A stretch of DNA of 44,171 nucleotides from Candidatus Hydrogenedentota bacterium (GTDB lineage Bacteria > Hydrogenedentota > Hydrogenedentia > Hydrogenedentales > JAEUWI01), in the NCBI GenBank assembly GCA_016791475.1, contig JAEUWI010000056.1, positions 1 through 44,171 on the forward strand. The letters are read 5' to 3'. The position numbers and the translations under genes were made by a program. Positions 1-44,171 of the stretch are shown here, in pieces; positions within the stretch are counted from its first letter, which is position 1; every line of letters starts with the position of its first letter. The notes below the pieces were generated by a model that made no database searches, was not told where the DNA came from, and was given only the letters and a program-made list of their open reading frames with translations.

Positions 1-79
1 CATACGACCCATACGACCCATAAGACCCATAAGACCCATAAGACCCATAAGACCCATAAGACCCATAAGACCCATAACC
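1..79. repeat. 9-bp tandem repeat array
   Basis: Eight perfect-length 9-mers run head to tail: two copies of CATACGACC, then six of CATAAGACC, then a partial copy. The array is cut by the window edge, so the true copy number is unknown. It lies just beyond the terminator of the large surface-protein gene. The only variation is one base (A or C) at position 5. No open frame or known mobile element explains it. It belongs with the other short tandem arrays in this window. Confidence 0.95.
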
Positions 80-113
80 AAAACGGCGGCGCGCAATCTC
101 TTGCGCGCCGCCG
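80..113 (-). terminator. Rho-independent terminator of the giant surface-protein gene
   Basis: A perfect 12-bp GC stem (84-95 with 102-113) with a 6-base loop is followed, on the minus strand, by four T residues (complement of 80-83). It sits 24 bases past the stop codon of the 137-4150 gene, so it is the natural end of that transcript. The T run is short, but the stem is very strong. Confidence 0.8.
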
Positions 114-136
114 CCACGAAACGTTACGGAATCAAA

Positions 137-3100
137 TCAGCCCTTGCGAGTCAGGCGCCGCTTGCGGCGCGCGATAAACATCGCCGCCATGGACAGCACC
201 AGCACCCCGAAGAGCACCGGCGACGTCAACGCCAGCTTGCCCAGGAAAACCACCGGCACGAGGGCCAGGCGGACCATCGCCGCGAGCGCGGGGCTCTGGG
301 CGACCCAATCGGCAATTGCCGGGCTCACGTGGTAGTACACATCCACGAACGCCGTGCCCGCCGCATTGTCCAGCAGGTAGGTATCGCGCACATCCCGGAG
401 CACGTCAATCTGAGCAGTCATGGGCGTGTCATAAGCCGCCGTGGCGATGAAGCAGGGGCCACCGCCGCCGCCACCCGAGCCGCCGGCGATCAGGCCAAGC
501 AAGGCAAGGAGGAAGCCCAGCAGCGACACGATCGGCAGGTCCTGACCCTGGCGCGGCGTGTATTCAAAGAATGCCGGCAGGGTGACCGCCGCCGTGTCCG
601 GATTGGAGGCGAGGAAGATCGTCACATCCGTGATGCCCGTGCGGTTGGTGGCCGGCGTGCGGAACGTGAACGTCGTTTCGCTGGCGCCCGGAACAGACAC
701 GAAGTCGTCCGATTCCACCGTGACACTGACCTGCTTCGAGGCCTGCGTCGTGGTCAGCGTTACGTGGTCCACCCAGGCCAGACCGCCTTCAGGCGAAACA
801 ATCGTGACTTCCGTGCCGCCCGCCGTCGTTCCGTCGAAGGAAACATCGGCGTTCGCATCCAGAATCGAATCCACCAGGGCGTCCGGGATGCTCGCGCCGC
901 GTCGCAGCGAGAAGCCGTTCAGGCTGTAGAGCCGCGCCTCGTTCACCGCGTCGATCGGGGTGTTATCCGTGACCGTCGGTGTCAAGCTCGGGTCGACTTC
1001 GGTATTCAACAGACCCGACTGGTAGGCCACCATCGCCGTTTCGGGCACGGTCAGCTCGCCGGTCGTATAGTCGAAGGTGCTTTCCACGCCGAACCACGTG
1101 AGGCCGGTGCGAACCACGCCCGCGTTGAAGTCGTCGTCGTTGGTAACGAAGGACAGCTCGATGGGGGCCAGCTCAATCGGCTCGCCCGTGGTCGAGTCGA
1201 TGACGGGCTCGCCACTCTCGTCCAGCAAGTAGCGCGACCGCGCGCCCGCGGCGAAGGCGCCGCCGGTGGCCGGGTCCGTCGACGGAAGTCCGACGGAGGG
1301 CGTGTTGTTCTTGGCGTCGCTGAAGTCAATGGGCTCATAGAAGTACAGGGCGAAGTCGTTGATGCCGCCGCCCAGCGTTGAGCCGGCGTCCACACCCTGT
1401 CCGTTGAGCACGGTGTCGATAGCGCCGGTGCCCAGCGGACCATCGGTCTGCTTTGCGCCCGTGGAGGCCGTGCGCACAATGCCGTAGGTGCGACCGCCAT
1501 TCGCCACCGACGGAATCGTGATGGTGCCGAAGTCGTTTTCGCCCAGCGCCACATCCAGCGAGGCCACGCCCTCGTCACCATCGTAGTAGTAGGCCGTCGT
1601 GTTGACGGTCTCGCCACGGGTGTATCGGTTGTAGCGGAAGCTGTTGAAGATGGACGCCGTCTCCTGGCCGTTGTTCGCCACCGTCACCGAAACGTCCACG
1701 AAATCACTGTTGGACATGTCGGGGCTTTCGGGAACAATCACCTCGATCGTGTTGCCGCCATCGCCCACACGGAATCCATCCACTTCGACGCCGCCTATCT
1801 TGATGACGGTGCCTTCGCTCAGATTCTGACCCGTTATCTCGGCCACCACGCCACCGAAAATCCACGCCTCGGCGGGTGTGATTCCGGTGATGACGGCTTC
1901 GCCGACCGTCTGGAACGCCTGAAGCTCACCGATCGCAAGGCGCTGATCGTTGTTGGTGTCCAGGCGGCCAAACTGGTCAACCGTCAGGGACGGATTGTAG
2001 AGTTGCGCTTCCACAAGCGTCAGCAAACCATCGTTGTCCGTGTCCGCCTCGTCAAAGTTCGCGATGAAATCCGCAGCGACTTCCTCGTCGGTCGGCTCAA
2101 CTTCGCCTTCGCCTTCGCCTTCGCCTTCACCTTCACCTTCGCCTTCACCTTCTCCCTCGCCTTCACCTTCTCCCTCACCTTCGCCTTCACCTTCTCCCTC
2201 ACCTTCGCCTTCGCCTTCACCTTCACCTTCACCTTCGCCCTCACCTTCACCGCCCGGCGTGCCGAAGGTCACGGCCAGAACCTGATCCTGATCAATGTTG
2301 AAATTCAGCGTGTTCGCTTCCGTGACGTTCTCGGTCACGTCGAAGCCGCCCAGCAGCACTTCCAGAATCTCCAGGCCTTCGCCCGGAGTGAAGGTCGCAA
2401 CCAGCGCCTCGTCCTTCACATAGATCCCGCCGGAAGTTTCGCCGCCCAGGGCCGCGGGGTCGATGGTTACGGCACCGTCGCCTTCCACTTCGACCGAAAG
2501 TTCCACGGTGGCGGTGAGCGTCGCCGCATCCGTCAGCGTGACGCTGTTGCCTTCATTGCTGTTGTCCACGACCGTAACGGTAACGGGCGTATCCACCGCC
2601 TCGCCGCTGATCACATCCAACGGCAGGGAGGGCGTGGTGACATAAAGCGCGGTCGACGTCGCCGCGATTCCCGTCTGCTTGCCGACCAACTCGATTTCGC
2701 GGAAGGTCGCGGCCACGCCGTTCAGCGTCACCGTCAGGGCTTCGGCGGCATCCGCCGCATTCAGCGGCGTCTCGCCGATGATCGGGAAGGCGCCGTTGAT
2801 GACGATATCGAAATTCCGTTCCGCGGGAAGCAGATCGGGGGTAACGCCGCCCACCTCCAGCGCGGCGGCAAACGGGGCCACCAGCGAAAGGGTCGAAAGG
2901 TTTACATTAATGTCGCCGTCGATGGAAAGGGGCGCGGCGGAAAGGAGGGACCAATCGCCGTCGGCGGCCGATTCCAGCACCACGGCGGAGGCATCACTCG
3001 TGCCGGAGGCCACGCCATAGGCATAGAGCTGCACGCGATCCAGTTCTTCTTCGGGGAATTCATCACCGGCGATGAAAAGATTGACTTCCAGATCACCCAG

Positions 3101-4150
3101 GTCCGATATCGAAGTCATGTCGGCGGTCGAGGTGCCGGCGACGATGCTCATCGCCACGTAGGGAGACCCGGCAAGAATATCCAGCGGCTGCGCGGCGGCA
3201 ACGGCCGTCGCCCACTCGCTCTGGCTTCCACCCGTCGTGTTCTCGTCGATGGCGCCGTTCAGATCGCCAACCACTTCCACCAGGATAAAGGCGGAGTCGC
3301 CTTCCTGAATCAGTCCCTCGGCCAGCAATTCGCTGGTGGTGGGAGCCGTAACCATGACGTTACCGGCGGCCAGAACGATGTCCTGAGCCACACCCTTGCC
3401 GAGGTCGTTCAGATTCGCCATCAGCGCCGTGCGGCTTCCGCCATTCACCGTCACCGTGGCAACGGAGCTCTCCCCGGTGTTCACAAAGGTAAAAGGATCG
3501 TCCGGGAAACCGTTGGCGTCCGCATCGATATCCACCGACTTCAGCGTCAGGGCGATGGCGTCTTCCGCCGCGTTGACCGCCTCATACGTGTAGGTCGAGG
3601 CCTGCTTGGCATCCGCCACCGCGTTGACCAGCGCGTAGATCAGCACCGCCGTCGCCTGGCCGTCCGTGCCGGAAACGAAGCTGCTGAGCGGCAGGGTGCT
3701 GGAGAAATCGGAAAACACGCCGTCCTCCGAGACGACGCCGTCGGCACCCGTGGTGTACACGCCGTCATTCGTCTGCCAGGGCGCAACCTGTTCACCCTCG
3801 TCGTCCGCCTCGTTGGCCACATACGTCACCGTCGTGTCGTTGCCCGAGCCGGGAACCGTGGCGCTGAGCATCAAGTCGATCTCGCCCTCATTCGAGGTCG
3901 GAACCAGAATCGTATCGCCGGTGCTGTAGGGCGTGGAATCCAGCGTTATGACACTGGCGCCTTTATCGGCCAGCGCGCCCCCCTCGTTCAGCAGGATCAT
4001 GTCCAGGAACTGACCGAAGTCAATCCGCCCGTTACTCCCGGCGGCACTGGTACGGTCCGCGTCGTGGGACGGCACCAGGCCGATCCCGAACGCGAGTACC
4101 ACCATCATGCTCACGAGCGATGCGAGCATTAGTTTCTTGCTGGTCCCCAT
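137..4150 (-). CDS. Giant secreted multidomain surface protein (GEGEGE linker, EF-hand pair, IPT/TIG, CFI-box C-terminus)
   Basis: A 1337-residue exported protein. The start at 4150 is preceded by GAGGAG with 8-base spacing and opens with a signal segment (KKLMLASLVSMMVVLAF). Residues about 60-630 are acidic and Thr/Val-rich, typical of stacked beta domains. A Gly-Glu dipeptide linker follows (about 634-683), then two EF-hand-like calcium loops (DTDNDG, DTNNDQ) near 700-740 that resemble a dockerin, then an IPT/TIG-like domain (about 745-835). Near residue 1233 is the motif CFIATAAY, as in CFI-box-type C-terminal domains, and the protein ends with a hydrophobic segment and RRKRR. This layout suits a cell-surface adhesin or matrix protein anchored at its C-terminus. 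The substrate or partner is unknown. It is transcribed from the strong promoter at 4347-4375. Confidence 0.88.
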   Translation of the reverse strand: MGTSKKLMLASLVSMMVVLAFGIGLVPSHDADRTSAAGSNGRIDFGQFLDMILLNEGGALADKGASVITLDSTPYSTGDTILVPTSNEGEIDLMLSATVPGSGNDTTVTYVANEADDEGEQVAPWQTNDGVYTTGADGVVSEDGVFSDFSSTLPLSSFVSGTDGQATAVLIYALVNAVADAKQASTYTYEAVNAAEDAIALTLKSVDIDADANGFPDDPFTFVNTGESSVATVTVNGGSRTALMANLNDLGKGVAQDIVLAAGNVMVTAPTTSELLAEGLIQEGDSAFILVEVVGDLNGAIDENTTGGSQSEWATAVAAAQPLDILAGSPYVAMSIVAGTSTADMTSISDLGDLEVNLFIAGDEFPEEELDRVQLYAYGVASGTSDASAVVLESAADGDWSLLSAAPLSIDGDINVNLSTLSLVAPFAAALEVGGVTPDLLPAERNFDIVINGAFPIIGETPLNAADAAEALTVTLNGVAATFREIELVGKQTGIAATSTALYVTTPSLPLDVISGEAVDTPVTVTVVDNSNEGNSVTLTDAATLTATVELSVEVEGDGAVTIDPAALGGETSGGIYVKDEALVATFTPGEGLEILEVLLGGFDVTENVTEANTLNFNIDQDQVLAVTFGTPGGEGEGEGEGEGEGEGEGEGEGEGEGEGEGEGEGEGEGEGEGEGEGEGEGEVEPTDEEVAADFIANFDEADTDNDGLLTLVEAQLYNPSLTVDQFGRLDTNNDQRLAIGELQAFQTVGEAVITGITPAEAWIFGGVVAEITGQNLSEGTVIKIGGVEVDGFRVGDGGNTIEVIVPESPDMSNSDFVDVSVTVANNGQETASIFNSFRYNRYTRGETVNTTAYYYDGDEGVASLDVALGENDFGTITIPSVANGGRTYGIVRTASTGAKQTDGPLGTGAIDTVLNGQGVDAGSTLGGGINDFALYFYEPIDFSDAKNNTPSVGLPSTDPATGGAFAAGARSRYLLDESGEPVIDSTTGEPIELAPIELSFVTNDDDFNAGVVRTGLTWFGVESTFDYTTGELTVPETAMVAYQSGLLNTEVDPSLTPTVTDNTPIDAVNEARLYSLNGFSLRRGASIPDALVDSILDANADVSFDGTTAGGTEVTIVSPEGGLAWVDHVTLTTTQASKQVSVTVESDDFVSVPGASETTFTFRTPATNRTGITDVTIFLASNPDTAAVTLPAFFEYTPRQGQDLPIVSLLGFLLALLGLIAGGSGGGGGGPCFIATAAYDTPMTAQIDVLRDVRDTYLLDNAAGTAFVDVYYHVSPAIADWVAQSPALAAMVRLALVPVVFLGKLALTSPVLFGVLVLSMAAMFIARRKRRLTRKG
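2100..2252. repeat. Coding microsatellite encoding the Gly-Glu linker
   Basis: On the minus strand about 25 consecutive Gly-Glu codon pairs alternate as GGC/GGT/GGA-GAA/GAG. The plus strand shows hexamers such as CTTCGC, CTTCAC and CTCCCT. The synonymous variation shows the array is not a fresh perfect expansion, although 12- to 30-base blocks recur. The in-frame hexamer unit means that slippage changes linker length without shifting frame. Confidence 0.93.
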
Positions 4151-4500
4151 TCTGGCTTCTCCTCTACACCGTTGGTATTGCTCAGGATACGCAGACGCCC
4201 CACGTCGCGGAGACAAAGGGACCACCTGTCGTAACGCTTTCAAGTCTGGGTTAGAAATTGCACTTGAGAAAGTCCCCTCCGACCCCGAAACGGGTCTCGC
4301 AGGCCGATACTGAGGCGGACATAACACACCAATTCTGGTTTTGCTTAGTATAGATAAGCGCTAAAACCTTGTCAACACTTTATCTGGCGGGGGAAACACA
4401 TAACCATATATTCCGCCGCGCAGCCTCATGGATGACCACCCGCACAGTGCGACAGATGCGCATTATGCCCTCCGGCCGGTTTCCCGGGGGAACCGCCGCG
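4151..4500. other. Leader and intergenic region without a gene
   Basis: Apart from the promoter at 4347-4375, this holds a leader of about 190 bases for the surface-protein mRNA and then about 125 bases up to the lgt stop. I see no open frame with a ribosome site and no recognisable riboswitch core. The long GC-rich leader could fold, but I could not identify a named element. Confidence 0.6.
4347..4375 (-). promoter_or_regulatory. Near-consensus sigma70 promoter
   Basis: On the minus strand TTGACA (4375-4370) and TATACT (4352-4347) are separated by exactly 17 bases. The predicted start of transcription is near 4340, giving a leader of about 190 bases before the surface-protein start at 4150. 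This is the closest match to the vegetative consensus that I found in the window. Confidence 0.85.
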
Positions 4501-5361
4501 CTATTTCTCGCTGGAGGCCGGGCCCGCACTGACCGGTGCCCGCCAGATCGTCTGGAACAGAACCACATAGGTACAGGCCGCGCTCAGAAACAGGCCCAGG
4601 GCCACCGCCTGACTCACGGTCATGAACCCGAAAACGGACCGCACGCTTTCCCCCCGGAAGGACTCGTCGGTGAAACGCAGGATACCGTAGAGCAACGGAT
4701 ACAGCAGCATCACGGAGCCGTCGTACTTCTTGTGCTTGTAGGCGTAGCGCATGACGAGAAAGATGCAGAAGAGACCGCAGGACTCGTAGAGCTGGGTGGG
4801 GTGAACCGGCAGGGAATGTTCCGCGGAGCGGGTGATCAGGCCATCTTCCAGTTGCCGTCGCCAGGCCAGGCTGAATTTGGGAAAAGAAACGCCGGTGAAG
4901 GCATCCGTGGGATATCCCCAGCAACAGCCGTTAAAGAAGCAGCCAAGTCGGGCAATGGAGTGGCCCAGAGGCAGAAAGGGCAGGCCCACATCGCCCATCT
5001 TCAGGAAGGGCACGCGCTTGTACTTGATGTACGAGATCCCCCCAATCACCCCGCCGATCAGACCGCCAAAGAAGACCTGGCCCCCCTCCCACAGGAAGAA
5101 CACACGGTACCACTGGTAGGGATTTCCCTCGTCATCCACCCAGGTGAGTCCGTACTGGAGATACCAGTAGATCTTGGCACCCAGCAGCGCGCCAAAAAAG
5201 ATCCAGACCCCGCCCGCGGGCGTTACGTTGAAGGGGTGCTCCAACTTATAGTTCTCGCGCACGGCAAGCAGCACACCGACCAGAAAGGCGATGGCCGTGG
5301 CGACCGTGTAGGCGTGGAAGTCCATATTTAAACTGTCGATGGAGAACAGGGTTGGGTTCAT
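4501..5361 (-). CDS. lgt: Phosphatidylglycerol--prolipoprotein diacylglyceryl transferase
   Basis: Lgt moves a diacylglyceryl group from phosphatidylglycerol onto the lipobox cysteine of prolipoproteins in the inner membrane, the first step of lipoprotein maturation. The 286-residue product has several membrane segments, the GGLIGG turn (99-104), the family signature region HSIARLGCFFNG (134-145) with its conserved Arg, and HPTQLYES (187-194). Length is normal. The first Met is kept as start although the ribosome site (AGAGG) is rather distant; Met13 is an alternative. It lies between two surface-protein genes on the same strand. Many predicted substrates are in this window: the lipoproteins at 11680, 12455, 18960, 30959, 32691 and 37163. 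Confidence 0.95.
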   Translation of the reverse strand: MNPTLFSIDSLNMDFHAYTVATAIAFLVGVLLAVRENYKLEHPFNVTPAGGVWIFFGALLGAKIYWYLQYGLTWVDDEGNPYQWYRVFFLWEGGQVFFGGLIGGVIGGISYIKYKRVPFLKMGDVGLPFLPLGHSIARLGCFFNGCCWGYPTDAFTGVSFPKFSLAWRRQLEDGLITRSAEHSLPVHPTQLYESCGLFCIFLVMRYAYKHKKYDGSVMLLYPLLYGILRFTDESFRGESVRSVFGFMTVSQAVALGLFLSAACTYVVLFQTIWRAPVSAGPASSEK

Positions 5362-5476
5362 ACTGGAATGAGCCTCTTACGCGAAACGCCGCCGCAGTGA
5401 TTCAGGTTGGGTTGACCAAGGCCGGAACAAGACCGCCCATTGTGTCACAGGTTCCAGCCGCGTATCGAACCGGCCG

Positions 5477-6601
5477 TCAGGCACCCGAGCGCGCCTTCGG
5501 GCGCATGGGTGCCGTGGAAAGCGCGAGCAGCAGTACCGCCGAGGCAAATAGCGTACCCATCGCCGCGAAGCGCGCGCTGCCCGCCGTGCGGAAGCCCTCG
5601 GCGGGCGCCGCGCTCAGGGGGCTCTCGCAGCCCTCCTCGGAACGGGCCTTCACCCAGTAGAAATAACGTACTTCCCGCAGCGTGTCGGGCGCATTGCACC
5701 CTTCCCCGGGAACGACTTCCGGCACGAGGGCCGTAATATCACTGAAGGTTGCCTCGGCCTGCCAGCCCTCGCCTATGGGTGCGGCCGTGGCCGCATTGTT
5801 GGCGGTATTCCGGTAGACACGGTATTCGATTCCCGCGCCCGCCACGGCACTCCACGATACAAACACGCTGTCACTGCGATTCTGGGTCGCCGTCACGCCG
5901 CCCGGGGCGACCGGCGGAACACAACCGATGGGTACCGCCACATCTTCGTAGCGATAGGTCACATCGACCACCTCAAAATTCCCGGGCGAGGTTTCCACAC
6001 TGCGCGCCGCCGATGTGGCCACCGCCGTGACGCCGCCGTTGCCGTCGGGAATCAAGACTTCGGCCCCTTCGCTTACGCCGGCAATTTCCGTCGTCGTTCC
6101 CTCGGCAGCGTCTTCCGCGACCTGAAACGCCACGGTAAACAACTCGCCCGGAGCGATTTCGAGCATATTCAACCCCTGAATGCTCACCCCGAGCACGCCC
6201 TCGTCACCATAGGTCTCGGAGTCGATGCTCTTTCCCGATCCGCGCAGGTTCTCCGAGGGGCGCAGTGCGCTGAAGGTGGCGATGGTGTTGCCCTCACCGT
6301 CCAAGATGGGTTCGCCGGACAGGGCATCGCGCAGAACGAGTTCATAAGCGTCTTCCACCGGAGTGAGCACGGCGGGATCGTAGGCAAGAAAAAGCACCAG
6401 AGATTCGGGCAGGATATCATCCGCTTCCATCGTCACCGTCACTTCAATGGCGTCCCCGGCGTTTCCGGTTGTTGAGCCCAGCCGAAGTGTTATATCATTT
6501 CCTTCCTGGGCGGCGGCAAGCCCCATGCCCGCAGCCCACATAAGCAGGCTGGCCAAGAGGATAGCGGGCGCGGTGGCCGAACCGAACAGTTTCCGGGACA
6601 T
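5477..6601 (-). CDS. Exported cohesin-like plus fibronectin type III surface protein
   Basis: A 374-residue protein with a signal peptide (residues 1-31, ending AAAQEG) and a good ribosome site (AAGGAG, 8-base spacing). Residues about 35-205 look like a cohesin-type beta sandwich: GNAGDAIEVTVTM opening, LVLFLAYDPAVLTPV and PGELFTVAFQV are typical strands. Residues about 230-320 resemble a fibronectin type III domain (VFVSWSAVAGAGIEYRVYR). A C-terminal hydrophobic segment with a basic tail (RPKARSGA) suggests membrane retention or sorting. Cohesins bind dockerins, and the large protein two genes away carries an EF-hand pair, so pairing is possible but inferred. The cohesin assignment rests on fold-like pattern only. 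Confidence 0.78.
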   Translation of the reverse strand: MSRKLFGSATAPAILLASLLMWAAGMGLAAAQEGNDITLRLGSTTGNAGDAIEVTVTMEADDILPESLVLFLAYDPAVLTPVEDAYELVLRDALSGEPILDGEGNTIATFSALRPSENLRGSGKSIDSETYGDEGVLGVSIQGLNMLEIAPGELFTVAFQVAEDAAEGTTTEIAGVSEGAEVLIPDGNGGVTAVATSAARSVETSPGNFEVVDVTYRYEDVAVPIGCVPPVAPGGVTATQNRSDSVFVSWSAVAGAGIEYRVYRNTANNAATAAPIGEGWQAEATFSDITALVPEVVPGEGCNAPDTLREVRYFYWVKARSEEGCESPLSAAPAEGFRTAGSARFAAMGTLFASAVLLLALSTAPMRPKARSGA

Positions 6602-6735
6602 ACAACATACTCCTTCAGAATGGAATCGAGATTGCCTAGCCTAATGATTGCACCAATGCTCAGTCAAGTACCGCGCGCCGGTCGCCGAAACACAGCGCCT
6701 TGTGTATTTCCGCCCCTAACGTGTACGATTTCAAT

Positions 6736-8403
6736 ATGATACAGGTTACTTGCGCACACTGCGGCCTCCGGATCATGGTGCCACCTACAGTACAAGGGAA
6801 GCAGGGCCTTTGTTTCAATTGCGCCCAGCCCCTTCAGATACCCTCCGCGGGCGATATCAACCGGCACATCAACTTACAATACGAGCAGGGCGACAAAATC
6901 GCTGACCGCTATGTCATCGAGCAGCACGTGGGCAAAGGCGGCATGGGCGTGGTTTACCGCGCCCACGACACGCTTGTGGACGAGACGGTTGCCCTCAAGT
7001 TCATGAACCCCAAGCTCTTGAGAACCTCCAAGGGCAAGCGCCTCTTCATCCAGGAAGCCCAGATCGCCCGGCGCCTCCGCCACGAAAACATCGTGGCCGT
7101 GCACGACGTAAGCTGGACCAACGAGGGCATCCTCTATCTTTCCATGGAGTTCGCCGAAGGCCAGTCCCTCCGCACCTACCTCCGGAAACACCGCACCGAG
7201 CGCCGCTACATCGACGTGCGTCTTTGCGTAACCTATATCACCCAGATACTTCGGGCCCTCGAAAATGCCCACCGTACCGTGATCCATCGCGATATCAAGC
7301 CCGAAAACCTCATCCTCATGCCCGGCGAACGTATCAAGGTACTCGATTTCGGTCTGGCCAAGGCCGTGCAGGAGGAGTTCCTCAAGCACGACGCGGACGA
7401 AAAACAGCCCAACCAGGTCATCGGCACATTGGCCTACGCGGCCCCGGAGCAACGCCGCGGCATGACGGTCGATCCCCGAACCGATATATTCGCCGTGGGG
7501 CTGGTCTTCCACGAACTGCTGACCCTGCGTACACCCATGGACGAGCCCGTCACCGTGGAACGGGTCCGGGAGGACGTGGCCCCCTCACTCCTCATGGTGC
7601 TGAAAAAATCCCTCCACGAAGAAAAGGAGCATCGCTGGCAGAATGCCCGCGAGTTCCGCCGCGCCCTGGAGGGGGCCTTCAACGAGTCCTACCGGCGTCT
7701 GACCGAGCAGATTGAGGTCAATACCGAGCGGGGCGCCGTCTCCACCGAAAACATGGTGTTTATGGAAGGCGGCAACTTCATCATGGGCAACGATGCCTAC
7801 CGGGAATCGGCCCCCGAGGCGGAAATCTACGTCGCCCCCTTCTGGATCGATGCCTACCCCGTGACCGTTAAACAATACCAGGCCTATCGCGAGGCCACCG
7901 GCGTGCCCGAGCCCAAATACTGGCGGGACCCGAACTACAACGGCCCCGATCAGCCCGTCATCGGCGTGACCTGGCAGGAAGCCCAGAAATATGCGGAATG
8001 GGCCGGAAAAAGGCTGCCGACGGAGGCCCAGTGGGAGTTTGCCGCCCGAGGCAAAGAAAACCGAAAGTATCCCTGGGGCAACCTTTCGCCCGACACCACC
8101 CGCTGCAACTATGCGGACTATCTGGGCATGCCCTCCATCGTGACCATGCACGAAGACGGTCGGACACCGGAAAACGTGTATGATCTGGCCGGAAACGTCA
8201 TGGAATGGACCCTGGACCCGTTTATCCCCTACAAGAAAATCCGCCAGGAGCCCGACATCATCCTCGATGCGCCGCGCCGGGCCGTGCGCGGTGGCTGCTT
8301 CAACTCCTCGGCCGACGAACTCCTCACGAGCGTGCGCCGGGGTATCTTCCCCGAGTCGCAATTGACCACCGTGGGCTTCCGCTGCGTCTTGCCCGCCGGA
8401 TAG
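6736..8403 (+). CDS. Zinc-ribbon Ser/Thr protein kinase fused to a formylglycine-enzyme-fold domain
   Basis: A 555-residue signalling protein. CxxC pairs at 6-9 and 26-29 form an N-terminal zinc ribbon. The kinase domain follows, with glycine loop G66-K-G-G-M-G71, Lys88, HRDIKPEN (His184-Asp186) and DFG Asp204, so it looks catalytically intact. From about 340 to the end is an FGE-sulfatase (SUMF1-type) domain (MVFMEGGNFIMG, RLPTEAQWEFAARG, NVYDLAGNVMEW, RGGCFNSS, GFRC). The redox cysteine pair that true formylglycine-generating enzymes use is not visible, so this domain is probably a sensor or binding module. ATG 6736 is chosen because the ribbon starts there; an in-frame TTG lies at 6700. 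No transmembrane segment is seen. No clear ribosome site precedes the start. Confidence 0.9.
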   Translation: MIQVTCAHCGLRIMVPPTVQGKQGLCFNCAQPLQIPSAGDINRHINLQYEQGDKIADRYVIEQHVGKGGMGVVYRAHDTLVDETVALKFMNPKLLRTSKGKRLFIQEAQIARRLRHENIVAVHDVSWTNEGILYLSMEFAEGQSLRTYLRKHRTERRYIDVRLCVTYITQILRALENAHRTVIHRDIKPENLILMPGERIKVLDFGLAKAVQEEFLKHDADEKQPNQVIGTLAYAAPEQRRGMTVDPRTDIFAVGLVFHELLTLRTPMDEPVTVERVREDVAPSLLMVLKKSLHEEKEHRWQNAREFRRALEGAFNESYRRLTEQIEVNTERGAVSTENMVFMEGGNFIMGNDAYRESAPEAEIYVAPFWIDAYPVTVKQYQAYREATGVPEPKYWRDPNYNGPDQPVIGVTWQEAQKYAEWAGKRLPTEAQWEFAARGKENRKYPWGNLSPDTTRCNYADYLGMPSIVTMHEDGRTPENVYDLAGNVMEWTLDPFIPYKKIRQEPDIILDAPRRAVRGGCFNSSADELLTSVRRGIFPESQLTTVGFRCVLPAG

Positions 8404-8534
8404 GCGGGAGCCTCCAGATGATATTTTGATTTTCATCCCTTCCAGACGATAAGCTGTCCCGATTGTCCGGGCTGCAAGGCGCGACATGGTATCGAAAATC
8501 CTCCCCTTTTCCATCAACCCTAAGGAACACATGA

Positions 8535-9278
8535 ATGAAAAACGCAATGCGCCTGGCCTCCCTGACCGCGGGAGCCGTCGTCATGACCCTGACGATGTCC
8601 GCGAACGCCGCTGAAGAAGCCGCCGCCGCGCCGGCCCCCAACCTCGAGTCCGAGATGTCCAAGGAAAGCTACGCCGTGGGCGCAAACATCGGCCGCAGCA
8701 TCGCCGAGCCCGGTATCGAGCTGGACCTGGACGCCTTTCTGGCCGGTTTCAAGGCCGCCTATGCCAAACAGGAACTGGCCATGAGCGTGGAAGAGATCCA
8801 GGCCGCCATGATGTCGCTGCAGGGCAAGGCCCAAGCCGCGGGCCAGAAGAAAATGGAAGAAGCGGGCGCCACGGCCAAGGCCGAGGGTGAGGCGTACCTG
8901 GCCGAGAACGCGAAGAAAGAAGGCGTGAAGGTTACCGAGAGCGGCCTCCAGTACAAGGTCGTCACCGAAGGCACCGGCGCCATTCCCACGGCCGCCGACA
9001 CCGTCAAGGTCCACTACACCGGCACCTTCACCAACGGCGAAAAGTTTGACAGCTCCGTCGACCGCGGCGAGCCCGCCATGTTTGGCGTGACGCAGGTCAT
9101 CAAGGGCTGGACCGAAGCCCTTCAGATGATGAAGGTCGGTTCGAAGTGGCAGCTTGCCATCCCCTCCGATCTCGCCTACGGCCCCGGCCGCGGCTCCATC
9201 CCCCCGAACGCCGTGCTGCTGTTCGATGTCGAGCTGATCGATATCGTGAAGCCCGAGGCGGCCGCTGCCCAGCAGTAA
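8535..9278 (+). CDS. Exported FKBP-type peptidyl-prolyl cis-trans isomerase (Mip/FkpA type)
   Basis: A 247-residue periplasmic foldase. It has a signal peptide (cleavage near ANA-AEE, residue 26), an N-terminal helical dimerisation segment typical of Mip/FkpA (SKESYAVGANIGRSI), a long Ala/Lys/Glu helix (100-140), and the FKBP domain from about 150 to the end (VKVHYTGTFTNGEKFDSS, FGVTQVIKGWTEALQMMKVG, PPNAVLLFDVELIDI). AGGA lies 8 bases before the ATG. A strong terminator follows at 9297-9330, so it is probably a single-gene unit. Its role is catalysis of proline isomerisation in exported proteins, which suits the large secretome here. Confidence 0.94.
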   Translation: MKNAMRLASLTAGAVVMTLTMSANAAEEAAAAPAPNLESEMSKESYAVGANIGRSIAEPGIELDLDAFLAGFKAAYAKQELAMSVEEIQAAMMSLQGKAQAAGQKKMEEAGATAKAEGEAYLAENAKKEGVKVTESGLQYKVVTEGTGAIPTAADTVKVHYTGTFTNGEKFDSSVDRGEPAMFGVTQVIKGWTEALQMMKVGSKWQLAIPSDLAYGPGRGSIPPNAVLLFDVELIDIVKPEAAAAQQ

Positions 9279-9296
9279 TCCAATCGCATGCCCCGA

Positions 9297-9330
9297 ACGG
9301 CAGCCGCGGAATGCGCGGCTGCCGTTTTTT
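9297..9330 (+). terminator. Rho-independent terminator of the FKBP gene
   Basis: A perfect 12-bp stem (9297-9308 with 9314-9325), 5-base loop and a run of six T residues, 18 bases past the FKBP stop codon. It is textbook in form. Confidence 0.95.
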
Positions 9331-9363
9331 GTTCCCCTTGTGTACCCCGAAGCGGAGCCAGTC

Positions 9364-10062
9364 ATGTTTGGAAAAGCCACGATCACCATCGCCCTGTCCT
9401 CCGTCGTGTGCGTGATTGCCGGCCCCGGCCTCGCCCACGTCGGGCTCCTGCCGCCCCTCGTCGGGCTGGCGCTCTTCGCCTTCAGTGGGTTGATGGGCAT
9501 GGCGGCGATTATCGCCTCGGCTATCTCCGCGCTTCGATTTCGCGCGTGGTTTCCCTCCCTCGTGGGCATGCTCGGCTGTCTGCCCCTCATCGCCGTCGCC
9601 GCCGGCACCATCGATGGACTTCGCTACCCCCCCATCAATGATGTCGCCACCGATCTCGCCGATCCCCCGGCGCTGGTCCACGCCGCGACCCTCCCGGAAC
9701 TGGCTGATCGGGATCTGACCTTTCCCGCCGGAAACGTGGAGGTGGTCGCCGCGCACTATCCGGAATTGAAACCCCTCCATCTCAAGGAGCCGGCCCTGCA
9801 GGTGCACCAGCGCGCGCGGGCCATCGCCGCCTCGAAACCATTCGGCTGGACCATCACGATGGAAAGCGAAAACTACGGCGGTTTCGAGGCCATCGCCGAA
9901 ACCCGGCTCTTCAAGTGGAAAGACGATGTGGCCGTTCGTATCCGCCCCGAAGGAGAAGGCACCTGCATTGTGGACGTGCGCTCCCGCTCCCGGGAGGGCA
10001 AGGGCGACCTGGGCGCCAACGCGCGACGCATCCGCCACTTCCTGGAAGCCCTTCAGGAGTAG
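9364..10062 (+). CDS. DUF1499-family membrane protein
   Basis: A 232-residue protein with three or so hydrophobic segments (residues 5-85) and then a soluble domain matching DUF1499: YPPINDVATDLADPP, HYPELKPL, FGWTITMESENYGGFEAIAETR, FKWKDDVAVRIRP and GDLGANARRIRHFL. The biochemical role of this family is not established. ATG 9364 has GGAG 8 bases upstream; an in-frame GTG at 9340 has none. The C-terminus overlaps the convergent FkbM gene by 10 bases. Confidence 0.87.
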   Translation: MFGKATITIALSSVVCVIAGPGLAHVGLLPPLVGLALFAFSGLMGMAAIIASAISALRFRAWFPSLVGMLGCLPLIAVAAGTIDGLRYPPINDVATDLADPPALVHAATLPELADRDLTFPAGNVEVVAAHYPELKPLHLKEPALQVHQRARAIAASKPFGWTITMESENYGGFEAIAETRLFKWKDDVAVRIRPEGEGTCIVDVRSRSREGKGDLGANARRIRHFLEALQE

Positions 10063-11519
10063 GGGTGACGGTTTCGCGCCCAGACAATCGCCGAGGACGT
10101 GCCTTCAAAATGGGTCAGGGGCCGCCGCCGGGAGGTCTCCCCGTAGTTGTGAGACTTGGCCACCTGCACGTCAAATCCGGACCTCTCCAACAGCGCCAGT
10201 ATTCGCACCAGCCGTTCCGAGTCCAACCCGCCCCCCTGGTGAACCTCACAGAAGATCTGCCCCACGTTGGGGAGCAAGTCCGATGCCTCCGCCAACACCT
10301 CCCACTCCGCACCCTCGATATCCAGCTTCAGAAAATCCACCGGCTCGCGCAGATAGTCGCTCAAGGGCACACAACTGACGGATATCGCCGATACCTCGTC
10401 CCCCTGGCCCGCGCGTCGATCCACCAGCGAACCCGCCATACTCCAGGTTGCGGATGCGTAGAACGTTGCCTCGCCGCAGTTGGCCGCGAGCGCGTGGGGC
10501 AGGATTTCCACATCCTCCCAGCCGTTGCGGGCGGCGTTCTCTTCCGCCATCGCGCGAAGGGCCGGATGGGGTTCGAAGGCCGTAATCCGCGCCTGGGGAT
10601 AGAGCGATTTGAAGTAGTAGATCGCCATGCCCATGTGTGCGCCGCCGTCGATGATACGCGGGCGCACTGAATCGCAGGCGAAGTAATAGGCTTCGTTCAG
10701 CAGAATTTCATGCAGCAAGGTCCACAGGGAGTGACGGCAGGCGAAACGCAAGGTCCCATGGGCAAGGCGGACCGTATCGCCCTCCGTGATGGCGTCAATG
10801 ATCCGCCCGCGCACGTGTTCGGGCCGCGCGATGCGCGCGATTGACGTCCGAATCCGCGCGCCGAGTCCCCCGTCATCCGCCGACAGAATGGGCAGCAGTT
10901 GCTCCCAGGTCCTCGCGAGTTCCAGCATGGCGTAGAGCCGGGGCTCGCCCAGCACACGCTCCTGAAAGCCATCCATGCGCGTCAACAGTTCCAGGGGCTC
11001 GGGACGGCCCGCGAAGAGCAGGGCGCCGGCCAGTGCGGCCCGTTCCGACGCATCGAGGGAGGCCAGCACGGGCACGAGCGCCCCCGCGCCCCGCACCCGG
11101 AGAACGTGGCGCAACAATGCGGCATCATCCTCAAAGAGCAGCGCGGTGAGCGGAGCCCCCTGTCGCGCGCGGGCGATCATGGAAAACCAGGCGGGATCGC
11201 CTTCCAGCATGATCGCCTTCAGCGCTTCATGTCCGCGACGGGCGAGCAGGCTCTTGAGCAGGCGATAGTCGTCCTCAAAGAGGAGCCCCTTTAGCGCTTC
11301 ATGGTCCCGCGGGGACAGCAGGCGCTTGAGCAGCCGAGCGTCCTCGTCGAAAAGCAGCGCTCTCAGGGGCGCGCAATTCGATGACAGGGCCAGGGAGCGG
11401 AAGCGCCCGGCATCGCCCCGCAGGAGCAGGCGGGCGAGGGCCCCTTCAGCCCCCGGAAGCCGCAGCACCAGCTTCATGAGCCATCCGGCAACTCGGCCCG
11501 TCTTTTCGGTAGTGTCCAT
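10053..11519 (-). CDS. FkbM-family SAM-dependent methyltransferase with N-terminal 24-residue repeats
   Basis: A 488-residue protein. The C-terminal half (from about residue 285) is an FkbM methyltransferase: SAM-binding IIDGGAHMGMAIYYFKS, ITAFEPHP, ILPHALAA and VDFLKLDIEGAEWEVL. FkbM enzymes O-methylate small molecules or glycans; the substrate here is unknown. The N-terminal part is unusual. About five degenerate 24-residue units, built around a core like ALxxLLFEDDxRLLKxLL (residues 28-146), form a helical array. No signal peptide is seen. ATG 11519 is preferred; Met 11573 is upstream and in frame. The family is usually about 200-300 residues long, so the N-terminus is an addition. Confidence 0.85.
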   Translation of the reverse strand: MDTTEKTGRVAGWLMKLVLRLPGAEGALARLLLRGDAGRFRSLALSSNCAPLRALLFDEDARLLKRLLSPRDHEALKGLLFEDDYRLLKSLLARRGHEALKAIMLEGDPAWFSMIARARQGAPLTALLFEDDAALLRHVLRVRGAGALVPVLASLDASERAALAGALLFAGRPEPLELLTRMDGFQERVLGEPRLYAMLELARTWEQLLPILSADDGGLGARIRTSIARIARPEHVRGRIIDAITEGDTVRLAHGTLRFACRHSLWTLLHEILLNEAYYFACDSVRPRIIDGGAHMGMAIYYFKSLYPQARITAFEPHPALRAMAEENAARNGWEDVEILPHALAANCGEATFYASATWSMAGSLVDRRAGQGDEVSAISVSCVPLSDYLREPVDFLKLDIEGAEWEVLAEASDLLPNVGQIFCEVHQGGGLDSERLVRILALLERSGFDVQVAKSHNYGETSRRRPLTHFEGTSSAIVWARNRHPYS

Positions 11520-11679
11520 ATCAGTTCCAGTTTGCCCATACGCCGTGAAGGATGGTATCACATGCGAATTCATCGGCGAAGTGAACACGATGAGCCGCCC
11601 CGCCCGAAACACCCCCTGGACTTGTCTGCACGGGACGAAACCTGCTTCAATGACGCTCCCCAACCACTGGAGTTGCCCC

Positions 11680-12447
11680 GTGATTTCTTACCGCATGACC
11701 GAACGCCCCGCCGCCCTGACCATCATCGTGGCCCTTCTGCTCGGCGCATGCGCCTCGGCCCCCCAAAGGCCCGATCCATTGAAACCCTTCACGCTCGTGG
11801 CCTTTGGCGACTCCACCACGGCGCCGCGCGAGGTGGACGGCGCGGCACTCCGGGTCTACGCCGACATCCTCCAGGAGGATCTCGTACGGCGCGGAATTCA
11901 CGGAACCGTCATCAATGCCGGGGTGGGTGGAAACAACACGGATCAGGCCCGCGCCCGTTTCGACACCGACGTGCTGGCCCACCATCCCGATCTGGTAATC
12001 ATCCAGTTTGGGCTCAATGACTCCTGCATCGATCTCTGGGACGGCAAGGACCGGCCCCGGATCTCGCGGGAGACCTATGCCGCCAACTTGCGGTATTTCG
12101 TGGAGAGCCTGCGCGGTCGGGACTGCGACGTTATTCTTATGACAGCCAATCCGATGCGCTGGACCGCACCGCTCATCAAGCTCTATGGCCGCGCGCCCTA
12201 CGACGTGAATGATCCCTGGGGATTCAACCTCACCAACCGGGAATACGGCGACGCGGTACGCGCACTTGCGGCGGAACTGGACGTTCCGCTTATCGATGTG
12301 TATCAGCGGTTCTACGATTATGACGGCGTGGCGGGCCAGGCCACGGAGGATCTGCTGCTGGACGGCATGCATCCGAATAGTCGGGGCCATGCCATGATAG
12401 CGGGCTGGCTGCTGAAAGAGATGGGGACGCTGCGCGGGGTGCCCTGA
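11680..12447 (+). CDS. SGNH/GDSL-family hydrolase lipoprotein
   Basis: A 255-residue predicted lipoprotein with lipobox LGAC (Cys24). The SGNH blocks are clear: Ser in FGDST (Ser45), Gly in INAGVGGNN, Asn in IQFGLND, and the Asp/His pair in DGMHPNSRGH. Such enzymes cleave acyl or acetyl esters on lipids or polysaccharides. The GTG at 11680 is chosen because GGAG lies 7 bases upstream; ATG 11695 (same frame) would give a shorter signal. It is divergent from the FkbM gene and convergent with the next lipoprotein (7-base gap). Esterase activity on extracellular glycan fits the nearby sulfatase and hydrolases. Confidence 0.9.
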   Translation: MISYRMTERPAALTIIVALLLGACASAPQRPDPLKPFTLVAFGDSTTAPREVDGAALRVYADILQEDLVRRGIHGTVINAGVGGNNTDQARARFDTDVLAHHPDLVIIQFGLNDSCIDLWDGKDRPRISRETYAANLRYFVESLRGRDCDVILMTANPMRWTAPLIKLYGRAPYDVNDPWGFNLTNREYGDAVRALAAELDVPLIDVYQRFYDYDGVAGQATEDLLLDGMHPNSRGHAMIAGWLLKEMGTLRGVP

Positions 12448-12454
12448 GGCGCGC

Positions 12455-14095
12455 TCACTTCCAGCCTTCAAGTGTCAGGGAACGCTCCGGAACGCAGAAA
12501 ACAACCCATTGCGCGGTCGCCAGCTCATCGGCTTGCCCGGACGCCAGCCACGCGGGAATCTCCGGATCCGGCAGGTGCTTTTCGGGAAGGGCCACGGGAA
12601 AGCCGAGGGCCCGGGAGAGATGGGCCGCGAAGGACGCGCCGCGCACGTGATGGAGAATTGCGAGACTGCCCGCGGCGAGCACCGGACTGGCGGGCGCGGG
12701 CCGGAACAGTTCCCCCTTCCCATCGCGCACACTCTGAATCGCATGCGCCTCTTCCGGTATGGTAGCGCGAAGCTCCTCCGGCAGCCCCGCAACCAGGCGC
12801 TGCTCCACGGGAATCTCATCCACCTTTTCCGTGTAGGCCTGCCGTAGTCCCTCGGGCGCCAGCAGGCCCATTTCGAGAAGCCTTGGCGCGCACCACTCGG
12901 CCAGGGCCTTGAGCGTCGCGCTCGGCACATCCCCGTCGCCATTCCAGAAAAGTGGGATACCCTCGGATTTCATTGTCCAGAGCACGGGGGCCGGGTCAAG
13001 CACCAGCACATCCTCCACAAGCAACTGCTCCACGAGCGCCGCATGGGCGGAGAGGTTCACGGGAAGATCAATGGCGGCGTCACTGAACGCGCCAAAAGTG
13101 AGTTGGATTCGTTCAGGAACGGGAATGACCACAAGCTGTACGCCCCGGGCGTTCAGCGCCCGTTCCGCCCGACGCAAGGCCGCGCGCGCGGGCCCGAAGA
13201 AATCGGAATCGCGCGGCGCGCTGTGCTGCGCAAACCAGTCCAGTTCTTCCCGCGCGGCTACAACGTGTTCGTCGCCGAGTATACTCCGGCCCGGGGCGCC
13301 CCCGGCGCTCAGAAGACGGGCGGCCGCATCGCGATTCGGCGTGGTGGCCCGGGCCCAGGACTCCACACCACCGTAGAGTGCGGCCTGGCCCCGGATCTGA
13401 TCGAGGGCCTGCCCCACGAGCGCGCGGCGCGGCGCGACGTCCGCAACATTCACGGGTTCGGTCGCCTCCGCGCTTTCTTCGAGGCGCCAGGCGGACCAGA
13501 CCACCGCGCCGGGAAAGGCGCTGCCGGCAAGGGCATGGCTGGAGAGAAGGACGGTGCCCCCGGCCCGGGTGCGGAAGGTGCCTTTGAAGCGCGCGGGGGT
13601 CTCGCCGCGCACCTCAACCACGCTGCGCGCAAGGGTGCGACGCGGCCCGCCGTCACCGATTTCGACAGCGCAAATCGCCGCCCCGAACCCGGCGGTGGCC
13701 GACGCAATGACCTCCAGCCGGTACTGCGTGTCGGGTGCGAGATTCACCTTCGTGCTGAAGCCCTGTTCGGGCGGCGCGTCGGTTCCGGGTCCCCGCCAGG
13801 TCTGGCGCGCCGTATACCCGGTTGCGCCGAGATGACCCCGCTTTGCATCGCGCACGAGAGTCGATTCCGAGATTCTTGCCGGCGCGTGGAAACCCTGCGG
13901 TGCGGGCAGGCCCGCATGCCACACCTCGAAATTTCCGTTTGGCAACAGGGCATCCGCGTCCGATTCATCCACACGCTCGACCGAGATCATGCGCCATGTG
14001 CCCGGCGCGGGAGACGTAGCGACGGGCGGGCTCTCGGGTCCGCAACCCGCGAGAAGGGACAAGGAGATGGCTGTGAGCGTTCGGGAGATTGACAT
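12455..14095 (-). CDS. Large lipoprotein with jellyroll-like and AlgX/AlgJ-like regions
   Basis: A 546-residue predicted lipoprotein (lipobox LAGC, Cys18). Residues about 50-210 (LLPNGNFEVWHAGLPAPQGF onward) look like a carbohydrate-binding jellyroll. Residues about 265-410 recall AlgJ/AlgX SGNH-like acetyltransferases: ARGVQLVVIPVPERIQL, followed by LFWNGDGDVPSATLKALAEW where that family has its Asp-His-Trp segment. The catalytic His is not apparent here, so activity is doubtful and a binding role is equally possible. The C-terminus is not assigned. No neighbouring alginate or cellulose acetylation genes are seen, apart from an acyltransferase far away at 41557. The assignment is tentative. 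Confidence 0.72.
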   Translation of the reverse strand: MSISRTLTAISLSLLAGCGPESPPVATSPAPGTWRMISVERVDESDADALLPNGNFEVWHAGLPAPQGFHAPARISESTLVRDAKRGHLGATGYTARQTWRGPGTDAPPEQGFSTKVNLAPDTQYRLEVIASATAGFGAAICAVEIGDGGPRRTLARSVVEVRGETPARFKGTFRTRAGGTVLLSSHALAGSAFPGAVVWSAWRLEESAEATEPVNVADVAPRRALVGQALDQIRGQAALYGGVESWARATTPNRDAAARLLSAGGAPGRSILGDEHVVAAREELDWFAQHSAPRDSDFFGPARAALRRAERALNARGVQLVVIPVPERIQLTFGAFSDAAIDLPVNLSAHAALVEQLLVEDVLVLDPAPVLWTMKSEGIPLFWNGDGDVPSATLKALAEWCAPRLLEMGLLAPEGLRQAYTEKVDEIPVEQRLVAGLPEELRATIPEEAHAIQSVRDGKGELFRPAPASPVLAAGSLAILHHVRGASFAAHLSRALGFPVALPEKHLPDPEIPAWLASGQADELATAQWVVFCVPERSLTLEGWK

Positions 14096-14198
14096 GCGGG
14101 GCGTTACACTTTAGACGAGGAAAATAGACCGATCCATCGGAGTTGGGCTGCCGCTTGAGTGTATGCCGGGTCTGGCGGTAATTACAAACGGCGGCGCG

Positions 14199-15560
14199 TC
14201 ACGGGCCCGCCACAGCCCGCTGAAGCCAGGCCTCGTGCAGCGCTTTCAGCCGCGCCAATTGCTCCGGGTCCGACGCGCTGCGGTTTTCACGTTCTTCCGG
14301 ATCTCTTGCCAGATTTACGAGGTAGTGCGACGGCAGCGACTCCCCCGGAGGCAGGGTCGGGTCCTGAGGATTCCCGATCAACTTCCAGTCGCCTTCCCGC
14401 ACCGCCCACTGCCCCTGTTCCACCGACCCGGTCAGCCAGTGAAGAACGCTATGTGGGGTGGGCGCTTCCGCCGATGCAATCACGGCGGCAAGACTTTTTC
14501 CATCCAGGGACGACCCGGGCAGTTCGACCCCGCAAAGGTCGGCAATGGTGGGAAGCCAATCGCATCCGTGGGCCAGTTGAGTCCGAACGGCTCCACCTTC
14601 GATTTTCCCGGGCCAGCGAATGATGGCGGGCACGCGAAGTCCCCCTTCGAACATGCTGAACTTGGCGCCGCGAAGCGACCCCGCGCTGCCGCCGCCGAAG
14701 TGGGCGCGCTCTTCCACGGAGTGGCCATGATCGGACTGAAAGATGATAATGGTGTCCTCCGCAAGCCCGAGGGCTTCCACCCGCGCCACCAGCGCGCCGA
14801 TCCGCGCATCCGCGCTGCTCAGAAACGCCCCGTAGAGATTGCGCGGATAGGCCATCGACGCCGCCGCATACGTGTCCAGCCACTCGGGTTCGCCCTGGTA
14901 GGGGTAGTGCGGCGCGTTCATGGCGAAGTAGATGAAGAAGGGCTCCTCGCGGTGGGCCGCCATGAAATCTCCCGCCTCCTCCACCATCAGATCCGGAAAA
15001 TATTCGCCGTCGTGATGCACCTCGACTCCGTTGCGGTACAGGTCGTGCACATTCGGTCCAGACCAGTAGAAGAAATGGGAGTAGTTGTCGATACAGCCCC
15101 CCATGTGGCCGAAGGAATGGTCGAAACCCTGACCGTTGGGCATCGTCTCGGGCGTGAAGCCCAGATGCCACTTGCCGATGTGCGCCGTGGCGTAACCCGC
15201 GCCCTTCAGCATCTCCGCAATCGTCACCCGGTCCGGCGGCATGCCGGCCTCGCCCCGCGTGGAAGAGACATTGCCCGGCACGCCCGCGCTCAGGGGATAG
15301 CGTCCCGTTAGCAGCCCCGCGCGTGACGGTGAGCACACCGGGGCCGGCGCATAGAACTGCGTGAATCGGAGGCCCGTGGCCGCCAGGTGATCAATCGCGG
15401 GCGTCTTGATATCGGAGCTGCCATAACAACCGGCGTCGGCCGAACCCTGATCGTCGGTGTAGATGATGATAACGTTTGGATGGGTATCGCGCGCGTGGGC
15501 GATTGGGGCGGCGAGACTGAACAGGAATATTGTGAGACGAAACGCAACGTGGGACTTCAT
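14199..15560 (-). CDS. Secreted type I sulfatase
   Basis: A 453-residue arylsulfatase-family enzyme that hydrolyses sulfate esters, probably on polysaccharide. The signal peptide ends near AHA-RD (residue 23). Metal-binding Asp36-Asp37 (YTDDQG), the Cys-type modification motif C76-S-P-S-R with LTGR, and HIGKWHLG, SDHG and LAHGCDWLPTIADL blocks are all present. Cys76 must be converted to formylglycine. No gene in the window encodes a complete formylglycine-generating enzyme, so the activator must be elsewhere. The start is placed at the Met that gives a proper signal peptide; the ribosome site is weak. Confidence 0.94.
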   Translation of the reverse strand: MKSHVAFRLTIFLFSLAAPIAHARDTHPNVIIIYTDDQGSADAGCYGSSDIKTPAIDHLAATGLRFTQFYAPAPVCSPSRAGLLTGRYPLSAGVPGNVSSTRGEAGMPPDRVTIAEMLKGAGYATAHIGKWHLGFTPETMPNGQGFDHSFGHMGGCIDNYSHFFYWSGPNVHDLYRNGVEVHHDGEYFPDLMVEEAGDFMAAHREEPFFIYFAMNAPHYPYQGEPEWLDTYAAASMAYPRNLYGAFLSSADARIGALVARVEALGLAEDTIIIFQSDHGHSVEERAHFGGGSAGSLRGAKFSMFEGGLRVPAIIRWPGKIEGGAVRTQLAHGCDWLPTIADLCGVELPGSSLDGKSLAAVIASAEAPTPHSVLHWLTGSVEQGQWAVREGDWKLIGNPQDPTLPPGESLPSHYLVNLARDPEERENRSASDPEQLARLKALHEAWLQRAVAGP

Positions 15561-16420
15561 GGGGAGAGTACCTGTGGGTTCAAACGAGATGCCTGTATTC
15601 AGACTCTCAGCAATTCTGGTCGGATCGGAGTAGGAGGCGCGGGGCATCATGCCATTCATCTGTCTCCGATGCAAGCGGACGGTGTACCCACGCATCCGTG
15701 AGTTTCTTTCGTTTCCGTGGTCGCCTGAAAGCGTAATGACCAAGGAGCGCACCGAAGAACGGAGTGTTAATCAAAAAGTGACGATCGACCCCAAAGACGT
15801 TCTTCTTCAAGAGAAGGGTGGCTCATCCGGATCGGGCGTACTGTTGGACCTTGCTGGCAAATTCATCGGGCTCCGCCGTTACATTGATCGGGGTGAAAGC
15901 GCCAGAGGTATGATTCGCGATGAGCTTCCCACGTGGGCAACGGTATTAGCTCCGCAGGAGCGGCAGTCAATAGCCTGGGGCGTAAGTCCCAGGTTGACGC
16001 TTCGCCATCCGTTTGAATCCGCGAAGCGGATGGTAGGGCAATACCACATGATTCTGACATCCGCTTTGCGGATTGGCAATGTCGTGGTCCGGATAAGCGG
16101 TCCGGAAATCTCGACCCGCGCTTCACCACGTTTCACTCGTATGGAAGCCAAAGGCTCTGGCGGATTGGACCTGTACCTGGATTAGCCGCCCCCTTTCAGG
16201 GGCCTTCCTCATACCCCCGGTTCTACCGGTGATTACTGATTCGAAGCGACTTCGCGAACAATTGCCGGGAGATTGCCTGTGCCCGCGATTTCTGGACGAT
16301 TCTCGCCTCGAGAAGCCCACATGGTTAAACGAAGGTACGCTCAAACCGGGCGCACCACGAAAAAGCCCGGCGCGGAGACGCCGGGCAATCCAGTCACGAT
16401 AAAGTTTTTGAGGGAACCGC
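15561..16420. other. Gene-poor region with a decayed multi-hairpin element
   Basis: No convincing gene is seen. A 178-codon open frame (15649-16185, plus) lacks a ribosome site and runs through small palindromes, so I do not call it. Between 15949 and 16110 lie GCTCC-gca-GGAGC, CCTGGG..CCCAGG, TCCGC-gaa-GCGGA, TCCGC-ttt-GCGGA and a duplicated GGTCCGGA. A CCCCT-ttc-AGGGG hairpin follows at about 16191-16202. The cluster looks like a composite repetitive extragenic element that has partly decayed. Confidence 0.6.
16360..16386 (-). terminator. Rho-independent terminator of the flagellin gene
   Basis: An 8-bp GC stem (16365-16372 with 16379-16386), 6-base loop and, on the minus strand, five T residues (complement of 16360-16364). 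It lies 35 bases beyond the flagellin stop, marking a one-gene transcript. Confidence 0.88.
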
Positions 16421-17239
16421 TTATCCGCCGAGCAACTGGAGGGCCGTCTGCGGGACGATGTTGGCCTGGGCCAGTACGGTCGTGCCAGCGCTGACCAGAA
16501 TCTGGTTGCGGGTGAATGCCTGGGTTTCGAGGGCGACGTCCGCATCGCGGATTGCGCTTTCCGAGGCCGCCGCGTTTTCTTCCTGAATGCCGAGGGTCGC
16601 GATGGTAAACTCGAGGCGGTTCTGCAACGCACCGAGAGCGGCCCGGAGGTTGTTGATGCTCTGGAGTGCCGCATCCACCGTGCTCAGGGCGCCTACCGCG
16701 CTGGCGACGGAGGAGATGTTCACCGCCGACACACCCAGGTCGCTGGTGCGCGCGCCGCTCACCGAAACCAGCAGGGTCTGGCCCTGTTGCGGGCCCGTCT
16801 GCAAGGTTACCGTCTGCGCGGAACTCAGAACGCCCACACCGTTGAAGTTCGTATCCAGCGCGATATCGTCCAACTGGTCGAGCAACTGCCGCACTTCCAG
16901 GTCGAGAGACCGGCGGTTCGCCGCGCTATTGGTGCCGTTGGCCGCCTGGATGGCCAGTTCGCGAATACGCTGGAGAATATTGGACGATTCCGTCAGCGCG
17001 CCTTCCGCGGTCTGCACCAGGTTGATACCGTCCTGCGCGTTTCGCGCCGCCACGCGGCTGCCGCGCACCTGGGAGCGGAAACTTTCGGCGATGGCGAGAC
17101 CGGCGGCGTCATCCGCTGCGCGATTGATGCGCAGACCGCTGGACAGGCGTTCGAGGGATTTGTTGAGCTGCAACGTGTTGTGCCGCAGGATGCGGCTCGT
17201 ATTGAGGGCAGCGACGTTGGTATTAATGCGAAGACCCAT
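16421..17239 (-). CDS. fliC: Flagellin (short form, conserved D0/D1 domains only)
   Basis: A 272-residue flagellin. The N-terminal D0/D1 block (MGLRINTNVAALN, SLERLSSGLRINRAADDAAG, AQDGINLVQTAEGAL) and the C-terminal block (LEFTIATLGIQEENAAASES, FTRNQILVSAGTTVLAQAN) are complete. Only about 60 residues lie between them, so the exposed D2/D3 domains are essentially absent, as in other minimal flagellins. The ribosome site GGAGG lies just upstream. It is flanked by a sigma28-type promoter and a terminator, a monocistronic arrangement. No other flagellar gene is in the window, so export and assembly genes must be elsewhere. Confidence 0.95.
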   Translation of the reverse strand: MGLRINTNVAALNTSRILRHNTLQLNKSLERLSSGLRINRAADDAAGLAIAESFRSQVRGSRVAARNAQDGINLVQTAEGALTESSNILQRIRELAIQAANGTNSAANRRSLDLEVRQLLDQLDDIALDTNFNGVGVLSSAQTVTLQTGPQQGQTLLVSVSGARTSDLGVSAVNISSVASAVGALSTVDAALQSINNLRAALGALQNRLEFTIATLGIQEENAAASESAIRDADVALETQAFTRNQILVSAGTTVLAQANIVPQTALQLLGG

Positions 17240-17326
17240 GATGACAATCCTCCGTGACTGGGTTAGCCGCTGCATCCGTGCATTGGCTGAGGCGACCGCG
17301 CTGCGGCGGGCTCGCTTCGATTAAGA

Positions 17327-17354
17327 CTATCGGCAGAGATGGGGGAGGACTTTA
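17327..17354 (-). promoter_or_regulatory. Sigma28 (FliA) flagellar promoter
   Basis: On the minus strand TAAAGTCC (from 17354) and GCCGATAG (17334-17327) lie in order, against the enterobacterial consensus TAAAGTTT and GCCGATAA. There are 16 bases from TAAA to the GCCGATAG block rather than the usual 15. It is about 90 bases upstream of the flagellin start. Late flagellar genes are normally sigma28-dependent, so position and sequence agree. Confidence 0.8.
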
Positions 17355-17358
17355 GTGG

Positions 17359-17449
17359 GAAGGATGAAGGATGAAGGATGAAGGTTGAAGGTTGAAGGTT
17401 GAAGGTTGAAGGATGAAGGTTGAAGGATGGTGGATGGAGGATGGAGGAT
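17359..17449. repeat. Heptamer tandem array GAAGGAT/GAAGGTT
   Basis: Thirteen heptamers in register: three GAAGGAT, four GAAGGTT, then mixed copies, ending with GGTGGAT and two GGAGGAT. Apart from the last three copies, the only variable base is position 6 (A or T). The array begins 5 bases upstream of the sigma28 promoter box. Confidence 0.95.
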
Positions 17450-17459
17450 GCCGCAGAGC

Positions 17460-17501
17460 CAACTATCAACTATCAACTGTCAACTATCAACTATCAACTG
17501 T
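17460..17501. repeat. Heptamer tandem array CAACTAT/CAACTGT
   Basis: Six perfect-length heptamers in the order AT, AT, GT, AT, AT, GT (last two bases). The array ends one base before the stop codon (17503-17505, minus strand) of the glycosyltransferase gene, so it fills the immediate 3' flank of that gene. Confidence 0.95.
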
Positions 17502-17502
17502 A

Positions 17503-18624
17503 CTATTCATCCGATAACAACCGCTCATAAAGCGTGCGGGCTTCCACGTGCGCGGGGTGGCGCTCAAGAAGCCGGGACAGCAGCGCCAGGGCCTGCGGGC
17601 GATCACCGCAGGCTTGTGCCGCGATGGCCAGATAGCGCTGATTCTCCGGGTGCTCCGGATTCAGGGCCTGCGCGCGGGCAAAGGCGTCCCGCGCCCCGGG
17701 CCAATCATCCAGGCGCACGCGGGCCACGCCCAGGTTGCGCCAGGCCTCTTCGCTCCCGGCGTCGAGGCGTAAGGAAAGTTCCAGGGCCTGCACTGCCGGG
17801 GACAACTGCCCAAGCAAGAGAAGCACGCCGCCGAGATCGCGCAGCCACATGGGGTTGCCGGGGTCGAGGCGGACGGCCTCCCGGTAGCTCTCCAGGGCCT
17901 GGGGCAGTTTCCCCATATCGACATATTGATCGCCGAGTTCGTGGCGCGCCCGGGCGTCCCGCGGGTTCTCGGCCACTTTCTTGAGGCCGAGCTCCAGATA
18001 GAGGTTCTGTTTTCTTACGCGGGCTTCGGGCGACTGGTTGAGGTGGGGGTAGTGGTGAACGGGCACGGAAGCGTCGGCAACCTGGACCCCAAGGCGCTCC
18101 AGAGAACAATGAACAAGCTCGTGAACGGCCCCCTCAAAGGCGACACCGGGCAAATTCGGAAAGAGGCGCACCTTGGCGCTGGGAAACCAACCACGAAACC
18201 CCGCCGCACGAGCGTCCTCCCCTTGGGCCCACACGAAGCCGCTCGCGGTTGATTCGTCGGTGTAGTTGCGCGTCACAAGCCGGTAGCACCGATCCGGAGG
18301 GCCGGCGACAAGGGCGCGAAGGGCCACCCGGTCTTGGGGCGCGATTCGCTCGTCCGCATCGAGGCTGAGAATCCATCGCCCCGTGCAGGGCCGAAGGGCG
18401 GCATTGCGCGCGGCGGAAAAATCGTTGCGCCAGGGGAAGCTGGAGGTCACACAGCCCCGATCGCGAAGCAGGGAAAGGGTGTCGTCCTCGGAACCGGTGT
18501 CGGTAATGCAGATCTCATCAACCAAGTCGCCCAGGGCATCGAGGAACGCGGGAAGACGCCCGGCCTCGTTGCGCACGATCATGGAGAGGGACAGGTCGGG
18601 CCGCCTGGGGCTGGTCCCCGCCAC
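17503..18624 (-). CDS. Family 2 glycosyltransferase with C-terminal TPR repeats
   Basis: A 373-residue protein. Residues 10-130 form a GT2 domain: LSLSMIVRNEAGRLPAFLDA, DEICITDTGSEDDT and the metal-binding DADERI. Four or so TPR units follow (about 225-365, for example ARHELGDQYVDMGKLPQALE). This GT2-TPR layout is common for transferases acting on surface glycan or glycoproteins; donor and acceptor are unknown. The GTG start at 18624 has GAGGA 7 bases upstream, embedded in the end of the preceding gene (3-base gap), so it is likely co-translated. A heptamer array touches its 3' end. Confidence 0.9.
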   Translation of the reverse strand: MAGTSPRRPDLSLSMIVRNEAGRLPAFLDALGDLVDEICITDTGSEDDTLSLLRDRGCVTSSFPWRNDFSAARNAALRPCTGRWILSLDADERIAPQDRVALRALVAGPPDRCYRLVTRNYTDESTASGFVWAQGEDARAAGFRGWFPSAKVRLFPNLPGVAFEGAVHELVHCSLERLGVQVADASVPVHHYPHLNQSPEARVRKQNLYLELGLKKVAENPRDARARHELGDQYVDMGKLPQALESYREAVRLDPGNPMWLRDLGGVLLLLGQLSPAVQALELSLRLDAGSEEAWRNLGVARVRLDDWPGARDAFARAQALNPEHPENQRYLAIAAQACGDRPQALALLSRLLERHPAHVEARTLYERLLSDE

Positions 18625-18627
18625 GAC

Positions 18628-18939
18628 TTAGTCCTCGGGTACGGGCAGGGTCCGTGGGCTGGGCGATTCGCCGTGCCGGGGACCTCCGGGGGGCGGAAGA
18701 ACGCCCGCGCCGATGAGCGCCTCGAAGGTGCGCCGGTCCACGCGATCTCCGCTGGTCACAAGGCGTACGGTCCCCTCGACGACGATGGCCACCTGGCGGA
18801 TGGGCTTGCCCTTGCGGAGGACTTTATTGCCCTTCAGCATGCTTTCATAGGCAACGACATACAGCTCGGGCTCGACGGCCGGGCGGGCGCCGCCTTCCTT
18901 CCCGGAGGGGGGCAGATCACGTCGTTTTCCAAATAACAC
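18628..18939 (-). CDS. Small hypothetical protein, 103 residues
   Basis: I do not recognise a family. The protein starts with GTG at 18939, with AAGGAG 8 bases upstream. The middle (YVVAYESMLKGNKVLRKGKP, QVAIVVEGTVRLVTSGDRVD) is mixed alpha/beta, and the ends are Pro/Gly-rich and likely disordered. There is no signal peptide or membrane segment. It sits between the HEAT lipoprotein (20-base gap) and the glycosyltransferase (3-base gap) in the same transcription unit, so its role is probably tied to one of them. Confidence 0.8.
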   Translation of the reverse strand: MLFGKRRDLPPSGKEGGARPAVEPELYVVAYESMLKGNKVLRKGKPIRQVAIVVEGTVRLVTSGDRVDRRTFEALIGAGVLPPPGGPRHGESPSPRTLPVPED

Positions 18940-18959
18940 CTGGGCGCTCCTTCCCGGAA

Positions 18960-19844
18960 TCAGGCCGGGGGGCCGGACGGGGTGGCGGCTGATGGAAGGG
19001 CTTCGGCCTCGCCCTGCCCGGGGGGCACGGGTTCCAGGCCGGAAGCGGCTTCCAGCAGGGCAAGCGCACCGCGCGCCCGCTCCTTCACCACTTCGTCCGG
19101 GTCATTATCTACACATTTTCTCAGTATCTCAACATGCTCACGGGCGCCAAGTTGCCCGAGCACACTTACCGATTTCAGTCGCGCGGTGGCGGACAGCCGG
19201 GTGTCGAGCACCGCTTCTCCATAAATCCCGATGAAGGGTTCCACCAGGTGAGGCGGCATACCCAGAACAACCTGCTCGCGGATGGACGCGCTGGTTTCGG
19301 GATCATCCCAGAACCGCTGCAGTTGCTCCTGGACCAGCTCGGGGTGAAAGCTTAACAACACCCCCACCGCCGTCTCGCGAACCGGGCGCTGGCGGTCCGC
19401 CAGCAACATCTTCATTCGTTCCAGCGCACCGGGCGTGCTCAGCATCCCAAGAACATGGGTCGCCATCTTGCGCGTCTCTTCATCCCGCTCCTGACTGGTC
19501 CAGCCGAGTAGACGCTCTTCAAAAGGCGCCAGCCGGTCCCGCTGGGTCGTCAGACAGATAATCGCGACAATCTTCTTGTCGGCCGGAACTGTGGGATCCC
19601 CCACATACTCCACCATCGGAGCCAGGCCCGCCTCGGACGACGCCAGGGCGCTGCTGAGGGCCACCGCCCGCTCCATATCACGTTCCATCGGGGCCGCATC
19701 CGCTATGGACCGCCACTCGGCCCAGGAGTCTCCCGAAGGTTCCGTTACCTCGGGCGGCGGGGCCGGTGGAAGCGGCGCTTCGCACCCAAAGAGGGCGAAT
19801 GCCAGTCCGCACAGCGGAAATACCCGCAGGAATGGTATGAACAC
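18960..19844 (-). CDS. HEAT-repeat lipoprotein
   Basis: A 294-residue predicted lipoprotein with lipobox LFGC (Cys21). After a Pro-rich spacer, residues about 60-265 are helical pairs of HEAT type (MATHVLGMLSTPGALERMKM, RPVRETAVGVLLSFHPELV, RLKSVSVLGQLGAREHVEIL). HEAT arrays serve as protein-binding scaffolds. The C-terminal 30 residues are Pro/Ala/Gly-rich. The GTG at 19844 is preferred because GGAG lies 5 bases upstream; another in-frame GTG is at 19850. It is the first gene of an apparent unit with the small protein and glycosyltransferase. Confidence 0.85.
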   Translation of the reverse strand: MFIPFLRVFPLCGLAFALFGCEAPLPPAPPPEVTEPSGDSWAEWRSIADAAPMERDMERAVALSSALASSEAGLAPMVEYVGDPTVPADKKIVAIICLTTQRDRLAPFEERLLGWTSQERDEETRKMATHVLGMLSTPGALERMKMLLADRQRPVRETAVGVLLSFHPELVQEQLQRFWDDPETSASIREQVVLGMPPHLVEPFIGIYGEAVLDTRLSATARLKSVSVLGQLGAREHVEILRKCVDNDPDEVVKERARGALALLEAASGLEPVPPGQGEAEALPSAATPSGPPA

Positions 19845-20288
19845 GGTCACTCCAAAATCTGGATCAGCACGCTACAGCCAGTACGGCCTGGGCCGCAGTC
19901 ACCACAGTGGTCGCAGAGCACAACAACAATATACGAGCACGCGAGACGTGTACACCTCAATATACGGTAGATTACCACAACGTAAAGGGAATTACCATCT
20001 TTGGAAAAACCCAGGGCAATCGCACTGGAAACGCTTTCGGGTTGGGTGCGGCTCGCATGCGGTTGTCGACGAAATGTTGTCACATTGTCAGTCTCCAGAC
20101 GCTTTGGCCGCATTCGGGTCATGGGAGGTGTATTCCACATTCGAACACTTCGCGACCTCAGCATGACTAAGTGCCACTATATCATCAGGTTAGGCAGCGG
20201 CAAATGCGGTGTCATATCGGTCTCTTAAGTTGGCATCGCAATTGCTTAAACGAATCAGGCGTTGAAACTAACCACGGAGGTACCGCCT
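19845..20288. other. Divergent intergenic region
   Basis: About 440 bases, visibly less GC-rich than its neighbours, between the HEAT unit (minus) and the ankyrin gene (plus). Several short open frames exist on both strands, but none has a ribosome site or protein-like composition. The only element I can name is the sigma54 promoter at 20231-20246. An activator binding site would be expected 80-200 bases upstream of it, but I could not pick one out with confidence. Confidence 0.55.
20231..20246 (+). promoter_or_regulatory. Sigma54 (RpoN) -24/-12 promoter
   Basis: TGGCAT, five bases, then TTGCT, matching the consensus TGGCAC-N5-TTGCA. The invariant GG (20232-20233) and GC (20244-20245) have the required 10-base gap. 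Transcription would start near 20257, about 32 bases before the ankyrin GTG. Sigma54 promoters need an enhancer-binding ATPase, so the gene is probably under conditional control. Confidence 0.8.
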
Positions 20289-20807
20289 GTGAAAGCAGTT
20301 TGGCTACATACACTCGACGACGACGGAAAGACTCCTCTGGACCGCGCTTTTGGCAGCGGGCACATGGCGCTGGCGGAAATGATGCTGCGGCAAGTGCGCG
20401 ATGACGAACGGGAAATGGACAAGAAGGCCCCCCCGATGCACCGGGCGGCCTACCTGGGCCTCACCGACGCCATTCACTCCCTCCTGCGTATTGGCACGGA
20501 CCCGAGCCAGCGCGACAGCCTGCTGGAGACCCCCCTGCATAAGGCGGTGCGCGAAGGACATATTGCGACCGTGGCGGCCTTGCTGGAGTCCTGTGATGTG
20601 AATGCCGAAAGCAACATGGGCATGACGCCGCTGCACTGGGCCTGTGTTACGGGCAATCAGGAAATCGTGGAATTGCTCCTGAGCCGCGGCGCCGACCCCT
20701 ATAAGCGCGACGAGTGTATCGATGGTATGACGGCGGCGGACATGGCGGACTCGCTGGGCTACGTGGAGATTTCGGATCTGATCCGGGGAGGCGCCTCGTA
20801 CTTCTAA
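20289..20807 (+). CDS. Ankyrin-repeat protein
   Basis: A 172-residue protein made almost wholly of ankyrin repeats: DDDGKTPLDRAFGSGHMALAE, PPMHRAAYLGLTDAIHSLL, LLETPLHKAVREGHIATVAA, MGMTPLHWACVTGNQEIVEL and a closing IDGMTAADMADSLGYVEI. Such repeats bind partner proteins. There is no signal peptide, so it is probably cytoplasmic. The GTG at 20289 is favoured because GGAGG is 8 bases upstream. It lies 32 bases from the predicted sigma54 transcription start and overlaps the convergent mnmA by 4 bases. Confidence 0.92.
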   Translation: MKAVWLHTLDDDGKTPLDRAFGSGHMALAEMMLRQVRDDEREMDKKAPPMHRAAYLGLTDAIHSLLRIGTDPSQRDSLLETPLHKAVREGHIATVAALLESCDVNAESNMGMTPLHWACVTGNQEIVELLLSRGADPYKRDECIDGMTAADMADSLGYVEISDLIRGGASYF

Positions 20808-21943
20808 GCGGATGCCGCGCCGCGAAGCCCCAGGCATTCCTCCGGCCGGGCCAGGCGGAAACCCTGCACGATGGCGGCCCCCAGCACGAATCCCTCGAGG
20901 TCGTAAAATACCGCCCATTGCCCCGGGGTGACGGCCTGCTCCGGAACGTGAAATTCCACTTCCGCGCCGCGCAGATCGGGCCGGACCGTTGCGGGAACCG
21001 CCTGATGGCGGGAGCGCAACTGAACCAGGCACTCAAACGGAGCCTCCTGCCGGGGAAGCCCGCCCCAGCACACGGGGCCGGTTCGAAACGCGGCGGAAAA
21101 GGTCTCTTCCGCATGGCCCACGATCACGGCATTCTCGGCGGTGTCCAGACGCACCACGTAGTAGGGCCGATCACTGCTTACGCCCAGCCCGCGCCGCTGC
21201 CCGATCGTGTAGTGCATGAGCCCGTTGTGGGTACCGACGATCTTTCCGTCCGTGGTCTTGATGGGACCCGCCGGCATGGCCTCGGCACGGCCTTCAATCC
21301 AACCGGCGTAGTCCCGGTGGGGAATGAAGCAGATCTCCTGGCTTTCCTTCTTGGTGGCCATGGCGAAATCGAGGCCCCACGCGTGATCGCGCACTTCCTC
21401 TTTCGTCATCTCGCCGAGGGGAAACCACGCCCGGCGCAACTGCGCCTGGGTCAGCGGGGAGAGCACATAGCTCTGGTCCTTGGGAAGATGGACCGCACGC
21501 CGCAAGGAATAGCGATTACCCCGCTGTTCCAGCCGGGCATAGTGGCCCATGGCGATGTAGTCCGCCCCGATCTTGTCGGCCCACTGGTAGAGCGCGCCGA
21601 ACTTGATCATGCGATTGCACCGGGCACAGGGATTGGGCGTGCGGCCATGCTGGTATTCCTCCACGAAGTGGGAGATGATGTCGCGATCAAAGCGATCGAC
21701 GGCATGCATCACCTGGTGGGGAATGCCCACCTTCTCACAGACGCGCCGGGCGTCTTCGGCGGCTTCGAGGCCGCAGCAGGGCTCAAAGACGGACTTGCCC
21801 TCATGCTCCGGCACCAGCCGCATGGTCACCCCGACGCAATCATAGCCCGCCTTGGAAAGTAGCGACGCGGTGACGGCACTGTCCACCCCGCCACTCATGG
21901 CGACGAGAATTTTTGCGGATTTGGGGGGCGTTACAGTCGGCAT
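20804..21943 (-). CDS. mnmA: tRNA-specific 2-thiouridylase MnmA
   Basis: MnmA adds sulfur to the wobble uridine U34 of tRNA for Lys, Glu and Gln, using ATP. The 379-residue protein has the PP-loop MSGGVDSAV (residues 15-23), the two catalytic cysteines (Cys in NPCARCN near 107 and QEICFIP near 200), the MGHYAR and KDQSYVLSPL blocks, and TIGQRRGLG. Length is normal and all key residues are present. The region just before its start is a degenerate heptamer array with no clear ribosome site. The upstream neighbour on the same strand is bactofilin, 150 bases away. Confidence 0.97.
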   Translation of the reverse strand: MPTVTPPKSAKILVAMSGGVDSAVTASLLSKAGYDCVGVTMRLVPEHEGKSVFEPCCGLEAAEDARRVCEKVGIPHQVMHAVDRFDRDIISHFVEEYQHGRTPNPCARCNRMIKFGALYQWADKIGADYIAMGHYARLEQRGNRYSLRRAVHLPKDQSYVLSPLTQAQLRRAWFPLGEMTKEEVRDHAWGLDFAMATKKESQEICFIPHRDYAGWIEGRAEAMPAGPIKTTDGKIVGTHNGLMHYTIGQRRGLGVSSDRPYYVVRLDTAENAVIVGHAEETFSAAFRTGPVCWGGLPRQEAPFECLVQLRSRHQAVPATVRPDLRGAEVEFHVPEQAVTPGQWAVFYDLEGFVLGAAIVQGFRLARPEECLGLRGAASA

Positions 21944-21946
21944 GAT

Positions 21947-21974
21947 GGAGGATGAAGGTTAAAGAATGAAAAGT
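21947..21974. repeat. Degenerate heptamer tract upstream of mnmA
   Basis: GGAGGAT and GAAGGTT in register, then AAAGAAT and GAAAAGT as decayed copies. The unit is the one seen at 17359-17449. It begins 3 bases upstream of the mnmA start codon, where a ribosome site would normally be. In the mRNA it reads as ATCCTCC and AACCTTC, which is not a Shine-Dalgarno sequence. Confidence 0.7.
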
Positions 21975-22017
21975 TAACTGAGACGTTGGTGCTTCAAGAA
22001 CGCCAGTCGACTCTAAT

Positions 22018-22051
22018 CAGACCGATCAGTCGGATCCGACCGATCAGTCTG
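22018..22051. repeat. Imperfect palindrome with two GACCGATCAGTC copies
   Basis: A 34-base imperfect inverted repeat centred on GGATCC. It contains a direct repeat of 12 bases (22020-22031 and 22038-22049). It lies between bactofilin and mnmA and could form a hairpin with two non-Watson-Crick positions per side. There is no T run, so it is not a standard terminator. It has close relatives in sequence style at 37049-37106. Confidence 0.85.
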
Positions 22052-22093
22052 AAGAGTGGCCGGAAATGACCCGCGCGTCGTGAGCAACTCGGT

Positions 22094-22513
22094 TTAACTT
22101 TCCTTCGCTTTCGCCTGCTGCTGCCCACCCTGGACCTTGGCAGGGGCCTGGGATTCGCCGGGCGCTTTCATCGTGCACTTCCCTTCGAAAAGCACGCCCT
22201 CGGCAATGCTCACGCGGGGCGAGGTGATGTCCCCCACCACTTTACCGCCGGCACAGATCTCCAGGCGTTCATGGGCGAGGACATTGCCGTGGACTTCGCC
22301 GCTGATTATGATCTGGCCCGCGACGAGGTCGGCCTTCAGCTTGCCGCTTTCCTGAACAACGATGGTATCGCCGCTCTGGATATTGCCCGAGACCGTTCCT
22401 TCGATGCGGATCGTGCCCTGAGAGCTGATATCGCCTTTTATCGTGGTGCCCTGGCCGATGATGCTTACAACTTTGTTCTCGTTGTAGGTCTTCGATTTCC
22501 GTGATTCGAGCAT
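22094..22513 (-). CDS. Bactofilin (polymer-forming cytoskeletal protein)
   Basis: A 139-residue protein with the beta-helix bactofilin core: VSIIGQGTTIKGDISSQGTI, RIEGTVSGNIQSGD, QIIISGEVHGNVLAHERLEI, VVGDITSPRVSIAEGVLFEG. Bactofilins polymerise without nucleotide and often localise cell-wall enzymes. A charged N-terminal tail (MLESRKSKTYNENK) and a Gln/Ala/Lys-rich C-terminus flank the core, the usual layout. The ATG at 22513 is preferred over an upstream in-frame start because the bactofilin tail begins there. It lies downstream of an M23 peptidase gene, a linkage well known from other bacteria such as CcmA with Csd proteins. Confidence 0.94.
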   Translation of the reverse strand: MLESRKSKTYNENKVVSIIGQGTTIKGDISSQGTIRIEGTVSGNIQSGDTIVVQESGKLKADLVAGQIIISGEVHGNVLAHERLEICAGGKVVGDITSPRVSIAEGVLFEGKCTMKAPGESQAPAKVQGGQQQAKAKES

Positions 22514-22691
22514 GTCAGGTTTCCGTTGTTGCGACCGTGGGGCGCGTTGGGCCGGATGGGACGCGTGCGTCAACCCGCGACACACGCCAGACGGGGCCGC
22601 GAGCACCAGCCTTTACAGGATAGTAGTGCCCTGAATTGTACATGAATGGCCAAAAAATTGCGAGAAGGCGACCAGCCCCCCGGATTGCCCC

Positions 22692-23699
22692 CTACTCGGT
22701 CATATACTTCTCACTGTCAACCGGCGCGCCATCCACGTGTACTTCGTAGTGGAGGTGGGCTCCCGTACTGCGACCCGTGCTGCCCACATTGCCAATTACG
22801 GTCGACCGATCCACCACATCCCCTACCTGGGAACTAATCTTGGAAAGGTGGGCGTACCAGGTTTCCAGGCCACCGCCATGGTCGATCTTGATGAGATTTC
22901 CATAAAACTGGTCATATTCGGCAAAGGTTACCGTACCCCGGGCCGTCGCGCGCACTTTGGTGCCCGTCGGCGCGGCCACGTCCGTGCCATCGTGATGGCG
23001 CACACGGCGGTGGAAGGGATCGCGGCGATAGCCGAAACGAGAGGTGATCTTGCCCGCGCCATTCACCAGCGGCCAGATGGCCGGGATGCGGGTCAGCTTG
23101 TCCTTCATGGCCTTCCCGTCCATCACCAGCTCGGATAGACTCTTCTGCCGGACGCGAATTTCCTGAAGAATCAGGTCGGCCGAGGGGCGGGACATGCCAT
23201 AGATGATGTGGGGCGGGCGAAACTCGTGGCCAATACCGGCGTGCGCCACGGGCTGATAGCCCGAAGGAGCGCCGCCCTGCCCGCCGCCCGTGGCGGTGGA
23301 TTCCGTCTCCTCGCCCTTTTCCCGGGGCGCGATACCCGTGATGGAACGGGCCTGAGCCTCCATGTCGAGGAGTTCGGTCAATTCCGCGGTGATGGTGGCG
23401 AGATTCGCTTCATACTCCCGGCGGAGCGATTCCTCCAGCGCGCGCAGGTCCTTTTCCGTATCCACGGGGGCCTCGGCCACGGGCTGGGGGGCTTCCAGTT
23501 CCCACTGGAGCGTCTTGTTCTGCTGTTGGAGCACCGCCGCCTGAGCGGCGATGACCTGATGACGCTGGAAAAAGAATGCCGAAAAGAAAGCCAGCAGGGA
23601 GAGTACCGCAATTCCGGTCCAGAAATGATAGGCGGCCAGGGAAAATGTCTGTGTGCCGCCCCGATCCTGGGGAATAAGCATCACGGTCCAACGTTTCAT
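22692..23699 (-). CDS. Membrane-anchored M23 (LytM-type) peptidoglycan endopeptidase
   Basis: A 335-residue cell-wall hydrolase. The N-terminus is short and cytoplasmic with one membrane segment (about 25-46), followed by a coiled coil (about 50-115) and a linker. The M23 zinc domain lies at about 220-335: SRFGYRRDPFHRRVRHHDGT with the HxGxD metal site (HDGTD), LIKIDHGGGLETWYAHLS, and the HLHYEV site. All four metal or catalytic positions seem present, so it should cleave peptide cross-links. The promoter is at 23848-23877. Together with the downstream bactofilin it forms a likely cell-shape module. Confidence 0.93.
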   Translation of the reverse strand: MKRWTVMLIPQDRGGTQTFSLAAYHFWTGIAVLSLLAFFSAFFFQRHQVIAAQAAVLQQQNKTLQWELEAPQPVAEAPVDTEKDLRALEESLRREYEANLATITAELTELLDMEAQARSITGIAPREKGEETESTATGGGQGGAPSGYQPVAHAGIGHEFRPPHIIYGMSRPSADLILQEIRVRQKSLSELVMDGKAMKDKLTRIPAIWPLVNGAGKITSRFGYRRDPFHRRVRHHDGTDVAAPTGTKVRATARGTVTFAEYDQFYGNLIKIDHGGGLETWYAHLSKISSQVGDVVDRSTVIGNVGSTGRSTGAHLHYEVHVDGAPVDSEKYMTE

Positions 23700-23847
23700 A
23701 AATGTAAAGGCTCCTGTAGAGAATCGAAGCGCGCTGGGATGGCGTCTGGGAGAACACGGCTACGTCAAGAATTTCCGTGTAACGATCGCCTCGTTTCGTT
23801 GTAGTATGCCTCTGTGGGGCGATTAGGTTCCCGTCGAAGGGTGGCCC

Positions 23848-23877
23848 ACTATAGCACCGGCGGACGGAATCAGTCAA
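23848..23877 (-). promoter_or_regulatory. Sigma70-type promoter of the M23-bactofilin unit
   Basis: On the minus strand TTGACT (23877-23872), 18 bases, TATAGT (23853-23848). The predicted start near 23841 leaves a leader of about 140 bases before the M23 start. An AT-rich stretch with a weak stem (23904-23909 with 23925-23930) lies between it and the YkgJ-type gene and may end that transcript. Confidence 0.7.
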
Positions 23878-23953
23878 TACAATATTGATAATACGAAATC
23901 AATACGGAAGATTTGATAGGCCGTTTCCGTAGCTTTTATTGATTTTTTCTGTA

Positions 23954-24559
23954 TTAATTTCCGCTTTTGGCGGCACGACGCGCGCCACTACCCTTCTCCG
24001 ATGACTTCGTCTTCACAAACTCCACAAACATCTTGATGAAGTCTTCCGGGGCTTTGCCTTCATAGTCCCGACTGTTGAACACCTCCACCAGATCATTGTA
24101 ATCACGCTGGTGAATGCTGTCATCCAGATAGAGTTCGTACAGCGGAATGGTATCCACTTTGCCATCCCGGTGCTTCGGGCAGCCCACATCCTTATGGAGT
24201 GAAAAGCCCTTGAAGGAGCCGTCCCGGAACTCTTCGAGCTTGAAAGGGTACAGTCGGCAGAGGATGGGGCGGGATTCGTAGATCGAGCAATAGCGGGTCT
24301 TCTTGTCGAGGAAGTGGCAGCCCTTCTTGCCCCGCTTCAGGGCCATCATGAAGCGTTCCTTCCCAACCTTCAGCCAGGTGGGATCGCCCTTGGTCACCCC
24401 CTGAATCTCACCCGGTCGGATGAACTCCAGAAACTCATAGGGATCCGCCCCTTCCTGCCGTACGATGCGGATGACGTCCCAGGGCGTGGGAAGGCATACC
24501 ACGTCGGTGCAACAATGTCCGGTGTGATGGCAGGAAAAACTTACGGTGTCTCGTCCCAT
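23954..24559 (-). CDS. YkgJ-family cysteine-cluster protein
   Basis: A 201-residue cytoplasmic protein with the CxxxxxCC and CxxY...CR pattern of the zinc/iron-chelating CxxCxxCC (UPF0153/YkgJ) family: CHHTGHCC near the N-terminus, KKGCHFLDKKTRYCSIY, and RPILCRLYPF. It probably binds a metal or Fe-S cluster; no precise role is known. ATG 24559 is chosen because the cysteine cluster follows at once; upstream in-frame sequence is not protein-like. The C-terminus is Lys/Ser-rich. It is divergent from the small peptide gene at 24844. Confidence 0.88.
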   Translation of the reverse strand: MGRDTVSFSCHHTGHCCTDVVCLPTPWDVIRIVRQEGADPYEFLEFIRPGEIQGVTKGDPTWLKVGKERFMMALKRGKKGCHFLDKKTRYCSIYESRPILCRLYPFKLEEFRDGSFKGFSLHKDVGCPKHRDGKVDTIPLYELYLDDSIHQRDYNDLVEVFNSRDYEGKAPEDFIKMFVEFVKTKSSEKGSGARRAAKSGN

Positions 24560-24703
24560 GATGGTGTCCTGGATTTCAGATGGCCAAGTCGCGGGGCGGT
24601 ATCGGTGCGTCCCGCATTTCGGGCTACGATAGCAGAGCCCGGATTGCCATGCCAAACTGGTCCAGTCGGCGACCGGAACACAGGTGTTTTTATGGCAGAA
24701 CCT

Positions 24704-24712
24704 TGGTATACT
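24704..24712 (+). promoter_or_regulatory. Extended -10 promoter upstream of the small peptide gene
   Basis: TGGTATACT is an extended -10 element (TG-N-TATACT). The -35 region is poor (TGTTTT or GTGTTT), as extended -10 promoters allow. Transcription would start near 24719, giving a leader of about 125 bases to the peptide start. Confidence 0.5.
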
Positions 24713-24843
24713 GTGAACACTAAGAAACGGGGACGCTGGCAAGAAGGTGCGCCGGTGTTGAAGGGTGTACTACAGTATCGCCGGTTTCATCGGACGAACC
24801 ACGTCCATAGTTGCGTCAAGAAAAATTCTAAGGAGACAAGAGC

Positions 24844-24951
24844 ATGGCACCGAAGATGGCATTTAACATTGAAGTTGTTCTGGACGTAATCCTTCAGATC
24901 GTGGCCGTGATCGAAGCAATTCTCGGTCTCTTCGGCATCCAGAGCCTCTAA
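24844..24951 (+). CDS. 35-residue hydrophobic acidic peptide
   Basis: A short frame with a strong ribosome site: AAGGAG, 8 bases, ATG. The product begins MAPKMAFNIE and ends GLFGIQSL. Between are almost only Val, Ile, Leu and Ala, with Glu10, Asp14, Gln18 and Glu24. These four fall within about 120 degrees on a helical wheel, making one acidic stripe on an otherwise hydrophobic helix. Net charge is about -2. It could be a small membrane protein or an amphipathic surface-active peptide. I recognise no family. It is the only open frame in this 500-base gap with a good ribosome site. It is too short for many gene finders. Confidence 0.62.
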   Translation: MAPKMAFNIEVVLDVILQIVAVIEAILGLFGIQSL

Positions 24952-24994
24952 ACCACCGAATCGCGGCATCCCCCGGCCTTGGGCCGGACGCCGG

Positions 24995-25039
24995 AAAAAG
25001 AATTACCCGCCCGGAACTCCCTGGGGTTTTCCGGGCGGG
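24995..25039 (-). terminator. Rho-independent terminator of trxB (possibly bidirectional)
   Basis: An 11-bp GC-rich stem (25006-25016 with 25029-25039), 12-base loop, followed on the minus strand by TAATTCTTTTT. It is 24 bases past the trxB stop. On the plus strand it lies 54 bases past the peptide-gene stop and could end that transcript too, though only CTTAAG follows on that side. Confidence 0.85.
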
Positions 25040-25062
25040 CTTAAGTTGTTCTCCGGAGCGGC

Positions 25063-26010
25063 TCAGCCTTCCTGGGACTCCAGCCAGCGGGTCGCGTCGA
25101 TGGCGGCCATGCAACCGCTGCCCGCGGCGGTGATTGCCTGACGGTAGACGTGGTCCTGCACGTCGCCGCAGGCGAAGACGCCTTCCACGTTCGTGTAGCT
25201 CGTGCCGGGCTTCGTGGCGATGTAATCGTTGTCGTGCAGGTCGATGATGCCCTTGAAGATGTCCGTGTTGGGCTTGTGGCCGATGGCCGCGAAATAGCCC
25301 GTGCACTCCACCTCCCGCGTCTCGCCCGTATTCACATCCTTCAGACGAACACCGGTCACGCCGTCCTTGTCATTCCCCAGCACCTCGTCTACGGTCGTGT
25401 TCCATTCCACCTGCACCTTTTCATGGTTGATAACACGATCACCCATAATCTTGCTCGCCCGGAACTTATCCCGGCGGTGCACCACATGAACCTTGCTGGC
25501 AAACTTCGTGAGAAACAGCGCCTCTTCCATCGCCGTGTCGCCGCCGCCAACCACCACCAGGGGCTTGTTTCGGAAGCGCGGCAGGGCGCCGTCGCAGGTG
25601 GCGCAGGCGGACACGCCGCGGTTCTCAAACTTGGACTCCGACTCCAGGCCCAGGTACTTCGCCGTGGCGCCCGTGGCGATGATCACCGTCTTCGCCTCCC
25701 AGACCTCCTCGCCGGAATAGACCTTGAAGGGGCGGGACGAGAAGTCCACCTTCGTGACCGTCTTGTACAGGAAGCGCGTCCCGAATTTCGCCGCCTGCTT
25801 CTTGAACTGCTCCATCATCTCCGGGCCGGTGACGCCATCGGGATAACCGGGAAAATTCTCCACCTCGGTGGTCGTCATGAGCTGGCCGCCGGGAAGAATA
25901 TCCTTGCTCAGCTCGCCTTCCAACATCAGGGGATTCAGATCGGCCCGCGCTGTATAGAGCGCCGCCGTGTATCCCGCCGGGCCCGAACCAATGATGACAA
26001 CATTTTCCAT
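25063..26010 (-). CDS. trxB: Thioredoxin reductase
   Basis: A 315-residue flavoprotein that passes electrons from NADPH through FAD and a redox dithiol to thioredoxin. It has the FAD-binding [16 protein letters not shown] (8-23), [17 protein letters not shown], the redox site CATC (about 137-140), the NADPH-binding [10 protein letters not shown] and HRRDKFRA, and the closing FACGDVQD...AAGSGCMAA. Length and motifs are standard. The ATG is preceded by GGAG at 9-base spacing. It has its own promoter (26125-26154) and terminator. Confidence 0.97.
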
Positions 26011-26124
26011 TTCGCGAAACTCCAGGGTAAATCCGAAAAACTATCCGCCCGATAATACGTGAAGACGGCCCGCCAGCGGTAGCGTGGACACGGGTCCGAC
26101 GCCCGCTCCCGCCTTGCCGCGTTA

Positions 26125-26154
26125 TTTATACCATATCCAAATAACAATACTCAA
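26125..26154 (-). promoter_or_regulatory. Sigma70-type promoter of trxB
   Basis: On the minus strand TTGAGT (26154-26149), 18 bases, TATAAA (26130-26125). The start of transcription is expected near 26118, about 108 bases upstream of the trxB ATG. The spacer is AT-rich compared with the surroundings. Confidence 0.65.
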
Positions 26155-26189
26155 CAACACCACACCCGACCGGGGCCGGGGAGAAAAAC

Positions 26190-26219
26190 TTGCAATTTCC
26201 CGCCGTTGCTTCGTATACT
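26190..26219 (+). promoter_or_regulatory. Sigma70-type promoter of the tRNA-His gene
   Basis: TTGCAA (26190-26195), 18 bases, TATACT (26214-26219). Transcription would begin near 26226, giving a 5' leader of about 57 bases before the mature tRNA. It is divergent from the trxB promoter 36 bases away. Confidence 0.7.
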
Positions 26220-26282
26220 TTGCCTTCTATTCACACCGCCCGAAATGCCATGTGCATACAGGGGGTGACGGGTAGATGACAG

Positions 26283-26359
26283 GCCTGGGTAGCTCAGTTG
26301 GTTAGAGCGCTGGATTGTGGATCCAGAGGTCGCGGGTTCGATCCCCTCTCCAGGTACCA
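26283..26359 (+). tRNA. tRNA-His (anticodon GTG)
   Basis: A full cloverleaf of 77 bases with encoded CCA. D stem GCTC/GAGC, anticodon stem CTGGA/TCCAG with loop TTGTGGA (anticodon GTG at 26317-26319, reading CAC and CAU), and T loop TTCGATC. Oddities: the acceptor stem has G-U pairs at both ends (1-72 and 7-66), the T stem has one C-U mismatch (26333 with 26347), and the discriminator base is A rather than the C73 usual for bacterial histidine tRNA. The base before the acceptor is G. A promoter and a terminator frame it. Confidence 0.93.
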
Positions 26360-26372
26360 TTAAAGTAAATAG

Positions 26373-26411
26373 CCCCGAGAATCGTGTTTATTCATGATGC
26401 TCGGGGTTTTT
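26373..26411 (+). terminator. Rho-independent terminator after tRNA-His
   Basis: Stem CCCCGAG (26373-26379) with CTCGGGG (26400-26406), an inner stem ATCGTG/CATGAT, and a run of five T residues (26407-26411). It begins 13 bases after the CCA end. Confidence 0.9.
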
Positions 26412-26445
26412 GCGTTCAAGCTGCATGGAATCGCTGGCCCGCGCC

Positions 26446-26474
26446 TTGACGAAACTCCGTCCCGTTGTTAGAAT
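26446..26474 (+). promoter_or_regulatory. Sigma70 promoter of the AAA-DUF4276 operon
   Basis: TTGACG, exactly 17 bases, TAGAAT. It lies 35 bases past the tRNA terminator, so the two-gene module has its own start of transcription near 26481 and a leader of about 145 bases before the ATPase ATG. Confidence 0.75.
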
Positions 26475-26624
26475 CCAAACACGGCTTGGCGTATGCGACC
26501 GAAATTGGCGCGAGTATGCTGATATCCGGGGTCCGACGTGCGATCGACTAAGCGACGTTCGTCCATATCCACGAGGGACACGGGCTCCATATCCCGACCT
26601 TCGATGCACACGGAACCAATTGAC

Positions 26625-27776
26625 ATGCCTGATCAGAAACTGACTACCCTGACCGTTTCAGGATTCAAATCATTCGCGGCGTCGGCACCGGACGATTCGA
26701 CCGGCGGGAACCAAATGCGCTTGAGCAATGTGACCGTGCTATTGGGGGCCAATGGCGCGGGCAAGAGCAATGTGGTTACCCTTTTCCGACTGATGGATGC
26801 CATGTTGACGGGTACGCTTCAGGATTTCGTGGGGAGAAATGGCGGGGCAGAGTCCTTACTTCACTTCGGACCGCGCGCCACGCCCCGTCTCACGTTCACG
26901 ATTGAATCCGAATCAGTTGAAATTGCGAGCCGATACACCGTGACCATGTCCGCCGCCGCGCCGGATACGCTCAACATTCCCATAGAAAATTGGGAGGTCC
27001 GACTCAAGAAGTCGAATGTGCACGACTCGTCCGACACGGGAATGGCCGGGCGACTGGAAAGCCACTTGAGTACTGGACGAACCCACAGCCGCGCGTTCGA
27101 CAATGGTCTCCACCGCCTGCTGCGTGGTTGCCGCACATACCAGTTTCACGACACCACAGAGAACGCCCGCATTCGCAAAGCGAGCTATATTGAGGACGCT
27201 GCGCGTCTCAGGGGCGACGCAGGCAATCTCGCGGCTTTCCTTTTTGGATTAAGATTGAACCACAGCGACTACTATGAGCTTATCGTACATACGATACAGC
27301 AGGTGTGTCCTCAGTTTGGCGGGTTCGAGTTGGCGCCCTCAACACTGAATGCGAACTCCATCCTCCTGAATTGGAGAGATCGCACTCGCCTCGACCATCT
27401 CATGGGCCCCCATCAACTTTCCGACGGCACACTTCGTTTCATGGCCTTGGCGACCTTGTTCCTGCAACCCCCGGAACTGCTGCCGCCGGTGATCATCATT
27501 GACGAACCCGAACTCGGCCTCCACCCCATGGCGCTCGCGATTCTCGCCGGTCTCGTGCGCGGTGTGGCGGGCAAATCCCAAGTGATCCTCGCGACTCAAT
27601 CCGAAACGCTCGTTAACCACTTCGAAGTGGACGATATCAGGCCGGTATCCACCGCAAATGGGTCCTCCCGATTTCTACACCTTTCTCTCGCGGACTACGC
27701 GCAATGGCTTGAGAATTACACGCTGGGAGAACTTTGGGAAAAGAACGTATTCGCCGGGGGGCCTCGTTTTGGTTGA
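26625..27776 (+). CDS. ABC-type AAA ATPase (AAA_15/AAA_21-like) of a two-gene module
   Basis: A 383-residue ATPase of the SMC/OLD-like class. Walker A is GANGAGKSN (41-49), the signature is LSDGTLRFMALATLFL, Walker B is VIIIDEPELGLHP, and the switch is VILATQSETLVNHF. The N-terminus LTVSGFKSF is typical of these proteins. All ATPase motifs are intact. Such ATPases act with Toprim-like nucleases or effectors in Gabija-, PARIS- and OLD-type defence. ATG 26625 is chosen by alignment to this N-terminus; Met 26604 is also in frame. It overlaps the downstream DUF4276 gene by 8 bases, so the two are co-translated. The stop is TGA. Confidence 0.92.
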   Translation: MPDQKLTTLTVSGFKSFAASAPDDSTGGNQMRLSNVTVLLGANGAGKSNVVTLFRLMDAMLTGTLQDFVGRNGGAESLLHFGPRATPRLTFTIESESVEIASRYTVTMSAAAPDTLNIPIENWEVRLKKSNVHDSSDTGMAGRLESHLSTGRTHSRAFDNGLHRLLRGCRTYQFHDTTENARIRKASYIEDAARLRGDAGNLAAFLFGLRLNHSDYYELIVHTIQQVCPQFGGFELAPSTLNANSILLNWRDRTRLDHLMGPHQLSDGTLRFMALATLFLQPPELLPPVIIIDEPELGLHPMALAILAGLVRGVAGKSQVILATQSETLVNHFEVDDIRPVSTANGSSRFLHLSLADYAQWLENYTLGELWEKNVFAGGPRFG

Positions 27777-28458
27777 ACTCTACGCGGTAGTGGAAGGGGT
27801 GAGTGAGCAGAACTTCGTGGAGCAGATTCTCGCGGAGCACTTCGCAAAGCGAGGGATTTATATCAGCGCGACACGCGTGGGAAGGCCGGGACACAAGAGT
27901 GGCATTTGCGGCTGGGAGCGCGCCCGAAGGGACATTGTCAATTTCCTCAGGCAGGGCAACCCTGGGCGGCGCGTCTACGTGACGACCATGTTCGACTACT
28001 ACGGGATGCCATACACGTGGCCCGGCAGGGCGCAAGCGGCGGCGAAACACATTCCCGAACGGGCCGCGACAGTGGAAGATGCATTGCTGAACGACATCGC
28101 GGCCCAGCTCAACGACTTGGACCGGAAATTGTTCATTCCCTACGTACAGCTTCACGAGTATGAGGCGCTGATCTTTAGTTCGCCTGGGGCCTTGACTTCC
28201 GAGTTTCCCGGACGTGTTCGGGAGATTAAGGAATTGATTGCGGAGTCTGGTAATTTGGATCCCGAGTCCATAAATGACGGCCCCTCCACCGCCCCTTCCA
28301 AACGGATCGAAGCGCGAATACCCGAATACGCGGGGCGGAAGCCATCCGCGTCGGTAAATGTTCTGCGGGAAATCGGTCTAGTTGAGCTTCGGAACCGGTG
28401 TCCCCATTTTGATCGCTGGCTCTCACGCCTCGAATCGTTGGACTCCGCAAGATCATAG
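27769..28458 (+). CDS. DUF4276-family protein, partner of the AAA ATPase
   Basis: A 229-residue protein that matches DUF4276 throughout: VELYAVVEGVSEQNFVEQIL at the start, VTTMFDYYGMP, FIPYVQLHEYEALIFS, INDGPSTAPSKRIE and CPHFDRWLSRLE. The VEG...F block and the later acidic residues recall a Toprim-like metal site, so a nuclease role is plausible but not proven. The TTG start at 27769 is inside the ATPase gene, with a G-rich stretch (27756-27761) upstream; no ATG gives a family-like N-terminus. The tight overlap indicates translational coupling with the ATPase. Confidence 0.9.
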   Translation: MVELYAVVEGVSEQNFVEQILAEHFAKRGIYISATRVGRPGHKSGICGWERARRDIVNFLRQGNPGRRVYVTTMFDYYGMPYTWPGRAQAAAKHIPERAATVEDALLNDIAAQLNDLDRKLFIPYVQLHEYEALIFSSPGALTSEFPGRVREIKELIAESGNLDPESINDGPSTAPSKRIEARIPEYAGRKPSASVNVLREIGLVELRNRCPHFDRWLSRLESLDSARS

Positions 28459-28533
28459 TCAGGACCGACCTTTGATGGACTGTCTTATCGCCTCGGATCT
28501 GCATAAACTGAGGTACACAGTGAATCCCCCACC

Positions 28534-29961
28534 TCACTCGGCCCACAACGCATTCACCGCCTTCACGGTCTCGTCCGTCAGCATCTGGCCGCCTTCGGGG
28601 CCGACTTCGTTGCTCTGCACGATGGCGCTGTACCCGCCCCCTTTGGCCGCGATGGGCGTGGGCACGTAGGTGCCGGGACCCGCAAGCTGGATGAGGAAAG
28701 TCTGGAGCGCCTTGCTCCGGGCCTTCATCTGGATGCCGTACTGCATGAAGAGCTCAAAGGGATTGGTGGCGATGGCAATGTCACCCAGGCGGACGGCATG
28801 CATCTCCACCGGATAGGGCTTCGCACCTTCGGCCTGCTGGCGCGCGTAGCGATCGAGGACGCGCTGCTGCCACACGGTACGGCGACTGAGTTTCGGGTCC
28901 TTCGCGGATTCGTCCCGCTCGCGTATTGCCGCTTCGTACTCTTCCTTGGTCACCATCCGCTCGGGCAGGCCCAGGGCGTGCACGGTGTGGCTCAGGGGCG
29001 GATCAGTCTTGATATCTTTCTTCGCTCCCTCGAGCGCCTCCTCCCACGCAAGAATGACGCGGCGGGCGATTTCGTCGAGGCGGCTCAGGCCGCGCAATTC
29101 GCGCATGCGATCCTCCGCCGCCTGCCGGTAGCGGATGTGGGGCGAGATATCGCCGCACGCACTGGCCCAGCCGAGCACCACGAGGTGCTCGCCATGCTTC
29201 GCGCGAAGTCCGGCGCGCACCGGCGCCCAGAAGTCGGCATTGACATACATGGCGCTCTCCACCTCCTGCGAGGGACAGGCCACATTCACGGTGGAAGCGA
29301 TCAACTGATCCTTCGCGTCCCAAAAGAAGAGCGTTTCCACCGCGTGGTCCTCAGGCCCCTCCACACCACGAAAATCATCGCGCTGCACGGGCCCATACAT
29401 CACCGCCGTGCCGTCCGCGTTGAGCATGCGCCGGTTGTAGCCCACCACCGCGTGGCCCAGCCCCCAGCCCGCCCGGGCCGGTTGCAGCGACTTCCAGGCG
29501 GACTCCGCCACCTGAACCACGCGCTCCACCAGGAAAGCCCGGTACTCGGTCGGCGTCATCACGCCCTCCACCTCAATCAGATAGTGGCCCTCCGTCAGCG
29601 ACGGCGCCGTGTGGGTGTGGGTCGCGCTGAGGATCATCTTCCGCACATCGAAGCCCGGCAATCGCGGGGCCAGCGCCGCGCGCACCTCGTCGATCACGCC
29701 TTCCCGAATCGCGACAAGATCGCAGGCCACAAAAAGGGCCTGGCCGACAGTCGTCTCGCCATCCCGCGATTCCAGCGCGAGCGCCGAAGCGGTCAACTCG
29801 CTCTCCACCCCCTGCGAAATTCGCGTGGACAACTGGCCGTCGAGCGCCACGGGGCGATCCGGGGTGATGCTGAGCATGGACGCGCCGGCATAGAGGGATG
29901 CGGCGTGAACGTGTGACGCGGCCAGGGCCAGTGTCACGAGCAATAGTGAGCGAATAAGCAT
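28534..29961 (-). CDS. Exported neutral/alkaline ceramidase-like hydrolase
   Basis: A 475-residue protein with signal peptide (cleavage near VHA-AS, residue 20). It resembles the neutral/alkaline non-lysosomal ceramidase group as annotated in environmental bacteria: AGASMLSITPDRPVALDGQ, LFVACDLVAIREGV, MILSATHTHTAPS (metal-binding His pair), VNVACPSQEVE, and GWASACGDISPHIRY. These enzymes cleave amide bonds of sphingolipids; the natural substrate here is unknown. GGGAG lies 8 bases before the ATG. It is a single gene, convergent with the DUF4276 operon. Confidence 0.85.
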   Translation of the reverse strand: MLIRSLLLVTLALAASHVHAASLYAGASMLSITPDRPVALDGQLSTRISQGVESELTASALALESRDGETTVGQALFVACDLVAIREGVIDEVRAALAPRLPGFDVRKMILSATHTHTAPSLTEGHYLIEVEGVMTPTEYRAFLVERVVQVAESAWKSLQPARAGWGLGHAVVGYNRRMLNADGTAVMYGPVQRDDFRGVEGPEDHAVETLFFWDAKDQLIASTVNVACPSQEVESAMYVNADFWAPVRAGLRAKHGEHLVVLGWASACGDISPHIRYRQAAEDRMRELRGLSRLDEIARRVILAWEEALEGAKKDIKTDPPLSHTVHALGLPERMVTKEEYEAAIRERDESAKDPKLSRRTVWQQRVLDRYARQQAEGAKPYPVEMHAVRLGDIAIATNPFELFMQYGIQMKARSKALQTFLIQLAGPGTYVPTPIAAKGGGYSAIVQSNEVGPEGGQMLTDETVKAVNALWAE

Positions 29962-30332
29962 GTTTTCATCTCCCGCTTGTTCATACGTACATCTTATAAC
30001 CATAGCACCCGCGCCGGGCGTATCGCGACCTGGTTCACGGGGGCTTTGACACAGCGCCACCGCTCGGCGGGCATCGCGCTTCATTCAGGCGGAATAATTC
30101 TCACCCAGGCTTTCTGACCTGCCCCTCTAAGAGGCGAAGCGGTCCAACGACCGTTAATAGTGCGATAGTCCCGACGCCTTCGCGTATTCGGCGTGGAGAG
30201 GCGCATTCATTGACAGCAATTCTTCCCGACGGCGAATGCACCTTCGCAGCCAGGAATTTCTCGAAACCCCCGCGGCTCTGCTATTGTCTCTGATCTCAGA
30301 CTGACCGGTCAGTTCTGGCGAAAGGGATGAGT
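29962..30332. other. Divergent intergenic region before the efflux operon
   Basis: About 370 bases with no open frame that has a ribosome site. It must hold the promoter of the ceramidase-like gene (minus) and of the tetR-efflux operon (plus). I could not find a clear -35/-10 pair for either. A TTGACA occurs at 30210-30215 but without a good -10 at the right distance. The operator at 30300-30313 is the one certain element. Confidence 0.5.
30300..30313. promoter_or_regulatory. TetR-family operator palindrome
   Basis: ACTGACCGGTCAGT is a perfect 14-base palindrome located 20 bases upstream of the tetR start. TGACCGGTCA-type palindromes are typical of TetR/AcrR-family operators. Its position suggests that the regulator represses its own operon, including the efflux genes. 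Confidence 0.85.
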
Positions 30333-30971
30333 ATGGAGAAAAGGGACAAGCGGGAACGCATCCTGGACGCGGCGGAAAAACTGTTCAAGCACCGGCGCTT
30401 TCACGAAATCACCTTGCAGGAGGTGGCTCAGGCGGCGAAGGTGGGCAAGGGCACCATTTACTTGTACTTCGAAGACAAGGACGATCTGTTCTTCCAGGTG
30501 GCGACATCGGGCTTCGACGAGCTCTGCGAAGTGGTGGAGCGCCATGGCGCGCCGGATGCCCCCTTCATGGAGCGGCTGCTGGCCATGTGCGAAGAAGTAT
30601 CATCCTTCTTTGAGCGTCGCATCGAGATGTTCAACATTATCCAGGCGGAGGCGGCGTGGATGCCGGGCGGCGCGAAGGGCAAGTTGATGCAACGCTGGGG
30701 CCGACGGCGCAGGAAGCTGGTCGAGGCCACAGTAAAGATTCTGAAGCAGGGTGTAGACGAAGGTGTGGTGCGACCGGATCTTCCGGTGGACGTCATGGCC
30801 ATGTACCTGCTGGGCATGCTGCGCACGCGCACGCGCGACCTGCTGGATTTTCCAAAGGAACACCGGAGCCATCATGTTTTGGTTGAATTATTCTGCAATG
30901 GGACCTTCGAATGTGGTGTAGAGAACGAAAAAGCGCGCGGTGGAACGCGGGGGCTCGCATGCGCGCTGTGA
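30333..30971 (+). CDS. TetR/AcrR-family repressor of the efflux operon
   Basis: A 212-residue regulator. The N-terminal helix-turn-helix is typical: RERILDAAEKLFKHRRFHEI, TLQEVAQAAKVGKGTIYLYF, and EDKDDLFFQV. The rest is the ligand-binding helical domain. ATG 30333 has GGG 6 bases upstream; ATG 30327 is so close to it that a 214-residue form is less likely. The last 25 residues (ENEKARGGTRGLACAL) look unstructured and overlap the next gene by 13 bases. It likely binds the palindrome at 30300-30313 and senses a toxic compound. Confidence 0.94.
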   Translation: MEKRDKRERILDAAEKLFKHRRFHEITLQEVAQAAKVGKGTIYLYFEDKDDLFFQVATSGFDELCEVVERHGAPDAPFMERLLAMCEEVSSFFERRIEMFNIIQAEAAWMPGGAKGKLMQRWGRRRRKLVEATVKILKQGVDEGVVRPDLPVDVMAMYLLGMLRTRTRDLLDFPKEHRSHHVLVELFCNGTFECGVENEKARGGTRGLACAL

Positions 30972-32704
30972 ACTTGAACAGGTGGAGCGCCGCCTTCGCC
31001 CTGGTCGCCATGCTGGCCGGCTGCGCGCACACGGAAACAAGCTGGACGCCGGAGACCGTCGCGCCGCCCCCACTGGCCAAGGCCGCCATCGAGGCGCCGG
31101 CCTCGCTCGAATCGCGGGCGGAATCCCTGGCGCTTCCGGCGGAGCTCTCCGGCCCGGTGACGCTGACGCGGGATGGCGCCATTCTCACGACCTTGCTGAA
31201 CAACCGGCGCATCGAAGTGGCGCGCTTCGGCCCGGAAATAGACGCAACGTACATCGACGAGAACCGCGCGGTTTTTGATCCGCGCCTCCTGGCGCAGATA
31301 TCCCGGGGGCGCGGCACGCGTCAGAGCCTGGGTTTCAGCAGCACGGGAACCGCCACTTCAGGCGGAACCACCGCCAGCAAACAGTTGACGCCGGACAATG
31401 TGGCCGATTTGCTGGCCAGTGTGCAGCGGTTGAACGAATCGATCGACGCGCTGAACGGGGACAACGACAGCACGGTCGTGGGTAACTCGGGCTCGGTAGA
31501 AGTGCAGCAGTTTCTCCCCACGGGCACGCTGCTTTTCCTCACCGGCGCGGGCACAACGCTGGACCATAATCCCGGTGGCGATTCGTCTCAGCACACATGG
31601 ACCGCAGGCGTTTCCCAGCCCCTCCTTCGCGGCGCGGGCATGGAAACCAATCTTGCCGCGCTGCGTCAGGCAAGAAACATCGCAGCCCAGTCGGAGCACG
31701 AGTTTCGCCGGGCGGTGCTCGACGTGGTGCGTGAAACGGAGCGGGCCTACTGGGAATTGGCGCTGGCGAAGGAGGTTCTCGCGATTCGCGCGTTTGGCGT
31801 GACCCTGGCCAATGATCAGATGAAGCGGGAAGAAGAACTGGAGTCCGTGGGCAAGGCCCTCGGGGGCGACGTGATGACGGCCCGCGCGGAACGCCTGGCG
31901 CGACAGGCCGATCTGGTGGATGCGCAGGCCGCGTTGAAGTCGCAGAGTATCGAACTGATTCGCCTGATGCATCCGGAGTCCGCGCCGCGCTGGGAAGTCG
32001 GCTTCGAACCCCAGGATGAGGCCGAAGTGGTGGAGGTGGCGCTGAATGCCGACGAGAGCGAGGACCTTGCACTCCTTTACCGGCCCGAGCTTGCCCAGGC
32101 CCGGCTGACGCTGGCGAACCTGGAGCTGGATGTGGTGCGGACGCGCAATGGCCGACTTCCTCAGCTCAATCTGGTCGGAGAATATGAAGGGGCGAGCGGC
32201 GGCGAAAGCGCCACTTCGTCGAATACCTCAAGTTCGGATGAGGACACGTATAGTGTGGGCCTTCAGTTTGAGATGGCCCTCTTCAACCGGGCGGAGCGCG
32301 CCCGTCACCTCAGGGCGCAACTTTCGCAAGAGCGGGGCGCGGGCTATATCACCCAGTTGGAAGAAGAGATCGCGGCGGATGTGCGACAGGCCATGGTGGA
32401 AGTCGAGCGCCAGTGGGAGCGCCTTGCCGCCACTGCGGAGGCTGTGTTAAGCCGCCGTGAAGCGGTGCGTGTAATCGAGGGTCGCCACGAGGTGGGCAAG
32501 GCAACCAACCTGGACGTGCTGCAGGTGCAACGCGACCTGATCCAGTCCCAGGTGGACGATGCGACGGCGCGGGTCCGCTACATTGAAGCGTTGACGGAAC
32601 TTTACGCCGCCGAGGGCACCCTCCTCGAGCGCCGGGGCATCGCCCTGGACGGCATATCCGGGCGGGACAAGCAACAGGAAAGTTTGACCGATGAAGTGGA
32701 ATAA
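30959..32704 (+). CDS. Outer-membrane efflux lipoprotein (TolC/NodT type)
   Basis: A 581-residue outer-membrane channel of a tripartite pump, with lipobox LAGC (Cys22). Two OEP-type helical repeats are visible, with AYWELALAKEVLAIR and ARLTLANLELDVVRTRNGRL in the first and TNLDVLQVQRDLIQSQ in the second. A Ser/Gly/Asp-rich stretch (SGGESATSSNTSSSDEDTYS) likely forms part of the outer loop. ATG 30959 is preferred because the lipobox signal starts there. It overlaps tetR by 13 bases and the MFP gene by 14 bases, so the four genes are one operon. Confidence 0.93.
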   Translation: MRAVNLNRWSAAFALVAMLAGCAHTETSWTPETVAPPPLAKAAIEAPASLESRAESLALPAELSGPVTLTRDGAILTTLLNNRRIEVARFGPEIDATYIDENRAVFDPRLLAQISRGRGTRQSLGFSSTGTATSGGTTASKQLTPDNVADLLASVQRLNESIDALNGDNDSTVVGNSGSVEVQQFLPTGTLLFLTGAGTTLDHNPGGDSSQHTWTAGVSQPLLRGAGMETNLAALRQARNIAAQSEHEFRRAVLDVVRETERAYWELALAKEVLAIRAFGVTLANDQMKREEELESVGKALGGDVMTARAERLARQADLVDAQAALKSQSIELIRLMHPESAPRWEVGFEPQDEAEVVEVALNADESEDLALLYRPELAQARLTLANLELDVVRTRNGRLPQLNLVGEYEGASGGESATSSNTSSSDEDTYSVGLQFEMALFNRAERARHLRAQLSQERGAGYITQLEEEIAADVRQAMVEVERQWERLAATAEAVLSRREAVRVIEGRHEVGKATNLDVLQVQRDLIQSQVDDATARVRYIEALTELYAAEGTLLERRGIALDGISGRDKQQESLTDEVE

Positions 32705-33920
32705 GATTGTCATCACGGGCTCCCTCGGCGCCATGGCGCTACTCCCCCTGGCGGGCTGTCCCGGCCAGAAGAAGGCGGGCGGCCCACCTCCCGGCGCGAA
32801 CCAGCCGGCCCCCGTGCATGCGGCCCTGGCGGAAACCAATCGGGTGCCCGTCGAGCTGAGCGCCTTCGGCACGGCGGAGCCCCTCTCCACCATCGAATTG
32901 AAGGCGCAAGTCTCGGGCGAAATCATCGAGGTACTCTTTGCCGAGGGAGAGCGCGTTACCCAGGGCCAGCCCCTCTTCCGAATCGATTCCCGCCCCTTTG
33001 AGGCGGCGCTGGCGGAAGCGGAGGCCAACGTGGCCCGTGCCAGGGCCCTGCGGAGCCAGGCCGAGGCCAACCTGCACGAAAACGAAGTGAAGGCGAAGAA
33101 CGCCGCGGTGGAACTGGAACGCAACAAAACGCTGCTTGCCCGGGAAATCGTCACACAGGAAGAGTTCGACCAGTCCCAAACCGCCGCGGACGCGCTGAAG
33201 GCTTCCGCCGTCGCCGTCGCCGCCGCGGTCCGCTCCAGCGGCGAAAATATTCGGGCGGCCGAGGCCGCGGTCGAGGTGGCGAAGCTGAACCTGTCCTATT
33301 GTACGATTGTTGCTCCTCTGGAGGGGCGCACGGGCAGCCTCATGGCCCATCGCGGCAATCTGGTGAGTGCCAATGCAAGCGAGCCGCTGGTCATCATCAC
33401 CCAGACCGCGCCCATGTATGTGACCTTCACGGTTCCGGAGCATCATCTGCCCGCGCTGCGGCAGGCCATGGCTGCGGGTGAAGTGCCCGTCTATGCGGCG
33501 GCCCCCGACTCCGCCATGGAGCCGATCACGGGGCGACTGGTGTTCATCGACAACCAGGTCGATACCGTCACCAGCACCATACGCCTCAAGGCCGAATTTG
33601 AGAATCAGAATGAAGTGCTCTGGCCGGGTCAATACCTGGGCGTGCGCGTGGGCCTGGGCTTCCAGGACAATTGCACCACGGTACCGGCGGAGGCCGTGCA
33701 GACCGGTCAGGATGGCGCCTACGTCTACCTGGTCACGGCGGAAGAAAAGGCCGAAATGCGCCCCATCAAGGCGGGTATCACCCACGATGGACTCGCCGTG
33801 GTCGATGAAGGCCTGCAACCGGGCGACCGAGTGATCACCGAGGGACACCTGCGCGTGGCGCCGGGCAGCCCGGTGCGCGTGCTGGATGGCGATCAGCCTG
33901 CGGAGATTCCCGCGGGATGA
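32691..33920 (+). CDS. RND efflux membrane-fusion lipoprotein (AcrA/HlyD type)
   Basis: A 409-residue periplasmic adaptor that bridges the RND pump and outer-membrane channel. Lipobox LAGC (Cys23), then a split lipoyl domain (LKAQVSGEIIEVLFAEGERV and CTIVAPLEGRTGSLMAHRGN) around a coiled-coil hairpin (about 95-200), then beta-barrel (MYVTFTVPEHHLPALRQ) and membrane-proximal domain (TVPAEAVQTGQDGAYVYLV). Length is normal. It overlaps OMF upstream (14 bases) and RND downstream (4 bases). Confidence 0.95.
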   Translation: MKWNKIVITGSLGAMALLPLAGCPGQKKAGGPPPGANQPAPVHAALAETNRVPVELSAFGTAEPLSTIELKAQVSGEIIEVLFAEGERVTQGQPLFRIDSRPFEAALAEAEANVARARALRSQAEANLHENEVKAKNAAVELERNKTLLAREIVTQEEFDQSQTAADALKASAVAVAAAVRSSGENIRAAEAAVEVAKLNLSYCTIVAPLEGRTGSLMAHRGNLVSANASEPLVIITQTAPMYVTFTVPEHHLPALRQAMAAGEVPVYAAAPDSAMEPITGRLVFIDNQVDTVTSTIRLKAEFENQNEVLWPGQYLGVRVGLGFQDNCTTVPAEAVQTGQDGAYVYLVTAEEKAEMRPIKAGITHDGLAVVDEGLQPGDRVITEGHLRVAPGSPVRVLDGDQPAEIPAG

Positions 33921-36900
33921 ACACCTCGGCCCTCTTCATCCACCGCCCGGTCATGACCACCCTCGTCATGGTGGGTATCCTGCTCGTCGGTATCGCGGGG
34001 TATCGCGCCATGCCGGTGAGCGATCTGCCCAATGTAGACTTCCCCACGCTGTCGGTGAACGCGAGCCTGCCCGGCGCGAGTCCGGAGACCATGGCTTCGT
34101 CGGTGGCCACGCCGCTGGAGCGCCAGTTCTCCACCATTGCCGGCGTGACCTCCATGACCTCGGTGAACGCCCTGGGATCGACGAGTATCACGGTTCAGTT
34201 TGATCTGAATCGCGATATCGACGCCGCCGCGCAGGATATCCAGTCCGCCATCACCCAGTCACTCCGCCAGCTTCCGCGCGACATGCCGAATCCACCCTCG
34301 CTGCGCAAGCTGAACCCGGCGGACCAGCCAATTATTTTCCTCACGCTGAACTCGCCCCTGTTGCCCCTTTCCCAAGTGGACGAGTACGCCCAGACCATGG
34401 TGTCGCAGCGCATTTCCATGCTGCCCGGTGTGGCCCAGGTGCAGATCTACGGTTCGCAGAAGTACGCCGTGCGTGTCCAGGTGGATCCCCACAAGCTGGC
34501 GACGCGGGGCATCGGGGTGGACGAGGTGAGTCAGGCGATCCAAGGGGCGAACACGAACCTGCCGACGGGCACCCTCCACGGCGCGCACCAGTCCTATACC
34601 ATCGAGACCAGCGGCGAGCTGATGGAGGCGAAGGCCTTCGAACCCATCATCGTGACCTGGCGCGATGGCGCACCGGTGTACCTGCGGGATGTGGGACGCG
34701 TGGTCGACGCCGTCGAGAACGACAAGATCGCGAGCTGGTACAACGACACGCGCGGCGTGATCCTGGCGGTGCAGCGCCAGCCCGGCACGAACACGATTCA
34801 GATCGTGGACGCGATCAAGGGGCTCATGCCGGAGTTCGAAAGCGTGTTGCCGCCTTCCGTCAAGCTGAACGTGCTCTATGATCGATCCCAGGCCATTCGC
34901 GCCTCCGTGGCCGATGTGCAGTTTACCTTTGTCCTCACCGTGGCCCTCGTGGTGATGGTGATCTTTCTGTTCCTGCGCAACCTCACGGCCACGGTCATCC
35001 CCACGCTGGCGCTGGTGCTTTCCATCGTTGGTTCCTTCGCGGCGATGTACTTGATGAACTTCAGCATCGACAACCTGTCCCTCATGGCCCTCACCCTTTC
35101 GGTGGGCTTTGTCGTGGACGATGCCATCGTCATGATCGAGAATATCGTGCGCCACATGGAAAAGGGCGAGTCCCCCATGGAAGCCGCGCTGAAGGGCTCG
35201 AAGGAAATCGGCTTCACCATTATCTCCATGACCATCTCGCTCGTGGCGGTGTTTATCCCCGTGCTCTTCATGGGCGGCATCGTGGGGCGGCTGCTCCACG
35301 AGTTCGCCATCACCATCAGCATGGCGATTCTAATTTCCGGTTTCGTGTCACTGACCCTGACCCCCATGATGTGCAGCCGCTTCCTCCGCGATTATGAACA
35401 CGCGCCCCACGGCGTGCTGTACAACACGCTGGAGCGCTTTTTTGATGCCATGCTCGCGGTGTACGCCTGGACGCTCCGCCTTTCCATGCGCTTCAAGCTG
35501 CTCACCGTATTCAGCCTGATTCCGCTGATCGGCCTCACGGTATGGATGTTTTCCAGCATGCCCAAAGGCTTCATGCCCGCGGAAGACCTGAACCAGCTCG
35601 TTGCCATTACGGAAGGCGCCCAGGGGATTTCCTTCGAGGATATGAAGGCGCACCAGCAGAAGCTCGCCGCCATCGTGGCGGCCGATCCCGCCGTGGCCGG
35701 CTTCTCCTCCTCCGTGGGCGCGGGCGGTCCAAACGCTTCGGGCAATGCGGGCCGCATGTTTATCACCCTGAAGCCCCGGGGCGAGCGCGACACGATTGAC
35801 GATGTGATGAAGCGGCTGCGGAAAGACCTCGCCGCCGTGCCGGGCATCCGGGTGTTCATCCAGAACCGGCCCGCGATCAACGTGGGCGGCCAGACGACCA
35901 AGAGCCTCTATCAGTTCACACTCCAGGGCCTCGACACCGACCAGTTGTACGAGTACGCCCCGAAGCTGGAGGAGCGCCTGAAGACCCTCCCGGGCTTCCG
36001 CGACGTGTCCAGCGATCTGCAGATCTCAAATCCCCAGGTGCACATGGGGGTGGACCGGGAGAAGGCCGCTTCGCTGGGCGTCTCCATGCAGCAGGTTCAA
36101 AACGCCCTGTACACCGCCTATGGCGCGCGCCAGATCTCCACAATCTACGCGCCCAACAACCAGTACAACGTGATCATGGAAGTGCTTCCAGAGCTTCAGA
36201 AGGACCCGTCCTCGCTGGAGATGCTCTACGTCCGCGCTTCCGACGGGACCCTCGTGCCCTTGAGCACCATCTCCACGATCGAAAAGACCGTGGGGCCCTT
36301 GACCGTAAACCACCTCGGCCAGTTTCCGGCAGTCACGGTTTCTTTCAATCTGGAGCCGGGCTACTCCCTGGGCGACGCCGTCACACTCGTCAACGAGGCC
36401 GCGGCGGAGATTCTGCCCGAGGGCATTTCCACCAGCTTTCAGGGCACGGCCCAGGCCTTCGAGTCTTCCATGGTGGGATTGAATATTCTCATACTGGCGG
36501 CGATCGTCATCATCTATATTGTGCTCGGGATCCTGTATGAGAGCTTCATCCACCCTATCACGATTCTGTCCGGGTTGCCCTCGGCCGGCGTAGGCGCCCT
36601 GCTGACCCTGCACTTGTTCGGGATGGACCTGAACCTCTTTTCCCTCGTGGGCCTCATCCTGCTCATCGGCATTGTGAAGAAAAACGCCATCATGATGGTG
36701 GACTTTGCCCTGGAGGCTCAGCGCGAGCGCAACGTGCCCCCGGCGGAAGCCATCTACGACGCGTGCATCGTTCGCTTTCGCCCCATCATGATGACCACCA
36801 TGGCCGCGCTCATGGGCACGCTGCCCATCGCCATGGGCCACGGCGCGGGCGCCGAATCGCGCCAGCCCCTGGGTCTTGCGGTCGTGGGCGGATTGCTCTT

Positions 36901-37033
36901 CTCCCAGGTCATCACGCTCTATGTCACGCCCTGCTTCTACATCTACATGGAAAAGCTGCAACAGTTGCTGAAGCGCTCGAAGTCGCCAGAGACCGCGACC
37001 GGTGAAAGCGCGGGGGAGGTGGCGGCGGGGTAA
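33917..37033 (+). CDS. RND-family efflux transporter (HAE1/AcrB-like)
   Basis: A 1038-residue inner-membrane pump driven by protons. The 12-helix layout with two large periplasmic loops is intact. Proton-relay residues are present: the Asp-Asp pair in SVGFVVDDAIVMIENI (TM4) and Lys in GIVKKNAIMMVDFAL (TM10). FIHRPVMTTLVMVGI opens the protein as in AcrB/MexB. The start overlaps the MFP stop as ATGA. Substrates cannot be told from sequence; MdtB/MdtC-like or multidrug roles are both possible. Confidence 0.96.
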   Translation: MNTSALFIHRPVMTTLVMVGILLVGIAGYRAMPVSDLPNVDFPTLSVNASLPGASPETMASSVATPLERQFSTIAGVTSMTSVNALGSTSITVQFDLNRDIDAAAQDIQSAITQSLRQLPRDMPNPPSLRKLNPADQPIIFLTLNSPLLPLSQVDEYAQTMVSQRISMLPGVAQVQIYGSQKYAVRVQVDPHKLATRGIGVDEVSQAIQGANTNLPTGTLHGAHQSYTIETSGELMEAKAFEPIIVTWRDGAPVYLRDVGRVVDAVENDKIASWYNDTRGVILAVQRQPGTNTIQIVDAIKGLMPEFESVLPPSVKLNVLYDRSQAIRASVADVQFTFVLTVALVVMVIFLFLRNLTATVIPTLALVLSIVGSFAAMYLMNFSIDNLSLMALTLSVGFVVDDAIVMIENIVRHMEKGESPMEAALKGSKEIGFTIISMTISLVAVFIPVLFMGGIVGRLLHEFAITISMAILISGFVSLTLTPMMCSRFLRDYEHAPHGVLYNTLERFFDAMLAVYAWTLRLSMRFKLLTVFSLIPLIGLTVWMFSSMPKGFMPAEDLNQLVAITEGAQGISFEDMKAHQQKLAAIVAADPAVAGFSSSVGAGGPNASGNAGRMFITLKPRGERDTIDDVMKRLRKDLAAVPGIRVFIQNRPAINVGGQTTKSLYQFTLQGLDTDQLYEYAPKLEERLKTLPGFRDVSSDLQISNPQVHMGVDREKAASLGVSMQQVQNALYTAYGARQISTIYAPNNQYNVIMEVLPELQKDPSSLEMLYVRASDGTLVPLSTISTIEKTVGPLTVNHLGQFPAVTVSFNLEPGYSLGDAVTLVNEAAAEILPEGISTSFQGTAQAFESSMVGLNILILAAIVIIYIVLGILYESFIHPITILSGLPSAGVGALLTLHLFGMDLNLFSLVGLILLIGIVKKNAIMMVDFALEAQRERNVPPAEAIYDACIVRFRPIMMTTMAALMGTLPIAMGHGAGAESRQPLGLAVVGGLLFSQVITLYVTPCFYIYMEKLQQLLKRSKSPETATGESAGEVAAG

Positions 37034-37048
37034 GGGTCACACATCGAA

Positions 37049-37106
37049 CCGATCAGACGGATTGGACGGATCGGATTGGACGGATCGGTCTGATCCGTCC
37101 GATCGG
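37049..37106. repeat. GATC-rich repeat and inverted repeat after the efflux operon
   Basis: ATTGGACGGATCGG is repeated exactly twice in tandem (37061-37074, 37075-37088). It is flanked by the inverted pair GATCAGAC (37051-37058) and GTCTGATC (37088-37095). The whole block begins 15 bases after the RND stop codon. No T run follows, so it is not a standard terminator, though it could stabilise the mRNA 3' end. Confidence 0.88.
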
Positions 37107-37126
37107 CGCACGGCAGGCCTCCCCCC

Positions 37127-37155
37127 TAGACTTCCCCCGCCCTGGTCATTATAAT
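37127..37155 (+). promoter_or_regulatory. Sigma70 promoter placed to give a leaderless mRNA
   Basis: TAGACT (37127-37132), 17 bases, consensus TATAAT (37150-37155). The ATG of the next gene is only 7 bases past the -10 box, about where transcription would start. No ribosome-binding sequence is visible. Confidence 0.72.
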
Positions 37156-37162
37156 CTCGGCC

Positions 37163-38476
37163 ATGAACCCTTTCCCACGATCCTACAGAAATAGCCCGGC
37201 GCTGCTGCTCACCCTGCTCCCGATACTTTTCGGGGCGACCGGCTGCGAGCACACGGGCCTGATGAAGACCCCCAATCTCTACCTCGTTTCCGGGGAGGAT
37301 CCCTTTGCGGACCTGCCCGCGACCCGGAAGACGGTGGATGTGAATCTCGTTTACGCCACCGACCGTTCCCCGGAGTTGGAGGTGGATCCGAAGAAGCGCC
37401 AGGGTACCGGCAATCAGTACGGCCACGAGAATGACGACCACCTCTTCTATGGCCGCGCCACGGTGACGCTGGGCGAGGGGGTCACCTGGGAAGAGCTCCA
37501 CGACGCCAGCCTCACGCGGCAGCGCAACCATCGCTTTGTGCCCGAGTTGACCCACACGCGCCAGTTGGGCCGTTTTCCCGCCGCTTCCGGCGCGTGGCGA
37601 ATGGAGAATGGCGCCCTCACCGCCGGCCCTTCACAGGAGGAGGCCGCGGCGGATTTCGCCGGCCTGGTGTCCCAGGAACTCGCGGACGCCGCACGCAAGG
37701 AAGCCTTTGTCTTCGTCCACGGCTACAACAACCAGTTTCACCATGCGGCCCTGACCATGGCCCAGGTGTGGCACTTCATGGGCCGACCCGGCGTACCGCT
37801 GATTTACACCTGGCCCGCGGGCCACGGCGGGTTGCGGGGATACACCTCCGACGTGGAGTCGGCGGAGTTTACGACCTTTCACATCAAACAGTTTCTGCGC
37901 GCCCTGGCCGCCGTTCCCGAACTGGAAAAGATTCACATTCTGGCCCACAGCCGGGGCACGGAAGTGGTCACCACGGCCGTCAAGGAGCTCATGCTGGAGT
38001 ATCGCGGATCTGGTCAGGACACGCGCACCGCGCTCAAACTGGGCAATATCATTCTGGCGGCGCCCGACCTCAACCTTCAGACCGCCCGCCAGACCCTGGT
38101 GGCCGAGGGCACCATCTTTGTGCCGGAGCGCTTCACGGTCTACCTCTCGGAGAGTGACCGCGCGCTGAAGATTTCCTCCTGGTTTACGGACAGCGTGAAA
38201 CGCCTCGGCAGCATTATCTTCGAGGACCTGAGTCCCCGGGATCGCGCCGCCATCGCCAGCCTGCCCAACATGAATTTTATCGATGTGAACGTGGAAAGCG
38301 ACATCACCGGCCACGCCTATTTCTGGATCAATCCCGGCGCAAGTTCCGATGTGATCCTGCTCTTGCGCGACGACAAAGAGCCCGGCGCGGAAAATGGTCG
38401 CCCGCTCGTTCCACTGATGGACAATTTCTGGCAGTTGAACGACGACTACCTGAAGGGAAATACCCCCGTCCGGTAG
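37163..38476 (+). CDS. DUF900-family alpha/beta hydrolase, predicted lipoprotein
   Basis: A 437-residue exported protein with a signal peptide ending GATGC (Cys28, a slightly imperfect lipobox). The hydrolase domain shows EAFVFVHGYNNQFHHAALTM, LIYTWPAGHGGLRGYTSDVE, the nucleophile elbow HILAHSRGTE (Ser in AHSRG), and the later LAAPDLNLQTARQ, matching the DUF900 family. The catalytic His is probably in TGHAYFWINP. Activity is presumably as an esterase or lipase; the substrate is unknown. No ribosome site is seen and the promoter lies right in front (see 37127-37155). Confidence 0.9.
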   Translation: MNPFPRSYRNSPALLLTLLPILFGATGCEHTGLMKTPNLYLVSGEDPFADLPATRKTVDVNLVYATDRSPELEVDPKKRQGTGNQYGHENDDHLFYGRATVTLGEGVTWEELHDASLTRQRNHRFVPELTHTRQLGRFPAASGAWRMENGALTAGPSQEEAAADFAGLVSQELADAARKEAFVFVHGYNNQFHHAALTMAQVWHFMGRPGVPLIYTWPAGHGGLRGYTSDVESAEFTTFHIKQFLRALAAVPELEKIHILAHSRGTEVVTTAVKELMLEYRGSGQDTRTALKLGNIILAAPDLNLQTARQTLVAEGTIFVPERFTVYLSESDRALKISSWFTDSVKRLGSIIFEDLSPRDRAAIASLPNMNFIDVNVESDITGHAYFWINPGASSDVILLLRDDKEPGAENGRPLVPLMDNFWQLNDDYLKGNTPVR

Positions 38477-38486
38477 ATGTCACACT

Positions 38487-40784
38487 TCACGGGCTAAGCT
38501 TAAGTCCGAAGATTGCAGTTTCCGACAGGGAGCCGGCCACGGGTGCCACACGGGGCTCGTCCGCAAGCGCCGGATCGATCAACAGCGCCGTGTCTCCCTT
38601 TTTCAGGGCAAGCGCGAAGCAATGCTCACCCAGAGTGGTGAGGACTTTCCCATCGATCCCGGAGACGCGCGGCGGTCCGCTGAATTCGGCCCGTATTCGG
38701 CAGGGCTCGCCCGCCAGACTCGTCACCTGCACCCAGACCGTCTTTCCCTTCTCGCGCGCGGCACTCACGAGAAACGCGCCCTCGGCACGCCACTGGTAAA
38801 AGGTGCCATCGGTCCACGCGCCCGGTACGGCGGGGAAAATCCGGATCAGCGGACCGTCCGGCCCATCCCAGCTTTGCAGCAGCATGTCGTGGATGGACTG
38901 GGCGGCGGAGAGGGGCGTCTCGATGACCGGTCCGGCCTCGCGATACATGGTGTTCGGTTCGATGAAGCGCTTGAGGCCGTTGAGGTAGCCGAGGGCGCGG
39001 TCGCCATCGCCGATGGCGGCGGCAATGGAGGCCCCGCCCGTGAAGGAATAGCCGAAGAGGGCCTCGGGGAAGTGGTGCCAGTGTTCGAGCGAGCGGAGAA
39101 TGCGCGCCCGGCCATCGGTCTGCTCTACATTGACCTGATACAGCGGATAGACCATGAGCAGGTGGGAGTAATGGCGGTGGCTGGAGTCCAGCGGCACATC
39201 CCGGGCGATGAGAAAACCCTCCTCTCCCTCGGGGAAGGGCGTCAGGCGCGCCGCGATGTCCCGCCAGGCGGGCGCCAGGGGATCGCCCGTGCCCAGCCGC
39301 GCGTCAATTTTCATCAGCGTCTCCACGCCCCACCGCAGCAGCGCGAGATCATAGTTGCAGTCAGGCCCTGTCTTGTATTCCGGCGAACGCGTGCGCGGCA
39401 GATGCAGCTTGCCGTCCGCCCCTTCCTCCAGGAAATGGCGGTGATAGTTCACCGCGCGGCGCAGCACCGGATAGAGCGTGTCGCGCAGGAGCCCATCATC
39501 GAGATTCATGCGGTAATGCAGCCACACATTGTGACAGGCCCAGAGCAGGTTGCCCACCTCGGGATCCCCCGCATCGCCGGGACGCTCCACCAGACTCGGA
39601 TAGAAGGTGCCGCCGGTGAGGCGCGCCGTGGTGGATCGGTAGAGGCCCGCCGAGTCCTCCCGATATTCGGGCAGAACATTGGCGATAAGATTCGGGAGAT
39701 AGTCACGGAGGCTGTTGGGCAGGGGCTCGGCCAGTTCGAGGTGATTCGAGGTGTAGAGGGGCCAGTAGGTCAACTGGACGTTGAGGTTCCACCAGATGCC
39801 CGGCCACGGCGTCGGCTGGTCCCAGGGTCCCATAATGCCGAGGATTACCCCGTCCCGGCGGGTCGCCGCACGGATCTTGTAGATCTGGTTCCAGTAAAAG
39901 CTCTGCCACCACGAATCAGGCAGGGAGAGAAAGCTCTGCTGGTAGTGGTCGCGCCAGGCCGCCTGATGGCTGTTCACAAAGTCCGCCCAGGGCAGCGCCG
40001 AAGTCGCCCGGACGGCATCGGCCGCGCTCCGGGCAATCACGGCGGGCTCTCCGGGCCAGGCGTACTGGGTGCTCGCGAATAACGTTCGCCATCCGTCCTC
40101 CTCGCCCTCGCGCCACGCCGTGGCGTAGCCCCCTTCGCTCAGGGGCTGCACCCAGACCGGCAGGCCGGCCACCTCGGTCAGGTAACCCGCGGGATTCGGC
40201 GTCCAGGATTTTGCGTAGGAAGGGTCGGGCTTGATCGCCAGGCGCGGATGAACGGCCTCGCTCGCCTTCCACGTCCACGACGCGCTCGCTTCGGCCCCCG
40301 TGCCCTTCCAGCGCACCACCATGGCCATGGCTGAGCCGTGGACCAGGGAACGCACCGCGATTTCTCCTTCGCTGGTGCGGATCGTGCCCACGAGTTCACC
40401 TCGCAGCAGATCCAGGCGCAGATCGCACCCGGTCAACGCGCCCTTCGTCTCCAATACAAACTGACCGATAGGCAGCCGCCCCATGCCGTAGTTCATGACG
40501 CGATGATCTTCCACATCGCTCCGGCCCACCTGCCACGCCACATGGTGATCATCCAGCGCGCGGACCGTGGCCCCCAGCATGCCATTGCCCAGGTAAGGCG
40601 CCTCCCACCAGTCTCCCGGCAACCGCTCCCAAACCGGATCCGCCGCCGCCAGCACCGCCGCCAGATCATCGTCCGTCGGCGCAAGGGGATCAGGCTCCGC
40701 AGCGGCGCGAAGAGCGATTGCAATGAAGGCCAGCACCAGAACGACACCGGCAACAAGCACGCGAAAGGAGTGAAAGGTTCCCAC
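38487..40784 (-). CDS. Exported GH95-like glycoside hydrolase
   Basis: A 765-residue secreted enzyme. GTG 40784 has GGGAG 7 bases upstream and gives a clean signal peptide (FHSFRVLVAGVVLVLAFIAI). Upstream in-frame Met codons give no signal. The N-terminal beta domain (WWEAPYLGNGMLGATVR) and the (alpha/alpha)6 barrel (WPGIWWNLNVQLTYWPLYTS, WACHNVWLHYRMN, SPEYKTGPDCNYDLALLRWG, SSHRHYSHLLMVYPLY, FTGGASIAAAIGDGDRA) match the GH95 family, known for alpha-L-fucosidases and galactosidases. The exact sugar is not determinable here. It is convergent with the DUF900 gene. Confidence 0.87.
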   Translation of the reverse strand: MGTFHSFRVLVAGVVLVLAFIAIALRAAAEPDPLAPTDDDLAAVLAAADPVWERLPGDWWEAPYLGNGMLGATVRALDDHHVAWQVGRSDVEDHRVMNYGMGRLPIGQFVLETKGALTGCDLRLDLLRGELVGTIRTSEGEIAVRSLVHGSAMAMVVRWKGTGAEASASWTWKASEAVHPRLAIKPDPSYAKSWTPNPAGYLTEVAGLPVWVQPLSEGGYATAWREGEEDGWRTLFASTQYAWPGEPAVIARSAADAVRATSALPWADFVNSHQAAWRDHYQQSFLSLPDSWWQSFYWNQIYKIRAATRRDGVILGIMGPWDQPTPWPGIWWNLNVQLTYWPLYTSNHLELAEPLPNSLRDYLPNLIANVLPEYREDSAGLYRSTTARLTGGTFYPSLVERPGDAGDPEVGNLLWACHNVWLHYRMNLDDGLLRDTLYPVLRRAVNYHRHFLEEGADGKLHLPRTRSPEYKTGPDCNYDLALLRWGVETLMKIDARLGTGDPLAPAWRDIAARLTPFPEGEEGFLIARDVPLDSSHRHYSHLLMVYPLYQVNVEQTDGRARILRSLEHWHHFPEALFGYSFTGGASIAAAIGDGDRALGYLNGLKRFIEPNTMYREAGPVIETPLSAAQSIHDMLLQSWDGPDGPLIRIFPAVPGAWTDGTFYQWRAEGAFLVSAAREKGKTVWVQVTSLAGEPCRIRAEFSGPPRVSGIDGKVLTTLGEHCFALALKKGDTALLIDPALADEPRVAPVAGSLSETAIFGLKLSP

Positions 40785-41556
40785 GATGAATCTCCCATGA
40801 CCCCGGCCCGGAACAGCACACGGGGCCGCACGGGCCATGCGTCCACTGTGCACGATCCCGAGGGGCAGTTGCCACTCAGGGGCCACCCCGGCGCGGAAAG
40901 CCGCAGGAGGCTCCACTTTGTGAGGAATTCACTACAAACGGCGCGCCAAAGGAGGTTGACCATTCCTGGTCGACATATAGCAAGCCATAAAACGGGGACA
41001 GCCACCTATAAAAAGGACTTCTTGAACGCGCCTTGAGAATTTGCTTGGGAAACCATTTCTAACATCGCCCCTTTTGAACCGGGAAGTATGTGCCGCGAGG
41101 GGGCGGCAGTACATGGCTTCGGCGTCCTGAGTAACGGGTTTCCGCCATCTCCCTAAACCCATACCTCATAATTGTTTCCCCGTCCACCACTGCAACGTCC
41201 GATCCTAATCTAAAGGGGAGGTCCATCAACCCTCCCCGTAAGCGGGCAGTTGCCCGCCCTTTCAAATTTCGGTCCTACGCGTGCAGGCGCTACCCACAGT
41301 AGGCTGCTACTTCCACGATGGGCAGCGCTTGTCCAGCGGAGTTTGTGGTGTCGGAATCACGCGACATTCCCATGATTGGCGCTTCCACCAACGTCATCGC
41401 CACCTTTCTGGACCGTCCTGGGCTGAAGGCGCTGGATCTCCTCGCGGACTTGGGGGAATTCCTGGTGGAGGCGGGCGTTTATGCGACTGCCGAAGATGTC
41501 TACAACCTGGATGTGTACTTCGACGGCGTCTCGGTGTCGGATGGGGCCGTGTACTA
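40785..41556. other. Gene-poor region with hairpins and a possible coding remnant
   Basis: About 770 bases without a firm gene. There are two adjacent perfect hairpins: GGGGAGG/CCTCCCC (41215-41221, 41231-41237) and GCGGGCA-gt-TGCCCGC (41242-41257), the second followed by CCTTTC. A GGGGACAGCCACC stretch near 40993-41006 recalls REP-type motifs, but I cannot confirm this. A plus-strand frame at 41318-41806 contains a protein-like, acidic stretch (PGLKALDLLADLGEFLVEAG) before running antisense into the acyltransferase; it has no ribosome site. Confidence 0.5.
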
Positions 41557-42618
41557 CTACTGCGACGGCGTACCGGAGGTTGCCGAGTTCGTCCGGGCGA
41601 GCCCGGCGGGCCATTTTGCTTTCCAGGCTTCGCCGAGGAAGAGGGTGCTCAGGAGGTGGCTGCGGCGGATCCCCATTTCCAGGGCGATGGGCATGAACAT
41701 GCCGAGGGAGACCTTGAGGACGATGAGTCCGGCGACGCCTTCGTCCCACGGGGTGAGGCCGGCGAGGCGGTTGGCCACGGCCATGCCGATGGTGTGGAAG
41801 ATGTAGATGGAGAAAGTGGCGTTGCCGATGGGGCCGAGGCCGGGCACTTCGCGCCGGTAGCGGAAGGCGAGGGCGCAGAAGGCGCAGCCGGTGACGAGGT
41901 TGAGCACCCCCCACTTCAGCACGATGAAATCGGGCAGGGGCAGGATGCCTCGGGCGTCGAGCTGCTCCAGGAGCATGCCCCCGGCGAAGCAGCCCCAGGC
42001 GATGGCCGCGGCGGCGCGACCGTGGAGCAGTTCGGGCCAGCGGCGGAGGGCGTAGCCCGCGAGGAAGTAGGGCATGAGCTGGACGAGACCGGCGTAGCCG
42101 AAGAAGCTGTTGAGGGGGAGGGCGAGGGAGACGACGTACCACGCGACGATGAGGACGGCGCAGGCGCGGGCGTTGCGGATCAGGGCGAAGCCGTCGATGA
42201 TGGCGATGACGACGAAGATGAGGAAGAGGGATTGGAGGTACCAGAGGTGCTCGAATCGGAAGGCGTAGGCCCGGAGCACGTCGCCCCAGCCGGGGACTTT
42301 GTTGACGCCGGGCATGACGAGGCGCATGAGCAGGAGCACGGTGGTCATGGTGACGAGGGGCAGGAGGAGGCGGCGCGCTTTGACCCGGAGTGATCGGGCG
42401 ATGTCGCCCCGGCCAACGGGCCGGATCGCATAGAGGTAGCCGGAGACGGCGGTGAAAATCTCCAGGGGAATATAGCGGATGAGTATTTCAAACTCGAAGT
42501 AGAAGCGGTCGGCCTTTTCGGCGTCCGCCAGGACGGCGTGATAGAGCACGACGATAAAAATCGCGAAGGCGCGAAGGGTATTGATGCTGTAGTCGCGGGT
42601 CGCGTTCGGATTTGACAT
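41557..42618 (-). CDS. Membrane acyltransferase (acyltransferase 3 family)
   Basis: A 353-residue membrane protein with about ten hydrophobic segments. The N-terminal family motif is clear: RAFAIFIVVLYHAVL, with the catalytic-type His. Then LEIFTAVSGYLYAIR, FRFEHLWYLQSLFLIFVVIA (the FEHLWYL block) and FSIYIFHTIGMAVANRL. These enzymes put acetyl or other acyl groups on surface glycans, lipids or antibiotics. ATG 42618 has AGGA upstream; further in-frame starts to 42816 precede a non-hydrophobic Pro/Arg-rich stretch. The target here is unknown, but neighbouring genes suit polysaccharide. Confidence 0.92.
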   Translation of the reverse strand: MSNPNATRDYSINTLRAFAIFIVVLYHAVLADAEKADRFYFEFEILIRYIPLEIFTAVSGYLYAIRPVGRGDIARSLRVKARRLLLPLVTMTTVLLLMRLVMPGVNKVPGWGDVLRAYAFRFEHLWYLQSLFLIFVVIAIIDGFALIRNARACAVLIVAWYVVSLALPLNSFFGYAGLVQLMPYFLAGYALRRWPELLHGRAAAAIAWGCFAGGMLLEQLDARGILPLPDFIVLKWGVLNLVTGCAFCALAFRYRREVPGLGPIGNATFSIYIFHTIGMAVANRLAGLTPWDEGVAGLIVLKVSLGMFMPIALEMGIRRSHLLSTLFLGEAWKAKWPAGLARTNSATSGTPSQ

Positions 42619-42983
42619 GGATAAGTCCTGGGAGCCGGGTAGCGGTGTTGCGGGCTTGTAAGGTATTTCCCGACGTGCGGGGCCGGTCTCGGCCGCCGCA
42701 TCCCTGAGTCGAAGGAGGCCACCCGGCAACCGTTGCATGGAGTCGCCGTGGTGCCGGGGGGGCATCGATTCTCCCAAATCGGGGGCGTGACCGTCTCGGT
42801 CCGTCTCCCTTGCCACCGCACCTCCTCATGCTGAAATACTATCATATGGAGGCTTTTTCCGGCAAATTCGGGTACTGGGGGCCGCACTGGCGTTCGTTGA
42901 ATTCTCTTCTTTCCACTTGCCTGACTGTCGCGCGCGATCTACAATCATCGTCGAACGCTTAACCCATCGGGGAGAACTGAACC
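42619..42983. other. Divergent intergenic region
   Basis: About 365 bases between the acyltransferase (minus) and the GH172-like gene (plus). The plus side carries the promoter at 42917-42945. For the minus side a weak TTGCCG, 18 bases, TAGTAT candidate lies around 42840-42870, which would leave a leader of about 200 bases. No other element is seen. Confidence 0.5.
42917..42945 (+). promoter_or_regulatory. Sigma70-type promoter of the DUF2961/GH172 gene
   Basis: TTGCCT, exactly 17 bases, TACAAT. Transcription would begin near 42952, about 32 bases before the ATG, and the ribosome site GGGGAG lies within that leader. Confidence 0.7.
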
Positions 42984-44120
42984 ATGAAACGTATCGCAAT
43001 TGCCCTAGTCACCCTCGCCTTCGGAGTAACACTCGTGCACGCCCAGGCCACCGGACTCGACCATCTCTACCAGCTCAAGGACGCGAAGACCCGCTCCATC
43101 AGCCCGGAAAATTTCACCGGCGAAAAGGGGAAAGGCGGCATGGCCACGCTCGAAGAGGGCACGGCCCAGCGCGCCGCCCGGGAGCTGGGCCAGGGCTGGA
43201 AGGTGAACCCCTACGTTCACATCGAGCCCGGCGCCACCTTCACCCTGGGCGAGATCAACGAGTCCGGCATTATCAATCACATCTGGATGACGCCGGTGGG
43301 CGATTATCGCCTCATGATCCTGCGCTTCTACTGGGACGGCGAGGAAACGCCCTCCGTGGAGGTGCCCGTGGGCGATTTCTTCGCGGCGGGCTGGGGCATG
43401 GGCAAGGAACCGCGCATCACCTCGCTGGCGATGTGCGTGAACCCCCGCAGTGGCTTCAACAGCTACTGGCAGATGCCCTTCAACAAGAGCGCCAAAGTAA
43501 CCATGGAAAACCTGGGTGAAAAGAAGGCGACGGTGTACTACCAGATCGACTATTCCCTGGAAAAGGTAGAAAAAGACACGCCCTACTTCCACGCCCAGTT
43601 CCGCCGGACCAACCCGCTGCCCGCCAAGGAGGTCTACACCATCGTGGACGGAATCAAGGGCAGGGGAAACTATGTGGGCACCTATCTGGCTCACGGCGCG
43701 AACAGCCCCGGCTGGTGGGGCGAGGGGGAGATCAAGTTTTACCTGGACGGCGACACGGACTTCCCCACAATCTGCGGCACGGGCGAGGAAGACTATTTTA
43801 ACGGCTCCTACGGCTACAACGACCACCAGGTGGACGGCAAGGACGTCTACGAGAGTTTCAGCAGCCCCTACACCGGCTTTTACCACGTGCAGCACGAGGG
43901 CGCCCAGCGCCGCTTCGGCCAGTATCGCTGGCACATCACGGATCCGGTGCGCTTCGAAGAGGATCTGAAGATCACCATCCAGAGCCTGGGCTGGCAGAGC
44001 GAAGGCCGCTACCTGCCCCTGGAAGACGATCTGGCCTCCGTGGCGTATTGGTATCAGGTGGAACCCCACGCCCCATTCCCCGCCCTGCCGCCGAAGGATA
44101 AATTGGTGATCGCGGAGTGA
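42984..44120 (+). CDS. Exported DUF2961/GH172-family glycoside hydrolase
   Basis: A 378-residue secreted protein with signal peptide (cleavage near VHA-QA, residue 20-21). DUF2961 is now classed as GH172, which includes difructose-dianhydride and arabinofuranosidase enzymes. Conserved blocks: NHIWMTPVGDYRLMILRFYW, VEVPVGDFFAAGWG, YLDGDTDFPTICGTGEEDYF with the acidic active-site region, NGSYGYNDHQ and SSPYTGFYHVQHEG. Length is typical. GGGGAG is 9 bases before the ATG. A heptamer array begins at the base after its stop codon. The substrate is probably a furanose-containing polysaccharide, by family only. Confidence 0.93.
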   Translation: MKRIAIALVTLAFGVTLVHAQATGLDHLYQLKDAKTRSISPENFTGEKGKGGMATLEEGTAQRAARELGQGWKVNPYVHIEPGATFTLGEINESGIINHIWMTPVGDYRLMILRFYWDGEETPSVEVPVGDFFAAGWGMGKEPRITSLAMCVNPRSGFNSYWQMPFNKSAKVTMENLGEKKATVYYQIDYSLEKVEKDTPYFHAQFRRTNPLPAKEVYTIVDGIKGRGNYVGTYLAHGANSPGWWGEGEIKFYLDGDTDFPTICGTGEEDYFNGSYGYNDHQVDGKDVYESFSSPYTGFYHVQHEGAQRRFGQYRWHITDPVRFEEDLKITIQSLGWQSEGRYLPLEDDLASVAYWYQVEPHAPFPALPPKDKLVIAE

Positions 44121-44171
44121 GGCTTCAGGCTGTAGGCTGTAGGCTTCAGGCTTCAGGCTTCAGGCTGTAGG
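44121..44171. repeat. Heptamer tandem array GGCTTCA/GGCTGTA, cut by the window end
   Basis: Seven heptamers in the order TTCA, TGTA, TGTA, TTCA, TTCA, TTCA, TGTA (last four bases), plus two bases. The first one starts directly after the stop codon of the GH172-like gene. Variation is confined to two bases of the unit. Confidence 0.95.

What the first reader, a model, noticed from the sequence alone, without database searches (positions are those of the whole stretch)
24844..24951. Unrecognised 35-residue peptide gene with an optimal ribosome site
AAGGAG-8-ATG leads into a short frame of almost pure Val/Ile/Leu/Ala, with Glu10, Asp14, Gln18 and Glu24 aligned on one helix face. An extended -10 promoter lies upstream and a hairpin downstream. 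Such a design suits a tiny membrane-integrated or surface-active protein. It is too short for routine annotation, so homologues could be widespread and unnoticed.
Basis: seen in the sequence. Interest (0 to 1): 0.65.

Follow-up and report, generated by a model that had tools for sequence, protein, structure and literature searches.

The report
Conserved Hydrogenedentota amphipathic-helix mini-protein
The 35-residue reading frame is a real, unannotated gene: it belongs to a family of tiny helical proteins found only in the little-studied bacterial phylum Hydrogenedentota, related to larger sets of small peptides that share a 15-residue start sequence and often sit beside protease and export genes.

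Summary
Window 24844-24951 encodes a 35-aa peptide with AAGGAG-8-ATG and an extended -10 (TGGTATACT, 24704-24712). Homologues occur as free-standing short ORFs in about half of the 68 Hydrogenedentota genomes held. The frame is under purifying selection (pN 0.12, pS 0.88 against the closest relative), SD sites are kept (35 of 42), and the extended -10 recurs upstream (16 of 42 against 0.7% background, p 2e-24). In 318 genomes of other phyla, hits stay at chance level. The downstream hairpin looks like trxB's terminator, on the other strand. AlphaFold gives one helix (residues 9-30) with a conserved polar stripe (D14, Q18, N/A21, E24).

The peptide is an orphan relative of many short peptides sharing a phylum-specific leader, M[KR]H[LIVT][KRH]x[ILV][ST][RK]xPxxAQ, often in tandem arrays followed by two GNAT acetyltransferases, a CPBP/Rce1-like protease and an ABC-2-type transporter. 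It keeps only the P-x-x-A core of that leader. Most likely it is a membrane-associated, self-associating helix derived from this system; whether it is exported is open. No experimental data exist.

The parts
24844..24951 (+). 35-aa peptide gene (ATG to TAA)
   Evidence: conserved frame; pN 0.12 vs pS 0.88 against G002 and 0.21 vs 0.74 against G001
24830..24835 (+). Shine-Dalgarno AAGGAG, 8 nt before ATG
   Evidence: SD core present in 35 of 42 family genes vs 8% of random 14-mers
24704..24712 (+). extended -10 promoter element TGGTATACT; implied 5' UTR about 125 nt
   Evidence: same element upstream of 16 of 42 family genes, at -119 to -133 in G001, G002, G005 and G014
24850..24861 (+). codons for P3-K4-M5-A6, the remnant P-x-x-A core of the phylum's leader motif
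   Evidence: alignments; hhalign of the two families Prob 96.1, E 3.3e-9
24868..24933 (+). predicted amphipathic helix, residues 9-30, with conserved L13, D14, L17, Q18
   Evidence: AlphaFold2 helix 9-30, mean pLDDT 95 and 91 for residues 11-20 and 21-30; Q18 invariant and L13/L17 nearly so in 21 members
25006..25039 (-). GC-rich hairpin with a T-run on the minus strand: probably the trxB terminator, not the peptide's
   Evidence: no terminator scored on the + strand
23954..24559 (-). divergent neighbour: CxxCxxCC (YkgJ-type) protein, PF03692
   Evidence: beside the peptide in about ten relatives
25063..26010 (-). convergent neighbour: thioredoxin reductase (Pyr_redox_2 with a CATC motif)
   Evidence: beside the peptide in about ten relatives

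Best explanation
The gene is its own transcription unit and makes a 35-aa peptide that folds as one amphipathic helix (residues 9-30) at or in the cell membrane. Its conserved polar stripe (D14, Q18, N/A21, E24) lets copies associate with each other in the bilayer. It is an orphan branch of a Hydrogenedentota family whose other members carry a 15-residue N-terminal leader and often sit in arrays next to two GNAT acetyltransferases, a CPBP/Rce1-like protease and an ABC-2-type exporter. In the window's lineage the leader has shrunk to P-x-x-A, so the peptide most likely acts in the producing cell rather than as a typical exported product. Shown: conserved coding gene, phylum restriction within the genomes searched, promoter and RBS, relation to the leader family, predicted helix. 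Inferred: membrane location, self-association, lack of export.
For: Purifying selection and conserved frame. Profile hits down to 1e-21 in the phylum and chance-level hits outside. SD and promoter conservation. Hydrophobic 19-residue core (mean Kyte-Doolittle 2.47 here, mostly 1.4-2.4 in relatives) with a moderate hydrophobic moment, mostly 0.3-0.55. Helix by AlphaFold. Homology to leader-bearing peptides, with intermediates that carry both a full leader and the helix in G024, G036, G054, G063, G056 and G018. Members of one genus start directly at the helix with no leader (G020, G025, G030), so the helix is the part that is kept. Orphans sit beside unrelated genes in different clades (trxB, ispH/lytB, a DJ-1 gene), which points to a stand-alone role.
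Against: No direct evidence of membrane binding, oligomerisation or cellular role. Hydrophobicity is compatible with either a transmembrane or a surface helix. The P-x-x-A core is retained in the window and two close relatives, so processing and export in trans by the genome's own cluster (G000:C81) is not excluded. The promoter element may simply be the phylum's general promoter.
Confidence: 0.42

Rival explanations
1. It is still a pre-peptide: the short N-terminus ending in P-x-x-A is recognised, the CPBP/Rce1-like protease removes it and the ABC-2-type transporter exports the helix, as a bacteriocin-like or signalling peptide.
For: The same genome holds a complete array plus GNAT-GNAT-CPBP-ABC-permease cluster. 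P-x-x-A is constant in the leader set and kept in three genus members. GNAT N1 and leader peptides tend to co-occur (48/9/5/6 table, Fisher p 0.011).
Against: The cationic first ten leader residues are missing. The Lys found after the leader in 51 of 51 collected leader peptides is absent here. The genus with G020 has lost the leader completely yet keeps the gene. The P-x-x-A constancy in the leader set was partly imposed by the pattern used to collect it.
Confidence: 0.27
2. It is a membrane-depolarising self-toxin of the TisB kind, held silent by an antisense RNA or by its long 5' UTR.
For: Size, single helix and narrow polar stripe resemble such toxins (own knowledge); a 5' UTR of about 110-125 nt recurs in near relatives.
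Against: No antisense promoter over the gene was found; no unusual UTR structure (z -0.18); no Rfam family near its gathering score; no Pfam toxin model hit; conservation at the same place across taxonomic families would be unusual for such toxins.
Confidence: 0.13
3. It is a small subunit or regulator of a neighbouring enzyme (thioredoxin reductase or the CxxCxxCC protein).
For: Both neighbours are conserved around it in about ten genomes.
Against: It is transcribed convergent to trxB and divergent from the other gene; other clades keep the peptide beside unrelated genes, and many genomes keep the CxxCxxCC gene without the peptide next to it.
Confidence: 0.05
4. The reading frame is accidental and not translated.
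For: Very short; not in any family library.
Against: Mostly synonymous change, conserved SD and promoter, frame kept across genera.
Confidence: 0.01

Closest known systems
NCBIfam NF033879 smalltalk protein / Pfam PF20096 DUF6486
   Same: About 30 aa; weak match over residues 13-34 (E 0.00089, 19.0 bits; Pfam E 0.07).
   Different: Below both curated cut-offs (24.7 and 22.7 bits); only 1 of 34 family members matches at all, and a search with PF20096 finds nothing over its cut-off in the phylum and does not pick out the peptide loci. Not a member.
TisB-type type I toxins
   Same: About 30 aa, single hydrophobic helix with a narrow polar stripe (own knowledge).
   Different: No model hit, no antisense RNA evidence, gene conserved within one phylum at conserved places.
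Leader-peptide secretion clusters with a CPBP protease and ABC-2 transporter (e.g. skf in Bacillus, own knowledge), and RiPP GNAT maturases (selidamides, nostolysamides)
   Same: The relatives' arrays combine short precursors with a shared leader, a CPBP/Rce1-like protease, ABC ATPase and ABC-2-like permease; acylation of Lys in ribosomal peptides is known elsewhere (abstract of PMC13060382).
   Different: The leader matches no library model, no radical SAM or lanthipeptide enzyme was seen among the cluster genes examined, two GNATs lie in the typical cluster, and the leader is restricted to Hydrogenedentota in the genomes searched; the window peptide itself is an orphan without a full leader.

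Membership tests
Hydrogenedentota LDxxLQ mini-protein family (defined here) | Free-standing ORF of about 30-57 aa with the LDxxLQ amphipathic helix | tested here: met
   Founding member; profile E 9.7e-16 (it was a seed). Independent tblastn support.
Hydrogenedentota LDxxLQ mini-protein family (defined here) | Own SD and extended -10 promoter | tested here: met
Leader-peptide family M[KR]H..[ILV][ST][RK]xPxxAQ (defined here) | Full 15-residue leader | tested here: not met
   Only P3-x-x-A6 remains in the window peptide
Leader-peptide family M[KR]H..[ILV][ST][RK]xPxxAQ (defined here) | Common descent with leader-bearing members | tested here: met
   hhalign Prob 96.1, E 3.3e-9; intermediates with both features
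Leader-peptide family M[KR]H..[ILV][ST][RK]xPxxAQ (defined here) | Lys after the leader | tested here: not met
   No Lys after position 4; present in 51 of 51 collected leader peptides
RiPP precursor | Post-translational modification and leader removal | not testable with these tools
   needs mass spectrometry
smalltalk NF033879 / DUF6486 | Score above curated cut-off | tested here: not met
   19.0 < 24.7 bits; 13.2 < 22.7 bits
Type I toxin (TisB-like) | Match to a known toxin family | tested here: not met
   No Pfam toxin family at E<=10; PADLOC none
Type I toxin (TisB-like) | Antisense RNA regulator | tested here: inconclusive
   No antisense promoter in the scan; no transcript data
Type I toxin (TisB-like) | Growth arrest or depolarisation on expression | not testable with these tools
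   bench assay needed

The most novel reading that the evidence does not exclude
Hydrogenedentota possess a phylum-wide peptide maturation and export system, unknown so far: many short genes per genome share a new 15-residue leader, and a conserved GNAT-GNAT-CPBP protease-ABC exporter cluster acylates, cleaves and secretes their products; the window gene is a free-living derivative whose helix works without the leader.
Probability: 0.35. Interest if true: 0.82.

Novelty: new variant of a known kind. Interest (0 to 1): 0.62.

Why it matters
Hydrogenedentota are known here only from metagenome assemblies, and genes this short are easily missed by gene callers. The result shows that one such gene is real and opens onto a phylum-specific class of small peptides with a common leader and dedicated-looking processing genes. 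That gives a concrete, testable route to new secreted or membrane-active peptides, and a leader profile with which to find them.

Tried and rejected
Spurious ORF: rejected by conservation. smalltalk/DUF6486 membership: below cut-off and not shared by relatives. Structured UTR or known RNA: no. Phage or plasmid origin: one phage hit at E 5, no plasmid hit. PDB relative by sequence: nothing below E 0.19. Functional partner of trxB or the CxxCxxCC protein: contexts differ between clades. The first G000-G001 substitution count was misaligned by one codon and is replaced. Some members of the wider alignment A2 are weak profile hits (E 1e-4 to 0.03) that were kept because of length, SD, motif or gene context; the main conclusions do not rest on them.

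Full report
OBSERVATION. The peptide is MAPKMAFNIEVVLDVILQIVAVIEAILGLFGIQSL. The implied polar stripe is real on a helical wheel. The hairpin downstream (25006-25039) is strong, but its T-run is on the minus strand and no + strand terminator was scored, so it most likely ends trxB.

IS IT A GENE? With the 35 residues alone, tblastn finds the frame in G002 (E 1.4e-11), G001 (2.9e-6), G005 (6.7e-6), G013 (9.6e-6) and more. These are short ORFs, nearly all with their own SD. A profile of 21 members hits 33 of the 68 genomes of the phylum at E<=0.01 (best 8e-21), and only 3 of 318 genomes of other phyla, all inside longer ORFs; about 3 are expected by chance. Seeds of the profile are among its hits, but the peptide-only search is independent. 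Substitutions are mostly synonymous: G000-G002 pS 0.88, pN 0.12; G000-G001 pS 0.74, pN 0.21; other close pairs behave alike. Identity to G002 is 68% in the gene and 41-48% in the flanking intergenic stretches. An SD core precedes 35 of 42 family genes, against 8% of random 14-mers. TGNTATA[AC]T occurs in 16 of 42 upstream regions against 0.67% of background windows (binomial p 2e-24; relatedness between genomes is not corrected for); in the nearest relatives it lies 119-133 nt upstream of the start. As far as sequence can show, the gene is translated and has its own promoter.

WHERE. The divergent CxxCxxCC-protein gene (PF03692) was used to name the group: the loci are Candidatus Hydrogenedentota assemblies, apart from a few filed as uncultured bacterium or, once, another phylum. 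In about ten genomes the peptide lies between that gene and trxB, as in the window; in other clades it lies beside ispH/lytB, near a penicillin-amidase and a DJ-1 gene, or beside other genes. G014 has two copies in tandem.

WIDER FAMILY. Weak profile hits led to a second set of short proteins, MKHVRTISRKPAKAQD followed by a helix, homologous to the first (hhalign Prob 96.1, E 3.3e-9). A profile of these hits 55 of 68 genomes at E<=0.1, often as tandem arrays of three or more ORFs, and many further matches cover only the first 15 residues. A leader-only profile hits 66 of 68 Hydrogenedentota genomes at E<=0.3, with more than 100 matches at E<=0.01; in 318 other genomes only three matches reach 0.01, as chance predicts. 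The 46 seeds are among the former. The leader is M[KR]H[LIVT][KRH]x[ILV][ST][RK]xPxxAQ; 44 of 51 collected leaders have length 15. P and A were required by the collecting pattern, so their constancy is partly imposed; H3, S/T8, R/K9 and Q15 are less so.

THE CLUSTER. Arrays hold distinct peptides with the same leader (a TGQILxVI helix type, a two-cysteine type, an NKDPxNP type). They are typically followed by two GNAT acetyltransferases, a CPBP/Rce1-like protein (PF02517), an ABC ATPase (PF00005) and an ABC-2-like permease, often next to glutamate-synthase-like genes. The window's own genome has this cluster on another contig, G000:C81 (the permease match is below the Pfam cut-off). One of the GNATs is found at high score in most genomes of the phylum. 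Five of six genomes of taxonomic family f4 lack it, and those five have no or only weak leader matches. Over all genomes the association is moderate (Fisher p 0.011) and not corrected for relatedness or incomplete genomes. All 51 collected leader peptides have at least one Lys after the leader, a possible acylation site; this is inference.

WHAT THE WINDOW PEPTIDE DOES. It keeps the helix and only the P-x-x-A end of the leader, and has no Lys after it. Relatives with an intact MHIR-type leader all have a Lys (6 of 6), the others seldom (7 of 28; p 0.001, counted by eye). Members of genus g10 start directly at the helix. So the conserved part is the helix (AlphaFold: residues 9-30), with Q18 invariant and L13 and L17 nearly so in the first 21 members. 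I take a membrane-associated, self-associating helix as most likely, and export as the main rival. Both can be tested.

KNOWN FAMILIES. No Pfam, NCBIfam, PHROG or PADLOC family is reached by the window peptide at its cut-off; smalltalk/DUF6486 is a sub-threshold match of this one sequence. The paper searches made here found no description of the leader or the cluster, though most subscription journals are not in that library. Comparison with skf-type clusters, TisB and GNAT maturases rests on general knowledge.

Noticed in passing
window 26538-28458 (+): AAA_21 ATPase followed by a DUF4276 protein; both match PADLOC HEC-01A/HEC-01B (E 2e-116 and 3e-65), a candidate anti-phage defence pair.
   Followed up: partly
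L139 (G000:C81) 1-5010, minus strand: The window's own genome carries an array of about five leader-bearing short ORFs followed by two GNATs, a CPBP/Rce1-like protein, an ABC ATPase and a permease.
   Followed up: partly
L140 4368-4535 and L142 3913-4083: A solitary leader peptide ending AFYAKTP[DE], conserved between G000 and G001, near a gene that looks like a type II secretion or pilus inner-membrane protein.
   Followed up: partly
L082 724-1036 (G014:C275): Two diverged copies of the mini-protein in tandem between the CxxCxxCC gene and trxB.
   Followed up: no
upstream regions of the family genes: The -10 element upstream of these genes often reads TGNTATACT rather than TGNTATAAT.
   Followed up: no
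window 22094-23699 (-): Bactofilin gene next to an M23 peptidase gene, a pairing known from cell-shape modules.
   Followed up: no
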